Shown here piece after piece: positions 1 to 49,188 of a DNA stretch of 49,188 nucleotides. The stretch is from a bacterium (GTDB lineage: Bacteria > Fibrobacterota > Fibrobacteria > UBA11236), in assembly GCA_900299345.1 (NCBI GenBank), contig OMJM01000030.1, positions 1 through 49,188 of the forward strand, read 5' to 3'. A program made the translations under genes and the position numbers. Under the pieces are notes generated by a model. It did not search any database. It saw only the letters and a program-made list of their open reading frames with translations, and was not told the DNA's origin. Positions within the stretch are counted from its first letter, which is position 1; each line of letters opens with the position of its first letter.

Positions 1-1158
1 ATCACGGAAGCGGCTGCCGGTGTAACCTCTCAACGGGGTGTCGTTGCCGAGCGTCTGAAGCCCATATACCGGCATGGTGTTTCCGGGAATCTCGTAACTC
101 TCCGCCGCGTAGAAATGCAGTGCCACCACCTTGCGCGAGAAAATCTCCTCACGGAGCTTTTCGTATTCGAGCTTGCGCAGGAATTTTTCCATGCTCATGT
201 TACCCCGGCGTTGCTCCTCCGCCGCCGTGATCTCGTACCTTTCCCGACCCAATTTGAAGTAGGTCGTGTATTCCGCCTTCCATTCCTTGTAGTCGTGACT
301 GTTTCCGATATCGTGATAGGCCCACCCTGCTTTCAGCCAGTCTCCCGTCAAGGTGATGTTTTCGTTGTTTCGGGTGTCGCGCGTCAGACCCACTTGCCAC
401 GCCTTGTCCAGAAATGATTCGCCAATTCCACGGTTGGCAAAAAAGTTTCCAAGGGTATCGGAAGGCGTGGGGGAACCGGAAAGACGGGATTGCCGCAAGG
501 ATAAGCTGCCGCGGACTCCGAAACCGAGAAACAACGGGTATTGCAACTGAGCCTGATAGTATTCCGAAGTGTCCGAGTAGTAGAGGAACCCGCTGGTTCC
601 GGGTTGGTTCACCGAGCTGTTTTTTGTCCTTACCAACCCTGCGACCACCTTGCCCGTGAACGGGGTTCCCAGCAGTTCGCGGGAAGTGAGATAGGCTCGT
701 CCTTTATAGTCGCCGTTGACATAATACACCACGCTGGTCACCAATCTTTCATTATCGCGTCCGAAAAGAGACCTGTCGCGCAATGTCAATCCCGCCCTGG
801 ATCCCGTACCCGGCGCCAGACTGAGCGTCGGATAAATCAGGATTTTGTTGTCAGGTCCGATACTGAACAGCCGGCGGGTTCGGTCGATGATGTTCTCGTT
901 CAGGAAATACCGTATGGGTTGCTGTGTGGGATAGGTCAGCGTTCTTACCGTCGGAGCCACAAGGGTTTCCATCGGCCAGGTCAGTAGCTGCAAGGTCGGA
1001 TGCGCGATGTATTCATAAATACGCGCACCTGCAGACAGTGTATCAGAAGGCAACTGTTTCCGGGTGGAGTCGGCGACCACGAGCACCTTGGCCGCAGGTA
1101 CGGTGGTCAATCCTGCTGCGAGGAGCCAACCGGCGAAGTGCTGCAAGCGGTGGTCCAT
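1..1158 (-). CDS. Omp85/BamA-like outer-membrane barrel protein (partial, runs off left edge)
   Basis: The minus strand is open from an ATG at 1156-1158 to the window edge, giving 386 residues without a stop. The N-terminus resembles a signal peptide (LLAAGLTTVPAA). The rest is rich in alternating aromatic and polar strands, and TPLRGYTGSRFRD near residues 374-386 matches the conserved RGY segment of the Omp85/surface-antigen (D15) barrel. Only about 100 residues separate the signal peptide from the first strand-like segments, so there is no room for a normal POTRA array. It lies 13 bases after the GT9-like gene stop and is probably co-transcribed with it. The family assignment rests on the RGY segment and general barrel character; the C-terminus is not visible. 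Confidence 0.7.
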   Translation of the reverse strand, partial: MDHRLQHFAGWLLAAGLTTVPAAKVLVVADSTRKQLPSDTLSAGARIYEYIAHPTLQLLTWPMETLVAPTVRTLTYPTQQPIRYFLNENIIDRTRRLFSIGPDNKILIYPTLSLAPGTGSRAGLTLRDRSLFGRDNERLVTSVVYYVNGDYKGRAYLTSRELLGTPFTGKVVAGLVRTKNSSVNQPGTSGFLYYSDTSEYYQAQLQYPLFLGFGVRGSLSLRQSRLSGSPTPSDTLGNFFANRGIGESFLDKAWQVGLTRDTRNNENITLTGDWLKAGWAYHDIGNSHDYKEWKAEYTTYFKLGRERYEITAAEEQRRGNMSMEKFLRKLEYEKLREEIFSRKVVALHFYAAESYEIPGNTMPVYGLQTLGNDTPLRGYTGSRFRD

Positions 1159-1171
1159 CGCCGTTAAACTA

Positions 1172-2032
1172 TCAAACGTCCGGATGCTTAAGCAGGCCTA
1201 TTATCTGTTTGAAGACGATGTCAGGTGGTGGCGAAAACCCGTACTCATCAAGAACGCACACGGAGGTTCCCAGTGGATTCCACCACGCTTCGTATTTGTC
1301 CCGATTCGTACGTCCACGGGCGTATTTCACGGTATCAGTCCACACGACATGGGGAGTATTGCACAGACTGGCGAGATGCATGGGGCCGGACGAAGGGCCG
1401 ACGACAAGGCGAGAGGAGGCGATGATATCCAAGGTTGCAGACAGGGGCTTGTCGCGCAAATCGAGGAACTCTCCCGGCACAGAAAGGGTTGCATCCCGCA
1501 GGCCGATGCATCCCGCACGGTATCCCGAGGCGTGGAGTTTTTCGAGTAGTGCGCTCCAATTTTCGGGACTCCAATTCCGATCGGTTCCGAAGCTCCGACC
1601 ACGTGGGTGGAACAGCACGTCAACGCTTGATTCCGGTTGCCTAGTGCCGAAGCGTATAAACTCTTGACGAGAAAAAGGTTGATAGCCCAAAGGCTTCAAA
1701 TGATCACATCTCTCCGGGATTAAGGCGCGGATTCGATCCCATTCCTCGGGATTGCGGACACCTCTCATGACATTGCATTCGGCAATGCCTTTAAGGTTGT
1801 GGGGATGGATCTCGGTGGCAAAATCAGCATACAAGGCTTCGTGTCCCTCGGGGCAGCACACAAGTGTTCGGGAATAACCGCGCGACAGCTTGCGCACGAA
1901 TCCCTGCCAGTTCATGAGTTCCCAGCCAAACTCGCCCACCCAAGGTCCCGCGAACAGGGTATCCTGACGATGGCCCCAGGCACGCAGGAACGTAGGGCGC
2001 AACCACCAACTCAGAATATCGCGACGGAACAT
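1172..2032 (-). CDS. GT9-like glycosyltransferase (heptosyltransferase superfamily)
   Basis: This 286-residue soluble protein is probably a GT-B glycosyltransferase acting on a surface glycan at the cytoplasmic face. The C-terminal half has the segment SSRLVVGPSSGPMHLASL (about residues 206-223), like the sugar-nucleotide binding region of GT9 enzymes such as heptosyltransferases, followed by NTPHVVWTD. The N-terminal half (AGPWVGEFGWELMNW, about 29-43) is conserved-looking but is not a classic heptosyltransferase N-domain. It sits between the membrane sulfatase-fold transferase (42-base gap) and the Omp85-like gene on the same strand. Donor and acceptor sugars cannot be read from the sequence. 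At 286 residues it is shorter than typical WaaC or WaaF (about 320-350). Confidence 0.65.
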   Translation of the reverse strand: MFRRDILSWWLRPTFLRAWGHRQDTLFAGPWVGEFGWELMNWQGFVRKLSRGYSRTLVCCPEGHEALYADFATEIHPHNLKGIAECNVMRGVRNPEEWDRIRALIPERCDHLKPLGYQPFSRQEFIRFGTRQPESSVDVLFHPRGRSFGTDRNWSPENWSALLEKLHASGYRAGCIGLRDATLSVPGEFLDLRDKPLSATLDIIASSRLVVGPSSGPMHLASLCNTPHVVWTDTVKYARGRTNRDKYEAWWNPLGTSVCVLDEYGFSPPPDIVFKQIIGLLKHPDV

Positions 2033-2074
2033 GAAGCTAAAGGTACGTCGAGGAGGCGCGAGAAACGAAGCTTG

Positions 2075-3964
2075 CTACTTGCTGGATTTTTCCCGGTTCC
2101 GGTGATGGGTATGGATGTCATTCAGGTACGCGTTTCCCTCGATACGGGCACGAAAGGGCGCCATGATGGAATCGGCAACGCTGTTCCAAAGATTGCGAGT
2201 CTCTCCGGGGTCTTCATCAATGTCGAAAATCTGTCGGCCGGAATCGGGCAGCAATACCACACGCCAATGACTGTGGATCAATCCGAAGCCATCACCTTCC
2301 CATGGACGGGTAATGTTGGTGGACAACGATGTGATAATCCGATCAGGGGAGGTGCTCTTATTGAACAGGCTTTCCCCGAGCCACGGAATGTGCCCGTCAT
2401 TCACGGGGCAATCCTTCATCGAACTTCCGGCCGTCAGGTTCGGCTTCACGCCCCACAGTTGTCCCAATGAAGGCGCGATATCCATGTTGGCAACGGGAAT
2501 TTTAATGCGCGCCCGCATCGCCTGTTCTTCGACCCCTCCGCGCATGGAGCGCGGCAGATGCACCCACAGGGGAATGCGAATGAATTCTTCGTAATAGGAT
2601 TTGATCCGGGCGATGGGATGAGGCGGTTCCGGATTCTCACCATGGTCCGCCGTACTCACGATCAAAGCCTCGTCCATTCGTCCCGCATTTTCAAGCGCAC
2701 GAAAAACTCTCTCATCTGCGGAATCCAACAGGTACAGCGCTTTCTCGTAGCGGGTGCCTGGGATCTTGGATAAATCGATGTACTCGCTACTGGCCTGATG
2801 CGGCACGTGCAGCGCATTGGTGTTCCATACCACGAAAAGCGGATCCTTGGGGTGCGCGGCAAGCCACGTCTCCAAGGTGGTCACGATATGAAAGTCGTCG
2901 ATGCCCATGTCATTGACGGGCGGATAGTCGGTCTGTTCGCGTCCCACCAGTGAATCAATCGGTTCTTTTCGCAAAAAGTCGTTCATGGTGGCCCAACGGA
3001 GGCGTTGGGAGCTGAAGTAGGCGGTCTTGTATCCTGCGTCCTTGGCCATGTCCCAGAGCAAAGGCATGCAATGAAGTTTGTCGTAGCTCTCCTCGGGAGA
3101 CACTCCGGAGAAAATGGAGGGCATGCTGACCATGGTGGATACGGCGTTTGTATAGGCGCGCTGGAATATGATGAATCCTGCGCTATCCTGCTGCATTCTC
3201 TGGGTCAGTCGCGGCATTCCGCCTTCCGGCGATCCGTGGGATAGATAACCTTCCATGAAGGGAAGTGAGCGGGTTCCCATGCTTTCGTGGACGATGATCA
3301 ACACCGTGTGGGGCGGTGTCGTTCCCGGAAAACTCCACACCGGAAGTCTTTTGGAGGGGTACAGCGGCAGAGCGTGATCGCGTACCCTCAGAAAATGCTT
3401 CGATAGCGACTCGACGGCCACCATGTCCGGCGGCATACGAAATTCACTTTTTTTGTCGTTCGCATGTAGCGCCACAATCCCCGCAGCCAGGATGACGACG
3501 GTCATCGGAACGAGCAGCGCGTATCGCACCTCTGATTTTTTCCAAGGTCGGACGCAGAGGAAGAAGAAACCCCACAATCCCAGCAGGGACATGATGGGAA
3601 CGATTCCCGAGAACGTCCGTATGTAATCCAACATGTAATCTTTGTCGAAGATGAATGCGAAAGCGCCAGGGAACAAGTATTCCCCGAAAAAATGGAACAG
3701 GAAAAAGTTGGTGGTCAACACCAGAGTGTGCCACAGTGCAAAAAGAGACGTGGCGAACAGCATAGCCCACTTGTTCCAGCGGCGCAGCATCGAAACTACT
3801 GACAGGAAAGTGAAAGACAGTGCCCAGCAGGCCAACAAGCCGAGTAAAAACACGCCTGCGTCCCATTTCGACCCGCCCTTGGAAATCCAAACGGAACGGA
3901 TAATCAGATCAAAAAGCAGTTGGATGACGGGGATGGCGAGGGACTGTAGAAGCAGAAACTTCAT
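2075..3964 (-). CDS. Membrane sulfatase-fold transferase (LTA synthase / phosphoethanolamine transferase-like)
   Basis: This 629-residue protein has about four to five N-terminal membrane helices (residues 1-165) followed by a periplasmic alkaline-phosphatase/sulfatase-fold domain. Metal and catalytic motifs are visible: VHES with E227, a probable nucleophile T277 in NAVSTMVSMPSIFSG (compare the T-x-S-x-P-x-x-FS pattern of Ept enzymes), and the DHGE metal site at 440-443. The family moves phosphoethanolamine or glycerol-phosphate from phospholipids onto glycans or lipid A. Next to glycosyltransferases and a flippase, it probably decorates a surface polysaccharide or LPS core. The substrate cannot be told from the sequence, and a phosphoglycerol transferase (OpgB-like) role is equally possible. 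Confidence 0.8.
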   Translation of the reverse strand: MKFLLLQSLAIPVIQLLFDLIIRSVWISKGGSKWDAGVFLLGLLACWALSFTFLSVVSMLRRWNKWAMLFATSLFALWHTLVLTTNFFLFHFFGEYLFPGAFAFIFDKDYMLDYIRTFSGIVPIMSLLGLWGFFFLCVRPWKKSEVRYALLVPMTVVILAAGIVALHANDKKSEFRMPPDMVAVESLSKHFLRVRDHALPLYPSKRLPVWSFPGTTPPHTVLIIVHESMGTRSLPFMEGYLSHGSPEGGMPRLTQRMQQDSAGFIIFQRAYTNAVSTMVSMPSIFSGVSPEESYDKLHCMPLLWDMAKDAGYKTAYFSSQRLRWATMNDFLRKEPIDSLVGREQTDYPPVNDMGIDDFHIVTTLETWLAAHPKDPLFVVWNTNALHVPHQASSEYIDLSKIPGTRYEKALYLLDSADERVFRALENAGRMDEALIVSTADHGENPEPPHPIARIKSYYEEFIRIPLWVHLPRSMRGGVEEQAMRARIKIPVANMDIAPSLGQLWGVKPNLTAGSSMKDCPVNDGHIPWLGESLFNKSTSPDRIITSLSTNITRPWEGDGFGLIHSHWRVVLLPDSGRQIFDIDEDPGETRNLWNSVADSIMAPFRARIEGNAYLNDIHTHHRNREKSSK

Positions 3965-3998
3965 GGATTTCTGCGGGAAATATAGTTCAAACGGTGGA

Positions 3999-4012
3999 TC
4001 GGATTTTTCCGA
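3999..4012. promoter_or_regulatory. Inverted repeat in divergent intergenic region
   Basis: TCGGA-tttt-TCCGA is a perfect 5-base inverted repeat in the 114-base gap between the divergent sulfatase-fold transferase and GT4 genes. It is followed by an A/T-rich TATATT. It could be an operator or chance; no convincing paired -35 and -10 was found on either strand. Confidence 0.25.
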
Positions 4013-4078
4013 AGATATATTCTATCGCTGTGTCTTGCGGGTGAAATCCATTGCGGAAGCCACAGACTCCTGAATCGA

Positions 4079-5224
4079 ATGTACGACGTCATCCTGACAT
4101 GCAACTATTCTCCGTGGTCCTCTTATCGCGGCGGCGGCCAGAAATCCACCCATATGATCGCGTCGACTTTGGCCACCATGGGGAAGAAAGTATGTGTCAT
4201 TTACAGCAAAGGTGTATTCGAACGAGTTGCTCTTCCGGAAGATTTGCCTTATGACGTTGTGTGGGCATTTTTCTTTGCGATCAAACCTGGCATTTCTTCT
4301 CCCTTGAGATTTCTGAATGGCATCTCCTTTTACCTGAAGACGCGGAAACTGAGTGGTTCCGGCACAGTGCTGCACGGCAATGGTGAAGAGGCATCCTTGT
4401 TGCGATATGTCCGCAATAAGAAGAGGTTCGTGTTCAGTCTTCGCTATCCGGGCTTTGAGCCTTTCATGTACTCCCTGCCATGGAACAAGATTTGGGTGTG
4501 GCCCTATGTTTTTTTACGAGAGCCCCGGCATATTGTCTTGGCATTGGCTTTGCGCGGAGCAGATGCCGTCATGTGTACCAGTGCATCTTCGAAGGAAAGT
4601 CTGCTTGCCTGTTTCAGGATTTCAGAACAAAAAACCCGCATCATTCCCAACGGCATTGATCCCGTCTTTTTGGCTACGCGCTTTGAGTGGAAGGAACAGA
4701 ACGGAATTCTTTATTTCGGCCGGTTAACGCATGCCAAAGGCGTCGATGTATTGTTGCGTGCTTACGCGGGACTTGAAGAAGCAACGAAGCAAATCCATCC
4801 GCTGAAGATCATCGGAGATGGACCTTATGTTGTGGAACTAAAGAGACTAGCTTCGGAGTTGCACCTTGAAAAACGGGTCGAATGGCAGGCGTGGGTAGGT
4901 TCTCAGGAATTGGCGCATGAAATTGTGTCGCACCGTCTGGTGGCGCTTCCTTCACGCGAGGAATCTTTTGGAAATACCATGCTGGAGACTCTTGCCACTG
5001 GACAATCGTTGATCTCCACCAACGCCGGATCGATTCCGGAAGTGACGGAAGATCATGCCGTTCTGGTTCCCCGAGATGATGTGGATGCATTGAGGAGAGC
5101 GATATCGGAGTGCATGTCCAAATCGCCCTCCAGGGAAGACATCGAAGCGCGCTACAGATATGTCAGGGAGAGGTTTTCGTGGGAAACAACGTCTCAGATG
5201 TATTTAAAATCCTATGAGGAATGA
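4079..5224 (+). CDS. GT4-family glycosyltransferase
   Basis: This 381-residue GT-B glycosyltransferase has an N-terminal acceptor domain starting YDVILTCNYSPWSSYRGGGQ. The C-terminal domain carries GRLTHAKGVDVLLRAYAG (about 219-236) and the nucleotide-sugar E-x7-E motif within SREESFGNTMLETLATG (about 299-315). It probably extends a lipid-linked oligosaccharide on the cytoplasmic side of the inner membrane. It is the only plus-strand gene in the 1-8494 polysaccharide block. Its TGA (5222-5224) abuts the stop of the convergent methyltransferase with no spacer. The ATG at 4079 is chosen because the Rossmann strand VILTCNYSP follows at once. Sugar specificity is unknown. Confidence 0.85.
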   Translation: MYDVILTCNYSPWSSYRGGGQKSTHMIASTLATMGKKVCVIYSKGVFERVALPEDLPYDVVWAFFFAIKPGISSPLRFLNGISFYLKTRKLSGSGTVLHGNGEEASLLRYVRNKKRFVFSLRYPGFEPFMYSLPWNKIWVWPYVFLREPRHIVLALALRGADAVMCTSASSKESLLACFRISEQKTRIIPNGIDPVFLATRFEWKEQNGILYFGRLTHAKGVDVLLRAYAGLEEATKQIHPLKIIGDGPYVVELKRLASELHLEKRVEWQAWVGSQELAHEIVSHRLVALPSREESFGNTMLETLATGQSLISTNAGSIPEVTEDHAVLVPRDDVDALRRAISECMSKSPSREDIEARYRYVRERFSWETTSQMYLKSYEE

Positions 5225-5890
5225 TCAGACCTTCTGCAGTCGATGAACATACTGGAAGGTAACGAAAGAGCGGAACGGCCAAAAGTCCAGAATTGCCGCC
5301 ATAAAATCCACGGAACTTCCGCTTTCCCACAAGCGCAAGTTTCTTTTTTCTTGGACGATTCTCAGACCGGCCTGCGTGTAGAGATCCAACAGATTCTTCC
5401 GCGTGAAGAATCGCAAGTGTGTCCTATCGTGAATGCCTCGATTGCGGTAAGGCCACCGGCGCATGAAAAGCAGATGGAATAGCGTTGTGTAATGCCCGAT
5501 GTTTGGGAAGCTGGCAATGATGGATCCGTCCTTGTCCAACAATTCCGCGGCTTGCCGCAGGATCGCCCATGGATCGATCAGGTGTTCCAGCACATCACCA
5601 AACACGATCAGATCGTAGGAATCCGTGTGGGTGAGGGAGTCAAGGCCCGTCCGGTTTAGATCCACGTTCCAGACCTTTGACAGATGGGATTCCGCCTCTT
5701 TGGCCATGGCTGGATCAAACTCCGCGCCATAAACGTCAGCCCCGTGGCGTTCTTTCAGAAAACGGCCTAAAGCTCCGGTGGCACATCCTACATCCAGCAC
5801 GCGGCGCACGGATGGCGGCACTAACGCCACTATGTCATGTCGCGTTCCAACATAGGCACGGTTGAAAGAAGTATCTGGCGGCGCATTCAT
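5225..5890 (-). CDS. Class I SAM-dependent methyltransferase
   Basis: This 221-residue methyltransferase of the Methyltransf_23/UbiG-like type has SAM motif I VLDVGCATGALG at about residues 31-42, an acidic motif II end in GAEFDP, and motif IV YDLIVFGDVLEHL. It overlaps the upstream glycosyltransferase gene in an ATGA arrangement (5887-5890), so the two are translationally coupled. Methylation of a sugar or of the growing glycan is the likely role from context, but the acceptor is not evident. The C-terminal third (GIHDRTHLRFFTRKNL) is a common segment of this group in glycan clusters. Confidence 0.85.
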   Translation of the reverse strand: MNAPPDTSFNRAYVGTRHDIVALVPPSVRRVLDVGCATGALGRFLKERHGADVYGAEFDPAMAKEAESHLSKVWNVDLNRTGLDSLTHTDSYDLIVFGDVLEHLIDPWAILRQAAELLDKDGSIIASFPNIGHYTTLFHLLFMRRWPYRNRGIHDRTHLRFFTRKNLLDLYTQAGLRIVQEKRNLRLWESGSSVDFMAAILDFWPFRSFVTFQYVHRLQKV

Positions 5891-6981
5891 GTTTTTTTCC
5901 GCGCTAGAACGTTATCCATAATGGTCTGAATTTTAATAGCATGCGCCGCGTTGGAAAAGCGCCGTTCATACACAAGCCGCGCCTGCGTGCCCAGGATTTC
6001 CCGCATATCCGGCTCCTTGCATAGCTTCAAGATGGCTGCCGCCAAAGCATTTTCATCACCGGCGGGCACGAAAAGAATGTTTTCCGAATCCGTGAAATAC
6101 GATTCCATTGCGGTCGATCGTCTTGAAATGATAGCCTTACCCATGGCGGCGCATTGCACTGCCTTATTCGGCACCACCATGGAAGCTTTCAGAGTGTCTC
6201 CAAAAATTCCGAGGCATACGTCCGCTTGGGCGATGCGGGAAGCCAGATTTTCCGGAGGTTCAAAATTTTCGAATCGGACGTTTGATATTTTTTTTTCGCT
6301 TGCCAAGGACAAGATTCTTTGATGTTCTTGGCCTTCTCCAACCATGATGAAGGAGATCCCCGGGTTGGTTGTCAAGATTGAGGCGGCATTCAAGATGGTT
6401 TCCGCTCCTTGGAGCGGGATGTAGGTCCCGAAGAAAAGGACCATATGATTATCAGGACTGGATGTGGGCGGGACTCGTGGATGAAATACGGCCTCGTCAG
6501 CGCCGATTTCCAGAACGGAAAAGGGTTTTTTCAGGCCGTAGCGCGAGAAGAAATACCGTTGATGGTCGAGGGTGTCGAAGACCAGATAATTTGCCATCGA
6601 GCAGGAAGACCAATCCTGCCATTTGCAAACCCAGGCCTGAAGGCTATTGGGTGAGTGCCATCGGCGATCTTCCACACGCGTGTTGTATCGAGAGATGAAA
6701 GGGTCAAAAATCAGAGGTTTTCCGGCCATGCTGGTGAACAATTTGAGAAAAGGCACCAGTCGGTGCCCCCCCTCCGTCACCCAAACAGCATCCACATGTG
6801 AAGCTAGACGGATAAATTGCCACGCCAGATGGAAATGCCGGAAAGGAAATATCCACGTGGAATGCGCGATGTGCACGTTGTAACCGGCCTCATGCATCCA
6901 TTTCAGTATCAGTGCGTTGCGGGGGTATCCGGGATCGTGGTGTCCGAGCAGGCATATGGCCGGATTTGGTTCTCTTCTCAT
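5887..6981 (-). CDS. GT4-like glycosyltransferase
   Basis: This is a GT-B glycosyltransferase of about 364 residues. The C-terminal domain has MVLFFGTYIPLQGAETILNA, a GEGQEH turn, VCLGIFGDT and VPNKAVQCAAMGKAIISR, which form the nucleotide-sugar pocket of GT4 relatives. The chosen start, MRREPNPAICLLGHHDPGYP at 6981, leaves one base after the flippase stop. A longer frame to 7044 would overlap the flippase and lacks family-like sequence. The gene ends in an ATGA overlap with the methyltransferase, so flippase, glycosyltransferase and methyltransferase form one transcription unit. The sugar is not predictable. Confidence 0.8.
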   Translation of the reverse strand: MRREPNPAICLLGHHDPGYPRNALILKWMHEAGYNVHIAHSTWIFPFRHFHLAWQFIRLASHVDAVWVTEGGHRLVPFLKLFTSMAGKPLIFDPFISRYNTRVEDRRWHSPNSLQAWVCKWQDWSSCSMANYLVFDTLDHQRYFFSRYGLKKPFSVLEIGADEAVFHPRVPPTSSPDNHMVLFFGTYIPLQGAETILNAASILTTNPGISFIMVGEGQEHQRILSLASEKKISNVRFENFEPPENLASRIAQADVCLGIFGDTLKASMVVPNKAVQCAAMGKAIISRRSTAMESYFTDSENILFVPAGDENALAAAILKLCKEPDMREILGTQARLVYERRFSNAAHAIKIQTIMDNVLARKKT

Positions 6982-6982
6982 T

Positions 6983-8494
6983 TTATTCTTGAACGTGCAA
7001 GCGGCGCCACGAGGCTTGGAAATAGATACCAAATGCCGCCGCACCTGCTAAAAACAAAAGAACGGAGGAGACGAGAGGTGGCTTCAGTAGAAGCTGGGCG
7101 AAGGAAGGTACCGCAAACAGGGAAAATTCTATGAGGATTTTTTTCAAATAAACTCTCTGAAAGAACCAGTTTTTTTCGTGATGTCGGACCGCCAACATGC
7201 CAAAGAGGCCGCTGGCGGTATGCGAAAGACCCACGGCGATTGCAGCGCCCACGAGTCCGTAAACGGGGATGAGCCACAAGTTGAAGCAGAGACTGGCCAG
7301 AAAGAAAACCGCCTGTGCAATGGGAATCATTTTTGTCTTGCCAACGCCCATCAACACTTGCGGCGAAAAGGCGAAAAGCGTAACGAATAAAGTGAAGCCG
7401 ATCGTGATAATCAGCGAAGGATAGCCTGCAACATAATGCGGAGAAAGCATGCGCAAGCATTCGCGTCCGAAGAAAATCGCGAAGAAGAAGATGGGCATTT
7501 GGAAAGACAGTACCATCCACGTCGCATAGTTGAAACCGTGTCGGTGTTCCTCGTCCAGTGCGTTATTGTGATTTTTCGAAAATACGGAAAGCATGACATT
7601 GTCGAAACTTTGCCGAATGGATCGCAGGCTGTTCGCAATCATCGTGATCACAGTGTAAACCTCGACCATCTGCAATCCCGCATACCGTCCCAGCAAAAGG
7701 ATGTCGATGCGGTAGGCGAAGCTCATAACGAAATCTGTACTTGCGAGAGGTAGCGAGAAACGTATCAGATCCCCCGGCACCCAGGCGCTGGCCGCCCAAT
7801 TTTTGAAAACATGAGGATAGGCCCGCAAAAAGAAAAGAGCCGCCAGCAGACATCCCAGAATGCTTCCAAAAAGGTAAGGGATGGCAAGGCCATGAGGTCT
7901 GAATGGAGTGAAGGCCAGTAAGGCGGCTGGTCCAAGTGTCGCCAGCGGCAGGATGAAATTCCGGACCAACGCAAGAGGATACAAGGCTTGCTTGTTGATT
8001 AAGGCTTGCAGAAAAAGCTGCATGGCACTTTGAAAAGGCAGAGCGGACAAATAGCATGTGATATTGAACCAAGAGGCACCTGTCGTACCTCTTGCGAAAC
8101 GACCCCAGCTCGGAAGCCACCCTGCCCACTGGCTGGCGGCTACAAGTGCAAGTATAAAGGAGAACAAGAAGACAAAATTCACCGCTCGCGAAAAAGCACG
8201 CCCGAAGGAAGCGTCGCTGCCGCGTTTTGCGTAAATCCAAACCACACCACGATCCATGCCGAATACAGCCAGGCGTCCCAATAGGAGCAAGATGGATTCG
8301 TAGTATTTAAAAAACCCCCATTCTCCTCCCGCGTAAAGCTTGACACAAGCCAGCACGAGCAGAGGATCCAATACCTTGGATGTATTATCCAGAAGCATGA
8401 ACAGGGAGCCTTGACGAATGAATTCCCGGCTGTGGGTAGATTCTTTCAAAAGAAGGCTCGCGGCATTGTTGGACGGGAATCTATAAAAGCCCAC
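6983..8494 (-). CDS. Polysaccharide flippase (Wzx/MATE-like, MVF superfamily)
   Basis: This 503-residue integral membrane protein has about 12-14 hydrophobic helices spread over its whole length and few long soluble loops, typical of Wzx/RfbX-type lipid-linked oligosaccharide flippases. Recognisable features are the N-terminal MLLDNTSKVLDPLLVLACVK helix pair and the mid-protein LPLASTDFVMSFAYRIDILLLG, a common motif of the polysaccharide_synt family. It would translocate undecaprenyl-linked glycan units across the inner membrane. It is the first gene of the minus-strand unit and diverges from the MazG-like gene with only 38 bases between starts. An alternative start is the Met at about residue 33. 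Confidence 0.82.
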   Translation of the reverse strand: MGFYRFPSNNAASLLLKESTHSREFIRQGSLFMLLDNTSKVLDPLLVLACVKLYAGGEWGFFKYYESILLLLGRLAVFGMDRGVVWIYAKRGSDASFGRAFSRAVNFVFLFSFILALVAASQWAGWLPSWGRFARGTTGASWFNITCYLSALPFQSAMQLFLQALINKQALYPLALVRNFILPLATLGPAALLAFTPFRPHGLAIPYLFGSILGCLLAALFFLRAYPHVFKNWAASAWVPGDLIRFSLPLASTDFVMSFAYRIDILLLGRYAGLQMVEVYTVITMIANSLRSIRQSFDNVMLSVFSKNHNNALDEEHRHGFNYATWMVLSFQMPIFFFAIFFGRECLRMLSPHYVAGYPSLIITIGFTLFVTLFAFSPQVLMGVGKTKMIPIAQAVFFLASLCFNLWLIPVYGLVGAAIAVGLSHTASGLFGMLAVRHHEKNWFFQRVYLKKILIEFSLFAVPSFAQLLLKPPLVSSVLLFLAGAAAFGIYFQASWRRLHVQE

Positions 8495-8532
8495 AGCGCG
8501 GGTTGTTATAGCGGGTAGTTCTGCGATAGTGA

Positions 8533-8904
8533 GTGGTGGCCAAACGCAAAAAAACTAGTTTCCAGGACATGACTATGGAAGAAGCCCAGCGCCGTGTGGA
8601 TGAGTGGATCAAAACCCATGGGGTGCGTTATTTTTCCGAGTTGACCAACTTGGCGGTACTTATGGAAGAAGTGGGGGAATTGGCGCGTCTGTTGGCCCGC
8701 ACCTACGGGGATCAAAGTTTCAAGAAATCGGATGAAGACAGAAACTTGCCCGACGAGATGGCGGATGTTTTGTTTGTACTTCTCTGTCTTGCCAATCAAA
8801 CTGGCGTGGATTTGACTTCGGCGCTGGAGCAAAATCTCGAGAAGAAAACCCGGCGCGATGCCGACAGGCACAAGAATAATCCGAAGCTCGTTTCTGGAAG
8901 TTAA
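8533..8904 (+). CDS. MazG-like nucleotide pyrophosphohydrolase
   Basis: This 123-residue all-alpha protein carries the MazG/dUTPase-like metal motif EEVGELARLL (about residues 45-54) and a second acidic helix, DEMADVLFVLLCL (about 75-87). Together they form the EExxE and ExxD magnesium site of single-domain MazG-like NTP pyrophosphatases. It probably hydrolyses non-canonical or excess nucleoside triphosphates to monophosphates in the cytosol. The frame opens with two GTG codons at 8533 and 8536 and has no clear Shine-Dalgarno; an internal ATG at about 8569 is possible. Its link to the neighbouring lipid genes is not obvious. Confidence 0.85.
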   Translation: MVAKRKKTSFQDMTMEEAQRRVDEWIKTHGVRYFSELTNLAVLMEEVGELARLLARTYGDQSFKKSDEDRNLPDEMADVLFVLLCLANQTGVDLTSALEQNLEKKTRRDADRHKNNPKLVSGS

Positions 8905-8925
8905 CCTGTCCGATTAGGGTAAACA

Positions 8926-8940
8926 TTTCGTGATACGAAA
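8926..8940. promoter_or_regulatory. Inverted repeat upstream of cyclopropane-synthase-like gene
   Basis: TTTCGT-gat-ACGAAA is a perfect 6-base inverted repeat in the 58-base gap between the MazG-like and cyclopropane-synthase-like genes, just ahead of a strong ribosome binding site. There is no T-run after it, so an operator or an RNA hairpin is more likely than a terminator. Confidence 0.35.
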
Positions 8941-8952
8941 GACGGCTTAAAG

Positions 8953-8958
8953 AGGAGG
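8953..8958 (+). promoter_or_regulatory. Ribosome binding site fixing a TTG start
   Basis: AGGAGG lies four bases before TTG at 8963, within AGAGGAGGAG. No ATG or GTG gives a better start, so this site decides a TTG initiation for the cyclopropane-synthase-like gene. Confidence 0.7.
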
Positions 8959-8962
8959 AGTC

Positions 8963-10129
8963 TTGCAGCTAACTGATTCGAACGCAGCGTTTACACGATT
9001 GACGGGTTTCTTGAACAAGATTTGTGGAGAATATTTCAGCACGGGTAATGGAGTCGTGTTTAGAATGGTTTGGCAAGACGGGGAGCCCGTCCAATATGGC
9101 CAAGGAACTCCCGTATTCACGATTGTCGTCAAGGATAAAATCGGTGTTTCCGCATTGGCTTCATTGGACGCGACGTCCATTCTCGAAGCCTACATGCTGG
9201 ACCATATTGACATCCAAGGAGACATTTCGGGTATCTTCGCGTTCCGCAATATGACGACGGACAGTCATCCTTTTCGATATTTTTGGAGTCTGGCCAAGCC
9301 CTTGATCTTTGGGCAAACCCGTATGGATCGATCCGGCATCGCGACGCATTACGACCATCCGCCCGAATTTTACCTCGCGTTTCTCGACAAACGCCATCGA
9401 AGTTATTCGCACGGCATATTCTTGCGTGACGACGAATCACTGGAAGATGCCATGACCCACAAGTTGGATTTCGCACTCGAGCAGATTAACGTCAAACCTG
9501 GAGATCGTGTACTGGACATTGGGGGCGGATGGGGGATTTTCAGTGAATATGCGGGCAAGAAAGGGATACGGGTCACGTCGTTGACCATTTCTCAAGAAAG
9601 CGAAAAATATCTGAACGCTTTGATCGCGCGGGAAAAGCTTCCTTGCGATGTGGTCAACTGTCACCTTTACGAGTATCATCCAGGCATTAGTTATGATGCC
9701 ATAGTCAATTTGGGAGTCACGGAACATCTGCCAGATTATGCGCGAACTTTGCAGGTGTACCAGCGCTTACTAAGGCCGGGAGGTAAGATATATCTTGATG
9801 CAAGTGCCTGCAGGGAGAAGTATAAATTTCACACCTTTATTAATCGTTACATATGGCAGAACAACACTTCTTTACTCTGCTTGCACGATTACCTTAAGCA
9901 ACTCGCTAAAACTCCGTTTCAGCTACTTGGTGTGTGGGATGATCGTTGGAACTACTATTTAACCGCGAAGAATTGGGCTCAGAATTTTGAGGCGCGGCGC
10001 GAATTTATTATCGGTCAGTCAAGCGAAGCGATATTTAGACAGTTTCAAATTTATCTCTGGGGTACTGTTGATACCTTTGGGTCAGACATCATGCAGGCCT
10101 ATCGCTGGGTGATTCAATTGCCCGATTAA
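8963..10129 (+). CDS. Cyclopropane-fatty-acid-synthase-like methyltransferase, divergent active site
   Basis: This 388-residue SAM enzyme has an N-terminal lipid-binding-like domain (1-110) and a CFA-synthase methyltransferase domain. Family landmarks are HYDHPPEFYLAFLD (129-142), the SAM loop VLDIGGGWG (183-191), LTISQESEKY, GVTEHLPDY and a C-terminal LTAKNWAQNFE. The family adds methylene or methyl groups to lipid double bonds at the membrane. Several active-site positions differ: the YSCGYW cysteine is His in YSHGIF, and the usual H-T-I stretch after RPGG reads LDASACREKY. The substrate may therefore not be a normal phospholipid. Its TAA is directly followed by the ATG of the UbiA gene, which implies coupled expression and a shared pathway. 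Confidence 0.8.
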   Translation: MQLTDSNAAFTRLTGFLNKICGEYFSTGNGVVFRMVWQDGEPVQYGQGTPVFTIVVKDKIGVSALASLDATSILEAYMLDHIDIQGDISGIFAFRNMTTDSHPFRYFWSLAKPLIFGQTRMDRSGIATHYDHPPEFYLAFLDKRHRSYSHGIFLRDDESLEDAMTHKLDFALEQINVKPGDRVLDIGGGWGIFSEYAGKKGIRVTSLTISQESEKYLNALIAREKLPCDVVNCHLYEYHPGISYDAIVNLGVTEHLPDYARTLQVYQRLLRPGGKIYLDASACREKYKFHTFINRYIWQNNTSLLCLHDYLKQLAKTPFQLLGVWDDRWNYYLTAKNWAQNFEARREFIIGQSSEAIFRQFQIYLWGTVDTFGSDIMQAYRWVIQLPD

Positions 10130-11041
10130 ATGTCCAAGTATCCTGTGCGACTAAAGTCTTTCTTCCAACTCGTCCGTATTCCCACTGTTTTCAGCGCGCT
10201 CAGTAATGTCTATGCGGGCTACTGGATCGGTGGCGGTATTGCTGGAGTCACCCCCTTATTGTCGGGTCTTTTGGCGGCTGGGCTTTATCTCATGGCGGGC
10301 ATGGCTCTAAATGATATTGCGGATTACAAAGTTGATGCCAGAGAAAGACCGGAAAGGCCTCTGCCTTCTCGCGCCATTTCGTTATCAGCCGCATGGTTGT
10401 TTTCGATGGCCATGCTGGGTTCAGCCATGATATTGCAATGGCTTGCAAATCCTGTCGCAGCTTTTGTGGGCGCCTTGCTTGCACTCTGTATACTGGCTTA
10501 CAATTTTTTTCTTAAGGGTACGTTTCTGGGCCCACTGGCCATGGGAACGTGTCGGATGTTGAATTTGCTGTGTGGTATCACGCTGAATGCCGATAGTCTT
10601 TCGGACATTTGGAATCTGCCGCTTCAGAGTTATTGGATTTTGGGTTCGCTTGGGGTATACATCTTTTGTGTCACCTATCTGGCCCGAGATGAGGTGGGAG
10701 GTAATACCAAGGCTCGCGCCAGGGTGTTCTTTGCTGGACTGATGTTGTGGATGGGAGCGTGGATTGGCTTCGCAGCTTTCCATCCATCGTTGTTGTCGTT
10801 TATCCTTTTCGCAGTATTGTTGTGCCATCTTTGGCTGCTTTCCACTGCTCTCCGGAATCTGCGCACAAATCCCGGTTCTCCTGCATCCACCGGCAAACTG
10901 GTGGGGATGCTGCTGAGAACCATGCCGTTGACCGATGTTGTGGCTATGCTGTCGGCTGCCGTAGCAGTACCTTGGGCCCTGTTGGGTCTTGCTTGGATGC
11001 TACCGGGCCCTTTTTTGGCCAGACGGTTTTACAGTACCTAG
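10130..11041 (+). CDS. UbiA-family membrane prenyltransferase
   Basis: This 303-residue protein has eight to nine hydrophobic helices and the Mg-pyrophosphate motif N-D-x-x-D-x-x-x-D at N61, D62, D65 and D69 (LNDIADYKVDARERPERPLP). A weaker second acidic site is YLARDE at about 180-185. UbiA enzymes move a polyprenyl group to an aromatic or polar acceptor inside the inner membrane. It starts at the base after the stop of the cyclopropane-synthase-like gene. EboC-like proteins are one possible subgroup, but no other ebo genes are near. The acceptor and the prenyl length are unknown. Confidence 0.82.
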   Translation: MSKYPVRLKSFFQLVRIPTVFSALSNVYAGYWIGGGIAGVTPLLSGLLAAGLYLMAGMALNDIADYKVDARERPERPLPSRAISLSAAWLFSMAMLGSAMILQWLANPVAAFVGALLALCILAYNFFLKGTFLGPLAMGTCRMLNLLCGITLNADSLSDIWNLPLQSYWILGSLGVYIFCVTYLARDEVGGNTKARARVFFAGLMLWMGAWIGFAAFHPSLLSFILFAVLLCHLWLLSTALRNLRTNPGSPASTGKLVGMLLRTMPLTDVVAMLSAAVAVPWALLGLAWMLPGPFLARRFYST

Positions 11042-11110
11042 CCTTAATGTTGCCGAAGGAGTCGTTTGTCCATCCATGTATATTAGGCCCAAGTTTTCAA
11101 AGGAGCACTT

Positions 11111-11692
11111 ATGCGATTGGGTTTGATGGTGGTGTTGTCGGGCGTTTGTCTTTTTTCACGTATTGCAAATGCCGAAGATTTGAACTTGAGTGAAAAACCC
11201 GAGACAACCTCGGTTTATCTGACGCCCTACGCGATCGGTCCTGGCATTGGGGCCCAGTTTGCGCTCAACCAGGAACTTAAGGATCAGAGCCAGGCATTTC
11301 TGAAATTTTCCTTATCCCAAAGCTGGCGATTTAAGGAGCATTGGGATTTCGGATTGGATCTGGATTGGTCGGTGCCTGGCACCAATGTGGGTGGCCTGCT
11401 GAACCTCAACTATGTCTTCGGTGAAAATGGGTTTCGGCCGTTCGTAGGATTGGGTGCCGGCATCGGCTATGTGGACGATCCTTTGTACACGAAATTTGGA
11501 CAACGCTTGGGAATTGCGGGCATGGGCTATGCGGGCATGTATATCGACGTGACGGACAACGCCCATTTGCGTTTACGCGTTCCAGTGGAAGTCGTGGGTA
11601 ACAGCAAGATGGATCGCTCTGTCGGACTTGATATTGCGGTACTGTTCTCGCTGCCGCCTTATTCCACCAAGGTCAAGAAACTCAAATACTGA
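11111..11692 (+). CDS. Small outer-membrane beta-barrel protein
   Basis: This 193-residue protein has a signal peptide (MRLGLMVVLSGVCLF, cleavage after SRIANA) and amphipathic strands of alternating hydrophobic residues. RPFVGLGAGIGYVDD (about 113-127) is a frequent turn and strand of OmpA-like or OmpW-like eight-stranded barrels. A clear AAAGGAG lies seven to eight bases before the ATG at 11111. There is a 69-base gap after the UbiA gene, containing a TATATT at 11079-11084 but no convincing -35. No enzyme motif is seen, and its role is unknown. Confidence 0.65.
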   Translation: MRLGLMVVLSGVCLFSRIANAEDLNLSEKPETTSVYLTPYAIGPGIGAQFALNQELKDQSQAFLKFSLSQSWRFKEHWDFGLDLDWSVPGTNVGGLLNLNYVFGENGFRPFVGLGAGIGYVDDPLYTKFGQRLGIAGMGYAGMYIDVTDNAHLRLRVPVEVVGNSKMDRSVGLDIAVLFSLPPYSTKVKKLKY

Positions 11693-11744
11693 AGCTGGAT
11701 GGGCGGAGCGATGTGGTGAGCGGGTCGAACCGTCGAAGCCTGTT

Positions 11745-12305
11745 TCACTTCTTTTCTTCGCAAAGCACCGCTTTTTGCTGTTGAATCCAGATACGAGCAC
11801 GAGCCCGGACATCCTTCACGGCTTCCTCGCGTGATGTGAAGTAATACTGTCGGTGACTGCGGCCTGCCGCGGTTCCACCTTCAGAGGGATCGGAAACGAA
11901 GGATTGCGCATGCCGCAACTTTTTTTCCACTTCCTTGATTACGGGTGCGCGGCTTTCCACCGCACGGGTCGTGATGATGAGCAGTTCCTTTTCATCGGTT
12001 AGGTAATTCACATCCAGTTTGGCCGTGTAAGACTTGGCCCATTCGTTTCTTCCAGAGTCTCCGTTGATACTCCTCAGATAGATGGCTTCCGAGGTGACCA
12101 TCGGTTCGAGAATGTCAGGATTGGGAAGCGAAAGAATGCAATCCCGGGTTACTTCGCGGGTCACTTCGGAACTCCCGTCCGCGGAAGTCTGCGCCGCGAT
12201 CACGGTGACTTTCTTGTTCACGTTCTTTGGAGCGCCCTCTTCGGCAAGTGCGGTCGTCATGGAACAGGCAAGCAGAATGGCGCCAGATTTCAATGGGGCT
12301 CTCAT
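11745..12305 (-). CDS. Secreted protein of unknown function
   Basis: I do not recognise this 186-residue protein. It has a signal peptide (MRAPLKSGAILLACSMTTALAEE) and a basic, helix-rich C-terminal half with many Arg, Lys and Glu residues. The ATG at 12305 is chosen over the one two codons earlier because GGGAGG lies six bases before it and directly abuts the other. The gene is convergent with the barrel gene upstream and divergent from the LpoB-like gene, with about 90 bases between starts. A periplasmic location beside lipoproteins linked to cell-wall synthesis is suggestive only. Confidence 0.6.
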   Translation of the reverse strand: MRAPLKSGAILLACSMTTALAEEGAPKNVNKKVTVIAAQTSADGSSEVTREVTRDCILSLPNPDILEPMVTSEAIYLRSINGDSGRNEWAKSYTAKLDVNYLTDEKELLIITTRAVESRAPVIKEVEKKLRHAQSFVSDPSEGGTAAGRSHRQYYFTSREEAVKDVRARARIWIQQQKAVLCEEKK

Positions 12306-12395
12306 ATACATCCTCCCGGTTGGCGGACAAACTACAAACCCCGGTGGCCTCCCGCCCTTCGAATAAGTACACTATTGGCAATCAGGAGGCGTTCC

Positions 12396-12995
12396 ATGAC
12401 CCCATTCGGTACCCGTATTTCCAGCCTTGCGGTTTCTGTCCTGTTGCTTTCGGGATGCGGAACCAAGGTGACCCGTGTTTCCCACGACAGCACCATCGAT
12501 CTCTCGGGAGAGTGGAATGACACCGACTCCAGGCTCGTGGCCGAAGAGATGGTGAAGGATGCGGTGAGCGCCAACTGGTACAAGGCCTATGAGACCCAGA
12601 AAAAGATTCCCCGCGTCGTGATCGGTGAAATCCGGAACAAGAGTCATGAGCACATCAACACCGAAACCTTCATCAACGACATTCAACGCTATCTGGTGAA
12701 TTCGGGCAAGGTCGAGTTTGTGGCCAATAAAGCCGAACGCAAGGAACTTCGGGACGAGAAGTCGGATCAGGCGCAAAATTCCTCTGTGGAATCCCAGCAG
12801 ATGGCCGGTGAGGAAAGCGGCGCGGAGTTGATGATGCTTGGGGAAATCAATTCCATCGTGGACTCCGAGGGCGGGAAATCGGTGGTGTTCTACCAGATCA
12901 ACCTGGAACTCGTACAGATCGAATCCCACAAGAAAGTCTGGCTCGGCGACAAGAAGATCAAGAAATTCGTGGAGAAGAGCGCTTCCAAGCTTTGA
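12396..12995 (+). CDS. LpoB-like penicillin-binding-protein activator lipoprotein
   Basis: This 199-residue lipoprotein has lipobox LLLSGC with Cys21, followed by a TolB-N-like alpha/beta domain. Sequence resembling the LpoB family includes the WYKAYETQKKIPRVVIGEIR segment, then NTETFINDIQRYLVNSGKVEFV and GAELMMLGEINS. LpoB proteins reach from the outer membrane to stimulate a bifunctional peptidoglycan synthase. AGGAGG at 12384-12389, six bases before the ATG, fixes the start. The next gene, 12 bases downstream, is a COG3014-like lipoprotein; this pairing is known in other Gram-negatives. No partner PBP is in the window. Confidence 0.8.
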   Translation: MTPFGTRISSLAVSVLLLSGCGTKVTRVSHDSTIDLSGEWNDTDSRLVAEEMVKDAVSANWYKAYETQKKIPRVVIGEIRNKSHEHINTETFINDIQRYLVNSGKVEFVANKAERKELRDEKSDQAQNSSVESQQMAGEESGAELMMLGEINSIVDSEGGKSVVFYQINLELVQIESHKKVWLGDKKIKKFVEKSASKL

Positions 12996-13007
12996 TGCCT
13001 ACTCTTG

Positions 13008-14423
13008 ATGCGCAGATGGTTATTCCTCGCCAGCATGTCCCTGTTTTTGGGATGCGCCAACAACAGCCTCGTCCGCTTTGAAGCCATCGCCAAGCGGGCA
13101 GCTTCCCAGGATTTTCTGGATGCCGCTGCGCAGGTCCGCAAACAGCGGGATCTCTATAATCACACCGATTTGCTTTACGCCATGGATTTAGGCCTGCTCT
13201 ACCATTACGCAGGACTTTATGACAGCAGCGCGATTTTTCTCCGGGAAGCCGTGAAGATTCAGGAGGATCTGTACGCGCATTCCATTACGAATGAAGCGGC
13301 GGCGTTGCTGGTCAATGACAACATCCGTCCCTATCGCGGCAAGGCGTATGAGATTACCTGGCTGCACCTTTTCCTGGCGTTTGATTATCTGGGAATGAAT
13401 CGATACGACGACGCCCGCGTGGAAATCCGTCAGGCCGAAATTTTCCTGAGGGAGCAACGCCGGAAAGTTGGAACCGACCCGAAGGAATATCGCGACGACG
13501 GCGCATTCCGGACCGTGGCGGCGTTGGTCTATGAGGGGCTGGGTGAAAAAGACGATGCGCTGATTTCCCTTTATCAGGCCGTGAAGGCATACCGAGAATC
13601 CGGGCAACCTTTGCCGGAAGGGCTGGCTCGTTATGCCTATGCGGCGTTGATGGCGAATGGCCGGGAGTCGGACGCGAAGGAATTGAATCTGGGGCCCTCC
13701 GTGCAAGATTCCAGAAGGCCCGCCTTCGGTGGAAGCGAGATCGTGGTGGTGGGAGAAGTGGGGCGTTCGCCGATGCTGGATGAGACGGCTTTCTGGGGGA
13801 CGTGGGTGCGTGATGGCATGTTGATCTATCACTACAAGGACGCCAACGGAAATACTGTCACCGATGCCATGGCCGCGCCGGGTCTTCCCGATTCGGAATA
13901 TGAAAAGGGCAATGGCCGCAAGACCCGTTCCGGAACGACCTTTCATGTGAAATGGTCGATGCCGACGTTGCGGGATGTTCCCTCGCAATCCGATGCTTTG
14001 CGTGTGGCGCGGGGCAATGATGTTTATGCGGGAGAGGCTTACGGGGACACACATGACCTGCTGCAGGGCGATCTCAATGCGCACCGAGGCATTACGTTGC
14101 TGCGTACAGTGACCCGGGTGGTGTTGCGCACAATTGCGGCCGAGAAAACCAAATCAAGTCTCAATACCAACGAGCCATTGTTGAATCTTCTGCTCAACGT
14201 GGGTACGGACGCGTTGGCGGATCAGTTGGAGCAGGCGGATCTTCGCGTCTGGTTCCTGTTGCCGCGTAATTTACGGATGGCGCGCGTGCCCGTACAGCCC
14301 GGGCGGTACACGCTGGAAATCGGTTCTGAAGATCGCAACGGAAGAACGATCCGTTCGGAAACGCGGGATGTTGAAGTCAAAGCAGGGGAGAAGAAGTTTG
14401 TGTTTTTTACTTCGCTGAAGTAA
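13008..14423 (+). CDS. COG3014-like TPR-containing lipoprotein
   Basis: This 471-residue lipoprotein has the lipobox LFLGC with Cys16. Helical repeats resembling TPRs run from about residue 50 to 220 (LLYAMDLGLLYHYAGLYDSSA, LFLAFDYLGMNRYDDARVE, AALVYEGLGEKDDALISLYQ). A mixed beta C-terminal part includes VLRTIAAEK and ends in RVWFLLPRNLRMARVPVQPG. This matches the general layout of the uncharacterised COG3014 proteins that sit beside LpoB-like genes. The pair probably acts together at the outer membrane in cell-wall synthesis. The ATG at 13008 is preferred over a TTG three bases earlier. It is convergent with the aminotransferase gene, five bases away. Confidence 0.7.
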   Translation: MRRWLFLASMSLFLGCANNSLVRFEAIAKRAASQDFLDAAAQVRKQRDLYNHTDLLYAMDLGLLYHYAGLYDSSAIFLREAVKIQEDLYAHSITNEAAALLVNDNIRPYRGKAYEITWLHLFLAFDYLGMNRYDDARVEIRQAEIFLREQRRKVGTDPKEYRDDGAFRTVAALVYEGLGEKDDALISLYQAVKAYRESGQPLPEGLARYAYAALMANGRESDAKELNLGPSVQDSRRPAFGGSEIVVVGEVGRSPMLDETAFWGTWVRDGMLIYHYKDANGNTVTDAMAAPGLPDSEYEKGNGRKTRSGTTFHVKWSMPTLRDVPSQSDALRVARGNDVYAGEAYGDTHDLLQGDLNAHRGITLLRTVTRVVLRTIAAEKTKSSLNTNEPLLNLLLNVGTDALADQLEQADLRVWFLLPRNLRMARVPVQPGRYTLEIGSEDRNGRTIRSETRDVEVKAGEKKFVFFTSLK

Positions 14424-14428
14424 GCGTT

Positions 14429-15520
14429 TTATCCGGCTTTCAAAATTTTCGCAACTTCGCCGATTTCCTTCGACTTCATTCTCGGATACAGGGGCAATGC
14501 CACGCAAGTATGAGCCAGTTCCTGAGCCACAGGATACGGACCATTATCGAGCTTACGAAAGGGTTTGAGCGCAGGGAGTATTTCGGGATAATAGATCTGA
14601 TATCCGATACTCCGGCTGTTGAGCAGACGTAGTAACTTCGCCCGTGTCTCGGAGCGAATCACAAAGCAGTGCCAGGCCGATTGCGCTTCGTCAAGAGGTT
14701 GCAGTGGAATCAATGCGGGATTCGTTTTGATGGCATGAAGGTATCGTTTTGCGATGGCTGTTCTGCGTTGATTGTCGGATTTCAATTGCGACAGCTTGAG
14801 TTTGAGAAACAAAGCCTGTATGGCATCCATCCGGGCATTGAATCCGATTTCTTCCGGGAAGAATTTTTCCCGTTGTCCGTGATCGCGCAATCGCCGCAAT
14901 CTGTCGGCCAGTGATTTCTTCTTTACCAGAATGGCGCCACTGTCGCCGAGTCCGCCGAGATTTTTGGTGGGATAAAAGGAGAAGCAACCAAAATCGCCCA
15001 ACGTGCCCAGGCTTCGTTTTCGGAAGGAACCTCCATGCGCCTGCGCAGCGTCTTCAATCAGGACGAGTTTGTGTTTGCGGGCAATCTTTCCCAACGTATC
15101 CATGTTCGCGGGATGGCCGAAAAGATGCACGGCGATGATGGCCTTGGTACGGCGAGTGATTTTCCGGACAACATCCTCGGGGTCGATGCAACCATCCTCC
15201 AGTCTCACATCCGCAAAAACGGGAGTGGCTCCCTGGTAGAGAATGCCCCAGGCAGTACCTGGAAAGGTGAACGCCGGCACAATGACTTCATCGCCCGGCC
15301 CGATGTCCGATGCCACAAGGACAAGATGCAGCGCAGCGGTTCCACTCGACACAGCAACGCAATGTTTCGCCCCCGTGGATCGCGCGAATTCACGCTCGAA
15401 ATTCGCGACGTGGGGGCCGCCGATAAAGGCGCTTTGGCGATAGAGTTTTTGGAATTCGCGGAAGAATGCATTTTCGTGCCGCCGATTGGCGGCATAAAGG
15501 TCCAGGAACGGCACGGGCAT
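14429..15520 (-). CDS. DegT/DnrJ/EryC1/StrS-family sugar aminotransferase
   Basis: This 363-residue PLP enzyme has FIGGPHVANFEREFA at the N-terminus, SSGTAALHL around 58-66, the cofactor aspartate in LIEDAAQAHGG (D157), and the Schiff-base lysine K186 in FSFYPTKNLGG. It would aminate a keto-deoxy-sugar nucleotide used in surface glycans. A lone gene of this type, divergent from purA with 68 bases between starts, suggests it serves a glycan pathway encoded elsewhere, possibly the cluster at the left of the window. The nucleotide-sugar substrate is not predictable. Confidence 0.9.
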   Translation of the reverse strand: MPVPFLDLYAANRRHENAFFREFQKLYRQSAFIGGPHVANFEREFARSTGAKHCVAVSSGTAALHLVLVASDIGPGDEVIVPAFTFPGTAWGILYQGATPVFADVRLEDGCIDPEDVVRKITRRTKAIIAVHLFGHPANMDTLGKIARKHKLVLIEDAAQAHGGSFRKRSLGTLGDFGCFSFYPTKNLGGLGDSGAILVKKKSLADRLRRLRDHGQREKFFPEEIGFNARMDAIQALFLKLKLSQLKSDNQRRTAIAKRYLHAIKTNPALIPLQPLDEAQSAWHCFVIRSETRAKLLRLLNSRSIGYQIYYPEILPALKPFRKLDNGPYPVAQELAHTCVALPLYPRMKSKEIGEVAKILKAG

Positions 15521-15588
15521 GGGGCAAAGATAGGGTTTCTATTGCTACCTTGCCCCTGTTTCCTTGAGGATTTTAACGGGTTTATCGT

Positions 15589-16869
15589 ATGCCGAATCGC
15601 GTAATCGTGGGCGCCCAATGGGGTGACGAAGGCAAGGCCAAGGTGGTGGATTATCTCACCGAGGACGCCGATTTTGTCATCCGGTTTCAGGGTGGCGCCA
15701 ATGCCGGGCACACTGTCGAAGTGGGAGATCAGAAATTCGTCTTCCATCTTCTTCCTTCCGGCCTCATGCATCCGGGAAAAAGCTGCGTCATAGGAAACGG
15801 CGTGGTGCTCGATCCCGCTCAACTCCTCCAGGAGATCGAGGAAGTGCGCGTCAAAGGCATTGAAGCCAAAGGTCGTCTTTGGGTTTCCGAGGCCGCGCAG
15901 GTTGTTTTGCCCACCCACAAGTTGTTGGATCAACTCAAGGAAAAGGCGGCCGGCAAGGATGCCATCGGCACCACGGGACGCGGGATTGGTCCCGCCTATT
16001 ACGACAAGGTGAACCGTATGGGTGTGCGCGTCGGGGATCTTCTCGAAGACGCTGCATTGCGTGAAAAACTGGGGCGGACCTTGGCGGCCCACAACGAGAC
16101 CATCGTGCGTCTTTACGGTGGTGAGCCGGTATCGTTGGAATCCGTTTTTGCGGAGTACCGAGCGTTGGGCGAGAAGCTCAAGCCTTACGTCGCGGATTGC
16201 GTGGCATTGTTGAACGGCGCCTTGAAACAAGGCAAAAGTCTCTTGTTCGAAGGTGCACAGGGCACCATTCTCGACGTGGATCATGGAACGTATCCCTTCG
16301 TCACCTCCTCCAACACGGTCGCGGGTGCCGCTTGCACCGGTTCAGGCGTGGGTCCCACGGCGCTTCATCAATCGGTGGGTGTGGTGAAGGCTTATACCAC
16401 GCGTGTCGGCAACGGGCCATTCCCGACGGAAATTCCCGGAGCCTTGGGTGCGGAGCTGCGTCGCATCGGACACGAATATGGAGCGACCACGGGTCGTGAA
16501 CGTCGTTGCGGTTGGTTCGATGCCGTGGTCGTACGTCGTGCCGCCATGGTCAATGGGTTGACGCATTTGGCGGTGACCAAGATGGACGTGCTGGATACCT
16601 TCGATGAGCTGCAGGTTTGCGTGGCTTACAAGCTGGAAGGGCAGCGCGTGGAACATTTCCCGGCGTCTGCGTCGAGGCTGGAACGTGTCGAACCCATTTA
16701 TGAAACACTTCCCGGCTGGAAGTCGGATACCACATCGGCGACCTCCCTCGATCAGTTGCCTGAAAATGCGCGTCTCTATCTGCGCCGTCTTTCGCAGTTG
16801 GTGGAAGTGCCGGTTGGCTTGTTGTCCTTGGGTCCCAAGCGACACCAGACCATCCGTATGGGTTTGTAA
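15589..16869 (+). CDS. purA: Adenylosuccinate synthetase
   Basis: This 426-residue protein has the full length of PurA, which joins IMP and aspartate with GTP in AMP synthesis. Motifs are the N-terminal VGAQWGDEGKAKVVDYL (P-loop-like segment, residues 8-24), GNGVVLDP, GTTGRGIGPAYYDK, FEGAQGTILDVDHGTYPFVTSS, and the aspartate-binding TTGRERRCGWFD. The loop reads GDEGKAK where most family members have GDEGKGK. A strong bidirectional terminator follows 21 bases after the stop. It is divergent from the sugar aminotransferase gene. Confidence 0.96.
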   Translation: MPNRVIVGAQWGDEGKAKVVDYLTEDADFVIRFQGGANAGHTVEVGDQKFVFHLLPSGLMHPGKSCVIGNGVVLDPAQLLQEIEEVRVKGIEAKGRLWVSEAAQVVLPTHKLLDQLKEKAAGKDAIGTTGRGIGPAYYDKVNRMGVRVGDLLEDAALREKLGRTLAAHNETIVRLYGGEPVSLESVFAEYRALGEKLKPYVADCVALLNGALKQGKSLLFEGAQGTILDVDHGTYPFVTSSNTVAGAACTGSGVGPTALHQSVGVVKAYTTRVGNGPFPTEIPGALGAELRRIGHEYGATTGRERRCGWFDAVVVRRAAMVNGLTHLAVTKMDVLDTFDELQVCVAYKLEGQRVEHFPASASRLERVEPIYETLPGWKSDTTSATSLDQLPENARLYLRRLSQLVEVPVGLLSLGPKRHQTIRMGL

Positions 16870-16890
16870 GACAAGTTGAAATCCGGAAAC

Positions 16891-16920
16891 AAAAAAGCCT
16901 CCCGTTCGGGAGGCTTTTTT
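16891..16920. terminator. Bidirectional intrinsic terminator after purA
   Basis: Stem GCCTCCC / GGGAGGC with a GTTC loop is flanked by AAAAAA on the left and TTTTTT on the right. It lies between the convergent purA and minus-strand DUF1080 genes and can serve both. Confidence 0.92.
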
Positions 16921-16939
16921 GTTGGAAGATGTTCTTCCG

Positions 16940-18100
16940 TTAGAACAAGGTTGCTTTCTCGGTGTACGTCCCCTTGGAGGTGATGACCTTGATGGCATGC
17001 ATTCCCGGATTGTGGACAGGGATGTTCCACTGCATGGGAGCAATGCCCGACACGGTGGCCGTTAGAGAGCCCTTCGTGTTGTAGACTTCGAGCGTCACCC
17101 TGCCGGAACCGCTCACGCGCACATTGTTGTTCACAAAAGCCAGCGAAATGGCGTCCCGCGCGTCGCGTTCGCTGTGACCCGCAATGCCGGTCGAGCCGAC
17201 ACAAGCCGTGGGATCGTGCTTGACCAAATACGATTTGTAGTTCGCATCCGTGGAGGTCATGCAACCTTCCAAGTTCAGCAGCTCAACCTTGCGAAAGCGG
17301 GTGGGGGCTGACTCTGATTGCAGGGAGATGTAGAACTCCTTGATGGGAGTGTTGTTGACAATGGGTGTGGTGTTTCCACTGACAGATCCGGAGTATTGCA
17401 CAGGCCGGTAATAGGTAAAGGCGATCTGGCCGCTTACGGTATGGCGAATGATTGAATCGCTCATGACAATGGCTCCCACTGTAAGCCAATTGGGAGCAAG
17501 CGCATTCGTTCGGCTGATGGTAGCGGCGCTGGTGCAGTGGGTGGTGACGACAGAGCCTCCGGTGGGTGCGCTATAGAATGCCGTACCAGGGGTGCAGAGG
17601 TTGGCGGTACTGTTATTGTCCGCATCCACATTGTTGGGTCCCAGCAACTGATTCTCCAAGCTGATCGGATAATCCTGGTTCACTCCCATGTCCGCTACAG
17701 CCTGCCCCATCATGATACCGTTGTTTTGCAACGCCCAAGTTGGTGCGCCCGAAGGTTGGCTTGCATAGAATTGGTGTTCGGCGCGTACGATGAAATATTT
17801 AAAAGAACGCGCCTTATACCCGATGTGGCCCCAAGGGTTTCCTGTCCAGTTGGCATAAGTGGTCGTATTCACGTCCAGCACAGTATCGGAGCCGACCACG
17901 GCCCAGCGGAAGGTGTTTCTGGGATCGACATTCAATTGCTGTCCCGCAATGTGGATGTCCCAGTTGGTACGAAGGCTTGTATCGGCCTTGTTGAACAATT
18001 GAATCCACGCCGAGTCGTTGGGCCCGGCTTGGACGGATTTGCTTCCGAGAAATGCGAGGCAGACTGCCATCGCAAAACTGATGAAAAGATTCCTGGACAT
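16940..18100 (-). CDS. Secreted DUF1080 (3-keto-disaccharide hydrolase-like) protein with C-terminal sorting-type domain
   Basis: This 386-residue protein has a signal peptide (LFISFAMAVCLAFLGSKSVQA). A LamG-like DUF1080 domain spans about 22-290, with WIQLFNKADTSL, the paired WALQNNGIMM and YPISLENQLLG core strands, and FRKVELLNLEGC. The last 65 residues (VTLEVYNTKGS..., HNPGMHAIKVITSKG) form a small beta domain like type IX-secretion C-terminal signals. DUF1080 enzymes cleave 3-keto-glycosides. The second ATG at 18100 is chosen because GGGAG is well spaced before it. The gene is divergent from a clear paralogue at 18311. Substrate and activity are unproven. Confidence 0.75.
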   Translation of the reverse strand: MSRNLFISFAMAVCLAFLGSKSVQAGPNDSAWIQLFNKADTSLRTNWDIHIAGQQLNVDPRNTFRWAVVGSDTVLDVNTTTYANWTGNPWGHIGYKARSFKYFIVRAEHQFYASQPSGAPTWALQNNGIMMGQAVADMGVNQDYPISLENQLLGPNNVDADNNSTANLCTPGTAFYSAPTGGSVVTTHCTSAATISRTNALAPNWLTVGAIVMSDSIIRHTVSGQIAFTYYRPVQYSGSVSGNTTPIVNNTPIKEFYISLQSESAPTRFRKVELLNLEGCMTSTDANYKSYLVKHDPTACVGSTGIAGHSERDARDAISLAFVNNNVRVSGSGRVTLEVYNTKGSLTATVSGIAPMQWNIPVHNPGMHAIKVITSKGTYTEKATLF

Positions 18101-18310
18101 GAACATTCTCCCTTTTCAGAATACGGAACAGCGGTGTTGAAGGCTGGTATAAAACTAAGGCAAAAGTGTGAATTTTGCTGGAGAAAAAGGAGGAATTCTA
18201 GAGGAGTACTTTCGAAAATCATTTAAATCGGTTGTTATCTGCCGTAGAGATGCGAAAATAGTCTATCGGCGTTACCTTTCGGTTGAACATTTCAAAAAAG
18301 GGGGGACGAG

Positions 18311-19573
18311 ATGGGGAAGATGATTTTTGCAATCTCGTTGCTAGCTCTAACAGTAGGTCAGGTATTTTCCGCCCCGAACGATTCCAACTGGGTGCAGTTA
18401 CTTCGTCAGGGAGATACCTCACTCAGCGATTGGATCGTGAAAATACAAGGGCAAACACTAGGGGCGAATCCTTATCGCACCTTCAGCTATGCGCAAGCGA
18501 ATGATGGTTCTCCTCGTTTGATCGTCACGGACACGGTTAATTACGCCAACAACTATGGATTCGGCCACCTCTTTTATAAAACACCCTTTTCCGATTACTT
18601 GTTACGTGCCCAATTTCACTTTCCTTCCAAGGCTTCTTATGCTCTCACCCAAGGCACGGCCACAGGCAAGACTTGGACCATTCAAAACAACGGTTTGATG
18701 TTGCATTGCCAGTCTCCAAGTTCGATGTCGGTCAGTCAGGCCTATCCCAACTCTTTCGAAAATCAGTTGCTCGGGTATTGGAATGGAGGCGCCACCGGAG
18801 GATTCAATCCACCCGATGTCAGAAGTTCAAACCTGTGTCTGCCCCAATCGACGGTTTACTACAACAACGGGTCGCCCGCCGTATCAGGAACCGGTTGGTT
18901 CTCCGACGGTTCAGGGCACCATTGCACCGCCGCTAAGCCCCACAGCCTGGCGTACGACACGGCGACCATTGCCACGAATGGAGCCAACTCGACGAACGCG
19001 AACTGGCTTGGAAAGGACATCTGGCAATACGCCATGGCGCGCGTTCTGGATTCGACCAGCATGACCTTTTTTGTGCGCAATCGTCCTGACACGGCTTGGG
19101 ATTCGGTGATGAGTTTCAGCAGGCCGCATTACGGCAACGCCTCGAGCCTGACCAACCTCAACGGCGCGACGGTGGTGACCTCGGGTTACATCTCCATCCA
19201 GATGGAAGGCACCACCACCGAGTTTGCCAAGATCGAATTGCTGAACCTCGTCGGCTGCAAAAATCCCGCGGACACGTCCTATCGCGCTTACTTCGTGAAG
19301 GATTCCAGCACTACGAAATGTTCGGGCGTCACCACCAACATCACCGGCTCCCAGCGCCGGGCGCAGGGAACCTTTTTCCTCTCCGGAAATCGCATTCAAG
19401 CCACGAACGAAATCATCAATGTCGAAGTGTTTGACTTGAATGGCACTCGCATCATGTCCCTGCGTGGAACTGGCCGATCTTTTCTCGATGTTTCGAATCT
19501 GAAACCCGGGCTGTACACCTTGCGCGTGCAAACCAGCGTGGGTCTGGCGCAAGCCGTTTATGCGAAGATGTGA
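18311..19573 (+). CDS. Secreted DUF1080-like protein, paralogue of the divergent neighbour
   Basis: This 420-residue protein has a signal peptide ending near VFSAPNDSNW. Its domain order matches the divergent neighbour: APNDSNWVQLLRQGDTSL, TWTIQNNGLMLH, YPNSFENQLLGYW and FAKIELLNLVGC. The C-terminal domain, from about 360, reads INVEVFDLNGTRIMSL...LKPGLYTLRV, a textbook type IX-like sorting domain. AAAAAGGGGGGACG lies just before the ATG. It is followed after 24 bases by the sugar dehydrogenase gene, so the two are probably one operon. DUF1080 activity on keto-sugars is family knowledge; the real substrate is unknown. Confidence 0.75.
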   Translation: MGKMIFAISLLALTVGQVFSAPNDSNWVQLLRQGDTSLSDWIVKIQGQTLGANPYRTFSYAQANDGSPRLIVTDTVNYANNYGFGHLFYKTPFSDYLLRAQFHFPSKASYALTQGTATGKTWTIQNNGLMLHCQSPSSMSVSQAYPNSFENQLLGYWNGGATGGFNPPDVRSSNLCLPQSTVYYNNGSPAVSGTGWFSDGSGHHCTAAKPHSLAYDTATIATNGANSTNANWLGKDIWQYAMARVLDSTSMTFFVRNRPDTAWDSVMSFSRPHYGNASSLTNLNGATVVTSGYISIQMEGTTTEFAKIELLNLVGCKNPADTSYRAYFVKDSSTTKCSGVTTNITGSQRRAQGTFFLSGNRIQATNEIINVEVFDLNGTRIMSLRGTGRSFLDVSNLKPGLYTLRVQTSVGLAQAVYAKM

Positions 19574-19597
19574 TGGAATTTCTGAAGGAGTTGAATC

Positions 19598-21496
19598 ATG
19601 ATGCCCAATCTGTCTAAACTGAGCGCCACAGCTCTCGTTTTTCTTCTACCAAGCCTCACCACCGCCCAGACTTGCACAGAACCCGACAGTTCTCAATTCC
19701 GGGTGGATACGCTTGTTGCGGCTGCAAGCACAAATACGCTGAACACGAATGAAACGCTCAATCCCGTCAATGCAGGATCGGGCAACGTTCAAATCGCGGT
19801 GGCGCCGGACGGAAGGGTCTTCGTCGCTAAAATGAAGTCGGGGGAAATTCGGGTTTACAACCCGGGCACTCCCAACACCACCACTCTTGCCGGCATTGAC
19901 ACGACATTCTTCAACGGCGAAGACGGCCTGCTGGGCATCGCGATTCCGCCGGATTTCAACACTACCCATTGGTTGTACGCGTTCGCTAGCGATCCATGCG
20001 GCCTGAATTGCACCAACCGATCCTGCGTGCTGGCCCGCTATACCGTTACAAATAACCTGCTCACCAACAAAAAAATCATCCTGCGTGTCCCGCGCCGCAC
20101 CAACGATAACCATCACTCTGCCGGCGGCCTCGCGTTCGACGACAAGGGTGTGCTGATCATCGGCACGGGCGACAATACGGATCCCCACAACAGCAACAAC
20201 AACGGGTACGGCCCCATTTATTATCCCACCACCAATGCCGACGCCCAGGGTACGGCCAGCAACTCGAATGATTTGCGCGGCAAAGTTCTCCGCATCAAAC
20301 CCATCGCCTTTGCGGACAACGTGACGCCCACTCCCGGCATCGACAACACCTATTCGATCCCCTCGGGAAACCTGTGGGAGTACATTAGTCTTCCCTCCTT
20401 CAATCCGGGTTGGAAGAACGACTCCGATGACATCGCCAAGGTGCGCAAAGAGATTTTCGTGTTTGGGACCCGCAACGCCTTTCATCCCCGCGTAGACGGT
20501 CGTTCCGGCTGGATTTTCTGGGGCGAAGTTGGGCCGGATGCGAATGCCGACGCGTTGACGGGAACGTCCGCTCGCGGCCCCTCAGGCCACGACGAGTGGA
20601 ATCTCGCGATCAAGCCGGGATTCTACGGGCATCCCTATTGCAATGGTTACAACGTTCCCTACAATTCCCTGACGAGTCCCAACTCGACAACCTATGGAAG
20701 TAAATACGACTGCGTGGAAACCGGAAGCGCCTCCCTCACGCCGCTGATCAATCTTTCGCCGAACAATACGGGCATCCGTCATATGCCGCCCGCCATTCCG
20801 GCGTTGGTGGCCTATACGAGCGGCAACAGCACGGATGACGATCCGCGCTTTAATCCGACCTACAGCACCACCATTCAGCACGATTATGAAACGGCGATTA
20901 GCGCGCCCATGTACCGCTATGATTCCGCCGGTCCGGCAGGACGTTTCCCACCTTATTACGAGGGTAAGATTTTCTTTTTCGATTGGTCGCGAAGAAGCTT
21001 TCGCGTCATCAACATCGCTCCGAACGGAACCATTCCTTCCGGTGCGGCGGGTGTGACGAACTTTGCGCCCCGTGGATGGCCTCTTGCAAGCTATACGGAC
21101 ATGATGTTCGGTCCGGACGGAATGCTCTACGCCCTTCGTCATTCCGACAATGGTTATAAAGCGACCAACACCAACGGTGCGGGTTTATACAGGGTTCGTT
21201 ATACGGGAACCTACAACAGCTCCTGTTACACGCCGTTCACTCCCACGGTTTGGGGGCCGGGCGCCACGGACAATACGACCGCGATTCATGGGGGCTCTAT
21301 TCGGAAAACGATTGCCGCCATGACGACGAACGGACTTATCACATTGCCCGTGGGATATAAAACGGTTGAACTCTACCGTGTTTCCGGACGGAAAGTGTGG
21401 AGTTATCATCGCAATGATGCAGGCATGTTGGAACAGGTTCGCCTGCCCGCTGAACTCGGTCAAGGGATTTTGCAGGCAAAATTTCTTGCCGACTGA
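19598..21496 (+). CDS. Secreted PQQ-type glucose/sorbosone dehydrogenase with C-terminal sorting-type domain
   Basis: This 632-residue protein has a signal peptide (ALVFLLPSLTTAQ) and a six-bladed GSDH-type propeller. Markers are FNGEDGLLGIAIPPDF (105-120), the catalytic-histidine segment NDNHHSAGGLAFD (169-181), GTGDNTD, LRGKVLRIKP, and GHDEWNLAIKPGFYGHPYC. The final 50 residues (KTVELYRVSGRKVWSYHRND) form a sorting-type beta domain. The family oxidises aldose sugars with PQQ outside the inner membrane. AAGGAG sits seven bases before the first ATG. It follows a DUF1080 gene, suggesting a shared extracellular sugar-oxidation role. No PQQ synthesis genes are in the window. Confidence 0.85.
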   Translation: MMPNLSKLSATALVFLLPSLTTAQTCTEPDSSQFRVDTLVAAASTNTLNTNETLNPVNAGSGNVQIAVAPDGRVFVAKMKSGEIRVYNPGTPNTTTLAGIDTTFFNGEDGLLGIAIPPDFNTTHWLYAFASDPCGLNCTNRSCVLARYTVTNNLLTNKKIILRVPRRTNDNHHSAGGLAFDDKGVLIIGTGDNTDPHNSNNNGYGPIYYPTTNADAQGTASNSNDLRGKVLRIKPIAFADNVTPTPGIDNTYSIPSGNLWEYISLPSFNPGWKNDSDDIAKVRKEIFVFGTRNAFHPRVDGRSGWIFWGEVGPDANADALTGTSARGPSGHDEWNLAIKPGFYGHPYCNGYNVPYNSLTSPNSTTYGSKYDCVETGSASLTPLINLSPNNTGIRHMPPAIPALVAYTSGNSTDDDPRFNPTYSTTIQHDYETAISAPMYRYDSAGPAGRFPPYYEGKIFFFDWSRRSFRVINIAPNGTIPSGAAGVTNFAPRGWPLASYTDMMFGPDGMLYALRHSDNGYKATNTNGAGLYRVRYTGTYNSSCYTPFTPTVWGPGATDNTTAIHGGSIRKTIAAMTTNGLITLPVGYKTVELYRVSGRKVWSYHRNDAGMLEQVRLPAELGQGILQAKFLAD

Positions 21497-21503
21497 AAAA
21501 TTT

Positions 21504-21535
21504 CCTTCACACGCCAAAAACGTGTGAAGGCTTTT
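21504..21535. terminator. Bidirectional intrinsic terminator between sugar dehydrogenase and gmd
   Basis: A perfect 10-base stem CCTTCACACG / CGTGTGAAGG with a seven-base loop is followed by CTTTT on the plus strand and by AAATTTTT on the minus strand. It separates two convergent genes and overlaps the gmd stop. Confidence 0.88.
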
Positions 21536-22580
21536 ACCGCACTTGTTTTCCGATTTCTTCCAAATCGGCTTTCATCATGATTTCCACGAGTTGCTCGAAT
21601 TTGACTTTGGGAGTCCAGCCGAGCTTTTGTTTGGCTTTGGCAGGATCGCCGATGAGCAGCTCCACCTCGGCAGGACGGAAGAATTTGGGATCGATTTCGA
21701 CGACAATCTTGCCGGTCTTGCGGTCACGACCTTTTTCCTGTTCGCCGTGGCCTTCCCAAACGATATCCATGCCCACAACGGGCGCGGCTTTTTCGATGAA
21801 TTCGCGGACGGTGTGGGTTTCACCTGTGGCGGCCACATAGTCGTCCGGCTCGGGCTGTTGGAGCATGATCCACATCATCTCCACGAAATCCTTGGCATAA
21901 CCCCAGTCGCGCTTGGCGTCGATGTTTCCCATGCGGAGGGTGGACTCGAGGCCGTGTTTGATCTTGGCCAGCGTTAGCGTGACTTTACGCGTCACGAAAT
22001 TCTCGCCACGGCGCGGGGATTCGTGGTTGAACAGCACGCCATTGCTGGCATGCATGCCATACGCTTCGCGGTAGTTCTTCGTGATCCAGAAACCATAGAG
22101 TTTTGCCACGCCATAAGGCGATCGCGGATAGAACGGAGTGGTTTCCCTTTGCGGAACTTCCACAACCTGTCCATAAAGTTCGGATGTAGAGGCTTGGTAG
22201 AAACGGGAGTCTAGTTTGTTGCTGCGGATGCCTTCGAGCAAACGGAGCACGCCGGTGGCGTCCACATCGGCGGTAGACTCCGGTGAGTCAAAGGACACGC
22301 GCACATGGCTCTGGGCTGCGAGGTTATAGACTTCGGTCGGGCGCACCAGCGCCAGTATGCGGTTCAGGCTGCTGCTATCGGCCATATCGCCGTAGTGCAA
22401 CTCGTATACCTTGCCGGCTTTGCGAGCAGCGGAGCGGGCTTCCTCAATGCGGCCCCGGTTGAAAAGCGAGGTGCGGCGGATGATACCGTGCACATCGTAC
22501 CCTTTTTCGAGCAGAAGTTCCGCGAGGTATGAGCCATCCTGACCTGTGATGCCGGTGATGAGAGCGACTTTGTTGGACAT
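21534..22580 (-). CDS. gmd: GDP-mannose 4,6-dehydratase
   Basis: This 348-residue short-chain dehydrogenase converts GDP-mannose to GDP-4-keto-6-deoxymannose, the precursor of fucose, rhamnose and perosamine residues. It has the NAD loop [21 protein letters not shown] (10-residue glycine-rich part GITGQDG), [14 protein letters not shown], the active-site segment STSELYGQV, and YxxxK in [13 protein letters not shown]. The C-terminal [23 protein letters not shown] is diagnostic of GMD. The start at 22580 ([10 protein letters not shown]) is chosen; the frame continues upstream to 22724 but that part is proline-rich, overlaps hom and is not family-like. Confidence 0.95.
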
Positions 22581-22633
22581 TCCGGATTCCCGATTGAAAG
22601 GCTGATAAGCTAGAAAAGTTACCTTTGGCCCCC

Positions 22634-23938
22634 ATGAAAACAGCGACTGAAATCCGGGTGGGAATCGTGGGATTGGGCACGGTGGGGCAGGGCGTGATCG
22701 AACTGCTGGAACGTCACGGGCCATTTTTTGCGCGGGAGCTGGGCGTGAACTTCCGTGTCGCCGCAGCCTGTGCCAAGGAAGCTGAGGCCTTGGCGCGCGT
22801 TCGCGATGAGAATTGTTTAAAGACGAGTGACCCGATGGCCGTGGCTTCGGCGCCGGATGTGGATGTGTTCATCGAACTGGCTGGAGGCGAGGACGGGCCC
22901 AAACCCTGGCATGAAGCTGCTCTGAAATCCGGCAAGCATGTGGTCACGGCGAACAAAGCTTTGTTGGCAAAGCACGGCGCAGAACTTTTTCCGCTGGCGG
23001 CGCAACAGAATCGCTGCTTGTTTTTCGAAGCCGCGGTCGGTGGTGGAATCCCGATCATCAAGACGTTGCAAGAAGATCTCATCGCGAACGACATCGAGGG
23101 ATTGGCGTGCATCATCAACGGCACATGCAACTATATCCTGACGCAAATGTCCCGCAATGGTTCTTCGTTTGCAGATGCACTGGCTGAGGCGCAACGGCTG
23201 GGTTACGCGGAAGCCAATCCCGGATTCGACATTGACGGGATGGATTCTTTGCACAAGGTGGCCTTGCTCGCATCGCTGATCTATGGCCGTTATGTGGATT
23301 ACCGCAAGTTGTCGGTGGAAGGTATCCGTAATGTGAGTGCGCTGGATATCCGCATGGCCGACGAGATGGGTTATGAAGTGAAGCTGCTCGGCGCGGTTTC
23401 GCAGAAGGACGGCAAGGTCCTGGCGGCGGTTTATCCGGCGATGCTAGAACGCGGCCATCAGCTCGCCTCGGTCAGCGGTGTGCTGAACGGGGTGTATCTC
23501 AAGGCGTCGGCCGCAGGCGCGCAACTTTTCACCGGCGCCGGTGCGGGACGCTATCCCACGGCCAGCGCGGTGATTTCGGATCTCGTGGCATTGGCGCGGC
23601 AAAAATCCACCGGCAATCCGGTGCCGTTCCCGATGGCCTTTTTCTCAAAGGACAACGAGGCGGAACTGCTGTCCATCGACGAGCTGGAGACGGAGTTTTA
23701 TCTGCGCCTGACCACGGTGGACAAGCCCGGCGTGCTGAGCAAGGTCACCGGGATTCTCGGGGATCACGGGATTTCAATCCGGGCGTTGAGCCAGAAACCG
23801 GAGCACGATCCGGCGAATGTTCCGGTGATCATCCTGACGCACACTGTGAAAAACGCCAAGGTGGCGCAGGCGTTGAAGTTGATCAACGCGCTGGATGTTG
23901 TCAGCGCGCCGACCCGGGTGATTCGGTTTTACAGGTGA
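22634..23938 (+). CDS. hom: Homoserine dehydrogenase
   Basis: This 434-residue enzyme reduces aspartate semialdehyde to homoserine for threonine and methionine synthesis. It has the N-terminal NAD(P) loop [26 protein letters not shown], the family signature around [20 protein letters not shown] (about 198-217), and a C-terminal ACT domain ([20 protein letters not shown] onwards) that commonly gives threonine feedback. The ATG at 22634 is preferred to an upstream TTG. It is divergent from gmd, with 53 bases between starts, and is followed after 50 bases by lolC. Confidence 0.95.
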
Positions 23939-23988
23939 AGACGCTCGTCAGAGAAACAAGTCTGAGCACCTGTTAGAGTTCAAGGCTC

Positions 23989-25236
23989 ATGTCTTCCTTT
24001 GAATGGTTCCTCGCCCGCAAGTATTTCTGGGCCCAACGCCGCAGCGCGGCGGCGGGGATCATCGCATTGTTCTCCGCATTCGGCGTCCTGCTCGGATCGT
24101 GGCTGTTGATCTTCGTCCTTTCTGCCATTAACGGATTCGAAAGCGAGGTCAAGCGCCAGCTCATGGGTCGCGACGCCCATGTCGAAATCACCCGTTACCA
24201 GTTCAACCCCTTTGAGGGATACGATTCCCTGCGCACGCAGGTCATGCAGGAACCGGGAATTGTACAGGCCGCGCCCTATCTCGTTTCCAAGTCCGTCATT
24301 GCGCACGGAAAAAGTCAGGACGGGATTCTGGTGTACGGCATTGACGCCGAACTTTCCCGTAACGTGCTCGGGCTTTCGAATGTGATCAAACACGGGGCTT
24401 ACCGGTTGGACTCTTTATACGACAGCACGTCGTCACGCCGCTACCCCTCCATTTTGCTGGGATATTCGCTGGCCGATCGACTGGGAGCGGGTGTAGGGGA
24501 CAAGGTGTTTCTCGCCGACTTTTCCAAGTCGGATCTGTTGAGCGGTGTGTTTTCCCCGCGCGTGCAACCGTTCATCGTATCCGGTCTTTTCGAATCGGGC
24601 ATGTATCAGTACGACGAAACACTGGCCTACATCGCGCTGGGGGACGCACAAAAATTGTTTTCGTTGCCCGGTCAGGTGACGGGCCTGCAGGCGCGCATTT
24701 CGGATCCGTATGCCAGCGCGCGCATGGCCGACAAGTTGGAAGATCGGCTCGGGTTTCCTTATCGTGCCATCGACTGGCAGGCCAAGAACTACACGCTCAT
24801 CAAGTGGATGGGCTATGAGAAGATATTAGTGAGCCTTGCGCTGGGCATCATCATCATCATCGCGGCGTTCAATATCATTTCTTCGTTGGTCATGGCGGTG
24901 AACGACAAGACGCGCGAAATCGGAATCTTGCGTGCCATGGGAGCCACGCGTCGCGGCATCCTGCGCATCTTCGTGTTCGAAGGGATGCTCATCGGCCTCA
25001 CGGGATCACTGATCGGCACCGTGCTCGGTCTCGCGAGCTATTGGTTGCAAAAACATTACGGACTCATCCAGTTGCCGGGCGACGTGTATTTCGTGACCGT
25101 GCTTCCGGTGGAATTGCACATTCGTGATGTGCTGGGTGTTTTGCTCGTCACCAATTTCCTCTGCGGCATCGCAACCTTGTTGCCCGCACTCAAGGCGGCG
25201 CGTCAGGATCCGGTGGAGGCCATCCGTCATGAGTGA
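23989..25236 (+). CDS. lolC: Lipoprotein-releasing ABC transporter permease (LolC/LolE type)
   Basis: This 415-residue protein has one N-terminal membrane helix (AAGIIALFSAFGVLLGSWLLI), a large MacB-PCD periplasmic domain (about 50-260), and three C-terminal helices of an FtsX domain. MAVNDKTREIGILRAMGATRRGI marks the coupling helix of this group. With LolD it would extract lipoproteins from the inner membrane for transfer to LolA. A single permease gene suggests a homodimeric LolC/E (LolF-like) complex. Its stop overlaps the lolD start by eight bases. Confidence 0.92.
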   Translation: MSSFEWFLARKYFWAQRRSAAAGIIALFSAFGVLLGSWLLIFVLSAINGFESEVKRQLMGRDAHVEITRYQFNPFEGYDSLRTQVMQEPGIVQAAPYLVSKSVIAHGKSQDGILVYGIDAELSRNVLGLSNVIKHGAYRLDSLYDSTSSRRYPSILLGYSLADRLGAGVGDKVFLADFSKSDLLSGVFSPRVQPFIVSGLFESGMYQYDETLAYIALGDAQKLFSLPGQVTGLQARISDPYASARMADKLEDRLGFPYRAIDWQAKNYTLIKWMGYEKILVSLALGIIIIIAAFNIISSLVMAVNDKTREIGILRAMGATRRGILRIFVFEGMLIGLTGSLIGTVLGLASYWLQKHYGLIQLPGDVYFVTVLPVELHIRDVLGVLLVTNFLCGIATLLPALKAARQDPVEAIRHE

Positions 25237-25924
25237 TGCAATCCTCTCCCTCCGCAAGGTGGCCAAAGCCTTCGAGGATACGGGCAGCCGCATCGAGTTG
25301 TTTCGTAATCTGGATTTCGACCTGATGCCGGGTGATTTCATATCCATTATTGGAGCCTCGGGCGTGGGCAAAAGCACGCTGTTGCATATCCTCGGATTCC
25401 TGGAGCGGCCGACGGAAGGCGATGTCCTGTTCCGCGGCGAAGCCGTTTCCGGTTTGTCCGACGCGCGGCTTTCCGCCATCCGGAATCATGAAATCGGTTT
25501 TGTATTCCAGTTTCACCACCTTTTGCCCGATCTCACGGTATGGGAGAACGTATTGCTTCCCTTGCGTATCGGTGGGAATTTCCGCAAGCAGGGTAGAGAA
25601 CGCGCCAGAGAGTTGCTCGCCTTGGTTGGTTTGCAGGATCGTCTAGAACATCTTCCTTCGCAACTCAGCGGTGGCGAGCGCCAGCGCGCCGCCGTGGCCC
25701 GTGCTCTTGTCAACGAGCCCAAGGTATTGTTGTGCGATGAACCGTCCGGCAATCTCGACGCCCGCAACTCCGAAAATCTGCATCAGATGCTGGCGGATTT
25801 GAACCGCAATTTATCCATCGCTTTACTGGTGGTAACGCATGATTTGACCTTGGCCCGCAGCGCGTCGCGTCGTTTGATTATGCGCGATGGCGCATTGCAT
25901 TCTTCCGAAGAAAACGCCTCATGA
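25229..25924 (+). CDS. lolD: Lipoprotein-releasing ABC transporter ATPase
   Basis: This 231-residue ABC ATPase has Walker A GASGVGKST, Q-loop FVFQFHHLLPDLTVWENV, signature LSGGERQRAAVARAL, Walker B VLLCDEPSGNLD and the H-loop VTHD. FQFHHLLPDLTVWENV is typical of LolD and other MacB-type ATPases. The ATG at 25229 overlaps the lolC end; a longer frame upstream lies inside lolC. The gene ends in an ATGA overlap with mcsA, which ties lipoprotein export to the Mcs/ClpC genes in one transcript. LolA, its downstream carrier, is encoded at 47360-47989. Confidence 0.95.
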   Translation: MSDAILSLRKVAKAFEDTGSRIELFRNLDFDLMPGDFISIIGASGVGKSTLLHILGFLERPTEGDVLFRGEAVSGLSDARLSAIRNHEIGFVFQFHHLLPDLTVWENVLLPLRIGGNFRKQGRERARELLALVGLQDRLEHLPSQLSGGERQRAAVARALVNEPKVLLCDEPSGNLDARNSENLHQMLADLNRNLSIALLVVTHDLTLARSASRRLIMRDGALHSSEENAS

Positions 25925-26253
25925 GCGGGATGAAGGTCTGTACGCAGTGTGGGTTCACTTACGGGGAGTTTCTTTCCCGCGGCCTGCTCGGTTGCCCGCA
26001 ATGTTACGCCTGTTTCGGAGAAGTATTGTGGGCTGACCTGCTGCAAATGCATCCGGGCTTACACCAGCACCCCATGCCTGTGCTTTCCGAAATGGGGCCG
26101 GAATCGGGGAGCCGGACCCGCAACGAGGATCTCGAGGATTTAGCGCGACTCAAGGAAACCTTTGCGGATGCGTTGCGCGGTGAGCGCTACGAAGAGGCGG
26201 CGGGATTGCGCCAGCGTATCAAGGCGTGGGAGGAGAGTCATGGTCCCCGCTGA
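25921..26253 (+). CDS. mcsA: McsA-like zinc-finger/UVR protein, half length
   Basis: This 110-residue protein holds one zinc module (CTQC at 7-10 and CPQC at 25-28) in the layout VCTQCGFTYGEFLSRGLLGCPQCYACF. After a linker comes a UVR motif (ALRGERYEEAAGLRQRIKAWEE). It corresponds to the C-terminal part of the usual McsA of about 180 residues; the first zinc module is absent. In Firmicutes McsA activates the arginine kinase McsB and bridges to ClpC. It overlaps lolD by ATGA and mcsB by 14 bases. The assignment is supported by the following mcsB and clpC genes. Confidence 0.85.
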   Translation: MSGMKVCTQCGFTYGEFLSRGLLGCPQCYACFGEVLWADLLQMHPGLHQHPMPVLSEMGPESGSRTRNEDLEDLARLKETFADALRGERYEEAAGLRQRIKAWEESHGPR

Positions 26254-27304
26254 GTGGGCATCGGTTTCTCCACCGTGGCTCTCCACGCCGTCCGAAGTAA
26301 ATGGAGCCACTGCGCGCGTTCTTTTCACCCGCACCGTACGTCGTCGCAACTTCAAAGGCTTTCCGTTCTGGGTTTCCTGTCCGCCGGAAACCTGTTCCAC
26401 GGTCGCACAGCATGCGCGTGAATACGCGGGCACGGTGGGCTTTTCCAGACCTGTGGTTCTACCTGATTACGGTTCTGAGTCGATCGGATTTTTCCGTGAG
26501 AAGCAGTGGTTGCCCGAACGGCCTGTGACGTTTCCCGGCAAACGCGACTTCAAATTGTTGTTCCTCGGCTCCGATCCGGCGCAACATGTCTTGGTTGGAG
26601 AAGTGGAGCATTGGACCCAGATTCACGTGCGTCCCGGTTTGCCAGAGAGTGTGGATATTCCCGCGACGCCGGGGTTGATGGATCGACACGGTCCGTTTTC
26701 ACATTCTCCCGGGTATGAATTTCTCACCTCCAATCCATCGTTCGCGGGAAGCGGCTTGCAGGTGGAATGCGCCATCCACATCCCTGCATTGACTGCTTTG
26801 CGCCGTTTGCAACCCACCCAGCAGGCCCTGAATGCGATGGGTGTGGAACTGCATCCTTTGACTGTCCGGGTTCCCGGGGCGGCCGAAGCCGGATTTTTCC
26901 GGGTCCTTTCACGCGGTGGCATGAAATTTCCTGAGGATGTTCTCTATGAGGAGTTCGCCAGAAAGATTCAATCCCTGCTGGCGACTGAAATAGAGGCATT
27001 TGACCAATGGCGAAAACAGGAACAAAAAAGGCTCGAGGATCGCATCTTCCGCTCGTTGCGCCTGCTGCAAGAGGCTCGTACGCTGGATTATACCGAGTAT
27101 CTGACGTTCGACTCCTTTACTCGCACAGGCATTTATTCCGGGCATTTTACTTCTTCCTTGCTGCCCAAGCTGGAAGAATTGCGAGTTCGATCCCAGCCGT
27201 TTCATATCGCCGTAACGCAAGGCCGACCGGTTTCTCCGGAAACCGACGTTTTTCGCGCGGAACTCGCGCGATCTCTTTTGCAATCAGCGGGTTCCGGGGG
27301 CTGA
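26240..27304 (+). CDS. mcsB: McsB-family protein, probable pseudo-arginine-kinase
   Basis: This 354-residue protein is collinear with McsB and has its usual length. The segment GYEFLTSNPSFAGSGLQVEC (158-177) aligns without gaps to the family's GYLTSCPTNVGTGLRAS region, and RLEDRIFRSLRLLQEARTL (264-282) matches the C-terminal domain. Catalytic positions differ: the NEEDH motif reads GEVEH (120-124), the TSCP cysteine is N165, the following Arg is Gln, and the second Arg of S-x-R-x-R is Leu28. The RDxxRA phospho-arginine-sensing motif reads TDVFRA (335-340), keeping D, R and A. It probably lacks kinase activity but may still bind McsA or ClpC. GGGAGGAG precedes the ATG. Confidence 0.85.
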   Translation: MVPAEWASVSPPWLSTPSEVNGATARVLFTRTVRRRNFKGFPFWVSCPPETCSTVAQHAREYAGTVGFSRPVVLPDYGSESIGFFREKQWLPERPVTFPGKRDFKLLFLGSDPAQHVLVGEVEHWTQIHVRPGLPESVDIPATPGLMDRHGPFSHSPGYEFLTSNPSFAGSGLQVECAIHIPALTALRRLQPTQQALNAMGVELHPLTVRVPGAAEAGFFRVLSRGGMKFPEDVLYEEFARKIQSLLATEIEAFDQWRKQEQKRLEDRIFRSLRLLQEARTLDYTEYLTFDSFTRTGIYSGHFTSSLLPKLEELRVRSQPFHIAVTQGRPVSPETDVFRAELARSLLQSAGSGG

Positions 27305-27362
27305 ATCCGGACATTAAAAAACCGCTTCAATCCGCAGCAGTGACGCGTTTTGGAACGCCGGT

Positions 27363-27380
27363 CACACAAGATTTTGTGTG
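27363..27380. promoter_or_regulatory. Inverted repeat upstream of clpC, candidate operator
   Basis: CACACAA-gatt-TTGTGTG is a perfect 7-base inverted repeat in the 157-base gap before clpC. It is followed by an A/T-rich ATTATCGTAATTTTGAAAT and no T-run. It does not look like a CtsR heptad repeat. It could be the binding site of a stress regulator or the leader of a separate clpC promoter. Confidence 0.4.
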
Positions 27381-27461
27381 TTGCGAGGATTATCGTAATT
27401 TTGAAATCAGGAGAGAGCCTCGAAGGGATGTTTCTCATTCCTTCGTCGCGAGGAAGACCAC

Positions 27462-29942
<2,481 letters not shown>

Positions 29943-29968
29943 CCCTGGAGCACGGCGAAATTCCTCCA

Positions 29969-29994
29969 AAAAGGCGACTTTAGGGTCGCCTTTT
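29969..29994 (+). terminator. Intrinsic terminator after clpC
   Basis: Stem AAAAGGCGAC / GTCGCCTTTT with a six-base loop ends in TTTTC, 26 bases after the clpC stop and before the bamA leader. Confidence 0.88.
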
Positions 29995-30073
29995 CCTATA
30001 TTAGTCCCGCTTTATTCCGCGTCGCCGGTTCCAGCACGCTTCGTCTCCGGAGCGTTTTCAAGGATTGGATTGC

Positions 30074-32473
30074 TTGCAGAGCCTCCGGATTTTTTTACGC
30101 CTCTGTTTCCTCTTGGGACTGGGCCTCTTCGCGGCCCCGGCCAATGCGCAAGGCTTTCTTCAGAGTCCCTCCAAGGAAGTCAAGATCGCGGACATCAAGA
30201 TCGAGGGTAACCGCACTGTCGACAAGTCCTTGATCCTCAAAACTCTCCTGCTGGAAAAAGGGGAGAGCTACATCCCCCCGGTGTTGCGAAACAAGATTCA
30301 GGGTTCGGTCACGGCCTTGAACAAGCTCAACCTGTTCTCTGACATCCGGGTGGAAAAAGACGAGTCCGATTCGCTCGAGGGTATCGTCCTGTACTTCGTC
30401 GTTGCCGAGCTTCCGACCTTGGCCAAGGTGGAATACAAGGGGCTCAAGAAACTGGACAAAGACGACTTCAAAGGCAAGGTCGATCTTTTCGATGGACAGG
30501 TTTACTCGAAGAGCGCGGTTGAAGCGGCGCGCCAGAAAATTCTCGACATCTATCATGACAAGGGGTATCTGCTGGCCGAGGTAAAAACCGAGGAGAGCGA
30601 GGAAAAAGAGACTGCGCGCAAGATCATTACCTTCAAGGTCACCGAGGGGAAAAAGGTCGCCGTGCGGTACATTACCTTCGACGGCAACGCCCACGTGGCC
30701 GACAAGAAGCTGCGTCAGCATTTCAAGATCAAGGAAGATCGCTGGTGGCGTTCCGGGGAATACAAGGAAGACGATTACCGTCTTGGCATTGACTCGCTCC
30801 TCGATTATTACCGCGAACTTGGTTATCTCGATGCTTCCGTGAAATCCGACACGGTGATGTATGCTTCGGACAAGAAGCATCTGGATATCCGCATCACCGT
30901 GCAGGAAGGGAAGCGCTATCGCTTCCTCAAGGCGCATTTCATCCACAACAACATTGTCAAGGACGAGGCGCTCAACGCCCAAATCCTCTTCGACAGCGGG
31001 GAAGTGTTCAACAAGCGCAAGTATGAGTTAATGAAGTATCAAATCACTTCGCTGTATCGCGAAGAGGGTTATCTGTTCGTGGATCTGAATGATCGCTTCG
31101 AATACCACGACACGTTGGTCGAGGTGACCTTCAACATCCGCGAGAACAACCTGGCCCATATCAATCTTGTGGATATCCGCGGCAACACCAAGACCAAGGA
31201 CAAGGTCATTCGTCGCGAAATCAAGTTGTTCCCGGGCGACACCTACCGACAGTCTTTATTGATGCGCTCGCAGCGCGACATCATGCAGCTGGCGTTCTTC
31301 GACAACGTGGAACCGGACATCGAGCGGCCTGAAGACGCCGATCCCTCGGACGTGAACCTCGTTTTCAAAATCACCGAGAAAGAGGCAGGCACAGGGACCT
31401 TCTCCGCCGGCGCTGCTTACAGCGGTCGCGATGGTTTTGTTTTCACCACGGGCGTTCAGATTCCCAACTTCATGGGCAACGGCCAGCGCGCTGACGTGAG
31501 CGCTGAATTGGGTCCCTACAAGACCGCCGGCTCGCTGGGCTTCACCGAACCGTGGTTCATGGACACACCGACTTCGGTGGGCGGCAGTGTCTCGTATACC
31601 GATCAACGGCCTCAGCCGGGGATCTTCAACAACGAGTACAAGAGCTATGGCTTCCATCTGAACTTGGGTCGTCGTCTGACCTGGCCCGATGATTACTTCA
31701 CCTTGCGCGGTGGGTACAATTTCACCCTCAATGACAACGGACAAGGGCGTAATCGTGATTACTTGATCGTGGCGTCGGGTCTTGAATCCTCGGTGTACCT
31801 GAGTCTGGTGCGTGACGACAAGAACCTGCCGTTCTTCCCCTCCGACGGGTCCAAGTACCAGCTGACCTACACCAAGGTCGGCGGCTTCATGGGCGGTGAC
31901 TTCAATTATTCGCAGTGGGATGCCAAGGTGAATTGGTGGTTCCCGACCTTCTACAAACTTGTCCTCGGTGTGGAGTCCGAGTTCGGCGTGATTCTGGGTG
32001 ACAACATCCAGAGCTATGCGTTGTACCAGATGGGCGGCCTGTTGGGCTATCAGGGCAAACTGCGCGGCTATCAGGCGGGAACTGTTGGTGGCGGTCGTGT
32101 GGGCCGCAGCTTCTTCTCGTATGTCACGGAACTGACCTATCCCGTGGTGGAAAACACGTTCTATGTGCTCGGTTTCTTTGACGCGGGCAATGTCTTCGGA
32201 AAGCTGCTGAAATACGATCCCACGTTGTCGCTGGGCTACTACAACACGATTCCCAAGGATCAGGCGCCGGATGTCTGGTCCGAAATCGATTTCTCGGATT
32301 TGCGACGTGACATCGGCTTCGGTTTCCGCGTGGTGGTTCCGATGGTGGCGCCTTTTGGCATGGGCTTCGACTTTGGCTGGCCCCTCGACGACCCCGAAGA
32401 CTATTACGGACGGCGGTACAAACGCGTGGGCCACGGTCCCGAGGTGCAGTTCACCATCGAACAGGGGTTCTGA
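30074..32473 (+). CDS. bamA: Outer-membrane protein assembly factor BamA
   Basis: This protein of about 800 residues has a signal peptide (FLRLCFLLGLGLFAAPANA), five POTRA domains (roughly 30-110, 112-200, 200-285, 286-360 and 362-445, each with the G-N-x pattern such as IEGNRTVDKSLI and VDIRGNTKTKDKVI), and an Omp85 barrel to the C-terminal ...GPEVQFTIEQGF. It inserts barrel proteins into the outer membrane. There is no ATG; TTG at 30074 lies nine bases after AAGGA, and an in-frame TTG at 30065 is the alternative. It heads the bamA-ompH-lpxD operon and ends in an aromatic residue, as Bam substrates do. Confidence 0.95.
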   Translation: MQSLRIFLRLCFLLGLGLFAAPANAQGFLQSPSKEVKIADIKIEGNRTVDKSLILKTLLLEKGESYIPPVLRNKIQGSVTALNKLNLFSDIRVEKDESDSLEGIVLYFVVAELPTLAKVEYKGLKKLDKDDFKGKVDLFDGQVYSKSAVEAARQKILDIYHDKGYLLAEVKTEESEEKETARKIITFKVTEGKKVAVRYITFDGNAHVADKKLRQHFKIKEDRWWRSGEYKEDDYRLGIDSLLDYYRELGYLDASVKSDTVMYASDKKHLDIRITVQEGKRYRFLKAHFIHNNIVKDEALNAQILFDSGEVFNKRKYELMKYQITSLYREEGYLFVDLNDRFEYHDTLVEVTFNIRENNLAHINLVDIRGNTKTKDKVIRREIKLFPGDTYRQSLLMRSQRDIMQLAFFDNVEPDIERPEDADPSDVNLVFKITEKEAGTGTFSAGAAYSGRDGFVFTTGVQIPNFMGNGQRADVSAELGPYKTAGSLGFTEPWFMDTPTSVGGSVSYTDQRPQPGIFNNEYKSYGFHLNLGRRLTWPDDYFTLRGGYNFTLNDNGQGRNRDYLIVASGLESSVYLSLVRDDKNLPFFPSDGSKYQLTYTKVGGFMGGDFNYSQWDAKVNWWFPTFYKLVLGVESEFGVILGDNIQSYALYQMGGLLGYQGKLRGYQAGTVGGGRVGRSFFSYVTELTYPVVENTFYVLGFFDAGNVFGKLLKYDPTLSLGYYNTIPKDQAPDVWSEIDFSDLRRDIGFGFRVVVPMVAPFGMGFDFGWPLDDPEDYYGRRYKRVGHGPEVQFTIEQGF

Positions 32474-32521
32474 CCCCTGTCGGTAACGGATTAACTTTTC
32501 GGCTGGTTTAAGGAGGATGTT

Positions 32522-33055
32522 ATGAAAACTGGAATGTTGTTGCTCGCGGTGGCGGCTCTTGCCTTCGGTGGCGCGGATCTCAAAATCGCGCACGTGGATT
32601 CGAAGATGATCTTCGACAAGTATGCCGAGACCAACAAGGCGCAGAAGGAATACGACAAGCAGGTGGCGAAGTGGGAACAGGATGCCGCCGCCAAGCAGAA
32701 GGAACTGATGGAAATGAAGGAGAAACTGGAAAAGCAGTCGCTCCTGCTCTCGGACGAAAAGAAGAAGGAAATGGAAGCGACCTTCCTCAAGAAGAAGAGC
32801 GAGTACGAGCAGTTTGTGCAGAAGATCTACGGCAAGGACGGTGAGCTGTTCCAGAAGAACCAGGAGATTTCGGATCCCATCATCCAGAAGATCAAGAAGA
32901 CCATCCAGGACGTGGCCAATCAGGAAGGCTATGACATGGTGTTCGATCGCGCCGCCGGTGCGGTGGTGTACTGGAAAAAGGACAACGATCTGACCCAGCG
33001 CGTGCTCGAGCTCCTGAACAAGGAGAACGCGACTCCCACGACTCCGGCCAAGTAA
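32522..33055 (+). CDS. skp: OmpH/Skp-family periplasmic chaperone
   Basis: This 177-residue protein has a signal peptide (MKTGMLLLAVAALAFGGA) followed by KIAHVDSKMIFDKYAET, the conserved first strand of Skp/OmpH. It then has a long charged coiled coil (about 45-120) and a C-terminal GYDMVFDRAAGAVVYW strand. Skp trimers hold unfolded outer-membrane proteins in the periplasm and deliver them to BamA, the gene directly upstream. AAGGAGG is positioned five bases before the ATG. The four-base gap to lpxD indicates co-transcription, the classic bamA-skp-lpxD order. Confidence 0.92.
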   Translation: MKTGMLLLAVAALAFGGADLKIAHVDSKMIFDKYAETNKAQKEYDKQVAKWEQDAAAKQKELMEMKEKLEKQSLLLSDEKKKEMEATFLKKKSEYEQFVQKIYGKDGELFQKNQEISDPIIQKIKKTIQDVANQEGYDMVFDRAAGAVVYWKKDNDLTQRVLELLNKENATPTTPAK

Positions 33056-33059
33056 TCCT

Positions 33060-34049
33060 GTGCAATTTCGTGGCGGCTTTGCTCCCTCTGAGGCGCTGGC
33101 CGCCTGTGCATCGTTGGTGAAAGCCGCGTCTGCTTCCCAAAAATTACCCGATCGCTTATTCGCATTGGACGAACCCGACAGCAGCGGACCTGAATCGCTG
33201 ACTGCTGTGGGTAAAAACACCCGTCTCGAAACCCGTAAAAATCTCCGAGCTGGATTGATTCTGGCAGAAGAGGGAGTTTCGGAACTACCGGAATCCGTCC
33301 CTGTCCTGCGCGTCACCAATGCCCGACAAGCCATTCGAGCCATCATTCTTGCATTGGCCGAACGCATCGAACGCCCGGCGCCATTTGTCAGCGGAGTAGG
33401 GAACTCCATTCATCCTTCTGCCATCGTGGAAGGGGTATTGGAAGGTGATGTGACGGTCGGAGCTGGAGCTTATGTTGGTGCCGGAAGCTTTGTCGGTCGT
33501 GGTACGCACATTGAACCCAACGCCACGATACAGGAGCATTGCCGGATTGGACGCCATTGTGTCATCCAATCGGGAGCAGTGATTGGATGCACCGGGTTCG
33601 GGTTTCTGGACGACTTGGGCGGGGCATCCGAAACCATGCCGCATCTTGCCGGCGTGGAAATTGGTGATGCGTGTTTTATCGGTGCGAATACGGTGGTCGC
33701 GGCAGGCGTGTTGCATCCGACGGAAGTCGGGAATGGCTGCAAACTCGACAGCCACGTGCAAATCGCGCACAACGTGCGGTTGGGAAAAAACTGCCTGATG
33801 GCATCCCAATCCGGCATTGCCGGTTCGACCGTGGTCGGCGATTACTTCCGCATGGGCGGCGCGGCTTCTGTGGCCGGACATTTGAGGATCGGGAACAATG
33901 TCAGCCTGGCCGCAAAATCCGGCGTGACCAAGGATATTCCAGATGGCTCGGTGGTAGCCGGATTTCCCGCGCAACCGATTCGGGAGTGGCGGAAACGGCA
34001 AGTATTTTTGAGAAACTCGGATTCTTATCCAGAAAAGGAAGTTTCATGA
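33060..34049 (+). CDS. lpxD: UDP-3-O-acylglucosamine N-acyltransferase
   Basis: This 329-residue left-handed beta-helix acyltransferase adds the N-linked hydroxy-acyl chain in lipid A synthesis. The N-terminal substrate-binding domain spans 1-110, hexapeptide repeats span about 115-300, and the catalytic histidine H237 lies in VQIAHNVRLGKNCLMAS. It starts with GTG at 33060, four bases after the ompH stop. Its stop overlaps the ATG of the next gene as ATGA. With lpxC, fabZ and lpxA in the same run it gives most of the early lipid A pathway. Confidence 0.95.
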   Translation: MQFRGGFAPSEALAACASLVKAASASQKLPDRLFALDEPDSSGPESLTAVGKNTRLETRKNLRAGLILAEEGVSELPESVPVLRVTNARQAIRAIILALAERIERPAPFVSGVGNSIHPSAIVEGVLEGDVTVGAGAYVGAGSFVGRGTHIEPNATIQEHCRIGRHCVIQSGAVIGCTGFGFLDDLGGASETMPHLAGVEIGDACFIGANTVVAAGVLHPTEVGNGCKLDSHVQIAHNVRLGKNCLMASQSGIAGSTVVGDYFRMGGAASVAGHLRIGNNVSLAAKSGVTKDIPDGSVVAGFPAQPIREWRKRQVFLRNSDSYPEKEVS

Positions 34050-34864
34050 AAACCACCGTGTTGGGACTCGGAATCATCGGCTTTGAATGGGCCAAGAACC
34101 TGCATCAAGACGGCCTGTTGCACGCGGCATGGAACCGCTCGCCCAAGCCCGATTTTCCAAAATGGAACAATGATCCGGCCAAGGCCATCGAGGGTGCGGA
34201 GTTGGTCATTCTGGTGGTGGCCGATCCTCCAGCCGTGGACGAAGTGTTGAAGCAAATTGAATCGTCCTTGAAGAAGGGACAAATCCTGGCGCAGAGCAGC
34301 ACCATCTCTGCGGAGTGGACGAAAAAATTCGCAGCGCGGGTGGAGAAAACAGCCGCAAGCTTTCTGGAGATCCCCTTCACCGGCAGCAAGCCGGCGGCGC
34401 AGGCGCGTCAGAATGTGTTCTATGCGGGTGGTGATGCTGCCTTGATGGAAAAGGCGCGGCCGGTCTTTGAAAGGTTGGGGAAACTCTTGCACCTCGGCCC
34501 GCTGGGTAGCGCCTCGTCGGTGAAGTTGGCGATGAATATGAATATTGCCATGCGTTTCGAGGCTATTCAGGAAAGCCTGGCCTTTGCGCGGGCCGAAGGT
34601 GTGTCTGACGAGGCGTTCTACGCGGCGCTCAAGATCAATACAGCGCATTGCGCTTTGGACGACATCAAGGAACCCAAGTTGCGCAACGCCGATTATAGCC
34701 CGCAATTCTCGCTCAAACACATGAACAAGGATTTGCGGCTGGCGTTGGAAAGCGCCGGGTCGCTCAAGTTGCCGCAGCTTCAACGCACCAAGGAGCAATA
34801 TGACGAGGGCATGCGCCGCGGTTTGGGTGATCAGGACTTCACGGTGTTGATGAGTCTGTTGTAA
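34046..34864 (+). CDS. Beta-hydroxyacid dehydrogenase (3-hydroxyisobutyrate dehydrogenase-like)
   Basis: This 272-residue NAD(P)-dependent reductase has the Rossmann loop VLGLGIIGFEWAKNL (GxGxxG at 7-12), a substrate-side motif LEIPFTGSKPAAQ (108-120), the catalytic lysine K160 in SSVKLAMNMN, and SPQFSLKHMNKDLRLAL near the end. The family oxidises or reduces small beta-hydroxy or aldehyde acids such as glyoxylate or succinic semialdehyde. It lies between lpxD (ATGA overlap) and lpxC (six-base gap), so it is fully inside the lipid A operon although it is not a known lipid A enzyme. AAAAGGAAG precedes the start. Confidence 0.88.
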   Translation: MKTTVLGLGIIGFEWAKNLHQDGLLHAAWNRSPKPDFPKWNNDPAKAIEGAELVILVVADPPAVDEVLKQIESSLKKGQILAQSSTISAEWTKKFAARVEKTAASFLEIPFTGSKPAAQARQNVFYAGGDAALMEKARPVFERLGKLLHLGPLGSASSVKLAMNMNIAMRFEAIQESLAFARAEGVSDEAFYAALKINTAHCALDDIKEPKLRNADYSPQFSLKHMNKDLRLALESAGSLKLPQLQRTKEQYDEGMRRGLGDQDFTVLMSLL

Positions 34865-34870
34865 GGTTTC

Positions 34871-35746
34871 ATGACAACATCGACGCACGAGGCTGTGGTT
34901 CTGCGGGGCAGGGGAGTCCACACCGGGATTTCCAGTTCCGTAGAGGTTCGACGTCGCGACGATGAGGGCGGCCTGCGATTCTTCTGGCCGGGCTCGATGG
35001 AATCTATTCTTCCTGTGGATCTGATTTCATTTCGTCGCGAAGCGCGGCGTTCCACGGTTTTGAAAAGCGCATCAGGACAAAGTATTCGCACACCGGAGCA
35101 TTTGCTGGCCGCTGCGTTGTTTTTCGCGGAGCAGCCACTGGATGTGGTCTGTGATGCTGCTGAACTCCCCGGTTTGGATGGTAGTGCTGCCCCCTTTTAC
35201 GAAGCATTTTCCGGAATTGCGGAGCCTGCGACGTGGCGCGAGTATGATTCGGAATTACGGTGGGAATATGAAGGTCCAGAAGGAAGTATTCGGACGATTC
35301 CTTTCGACTCCTTTTCCCTCGAGTATGAATGGCGAGCCGAGCGGTTTTCCTTATTCGTATCGGACATTGCCATACAGGAAATCCTTCCAGCCCGCACCTT
35401 CATCCATTACCGGAAATGGATCGCTGTCAAGCGGGATGCGGATCTGTTGGCGGGTGTGGATGCGGGTTCCGGATTATTACTGGCCGACTCGCCTGAAGAG
35501 TTTGCGTCCGCTCGTGAAAAACATCCCGAATTCGAAGGGCAATCCTTTCCTTTGCTTCATCCTGCCCGATTCCGCATGAAACAAGAAGTGGTGAAGCACA
35601 AGATTCTAGATCTGTTGGGCGATCTCGCCTTGCTGGATCTCTCGCTGCCAAAGCTGCGGTTGGAGATTCGAGATGGCGGGCATGCCTTGAATCACCTCCT
35701 GCTGGAGCAATTGCAACATGAGCGACGCGAACGCAAACTCTTCTGA
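34871..35746 (+). CDS. lpxC: UDP-3-O-acyl-N-acetylglucosamine deacetylase
   Basis: This 291-residue zinc deacetylase carries out the committed step of lipid A synthesis. Zinc and catalytic residues are visible: TPEHLLAA (E76, H77), VKHKILDLLGD (H243, D247) and GGHALNH (H271). The N-terminal GRGVHTG motif and the substrate-tunnel segment LPARTF are also present. It begins six bases after the hydroxyacid dehydrogenase stop. Its last 29 bases overlap the start of fabZ; in Bacteroidetes these two are often a single fused protein, whereas here they remain separate frames. Confidence 0.95.
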   Translation: MTTSTHEAVVLRGRGVHTGISSSVEVRRRDDEGGLRFFWPGSMESILPVDLISFRREARRSTVLKSASGQSIRTPEHLLAAALFFAEQPLDVVCDAAELPGLDGSAAPFYEAFSGIAEPATWREYDSELRWEYEGPEGSIRTIPFDSFSLEYEWRAERFSLFVSDIAIQEILPARTFIHYRKWIAVKRDADLLAGVDAGSGLLLADSPEEFASAREKHPEFEGQSFPLLHPARFRMKQEVVKHKILDLLGDLALLDLSLPKLRLEIRDGGHALNHLLLEQLQHERRERKLF

Positions 35747-36182
35747 AATCCTCTCGCTTGATTATGCGGCCATATTGAAGGCGATTCCACATCGCCCTCC
35801 GTTCCTGTTCATCGACTCCGTCCCCGAGCTGGAAAAAGGCAAACGCATCGATGCGGTCAAGAACGTGTCCTTCGGCGATGACTTTTTCATCGGGCATTTC
35901 CCAAGTGAGCCGGTGATGCCGGGCGTCATCCAGCTCGAAGCGCTCGCTCAAGCTTGCTGCATCCTCATGGCAGTGTCTTTTCCCGAGGAAGCGGCGGGCA
36001 AGCGTCCAGCGTTCGCGGGGATCGAGGAAGTCCGTTTCCGCAGGCCCGTTCGGCCGGGGGATCTGCTCCGTCTTCGCGCCGAACTGACACAGTTTCGGCG
36101 GGGATTCGCCACGTTCAACGCCCAAGCTGAAGTGAACGACGAGAAGGTTTGCGAGGCGGTCATCAAGGCCACCTTGGTTTAA
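35718..36182 (+). CDS. fabZ: 3-hydroxyacyl-ACP dehydratase FabZ
   Basis: This 154-residue hot-dog fold dehydratase of fatty-acid elongation has the motif IPHRPPFLFID, the catalytic histidine H60 in GHFPSEPVMPGV and glutamate E74 in QLEALAQ. The ATG at 35718 lies 29 bases inside lpxC; no other start keeps the N-terminal helix LDYAAILKAIPHR with enough leader. It sits between lpxC and lpxA, a frequent order, since FabZ and LpxA/LpxC compete for hydroxyacyl-ACP. Confidence 0.95.
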   Translation: MSDANANSSEILSLDYAAILKAIPHRPPFLFIDSVPELEKGKRIDAVKNVSFGDDFFIGHFPSEPVMPGVIQLEALAQACCILMAVSFPEEAAGKRPAFAGIEEVRFRRPVRPGDLLRLRAELTQFRRGFATFNAQAEVNDEKVCEAVIKATLV

Positions 36183-36199
36183 GCCTGCGGCACATTTCC

Positions 36200-36979
36200 A
36201 TGCCGCGTATTCATCCCACTGCCGTTGTCCATTCCGAAGCCAACTTGGCGGAAGGCGTGGAAGTCGGTCCTTACAGCATTATCGATTCCGGAACTCGCTT
36301 GGCTGCCGGGGTTCACATCGGCCCGTTCTGCCATTTATATCCGGGCGTGGAATTGGATGAACGTGTGGTTCTGGATGATGGTGTTGTGGTTGGTAATGCA
36401 CCACAGGATCAAAAATATTCCGGAGCATCCACCGGAGTTTTGGTCGGATCCGCCACGCGACTGCGGGAGTATGTCACCGTCAACCGGGCCACCACGCCTG
36501 ATGGCATCACCCGCATTGGGTCGAATTGCCTGATTATGGCCTATGCGCACGTGGCGCACGACTGCGACATCGGTGACGGCACTGTCATCGCCAACTCCGT
36601 GCAAATGGGTGGACATGTTCATGTGGGAGAGAACGCCATCATCTCCGGCATGACCGGTGTTCATCAATACACGCACATCGGCGCGGGCGCTTTCATCGGT
36701 GGCAATCTGCGTGTGGATCAGGACGTGCCGCCTTTTTGCAAGGCCCTGGGTGAACCGTTGCGATGGGCTGGACTCAACCTCGTGGGTTTGCGAAGACGGG
36801 GAAACGAATCCGAGACGATGAAATTTCTGGAATCGTTTTATCGCGCGGCATACCGCGACGGAGAAAAGTCCGCGCTGGAGTGGATGCGCCAGCAATCCGG
36901 ATTCGATGAGGCGAAGTCAAAGCTGGAGAAATTTTTCTCCGAGCGGAAGCGGATTTTATTGCGCCGCGGACTGTCTTAG
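36200..36979 (+). CDS. lpxA: UDP-N-acetylglucosamine O-acyltransferase
   Basis: This 259-residue left-handed beta-helix trimer enzyme carries out the first acylation of lipid A. It has IHPTAVVHSEANLAEGVEVGP at the N-terminus, YVTVNRATTPDG (91-102), the catalytic histidine H120 in MAYAHVAHDCDIGDG, and LVGLRRRG leading into the C-terminal helical domain. The ATG at 36200 is preferred because IHPTAVV follows directly. It is the last gene of the operon; its stop overlaps the stop of the convergent M28 peptidase by about four bases. Confidence 0.95.
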   Translation: MPRIHPTAVVHSEANLAEGVEVGPYSIIDSGTRLAAGVHIGPFCHLYPGVELDERVVLDDGVVVGNAPQDQKYSGASTGVLVGSATRLREYVTVNRATTPDGITRIGSNCLIMAYAHVAHDCDIGDGTVIANSVQMGGHVHVGENAIISGMTGVHQYTHIGAGAFIGGNLRVDQDVPPFCKALGEPLRWAGLNLVGLRRRGNESETMKFLESFYRAAYRDGEKSALEWMRQQSGFDEAKSKLEKFFSERKRILLRRGLS

Positions 36980-38748
36980 AAAGAAGCGGGAGCAGAACTC
37001 GTCGTCGGGGCGACAGTTTCCGTTGAAGTTGAAGAGTTCACCAGCAGTCGCTTGCTATCCACCAGCTTGCCGGTCATTTCCAGCGACACCACAAAGGCGC
37101 CGGACAGGTGGTTGCGGAATAATGCAACCTCGTAAGTGGGGCCCGTGAAGGTGAATGCATGATGGCGAACCAGATTGCCCTGCATATCACGGATATTCAG
37201 TTCAGCCCTGAGCCCGGGAGCGCCACCGGAAGCAATCCAGCTAATCCGATCTTCTGAGACTCTCTGGGAAAATTTCACCACTCCGCTTGTTGAAAAAGAA
37301 CGTGGCAAGGTTCGAATCGCAGTACTGTTGCCGGTGGGGCGGATGCTTTTTTCTTGTGAGTACAAACTCTGGGCATCATTGCCATCCATTGCCGCTACGG
37401 CCACGTAATAGGTGGTGTTGGCAACGGTATTGGGTAGCAGGAAGGTTGTTCCTCCTTGCAACGTGTACACCACCGCAAAATCGTTGTTGCCGGTGGTGCG
37501 CACGGCAATCTTGTAGGTACCGACGGGAGAGGTGCTGCCTGTGACCGTGACTTGCACATTGTGCTGGGTGGTTTCGGTCAAGGTGAGATCCGGAGATTGC
37601 GGGCCCAACGCTGCGCCGATCAGACCGATGGCGTTAATTTGAGTATTGCGCCGGAGGTACTCGAAGTTCACGAACATCGTGTCCCCTTCGCTGATGACGT
37701 CGCGCGTTGTGTGCTGCCTTCCGCTGGTGGCGCCGCCGTTTCCATTTTCATAGGATTCGGTGAACCGTACCGCCGTCATCCCGATATCGCTGAACGGTTG
37801 GTGATCTCCGCCGCGTCCGGTGCGATCCACAGGGGACATGATCATGATTTCCATAGGAATGGGCGCCGTCGGTTTCAACCACTTCTCATACTGCCCTTTC
37901 ACAAAGCGGGCATAGGCCTTGTGCATGGAAAAGTTCGTATCAAGCGAGAAGATGCGGATATGTGTACTGTCCTTCGCGCCTTTCGTAGGGCATGATGGCG
38001 GAGAGGAGGAAGGGCCGCAGATGATGCCACCCACGACATCGTTGTTCTGAACGGCCTTCACGGGTATCGAGGAGTTCTTGCAGTAGGTAGCGAAGGCATT
38101 GGCGCCATACAGGCTTTGTTCTTCGCCCATGGTTACGAGGAACACAAGGGTTTGGTTGAACGTGTATTTACTGAGCACTCGCGCCAGTTCCATGGTCAAC
38201 ACGGTCCCACTGCCATTGTCATCCGCACCGTGCGCCTTGCAGGTGATGTCGCAATTATTCTCGCAGCGGCTGTCCATGTGGCCTTCGACGATCAAAATCG
38301 AATGGTTCGAAGTGTCGCGCCCGGGAAGCACCGCGAAAATGTCACGATGGCGGGCAACGCTGCAAATGGTCTGGTTGAACTGGAGGTAGGAAGGCAGCAG
38401 GCGGTTGCCGCTTTGGGCACTGAATTCCTGGAACTTCGAATACACCCATCTCCGCGCGGCGCCGATGCCGGTTGTGGTTGAAACGGTGTCTGAACCGGAA
38501 TTCCGGTTGTAAAATGTCACCAGCTTGTTCAAATAACTGCTGAGCGAATCTGCCGACACTTGCTGGAACATGTCCGGAGCGATGTCGGACACTTTGTCAA
38601 TCGCCGTGGAGGCCTGATAGCGAGATCGGTTATAGAGCCCTTTCAGGACGGAGTCGGCCGCGACATTGGTGACAGTGATTTGGGCCGGTTGCGCTGCGGC
38701 GATTCCGACAAGCCCCGATAGAACCAGAGGAAGCATCGTCTTTAACAT
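36976..38748 (-). CDS. Secreted M28-family aminopeptidase with fibronectin-like and sorting-type domains
   Basis: This 590-residue protein has a signal peptide (LPLVLSGLVGIAAAQ) and an M28 zinc aminopeptidase domain. Metal ligands are in EGHMDSR (H157), GADDNGSG (D176), MGEEQSLYGA (E209/E210), NNDVVGG and GGDHQPFSDIG. A fibronectin-type III-like domain follows (about 400-470), then a C-terminal beta domain with LNIRDMQGNLVRHH of the type IX-sorting kind and a low-complexity Ser/Thr-rich tail. It would act outside the cell on peptides. It is convergent with lpxA. Start and signal peptide agree well. Confidence 0.9.
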   Translation of the reverse strand: MLKTMLPLVLSGLVGIAAAQPAQITVTNVAADSVLKGLYNRSRYQASTAIDKVSDIAPDMFQQVSADSLSSYLNKLVTFYNRNSGSDTVSTTTGIGAARRWVYSKFQEFSAQSGNRLLPSYLQFNQTICSVARHRDIFAVLPGRDTSNHSILIVEGHMDSRCENNCDITCKAHGADDNGSGTVLTMELARVLSKYTFNQTLVFLVTMGEEQSLYGANAFATYCKNSSIPVKAVQNNDVVGGIICGPSSSPPSCPTKGAKDSTHIRIFSLDTNFSMHKAYARFVKGQYEKWLKPTAPIPMEIMIMSPVDRTGRGGDHQPFSDIGMTAVRFTESYENGNGGATSGRQHTTRDVISEGDTMFVNFEYLRRNTQINAIGLIGAALGPQSPDLTLTETTQHNVQVTVTGSTSPVGTYKIAVRTTGNNDFAVVYTLQGGTTFLLPNTVANTTYYVAVAAMDGNDAQSLYSQEKSIRPTGNSTAIRTLPRSFSTSGVVKFSQRVSEDRISWIASGGAPGLRAELNIRDMQGNLVRHHAFTFTGPTYEVALFRNHLSGAFVVSLEMTGKLVDSKRLLVNSSTSTETVAPTTSSAPASF

Positions 38749-38802
38749 GGAGCACTCCGGTGACGTATTTGAAAAAATAGAGAGGTGCCAATAACTTAGC
38801 CT

Positions 38803-39719
38803 CTAAAGGCTTTCCTCACCCAAGGTTTCGAGGATTCGGTAATAGGACTGGAGGCGGAATTCCGGAATTTTTCCGGTTTCCACCGCTGCTAGCAAGGCGC
38901 AACCCGGTTCGCTTTGGTGCCTGCAGTCGTTGAAACGGCATGTTCCCAGATAAGGTCGGAAGTCGCGCCATAAGCCTGCCACCTCATCCGGCTTCACATT
39001 CCAGAGTCCCAGTTCGCGCAACCCGGGTGTGTCGATGATGCGCATGCCGTCAGGGGTGGAATAGAGGCGACTCGTAGTTGTGGTGTGGCGTCCTTTGCCG
39101 TCGCGTCGGACCTCTCCGGCAATTGTCCCCGCTTCCGGAATGAGCATTTGAATGAGCGAGCTTTTCCCCGCCCCTGAAGGACCGGAGAACACGGAAAGTC
39201 GGCCACGCAGCTTGTCTTGCAAGGACGCAATCCCCGCACCCGTCAGTGCGGAGCACATCACGAGTTCATAACCGAGACTTCCCAAATAGCGCGCTGCCTC
39301 CGGTATTTCCGGTTGCAAGTCGGATTTGTTGACGCAGATGATGGCTTGGATTTTGAAGTTCTCGGCCACTGCGATGTAACGATCCAGCTGGCGCGGGTTG
39401 AAATCGGGTCGCTGTGTCGAGGCGACAATGACGAGTAGATCCACATTGGCCGCGAGAATCAATTCGCGGGCAAAGCGCTCTCCGGGGCCCGGCCGTGAGA
39501 TTTTTCCCGTGCGTGGAAGAATGCCGGTGATGAGAGGCTCCTGTGCAGAGTCGCCCGGATAAAACTCGACGCGATCGCCCACGGCGAAATTGGAGAATTC
39601 CTTGAGGTCGATTTCGGGGCTGTAGGCGCAGCGGAGTTCTTCGCTGGAAACGTCGTCGATGACTTGCGCCGTACGGCGTTGAACCTCCACCAGAATTCCT
39701 CGGCGGAGATTCGGCGCGT

Positions 39720-39723
<4 letters not shown>
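38803..39723 (-). CDS. rsgA: Ribosome small-subunit-dependent GTPase RsgA
   Basis: This 306-residue circularly permuted GTPase helps 30S ribosome maturation. It has an N-terminal OB fold, the G4 motif VNKSD, the P-loop GPSGAGKSSL after it (the permuted order), TTTTSRLY switch and DTPGLRELG, and a C-terminal zinc site C-x-F-N-D-C-R-H with Cys at CRFNDCRH and EPGCAL. The ATG overlaps the ABC-F gene stop as ATGA, so both are in one unit with related ribosome roles. Confidence 0.95.
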
Positions 39724-41624
<1,901 letters not shown>

Positions 41625-41654
41625 GGGGGTGAAAAGGTAGCTACCATTCCCGTC

Positions 41655-42479
41655 ATGAAATCGTGGTTTCAGCTGTTCCGTTTGCACAATGCCGTCATTG
41701 CGGCGGCCGGGACATGGCTGGGTTGGTTCAGTCTGCGGGATGTGCGTTCGGGCGTTGCCGTGGCGGTTTGGGGCAGTCTTTCCATGGCGTTGCTGACGGC
41801 AGCGGGAAACGCAGACAACGACGTTTGCGATCTCGAAGCAGATCGAATCAACCAGCCGGAGCGCCCTTTGCCTTCCAATGTTCTGAGCGTTCTTTCCGTA
41901 CGCATCACTGCATTCGTGCTTTATGTATTGGGAATCATTGCCGCATTTCAGGTTTCGGCGAAGCATTCCATCCTCGCAGCGGTCATGGCGGCGTTGTTGT
42001 TGGCCTATAACCGCAAACTCAAAGGATTCCCGCTGGTTGGAAATCTTGCGGTGTCCTTGTTGTGCGCATTGGCGATATATTTCCCGGAGTTTCCGCAGTG
42101 GATTCACAATACATTGACCGTCTGTGCGTTTGCTTTTTGGGCGACGTTTACACGGGAAATGGTCAAGGACATCGAGGATCAAACGGGAGATGGTGTGGTT
42201 GGATTGAAAACCTTCCCGTTGGTTTTCGGTACCCTTGTCGCCCGGAAGCTGGCTTTTGTTTTTACGGCCATTCTTTTGGCTTCATTGCCGCTGCCGGTGG
42301 TGTTTTTTGGATACCATTGGCCTTATTTGACTTCAGTCACGGTGCTGGCGGCTCCATTTCTGGTCTTGCTGTTGATGGAGCTGTCCAAGTCCGGCGCGGA
42401 CTATCGTCGTTGCCAGCGTTATCTCAAGTGGATGATGCTCGGCGGGATGTTGTCACTGCTGGTGGGAGCGCTCACGTAA
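41655..42479 (+). CDS. UbiA-family prenyltransferase (GGGP-transferase-like)
   Basis: This 274-residue membrane protein has about eight helices, the first Mg-site NADNDVCDLEADRINQPERP (N55, D56, D59, D63) and the second DIEDQTGD at about 175-182. ADNDVCDLEADRINQPERPLPS closely resembles geranylgeranylglyceryl-phosphate geranylgeranyltransferases and related UbiA members. In bacteria, related proteins also make menaquinone or other prenylated lipids. The ATG at 41655 is 30 bases from the divergent ABC-F start. It is the second UbiA gene in the window, unlike the first in the acidic motifs. Its acceptor is unknown. Confidence 0.82.
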   Translation: MKSWFQLFRLHNAVIAAAGTWLGWFSLRDVRSGVAVAVWGSLSMALLTAAGNADNDVCDLEADRINQPERPLPSNVLSVLSVRITAFVLYVLGIIAAFQVSAKHSILAAVMAALLLAYNRKLKGFPLVGNLAVSLLCALAIYFPEFPQWIHNTLTVCAFAFWATFTREMVKDIEDQTGDGVVGLKTFPLVFGTLVARKLAFVFTAILLASLPLPVVFFGYHWPYLTSVTVLAAPFLVLLLMELSKSGADYRRCQRYLKWMMLGGMLSLLVGALT

Positions 42480-42551
42480 GAAACTTTCGAATGCTATTTT
42501 CAGAATTCGCGAAAAGTTGGCCTGGAAAACCTGAAAACCAGTGGGAGCAGC

Positions 42552-43259
42552 ATGAAGAAGCTATGCCTTTCCCTGATCCTTATGTTTCTGGCGCGTCCCG
42601 TAGATGCGTTCGAAATCCGCTATAAATACTTGAGCTTTGGCATCACGCTCGATTCCGCATTTTCAGGGTTGTTCGGTTTGCCTGACACATTGCAATTACG
42701 TCGAACACTGGATTCCCTGCTTCCCTTGAGTCCCTGTGTCAACCGGCGCGACACCGCAGTGCAGTGATGCTACGCACTGGGGCAGTATTACTCCACCCGG
42801 ACACCTTACGAGTGTTGCCTGATCCGCACGCTGGGCTACCGCATCGACTCCCTCAACTCATCCATGTACGCCAAGCAGGCGATTTACCGGAATTACAACA
42901 CGGCGAAGGCGACAAAACAGATGTCGGAACACATCGTCATCCGTGAACGGGATTATACGGCGACATTGTACTTCAATTCCGCTTCCCGGTTCTACGGGTA
43001 TATCGTCTACGCTCCGCTTCGTCCGATAGGAGACGAGGGCATTCGAGACGATCTTTCGGAATTATCCAATTTCATGGGAAGCAAATACGGCAAGCCGCTC
43101 ACCAAAAAGGGACAAGTTGTTTTGCCGGAGAGGGCGGGGGAGAAGTTCGAATACGAAACCTGGAGGCTTCAGGGATTCGAGGTCAAGGTTTCCATCATTT
43201 GCGATGGAAGAAACATCTGGGTTCAGGAGTCAGTGCGCAACAGAAATCTGAGCGACTGA
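42552..43259 (+). pseudogene. Secreted protein gene of unknown function interrupted by in-frame TGA
   Basis: One frame runs from ATG at 42552 to TGA at 43257-43259, interrupted only by TGA at 42765-42767 (codon 72). The N-terminal part has a good signal peptide (KKLCLSLILMFLARPVDA) and GGGAG five bases before the ATG. The frame after the TGA continues with balanced composition (CYALGQYYSTRTPYECC), so the two halves once formed a protein of about 235 residues. A Trp codon TGG to TGA change or an assembly error is the simplest reason. Reinitiation could start only at Met codon 105 (42864). I do not recognise the family; several cysteines flank the break. Confidence 0.65.
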
Positions 43260-43262
43260 TTT

Positions 43263-44183
43263 TTAATACTTCACCGATAGTGCCCAGAAGTGTGCGCCGG
43301 TCAGCACGGTGTTCCCCTGATACTCGTAGTCGAATCCGAAATGCGACCAGCGCAGCCCCACACCGAAAGCGGGGGATGCTTCCGGTTCTCCAAAGGGGTA
43401 GCCGACACGCGCTGAAATGGCGTCAGCCCAGGTACCTTCCAGCCCCACAGGGAAAACAGTCTCTTCATCATTTCGCTTCCGTGCGTCCACCGCCACCGCC
43501 ATGCGTGTGTGGTAAGGAAGAGATCTGGAATAGGACACGCCACCTTGGAACGTCACGGGCGGGATGATTTTGTCACCATTCCTCGCATCGGATGTCCAGA
43601 TGTCCGCGTTGAGCACGGAAGCACCGATGGCGAATCCCGCAATTAGATCGCGTTGCATGCCGAGGTTGAAAAGCCATGCGTCATATGTGGCGTCGGCCAC
43701 GTTGTTCTGCGCGTATGCCACACTCACGCCATAGGCAATCCCTTTGAATTTTCCGGCAGTGCCGGCCTGTAATTTGAGTGTGTGAGCATTATAGGCCGTG
43801 GTGGAGGCATCCAAATCATCCCAACCTGAAATATTGTCGAAACCCAGATAGCGCGCCTGAACCGTGATGCGCCGACTTTTCCAAGGGATGTTCCACGACG
43901 CATAATTTCCCGTGGCGGAAAAGGCGGTGGGATAGCCCTGACCCAGTGCAATCCCGCCGGAGTCTCGCGCGGCCGCGGCGGGATTGAGATCCGCATCTGC
44001 GATGCCATCTACCAAGGCCGCTCCGGCGCCACCCAACGCAATGGAGCGGGGTGAGAGCGAATATTTTAGGAATCCGAAGCTGGCTTCACCCTCTTTGGTG
44101 CTGGCTTCCAATGCCGATGCCTTGGCGGTTAAGGCCAAAAGAAGTGCGAAAACGGAAAAAAGGCGAAAATACGGCGCGGACAT
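43263..44183 (-). CDS. PorQ/PorV-like outer-membrane protein (FadL-fold)
   Basis: This 306-residue protein has a signal peptide (FALLLALTAKASA) and the N-terminal hallmark GFLKYSLSPRSIALGGAGAAL (about 37-56), matching the FLxLxxSxRxxALGG start of PorQ/PorV proteins of type IX secretion. DADLNPAA follows, then alternating strands to the terminal ALSVKY. PorV-type proteins shuttle C-terminally tagged cargo at the outer membrane. It lies 39 bases after a PorV-like gene on the same strand. Assignment to PorQ and not PorV is tentative. Confidence 0.7.
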   Translation of the reverse strand: MSAPYFRLFSVFALLLALTAKASALEASTKEGEASFGFLKYSLSPRSIALGGAGAALVDGIADADLNPAAAARDSGGIALGQGYPTAFSATGNYASWNIPWKSRRITVQARYLGFDNISGWDDLDASTTAYNAHTLKLQAGTAGKFKGIAYGVSVAYAQNNVADATYDAWLFNLGMQRDLIAGFAIGASVLNADIWTSDARNGDKIIPPVTFQGGVSYSRSLPYHTRMAVAVDARKRNDEETVFPVGLEGTWADAISARVGYPFGEPEASPAFGVGLRWSHFGFDYEYQGNTVLTGAHFWALSVKY

Positions 44184-44204
44184 TGGGGGATAATGTATGA
44201 AAGT

Positions 44205-44220
44205 GCGCCTTTGGAGGCGC
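44205..44220 (-). other. Stem-loop between PorV-like and PorQ-like genes
   Basis: GCGCCT-4-AGGCGC forms a 6-base stem in the 39-base gap. In the gene direction it lacks a strong T-run, so it is a weak terminator or an RNA-processing or attenuation hairpin. Confidence 0.4.
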
Positions 44221-44222
44221 GG

Positions 44223-45227
44223 TCAGAACAATATCTTCAGACCGACAGCGTACGGGTTGAAAGTAGTCCAACCGCGCTCCAGCAACAGGGCGTAGTCGAA
44301 CTGGACCGGGCGCCGGCGATGCCAGGGAAACGCGTAACCAAATCCAAAGCTGAGGTCACCGCGATCTGAACCCAAACGCAACTGTGTGCCTTCGGCAATT
44401 CCGCATTCCACGCCGACCCGCATCGCTTGCGTATGAAAAGCGGGATTGGGGGTGAACAAAGAACTCTTGAGCTGGTAGTCCATGATTTCTGCGGCAAAGA
44501 TCCACGGGAAATGGAAAAGTGTTTTGCGCCATTCTCCCGCCACCACCACGGTCTTGGGAAAAAAGTCCTCGTTCGATCCTTCGAACCCGCCGATGCCGTT
44601 GTCGTCACCGAGCACGGTCTGGCTGAAGTCGGCGGAGAGGCGCTCGTTGAATCCGAGGTTCCGAATCACGACGCCGACGCTCAGAGAATCAGCAAAGCGG
44701 CGATACCAGCCAAGATTCACGCCACCCACGAAATTGACGTTGCCGACCCCGCCACCCACATCGAGATTGCTGGTGTACCATTGGAGGGTAACGCCGAAGG
44801 CGTTCTGCCGCGACGTGCGCAATCCCACGCCCACGTAGGAGCCGAACGCTTGCGGCCGCGCCGTGCCGATGGAGTTTTCGTCACCATCGTAAGCGGGCAC
44901 GTTGAAATCGCCGCGGTTTATCACGCCGATGCCGATGCCGAGATTGCCGGTCAACCGTTCCTGAAACGAGACATAGCCGCCATTGCGATCCAGGCTGCGC
45001 ACCTCGGTGCCAAAACCGAGCGTTGGTTTTTTCTGAAAGGGAAGCAAGGCGGGATTCCAATAGGCGGCCGGAGTGGCGTCGATCAACGCCGTGCCCGTGT
45101 TGCCGCGACCCATTTCCCGCACACCGGCCCCCATGCGATCCAGCCAGCCTTCATGGCCGCCGAGCACTTCACTTTCGGAGGCGTTAGCCGTCAAGCCCGC
45201 AAGCAACATAAGGAGAATTGCTTTCAC
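44223..45227 (-). CDS. PorV/UPF0164-like outer-membrane barrel protein
   Basis: This 334-residue protein begins with GTG (MKAILLMLLAGLTANASESE signal peptide), whose GTGA overlaps the stop of the upstream propeller gene. GAGVREMGRGNTGTALIDATPAAYWNPA (short form GAGVREMGRGN...YWNPA) is the conserved start of PorV/UPF0164 FadL-fold barrels, followed by strands such as YVSFQERLTGNLGIGIGVIN and a terminal AVGLKILF. It probably functions at the outer membrane with the PorQ-like protein in cargo attachment. Translational coupling to a secreted propeller protein suggests a dedicated partner. Confidence 0.72.
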   Translation of the reverse strand: MKAILLMLLAGLTANASESEVLGGHEGWLDRMGAGVREMGRGNTGTALIDATPAAYWNPALLPFQKKPTLGFGTEVRSLDRNGGYVSFQERLTGNLGIGIGVINRGDFNVPAYDGDENSIGTARPQAFGSYVGVGLRTSRQNAFGVTLQWYTSNLDVGGGVGNVNFVGGVNLGWYRRFADSLSVGVVIRNLGFNERLSADFSQTVLGDDNGIGGFEGSNEDFFPKTVVVAGEWRKTLFHFPWIFAAEIMDYQLKSSLFTPNPAFHTQAMRVGVECGIAEGTQLRLGSDRGDLSFGFGYAFPWHRRRPVQFDYALLLERGWTTFNPYAVGLKILF

Positions 45228-46825
45228 CGGCGGCCTCTGACACACAGGGCTTTTCCGAAGCCTTTTTCACCTTGATCGCTTTCGACGAGGATATAGTAGG
45301 TCCCCACGGAAACAGAACGACCCGCATCATCTTTTCCATCCCAGCGATCCTCAAGCGGGTTTTCGCTCCGCGCCCCTCCGCCGTTACGCGGCGCGTTTTT
45401 GACGAGGACACGGACTTTTTCCATGGCGTAGTTGAACACCGTGATCGTGACCTTGCCGTTTTTCTTGAGGCGATAGCCGATGTGCACGGGTTTTGGTGTC
45501 CCGTCCCGGTCGAATTCGCTCCCGAACAAGGTCGGGTAGGTGATGATCTCCTCCAACCCTCCTGACACGGCGCGCAACTTGTTGAGGTTGGAAAAGGTTT
45601 TGCCGGGAAGATCCATGCGTTTGTAAAAAACGCCCTTGAAGGTGGAGCCTATGGCGAGGAGGGTTTGGCTCCCGATGCGCGCGACTGCCGAACTTGTGAG
45701 GGAGCCTTCACCCTGCACAATGGCAAGACTGTCTTCCGCATCTAACAGCACTTCGCCCAAACCTGTTCCGGCGTTGTACAGCAAGGTGTCCTTGCGAAAC
45801 AACGCGAGCCCGGGACGATCGAGATGAAAGTTCACGAAGGTGGTGTCACCCAAGAAGGAAACTTCGGGGGTGCTGGCGTAACCCGTGATCGAATCCGCGG
45901 GGAATTTTCCGGATTGCGACACCGGAACGTGAAAGGTGCGTCCGTGATCTCCGCTGAAGAAGAAGCGGGAACCGGTGAACACCCAGAGCAGGTTGCGATT
46001 TGGGGAAGTAAAAATGTTAGGAATTGGATTCACAATGGAATCCGGAATACCTGGCAAGGATACTCGCGGGAAATACCGGCTTCCCCACAGGCCACGCCGC
46101 AATCCCGAGTGCGTGCCGATCAACAACCACATGCTATCCGGAGCGGAAGAATCGACCGCAAGGCTCAGGATGGAATCCAGTCCGCCCGATGGGGCGTATA
46201 AACTGTCGACGTGGCAAAGCCGGTTCCAGACGCAGGACGTGAGCGGAAACGCGGAATCTTTCCCGGAAGGAAGCGCCGCGAAGGAAACGATGCTGTCGGC
46301 AAACAACGTGTCACCCGTCTCAGAACCAAGGCGCGCATACGCGAGTCCCAGTCTGCCGAAACCGAGAATCGCGGTGTCACGAGACACGGACAGCGCGGTG
46401 AATGCGGCTCCCCGGGCGACCGAACGGGCCGAATCGCTGAGGGGCAGTATCAGGCTGTCGGTGCCGGAGAAACTTCCGTCATAGAATAGCGATGCCGCGC
46501 GCGCGATATGGACGCGCGCCGTGTCGGTGGATGCGGCATCGGAACGCAGGATTAAGGACAGGTTTCGAGGGATGCCGCCCAGTGCACCTCCGGCCCATTT
46601 CCATTTGTCGTTTTTGATGGCGGGTGTGGAAGGATTGGTAAAGAAATCGATTTTGCTGAAGTTCTGTCCGTCGTACCCAATGTCTGAAAACGCAAAAATT
46701 CTGTCTTGTATGCTGAATATCAGCGGAATGCTTTTGGACACCAAAGGATCGGATTGGCCATGGGCGATTCCAGAGGAAACGGCAGCCACTGCGCCGAGGA
46801 TCAAAGAGCGAAAGGAATGCAGCAC
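45224..46825 (-). CDS. Secreted beta-propeller-like protein with FlgD-type C-terminal domain
   Basis: This 533-residue protein has a signal peptide (LILGAVAAVSSGIAHG). Repeated Asp/Ser-rich segments with S-x-D-x-G-x-T-like blades (FSGDHGRTFHVP, SAPDSMWLLIGTHSGLRRG) suggest a BNR/sortilin-like propeller. A C-terminal FlgD-Ig-like module, from about 440, reads IGYRLKKNGKVTITVFNYA and RWDGKDDAGRSVSVGTYYILV. That module is common in FCB-group secreted proteins. It starts three bases after the yajQ stop and ends coupled to the PorV-like gene. No enzymatic motif is visible; a surface or secretion role is inferred. Confidence 0.62.
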   Translation of the reverse strand: MLHSFRSLILGAVAAVSSGIAHGQSDPLVSKSIPLIFSIQDRIFAFSDIGYDGQNFSKIDFFTNPSTPAIKNDKWKWAGGALGGIPRNLSLILRSDAASTDTARVHIARAASLFYDGSFSGTDSLILPLSDSARSVARGAAFTALSVSRDTAILGFGRLGLAYARLGSETGDTLFADSIVSFAALPSGKDSAFPLTSCVWNRLCHVDSLYAPSGGLDSILSLAVDSSAPDSMWLLIGTHSGLRRGLWGSRYFPRVSLPGIPDSIVNPIPNIFTSPNRNLLWVFTGSRFFFSGDHGRTFHVPVSQSGKFPADSITGYASTPEVSFLGDTTFVNFHLDRPGLALFRKDTLLYNAGTGLGEVLLDAEDSLAIVQGEGSLTSSAVARIGSQTLLAIGSTFKGVFYKRMDLPGKTFSNLNKLRAVSGGLEEIITYPTLFGSEFDRDGTPKPVHIGYRLKKNGKVTITVFNYAMEKVRVLVKNAPRNGGGARSENPLEDRWDGKDDAGRSVSVGTYYILVESDQGEKGFGKALCVRGRR

Positions 46826-46828
46826 GGG

Positions 46829-47320
46829 TTACCGGTAATTGGTGAACTGACATGCGAAATCGAAGTTCGCGGAATTCACGGCCTGAATGCAGACCTGCAG
46901 TTCGTCCTTGTCTTTCCCGGTTACCCGGACCTGATCTCCCTGAATTGAAACCTGTACCTTGAGTTTCAAATCCTTGAGGTGTTTGACAATTTTCTTGGCG
47001 TCTTCCTGTGCGATCCCTTTTTGAAAGCTGGCAGTTTGGCGCACGGTTAGTTTGGCAGCGGCTTCGGGTTCAGAGTACTTGATGAGTTTGATCGACAGAC
47101 CGCGTTTGATCAGCTTGCTTTCGAACACGTCACGAAGCTGGCCGAGCTTGAATTCGTCGTCGCCGATCAACGTGACATCCTCTTTGTCGAGCTCGATGGA
47201 AGATTTCCCGTTCTTGAAGTCGAAACGATTGGCGATTTCCTTCTGGGTATGCTGCACGGCATTGCGCAGTTCCTCGAGATCCGCCTTGCACACGATATCA
47301 AATGAATGTTCACTGGCCAT
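46829..47320 (-). CDS. yajQ: YajQ-family nucleotide-binding protein
   Basis: This 163-residue protein matches YajQ over its full length: ASEHSFDIVCKADLEELRNA, NRFDFKNGKSSIELDK, VFESKLIKRGLSIKL, GIAQEDAKKIVKHLKDLKLKV and VQVSIQGDQVRVTGKDKDELQ, closing FDFACQFTNYR. It folds into two RRM-like domains; some members bind cyclic di-GMP and affect gene expression. It is the first gene of a minus-strand run whose next gene, three bases on, is the secreted propeller protein, an unusual partner. Confidence 0.95.
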   Translation of the reverse strand: MASEHSFDIVCKADLEELRNAVQHTQKEIANRFDFKNGKSSIELDKEDVTLIGDDEFKLGQLRDVFESKLIKRGLSIKLIKYSEPEAAAKLTVRQTASFQKGIAQEDAKKIVKHLKDLKLKVQVSIQGDQVRVTGKDKDELQVCIQAVNSANFDFACQFTNYR

Positions 47321-47359
47321 GATAGGGCAGGAATTTACAAATCAGGCGCGGTTCAAACC

Positions 47360-47989
47360 CTAGCGCATGTCCACGGTTTCAGTGCCCGGAGGCGGCTGCA
47401 GCGTGAAATCCCTGGTGCTGATGTGCACTCCGTAGCGCAAGGATTTGACAACGTAGGTCACACGGTTTCCGGCGCCATCCTGTGTTTCCACGGATCGGAT
47501 TGCGTTTCCGGGATCCAAGGTGACGATCAGGCTATCCAGATTTTCTTTCGTTGCGGTTGGATCAAGCACGACGCGCAAACCTTTTTTCAGATGAGAGGCA
47601 TTGACAGGGCGCGCATCCAAAAAGCGCAACAGGATGCCGTCCGCGCCACCCGCATCCGCAGCGTCCCGGATGATCACCTGTTTCGTGGAGGGCGTGTATT
47701 GACGCAAGGCTTTCCCATCGCAAACCACCGTGCCTCCGGCATGTTCCAACCGGAAACGGCCTGAATCGGCCACCAGCAAACTCCCTTTGGAAGGCGGCAA
47801 CGGCTCCCCATCAGCGCCCATGGCGCGCGCTTCAAATTTCAACGCGAAACTTTTTGCCGCACGATGTTGTTTTGCGAGTTGCGGGAGAATACGCTGCGCA
47901 TCGCGCCACGCTGAGGAGTCGCGAATCGCCTCTGCATGTGCGATGGCGATTCCGGAGAAAATTGCAAGGTGAAACAAAATGGAACGCAT
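47360..47989 (-). CDS. lolA: LolA-like outer-membrane lipoprotein carrier
   Basis: This is a periplasmic protein of about 209 residues with a signal peptide (MRSILFHLAIFSGIAIAHA) and a LolA-fold series: FALKFEARAMGADGE, KGSLLVADSGRFRLEHAGGTVVCDGKALRQYTPSTKQV, and LIVTLDPGNAIRSVETQDGAGN. LolA takes lipoproteins from the LolCD complex to the outer membrane. The start at 47989 puts a normal signal peptide at the N-terminus; 47998 adds three residues, and a frame to 48079 would overlap the divergent HEAT gene. No clear ribosome binding site was seen. Confidence 0.82.
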   Translation of the reverse strand: MRSILFHLAIFSGIAIAHAEAIRDSSAWRDAQRILPQLAKQHRAAKSFALKFEARAMGADGEPLPPSKGSLLVADSGRFRLEHAGGTVVCDGKALRQYTPSTKQVIIRDAADAGGADGILLRFLDARPVNASHLKKGLRVVLDPTATKENLDSLIVTLDPGNAIRSVETQDGAGNRVTYVVKSLRYGVHISTRDFTLQPPPGTETVDMR

Positions 47990-48034
47990 GTGGAGCATTG
48001 AGGTGATATATAAAGAATTCCTAATTTTACCACC

Positions 48035-48997
48035 ATGGAACACGCAGGTCATTCCTCGCATCCCGAGCGGCCGGATCACAATCCCGAGAAGTCGGGTATT
48101 TTCAAGCGCATCGAGGCTATCGGCAACCGCGAAGTGGATGCCATGGATTCCCCACGCCAGTTGCAGGAATTTCTGACCTCACCCGATCCCGAAATCGCGA
48201 TTTCAGCCTTGCAGGTGGCGGGGAATTTCATCGGGGATCAGGCGCTTTTCGAGGAAGTCCTGCGCATGGCAGCTTCTCATTCCGAAGAGGAAGTGCGCGG
48301 GATCGCCTGCAACTGCCTGGGCAATGTGATTTATGACGGACTCGAGTTTGAGGCGGAACTTCCGGAAGGTGTTGAAGCGCCGGAGCCGCAGGGTAAATCC
48401 GAATTTTATCAGACGGTCAAGGAATTCCTGCTGGGGCGCGTGGATGCGCTCATGGAAAGCATGGAGGTGCGCCGTCGCATTGTGGAGTCGCTCGGCTATC
48501 TGGCGTGGAAGGCGGAAGTGCGGGAAATCGTGCTCCGCTATTACCGTCAGGCGCCCAATCCTTTCGTCAAAGTCAGCGCCCTGTATGCGATGGGATTGGT
48601 CAAGGATCCTGTGTTTGAACGCATCATTCTGGAAGAACTTTACAGCGCCAACGAGAACGTCCTTATCGAAGCAGCGCATGCTTCGCACATGTTGCATCTG
48701 CGCGCGGCGGCCCCGCGATTGGCGGAACTCGCGCGCCACTCCAGTCTCGACGTGCGTTACGAAGCCGTGATGGCTTTGGGATTCGTGGGCCATCCCGAAA
48801 TCCTTCCCGATCTGTTCGGTCAGATCGAATCCGAGAACAAGGATTCCCAGGATATCGCCGAAGCGTTGAAGCATGCCCGTTCCGCCCTCAAGCAACGCTC
48901 CATGATCGAGCGCGGCGAAACCTTGTGGGACGATCAGCAGGTGCTCAGCGAAATCGACGAGATGCTGGAAAACCCGGAGAGCGGCTCTCAGCCGTGA
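48035..48997 (+). CDS. HEAT-repeat protein
   Basis: This 320-residue soluble protein has an N-terminal polar tail (1-40) and HEAT/armadillo-like helical repeats: PEIAISALQVAGNF, EEVRGIACNCLGNVI, EVRRRIVESLGYLAW, PFVKVSALYAMGLV, LIEAAHASHMLHL and DVRYEAVMALGFVGH. Such proteins act as scaffolds. The stop overlaps a GTG start of a Mur ligase as GTGA, so the two are translationally coupled; a role in cell-wall synthesis or its control is suggested by that alone. No enzyme motif is present. Confidence 0.85.
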   Translation: MEHAGHSSHPERPDHNPEKSGIFKRIEAIGNREVDAMDSPRQLQEFLTSPDPEIAISALQVAGNFIGDQALFEEVLRMAASHSEEEVRGIACNCLGNVIYDGLEFEAELPEGVEAPEPQGKSEFYQTVKEFLLGRVDALMESMEVRRRIVESLGYLAWKAEVREIVLRYYRQAPNPFVKVSALYAMGLVKDPVFERIILEELYSANENVLIEAAHASHMLHLRAAAPRLAELARHSSLDVRYEAVMALGFVGHPEILPDLFGQIESENKDSQDIAEALKHARSALKQRSMIERGETLWDDQQVLSEIDEMLENPESGSQP

Positions 48998-49188
48998 TCC
49001 CCTCGCTCGACTCCTGTCATTTTTCCGGTATCGCGGGCGGGGGCATGAGTGCCCTTGCGCAATACCTGCGGTTCGCGGGCCGCAAGGTTTCCGGATCGGA
49101 TCGCGGGTTTGATCGGGGCGGTGAAACCACCAAACGCGACTACTTCGCGAAACACGGAATCCGCATCACACCGCAGGACGGTAGTGGA
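48994..49188 (+). CDS. Mur ligase (MurC/Mpl-like), 5' part only
   Basis: The last 65 codons of the window, from GTG at 48994, encode CHFSGIAGGGMSALAQYL followed by GRKVSGSDRGFDRGG and KHGIRITPQDGS. This is the N-terminal UMP-binding Rossmann domain of MurC-type ligases (compare the H-F-x-G-I-G-G-x-G-M-S and GSD motifs). The ATP-binding P-loop lies beyond the window, so MurC (adds L-alanine to UDP-MurNAc) and Mpl (recycles tripeptide) cannot be told apart. The GTGA overlap with the HEAT gene decides the start. Confidence 0.85.
   Translation, partial: MIPSLDSCHFSGIAGGGMSALAQYLRFAGRKVSGSDRGFDRGGETTKRDYFAKHGIRITPQDGSG

Follow-up and report, generated by a model that had tools for sequence, protein, structure and literature searches.

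The window—the whole stretch of DNA analysed here, 49,188 nucleotides from the genome of an uncultured relative of the cellulose degrader Fibrobacter—carries a two-gene block in which a secreted DUF1080 protein (DUF1080-B) is paired with a GSDH-type propeller, beside a resident DUF1080 paralogue (DUF1080-A). The best reading of this block, which we put at somewhat less than an even chance, is an operon of two genes whose secreted products attack glycans, in effect a surface module that would combine redox chemistry with cleavage. Since the pairing recurs among relatives above chance, breakdown of glycans outside the cell by oxidation and then cutting is plausible. The features concerned are as follows.

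16940..18106, minus strand: DUF1080-A, secreted PF06439 protein of 388 aa; resident gene beside purA
18107..18310, no strand: divergent intergenic region of 204 bases; a conserved A-side part, the rest belonging to the extra block
18229..21532, no strand: extra two-gene block of DUF1080-B and GSDH, missing between DUF1080-A and gmd in the congener G002; boundaries approximate
18311..19573, plus strand: DUF1080-B, secreted PF06439 protein of 420 aa; type A T9SS sorting tail at about residues 355–420
19574..19597, plus strand: gap of 24 bases between DUF1080-B and GSDH, with a ribosome-binding-like site, GAAGGAG
19598..21496, plus strand: GSDH-type six-bladed propeller of 632 aa; C-terminal domain at about 567–632
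21504..21530, no strand: hairpin in the gap where GSDH and gmd converge (−15.3 kcal/mol, z −3.8)

The three genes are real, with open reading frames running exactly over these intervals. Both paralogues, which an earlier note on this DNA had assigned to DUF1080, score above the gathering cut-off of PF06439 (3-keto-disaccharide hydrolase; 26.8 bits), DUF1080-A at 38.2 bits and DUF1080-B at 35.5 bits; scores of 35–38 bits mark the pair as divergent from the family. Their paralogy is borne out over the full length (32% identity, E = 3e-44), and the third protein matches PF07995 (GSDH) at 81.8 bits against a cut-off of 25. The 24 bases between DUF1080-B and GSDH agree with the earlier count, and the two genes are probably co-transcribed; the hairpin is a probable bidirectional terminator for GSDH and gmd. 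A promoter scan returned promoter-like sites not in excess of shuffled sequence.

DUF1080-A has an orthologue in the same place in two relatives, in the order purA–A–gmd in G002 and purA–A–hom in G001. In G002, gmd directly adjoins DUF1080-A, and DUF1080-B with GSDH is therefore an extra two-gene block. The divergent region, which had been described as shared and 210 bases long, measures 204 bases and proves to be composite in the same comparison: conservation with G002 covers the A-side up to about 18228, and what lies beyond is part of the extra block. An old, conserved divergent module of all three genes is thus rejected on synteny with these two relatives, as is a recent foreign import of the block on composition, GC and GC3 being without anomaly. 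Close orthologues of DUF1080-B occur in G009 and G007 without this GSDH, and close orthologues of the window GSDH occur on G000:C42, G002:C2 and G004:C46 without DUF1080-B; the exact window pair is therefore not conserved.

At the level of families the linkage does recur above chance. In a set of 11 related genomes, 28 of the 167 DUF1080 genes have a GSDH gene no more than 2.5 kb away, where about 6.4–6.8 would be expected (P ~1e-9), although four large genomes of a single genus supply 21 of these 28 pairs; 21 of the 28 also share a strand. Usual 3-keto partners of DUF1080 include Gfo/Idh/MocA dehydrogenases. In this Fibrobacterota family, such genes were not enriched near DUF1080 (1/124 against 1.6 expected, five genomes) and were rejected as its partner, as was ThuA as a direct partner (4/167 against 3.5). 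Since both stand at chance level, the GSDH linkage of DUF1080 is partner-specific. The neighbourhood of the window genes holds no Gfo/Idh/MocA C3-dehydrogenase gene, and porin-like neighbours in other clusters gave no match in PDB and family searches. Neither of the two outcomes that the earlier note had named beforehand as counting against it—an unrelated carbohydrate-binding family for the pair, or no conserved linkage with the dehydrogenase—came about.

All three proteins begin with a hydrophobic core that resembles a signal peptide. The C-terminal sorting domains that had been attributed to all three are clear for DUF1080-B only: against a curated TIGR04183 cut-off of 23 bits, it scores 29.5 bits, DUF1080-A is marginal, falling short at 19.7, and no match is obtained for the GSDH protein. 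The C-terminal domain of the latter (~567–632) nonetheless resembles a T9SS tail minus its last strand; the GSDH-family profile aligns with the DUF1080 tail profile at an hhalign probability of 96%, and the tail profile in turn finds the T9SS C-terminal-domain structures of gingipain and mirolase. The genome encodes the T9SS translocon SprA (578 bits in one frame, cut-off 200). Because SprA is present and DUF1080-B has a T9SS tail, extracellular display of the module proteins is plausible.

The structural affinities of DUF1080-B are in keeping with its family. Its sequence profile matches the DUF1080 structures 4jqt, 3h3l and 3hbk together with gingipain C-terminal domains, and its model, which is weak (pLDDT 65) and has a concanavalin-like fold, gives 4jqt, 3hbk and 3u1x as top matches, with 9fbe, a 3-keto-glycoside eliminase/hydratase, at rank 10. 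Compared at the core motifs N-S-G, E-x-Q and LQ-x-H-G, the window pair keeps N-N-G and E-N-Q, reads Q-x-E in the third (His to Glu) and has four subfamily Cys in addition. Elsewhere, DUF1080 proteins act in the use of 3-ketotrehalose and 3′-ketolactose (PMC9007349).

The description of the third protein as a PQQ-type dehydrogenase holds for family and fold and falters at the cofactor. Foldseek places it with 2ism (E = 2e-18) and sGDH (E ~1e-16), and also with Asd. In sGDH, His144 is catalytic, and Arg228, Asn229 and Gly247-Pro248 are quinone or Ca contacts. The window protein keeps their equivalents as H173, R292, N293 and G327-P328, and also E108. The catalytic His, Arg, Asn and Gly are invariant in 77 of 77 sequences from outside Fibrobacterota, and the equivalents of H173, R292 and G327 nearly so in 33 Fibrobacterota sequences. 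The PQQ carboxylate-binding Lys377, Arg406 and Arg408, in a sequence alignment, are replaced by S464, S498 and T500; this loss extends across the clade, which has a conserved (D/E)W.R motif in their place. The score with TIGR03606 (35.7 bits) is below the curated cut-off of 434.55. The search for PQQ synthesis genes found no pqqC in the window genome (G000) or in nine of ten relatives—G004, which has it, served as positive control—and no pqqE over the cut-off in the window genome; ten of the 11 genomes are without PQQ synthesis, with up to 73 GSDH matches in a genome. On this evidence PQQ dependence of the window GSDH is doubtful, and uptake of PQQ from outside the cell is possible. To our knowledge, moreover, all characterised GSDH-family enzymes oxidise aldoses at C1, and 3-keto formation is therefore unproven.

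The same GSDH clade recurs outside the phylum, where DUF1080 and GSDH each occur in secreted fusions with ThuA. ThuA–GSDH–PKD–CBM6 fusions are found in Bacteroidota and Actinomycetota, and those Bacteroidota fusions that were checked also carry cytochrome c; the haem motif CxxCH is present in 40 of the 77 non-Fibrobacterota ORFs of the clade and in neither the window GSDH nor 32 aligned Fibrobacterota homologues. ThuA–DUF1080–lectin ORFs stand beside ThuA–GSDH ORFs, 75 bases apart at one locus (L161). At another (L180), a GSDH ORF is followed by a cytochrome c–PA14–DUF7133–DUF1080 ORF, a single chain with a propeller-like domain in addition to cytochrome c and DUF1080. In the open literature we found nothing on ThuA with DUF1080 or with "PQQ-dependent sugar dehydrogenase".

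If the block is a surface redox-plus-cleavage module, signal peptides would carry both DUF1080-B and GSDH across the inner membrane, and the type IX system would display at least DUF1080-B, and probably both, on the outer surface. The propeller, which we infer to be redox-active, would act on glycans or oligosaccharides outside the cell and oxidise one of their sugar residues, perhaps at C3, with PQQ acquired from the surroundings or some other bound cofactor and with an external acceptor or a cytochrome; the DUF1080 protein would act after it and, by elimination or hydrolysis, cut the keto-sugar at its glycosidic bond. The resident DUF1080-A may, as a paralogue, share substrates, and the window operon would be one of many such combinations in the Fibrobacterota family. 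Of the extracellular oxidise-then-cleave route proposed in the earlier note, the linkage and a plausible display find support, whereas the conserved three-gene unit, PQQ dependence and the key chemical step, C3 oxidation, do not. The C1 chemistry of known GSDH enzymes, the lost PQQ ligands, the missing pqqC and the lack of conservation of the pair count against the module, as do the divergence of the two DUF1080 proteins, the weak model of DUF1080-B and the concentration of linked pairs in four genomes. A bolder version, which we consider improbable, is a Fibrobacterota lineage with a surface-displayed system in which keto-glycosides, made by propellers with a rebuilt cofactor pocket, are broken by T9SS-anchored DUF1080 proteins; other phyla have these parts in ThuA–propeller–cytochrome c and cytochrome c–propeller–DUF1080 chains.

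It is also possible, if somewhat unlikely, that the two proteins share a substrate and not a chemistry: the propeller would oxidise, as an ordinary aldose dehydrogenase does, C1 of sugars freed by other glycanases, the DUF1080 proteins would be direct glycanases or use 3-keto sugars made elsewhere, and a shared polysaccharide would account for the clustering. The C1 activity of characterised relatives and the separate occurrence of close orthologues suit this explanation, as do the tendencies of GSDH genes to cluster with each other (27/177 against 7.5 expected) and of DUF1080 genes to do likewise (24/124 against 3.9). Thermogutta DUF1080 proteins have, further, been proposed as xanthan backbone glycosidases (PMC5673643). 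However, DUF1080 is fused or nearly fused with cytochrome c and propeller-like domains, and the clustering is selective, in that ThuA clusters with GSDH (19/134 against 4.9 expected) but not with DUF1080.

Both proteins could instead be non-catalytic surface binders for adhesion to plant polymers, pairing a cofactor-less propeller like HHIP (Hedgehog-interacting protein) with a DUF1080/CBM66-like lectin domain. The lost carboxylate ligands, the scarcity of PQQ synthesis in GSDH-rich genomes, the presence of the non-enzymatic HHIP among the fold matches of GSDH, and the additional matches of the weak DUF1080-B model (pLDDT 65) to lectins and CBM66 all point this way. Yet the active-site core is retained within and beyond the phylum, about half of the outside sequences are fused to a haem-binding motif, and fungal AA12 enzymes without counterparts of K377 and an Arg408 bind PQQ tightly (PMC6881789); we regard pure binding as improbable. 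Very unlikely, finally, is the canonical route, in which a C3-dehydrogenase with its gene elsewhere, either an NAD-dependent Gfo/Idh/MocA enzyme or a flavin enzyme, makes the 3-keto glycosides that DUF1080-A and DUF1080-B cleave, and the GSDH neighbour is incidental. A cluster on contig C54 of the same genome, with Gfo/Idh/MocA, DUF1080, an MFS symporter and a five-haem cytochrome, does resemble known 3-keto loci (PMC9007349). But DUF1080 keeps no more than chance company with Gfo/Idh/MocA, the window genome has six strong Gfo genes to 11 DUF1080, and the cytosol or the periplasm is the normal place of Gfo enzymes, whereas DUF1080-B has a T9SS tail.

Known oxidative 3-keto routes handle oligosaccharides, inside the cell or in the periplasm. 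If a propeller oxidase does feed surface DUF1080 proteins, the opening of polymers could dispense with classical glycoside hydrolases. Environmental Fibrobacterota carry dozens of unassigned GSDH and DUF1080 genes in each genome, and these would then have a role. Should C3 oxidation not hold up, the clade remains an oddity, its catalytic core kept and its PQQ-holding residues gone in genomes mostly without PQQ synthesis.

Among known systems, the Bacteroides BT2156–BT2159 operon includes BT2157, a 3-ketotrehalose hydrolase that is, like the window DUF1080 proteins, a PF06439 enzyme; its dehydrogenase is of Gfo/Idh/MocA type, whereas the window genes have no adjoining Gfo gene and their family no such linkage. 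The LacABC plus DUF1080 lactose route (Caulobacter CCNA_01705; PMC9007349) likewise places an oxidoreductase near a signal-peptide DUF1080 protein and likewise oxidises, then hydrolyses, outside the cytoplasm; its oxidant is a periplasmic membrane complex, whereas in the window that part would fall to a GSDH-type propeller, with outer-surface display likely. With sGDH (1CRU) and the aldose sugar dehydrogenases (2ISM, 2G8S, 3A9G), the window GSDH has the six-bladed propeller and catalytic residues in common, but it differs in the replaced Lys377, Arg406 and Arg408, the (D/E)W.R motif and the extra C-terminal domain. The cytochrome-paired fungal AA12 enzyme CcPDH (PMC6881789), a GSDH-like propeller, is likewise without Lys377 and an Arg408 counterpart; it retains Arg621 at the Arg406 position, along with a His560 clamp, whereas the window clade is without that Arg and no AA8 domain was seen. 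The ThuA–GSDH–PKD–cytochrome c–CBM6 fusions belong to the same GSDH clade (33–38% identity) and have the same altered pocket; these and the ThuA–DUF1080–ricin lectin fusions, all from Bacteroidota and Actinomycetota, are ThuA-fused, often with cytochrome c, while in the window each part is a single-domain protein of its own with a T9SS-like tail.

The three open reading frames (ORFs) described in an earlier note were recovered exactly where it had placed them, and profile searches upheld the assignment of the two paralogues to DUF1080. As claimed, all three proteins have a hydrophobic, signal-like N-terminal stretch, consistent with predicted signal peptides, and a gap of 24 bases separates DUF1080-B from the dehydrogenase-like gene; this gap contains a good ribosome-binding sequence. 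The paralogues share 32% identity along their length. The window is a complete contig of a 2.24-Mb assembly.

16940-18106, minus strand: ORF, DUF1080-A; PF06439 above the curated Pfam cut-off
18311-19573, plus strand: ORF, DUF1080-B; PF06439 above the curated Pfam cut-off
19598-21496, plus strand: ORF, GSDH protein, 632 residues; PF07995 (Pfam)
21504-21530: strong hairpin between the GSDH gene and the convergent gmd

The further claim that all three proteins end in sorting domains survives only in part. In DUF1080-B, a type IX secretion (T9SS) type A tail clears the curated cut-off, and a profile of this protein's relatives matches DUF1080 structures at the N-terminus and gingipain and mirolase C-terminal-domain structures at the C-terminus. 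DUF1080-A, however, scores under that cut-off, and the GSDH protein has no match to the T9SS type A tail family, only a profile likeness between its family's C-terminal domain and the DUF1080 tail (comparison probability 96%). In the predicted structure this is a small beta domain, which appears to stop at the position of a T9SS tail's last strand. Because of these tail matches and the SprA translocon encoded in the genome, surface display is well supported for DUF1080-B, likely for DUF1080-A and possible for the GSDH protein.

The locus itself appears to be of mixed history. In the congener G002, purA, DUF1080-A, gmd and hom are contiguous, with about 95 bases between DUF1080-A and gmd, and in the related genome G001 the order is purA, DUF1080-A, hom; this gene order rules out the trio as one conserved unit. 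Upstream of DUF1080-A, sequence is shared with G002 as far as about 18228, which, with the adjacency to gmd, shows that DUF1080-B and the GSDH gene are an extra two-gene block, gained in the window's genome (G000) or lost in G002. No GC or GC3 anomaly marks the block. The proposed shared divergent control region is, since the block is extra and the DUF1080-A side resident, a composite, conserved to about 18228 and otherwise derived from the block. The nearest relative of DUF1080-B (60%, in G009) is without a GSDH partner of the window type, and the nearest GSDH relatives (66-67%), elsewhere in G000 and in G002, are without a close DUF1080-B relative alongside; in 50 other genomes of the class, no relative of the GSDH protein was found at E<=1e-10. 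A DUF1080-B orthologue at locus L099 (7911-8995; G007:C34) lies in two overlapping frames, an apparent frameshift or sequencing error.

Although the exact trio is not conserved, the proposed linkage with a dehydrogenase holds at family level. In G000 there are 11 matches to DUF1080 and about 16 genes of the GSDH type; genomes across the family have 8-53 and 8-73 matches, respectively. Among the matches listed, a GSDH gene lies within 2.5 kb of at least 28 of 167 DUF1080 genes, where uniform placement would give 6.4-6.8 (P between about 1e-9 and 2.5e-10), and 21 of the 28 linked pairs are on the same strand; the counts are lower bounds drawn from listed gene positions, and most pairs belong to four genomes, all large and in a single genus. 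Gfo/Idh/MocA proteins are the usual origin of 3-keto sugars. By the same test, again among the matches listed, DUF1080 lies near Gfo/Idh/MocA in 1 of 124 cases (1.6 expected) and near ThuA in 4 of 167 (3.5 expected), though ThuA is near GSDH in 19 of 134 (4.9 expected). The DUF1080 nulls argue against gene-dense islands as a general cause, and the DUF1080-GSDH linkage is therefore partner-specific.

The GSDH protein is confidently modelled by AlphaFold as a propeller (pLDDT 85.5), with 2ISM, soluble PQQ glucose dehydrogenase (sGDH) and aldose sugar dehydrogenase (Asd) as its closest structures. Aligned to sGDH via a 33-sequence profile, it keeps the catalytic base (H173), R292-N293 and G327-P328, and has E108 at Gln76; Lys377, Arg406 and Arg408 become S464, S498 and T500. 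Equivalents of these three are missing across the clade, cytochrome-fused relatives included, which have a conserved (D/E)W.R motif (462-465) in common. Fungal AA12 enzymes bind PQQ without counterparts of Lys377 and Arg408, keeping that of Arg406 (PMC6881789). The suggested check for PQQ synthesis genes came back negative: pqqC is absent from G000 and nine of ten relatives, and nothing in G000 scores over the cut-off for pqqE. The pqqC search works, since it found the gene in one of the 11 genomes (G004:C65:6771-7439). The relative G008 has 53 DUF1080 and 73 GSDH matches, yet lacks pqqC. The GSDH enzyme either scavenges PQQ and binds it in a rebuilt pocket, relies on a different cofactor, or has no cofactor.

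Proteins of PF06439 have 3-keto-trehalose as a substrate and are required for 3'-ketolactose use (PMC9007349), and a matched solved structure, 9fbe, is titled 3-keto-glycoside eliminase/hydratase; other DUF1080 proteins have been proposed as xanthan backbone glycosidases (PMC5673643). DUF1080-A and DUF1080-B belong to a divergent, cysteine-rich subfamily with Glu in place of the usual His in the LQ-x-H-G motif, and the model of DUF1080-B is weak (pLDDT 65). Given this divergence and substitution, activity of the pair cannot be assumed.

With these corrections, the earlier observation stands. The most likely reading, still tentative, is that DUF1080-B and the GSDH protein are secreted as a pair, one for redox chemistry and one for cleavage, with glycans outside the cell as their target. 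The selective linkage, and fusions in other phyla, strengthen the proposed oxidise-then-cleave route, but its central step would be C3 oxidation, and the known GSDH enzymes oxidise C1. Second in rank, and somewhat doubtful, is that the two are co-localised but chemically separate enzymes; that both are non-catalytic binders comes third and seems unlikely.

A larger cluster in G000, L104 (G000:C54:10000-29000), looks like a complete locus for 3-keto chemistry or electron export: it contains Gfo/Idh/MocA, two DUF1080 genes, a cytochrome with five CxxCH motifs, an MFS symporter, a GSDH propeller and several paralogues of porin-like type. Six secreted paralogues of about 430-520 residues, placed within both this and a further DUF1080-GSDH cluster, L103, have barrel-like strands at the end and a common motif, YKYNP(D/E)A.NLGEYLFR; none of the five scanned against Pfam had a match, and for the ones tested against NCBIfam and PDB the result was likewise negative.

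L103, 1532-4246: secreted paralogues
L104, 2290-3852 and 9267-13814: secreted paralogues

In named genomes, the best GSDH relatives are mostly secreted fusions of ThuA-GSDH-PKD-CBM6 architecture, found in Bacteroidota, Actinomycetota and, in one case, Verrucomicrobia, plus cytochrome c in the Bacteroidota ones checked; CxxCH is present in 40 of the 77 ORFs outside the phylum. Nine of the 77 loci have a DUF1080 gene no more than 10 kb away, and four of the six such proteins read in detail are ThuA-DUF1080-ricin lectin; at one locus (L161) an ORF of this type is 75 bases from a ThuA-GSDH ORF. In a Saprospirales bin (L180:8719-12402), a single 1227-residue ORF joins cytochrome c, PA14, DUF7133 (weak match) and DUF1080, and adjoins a GSDH ORF. 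These fusions offer an independent line of evidence, pointing to DUF1080 working with redox proteins outside the cytoplasm.
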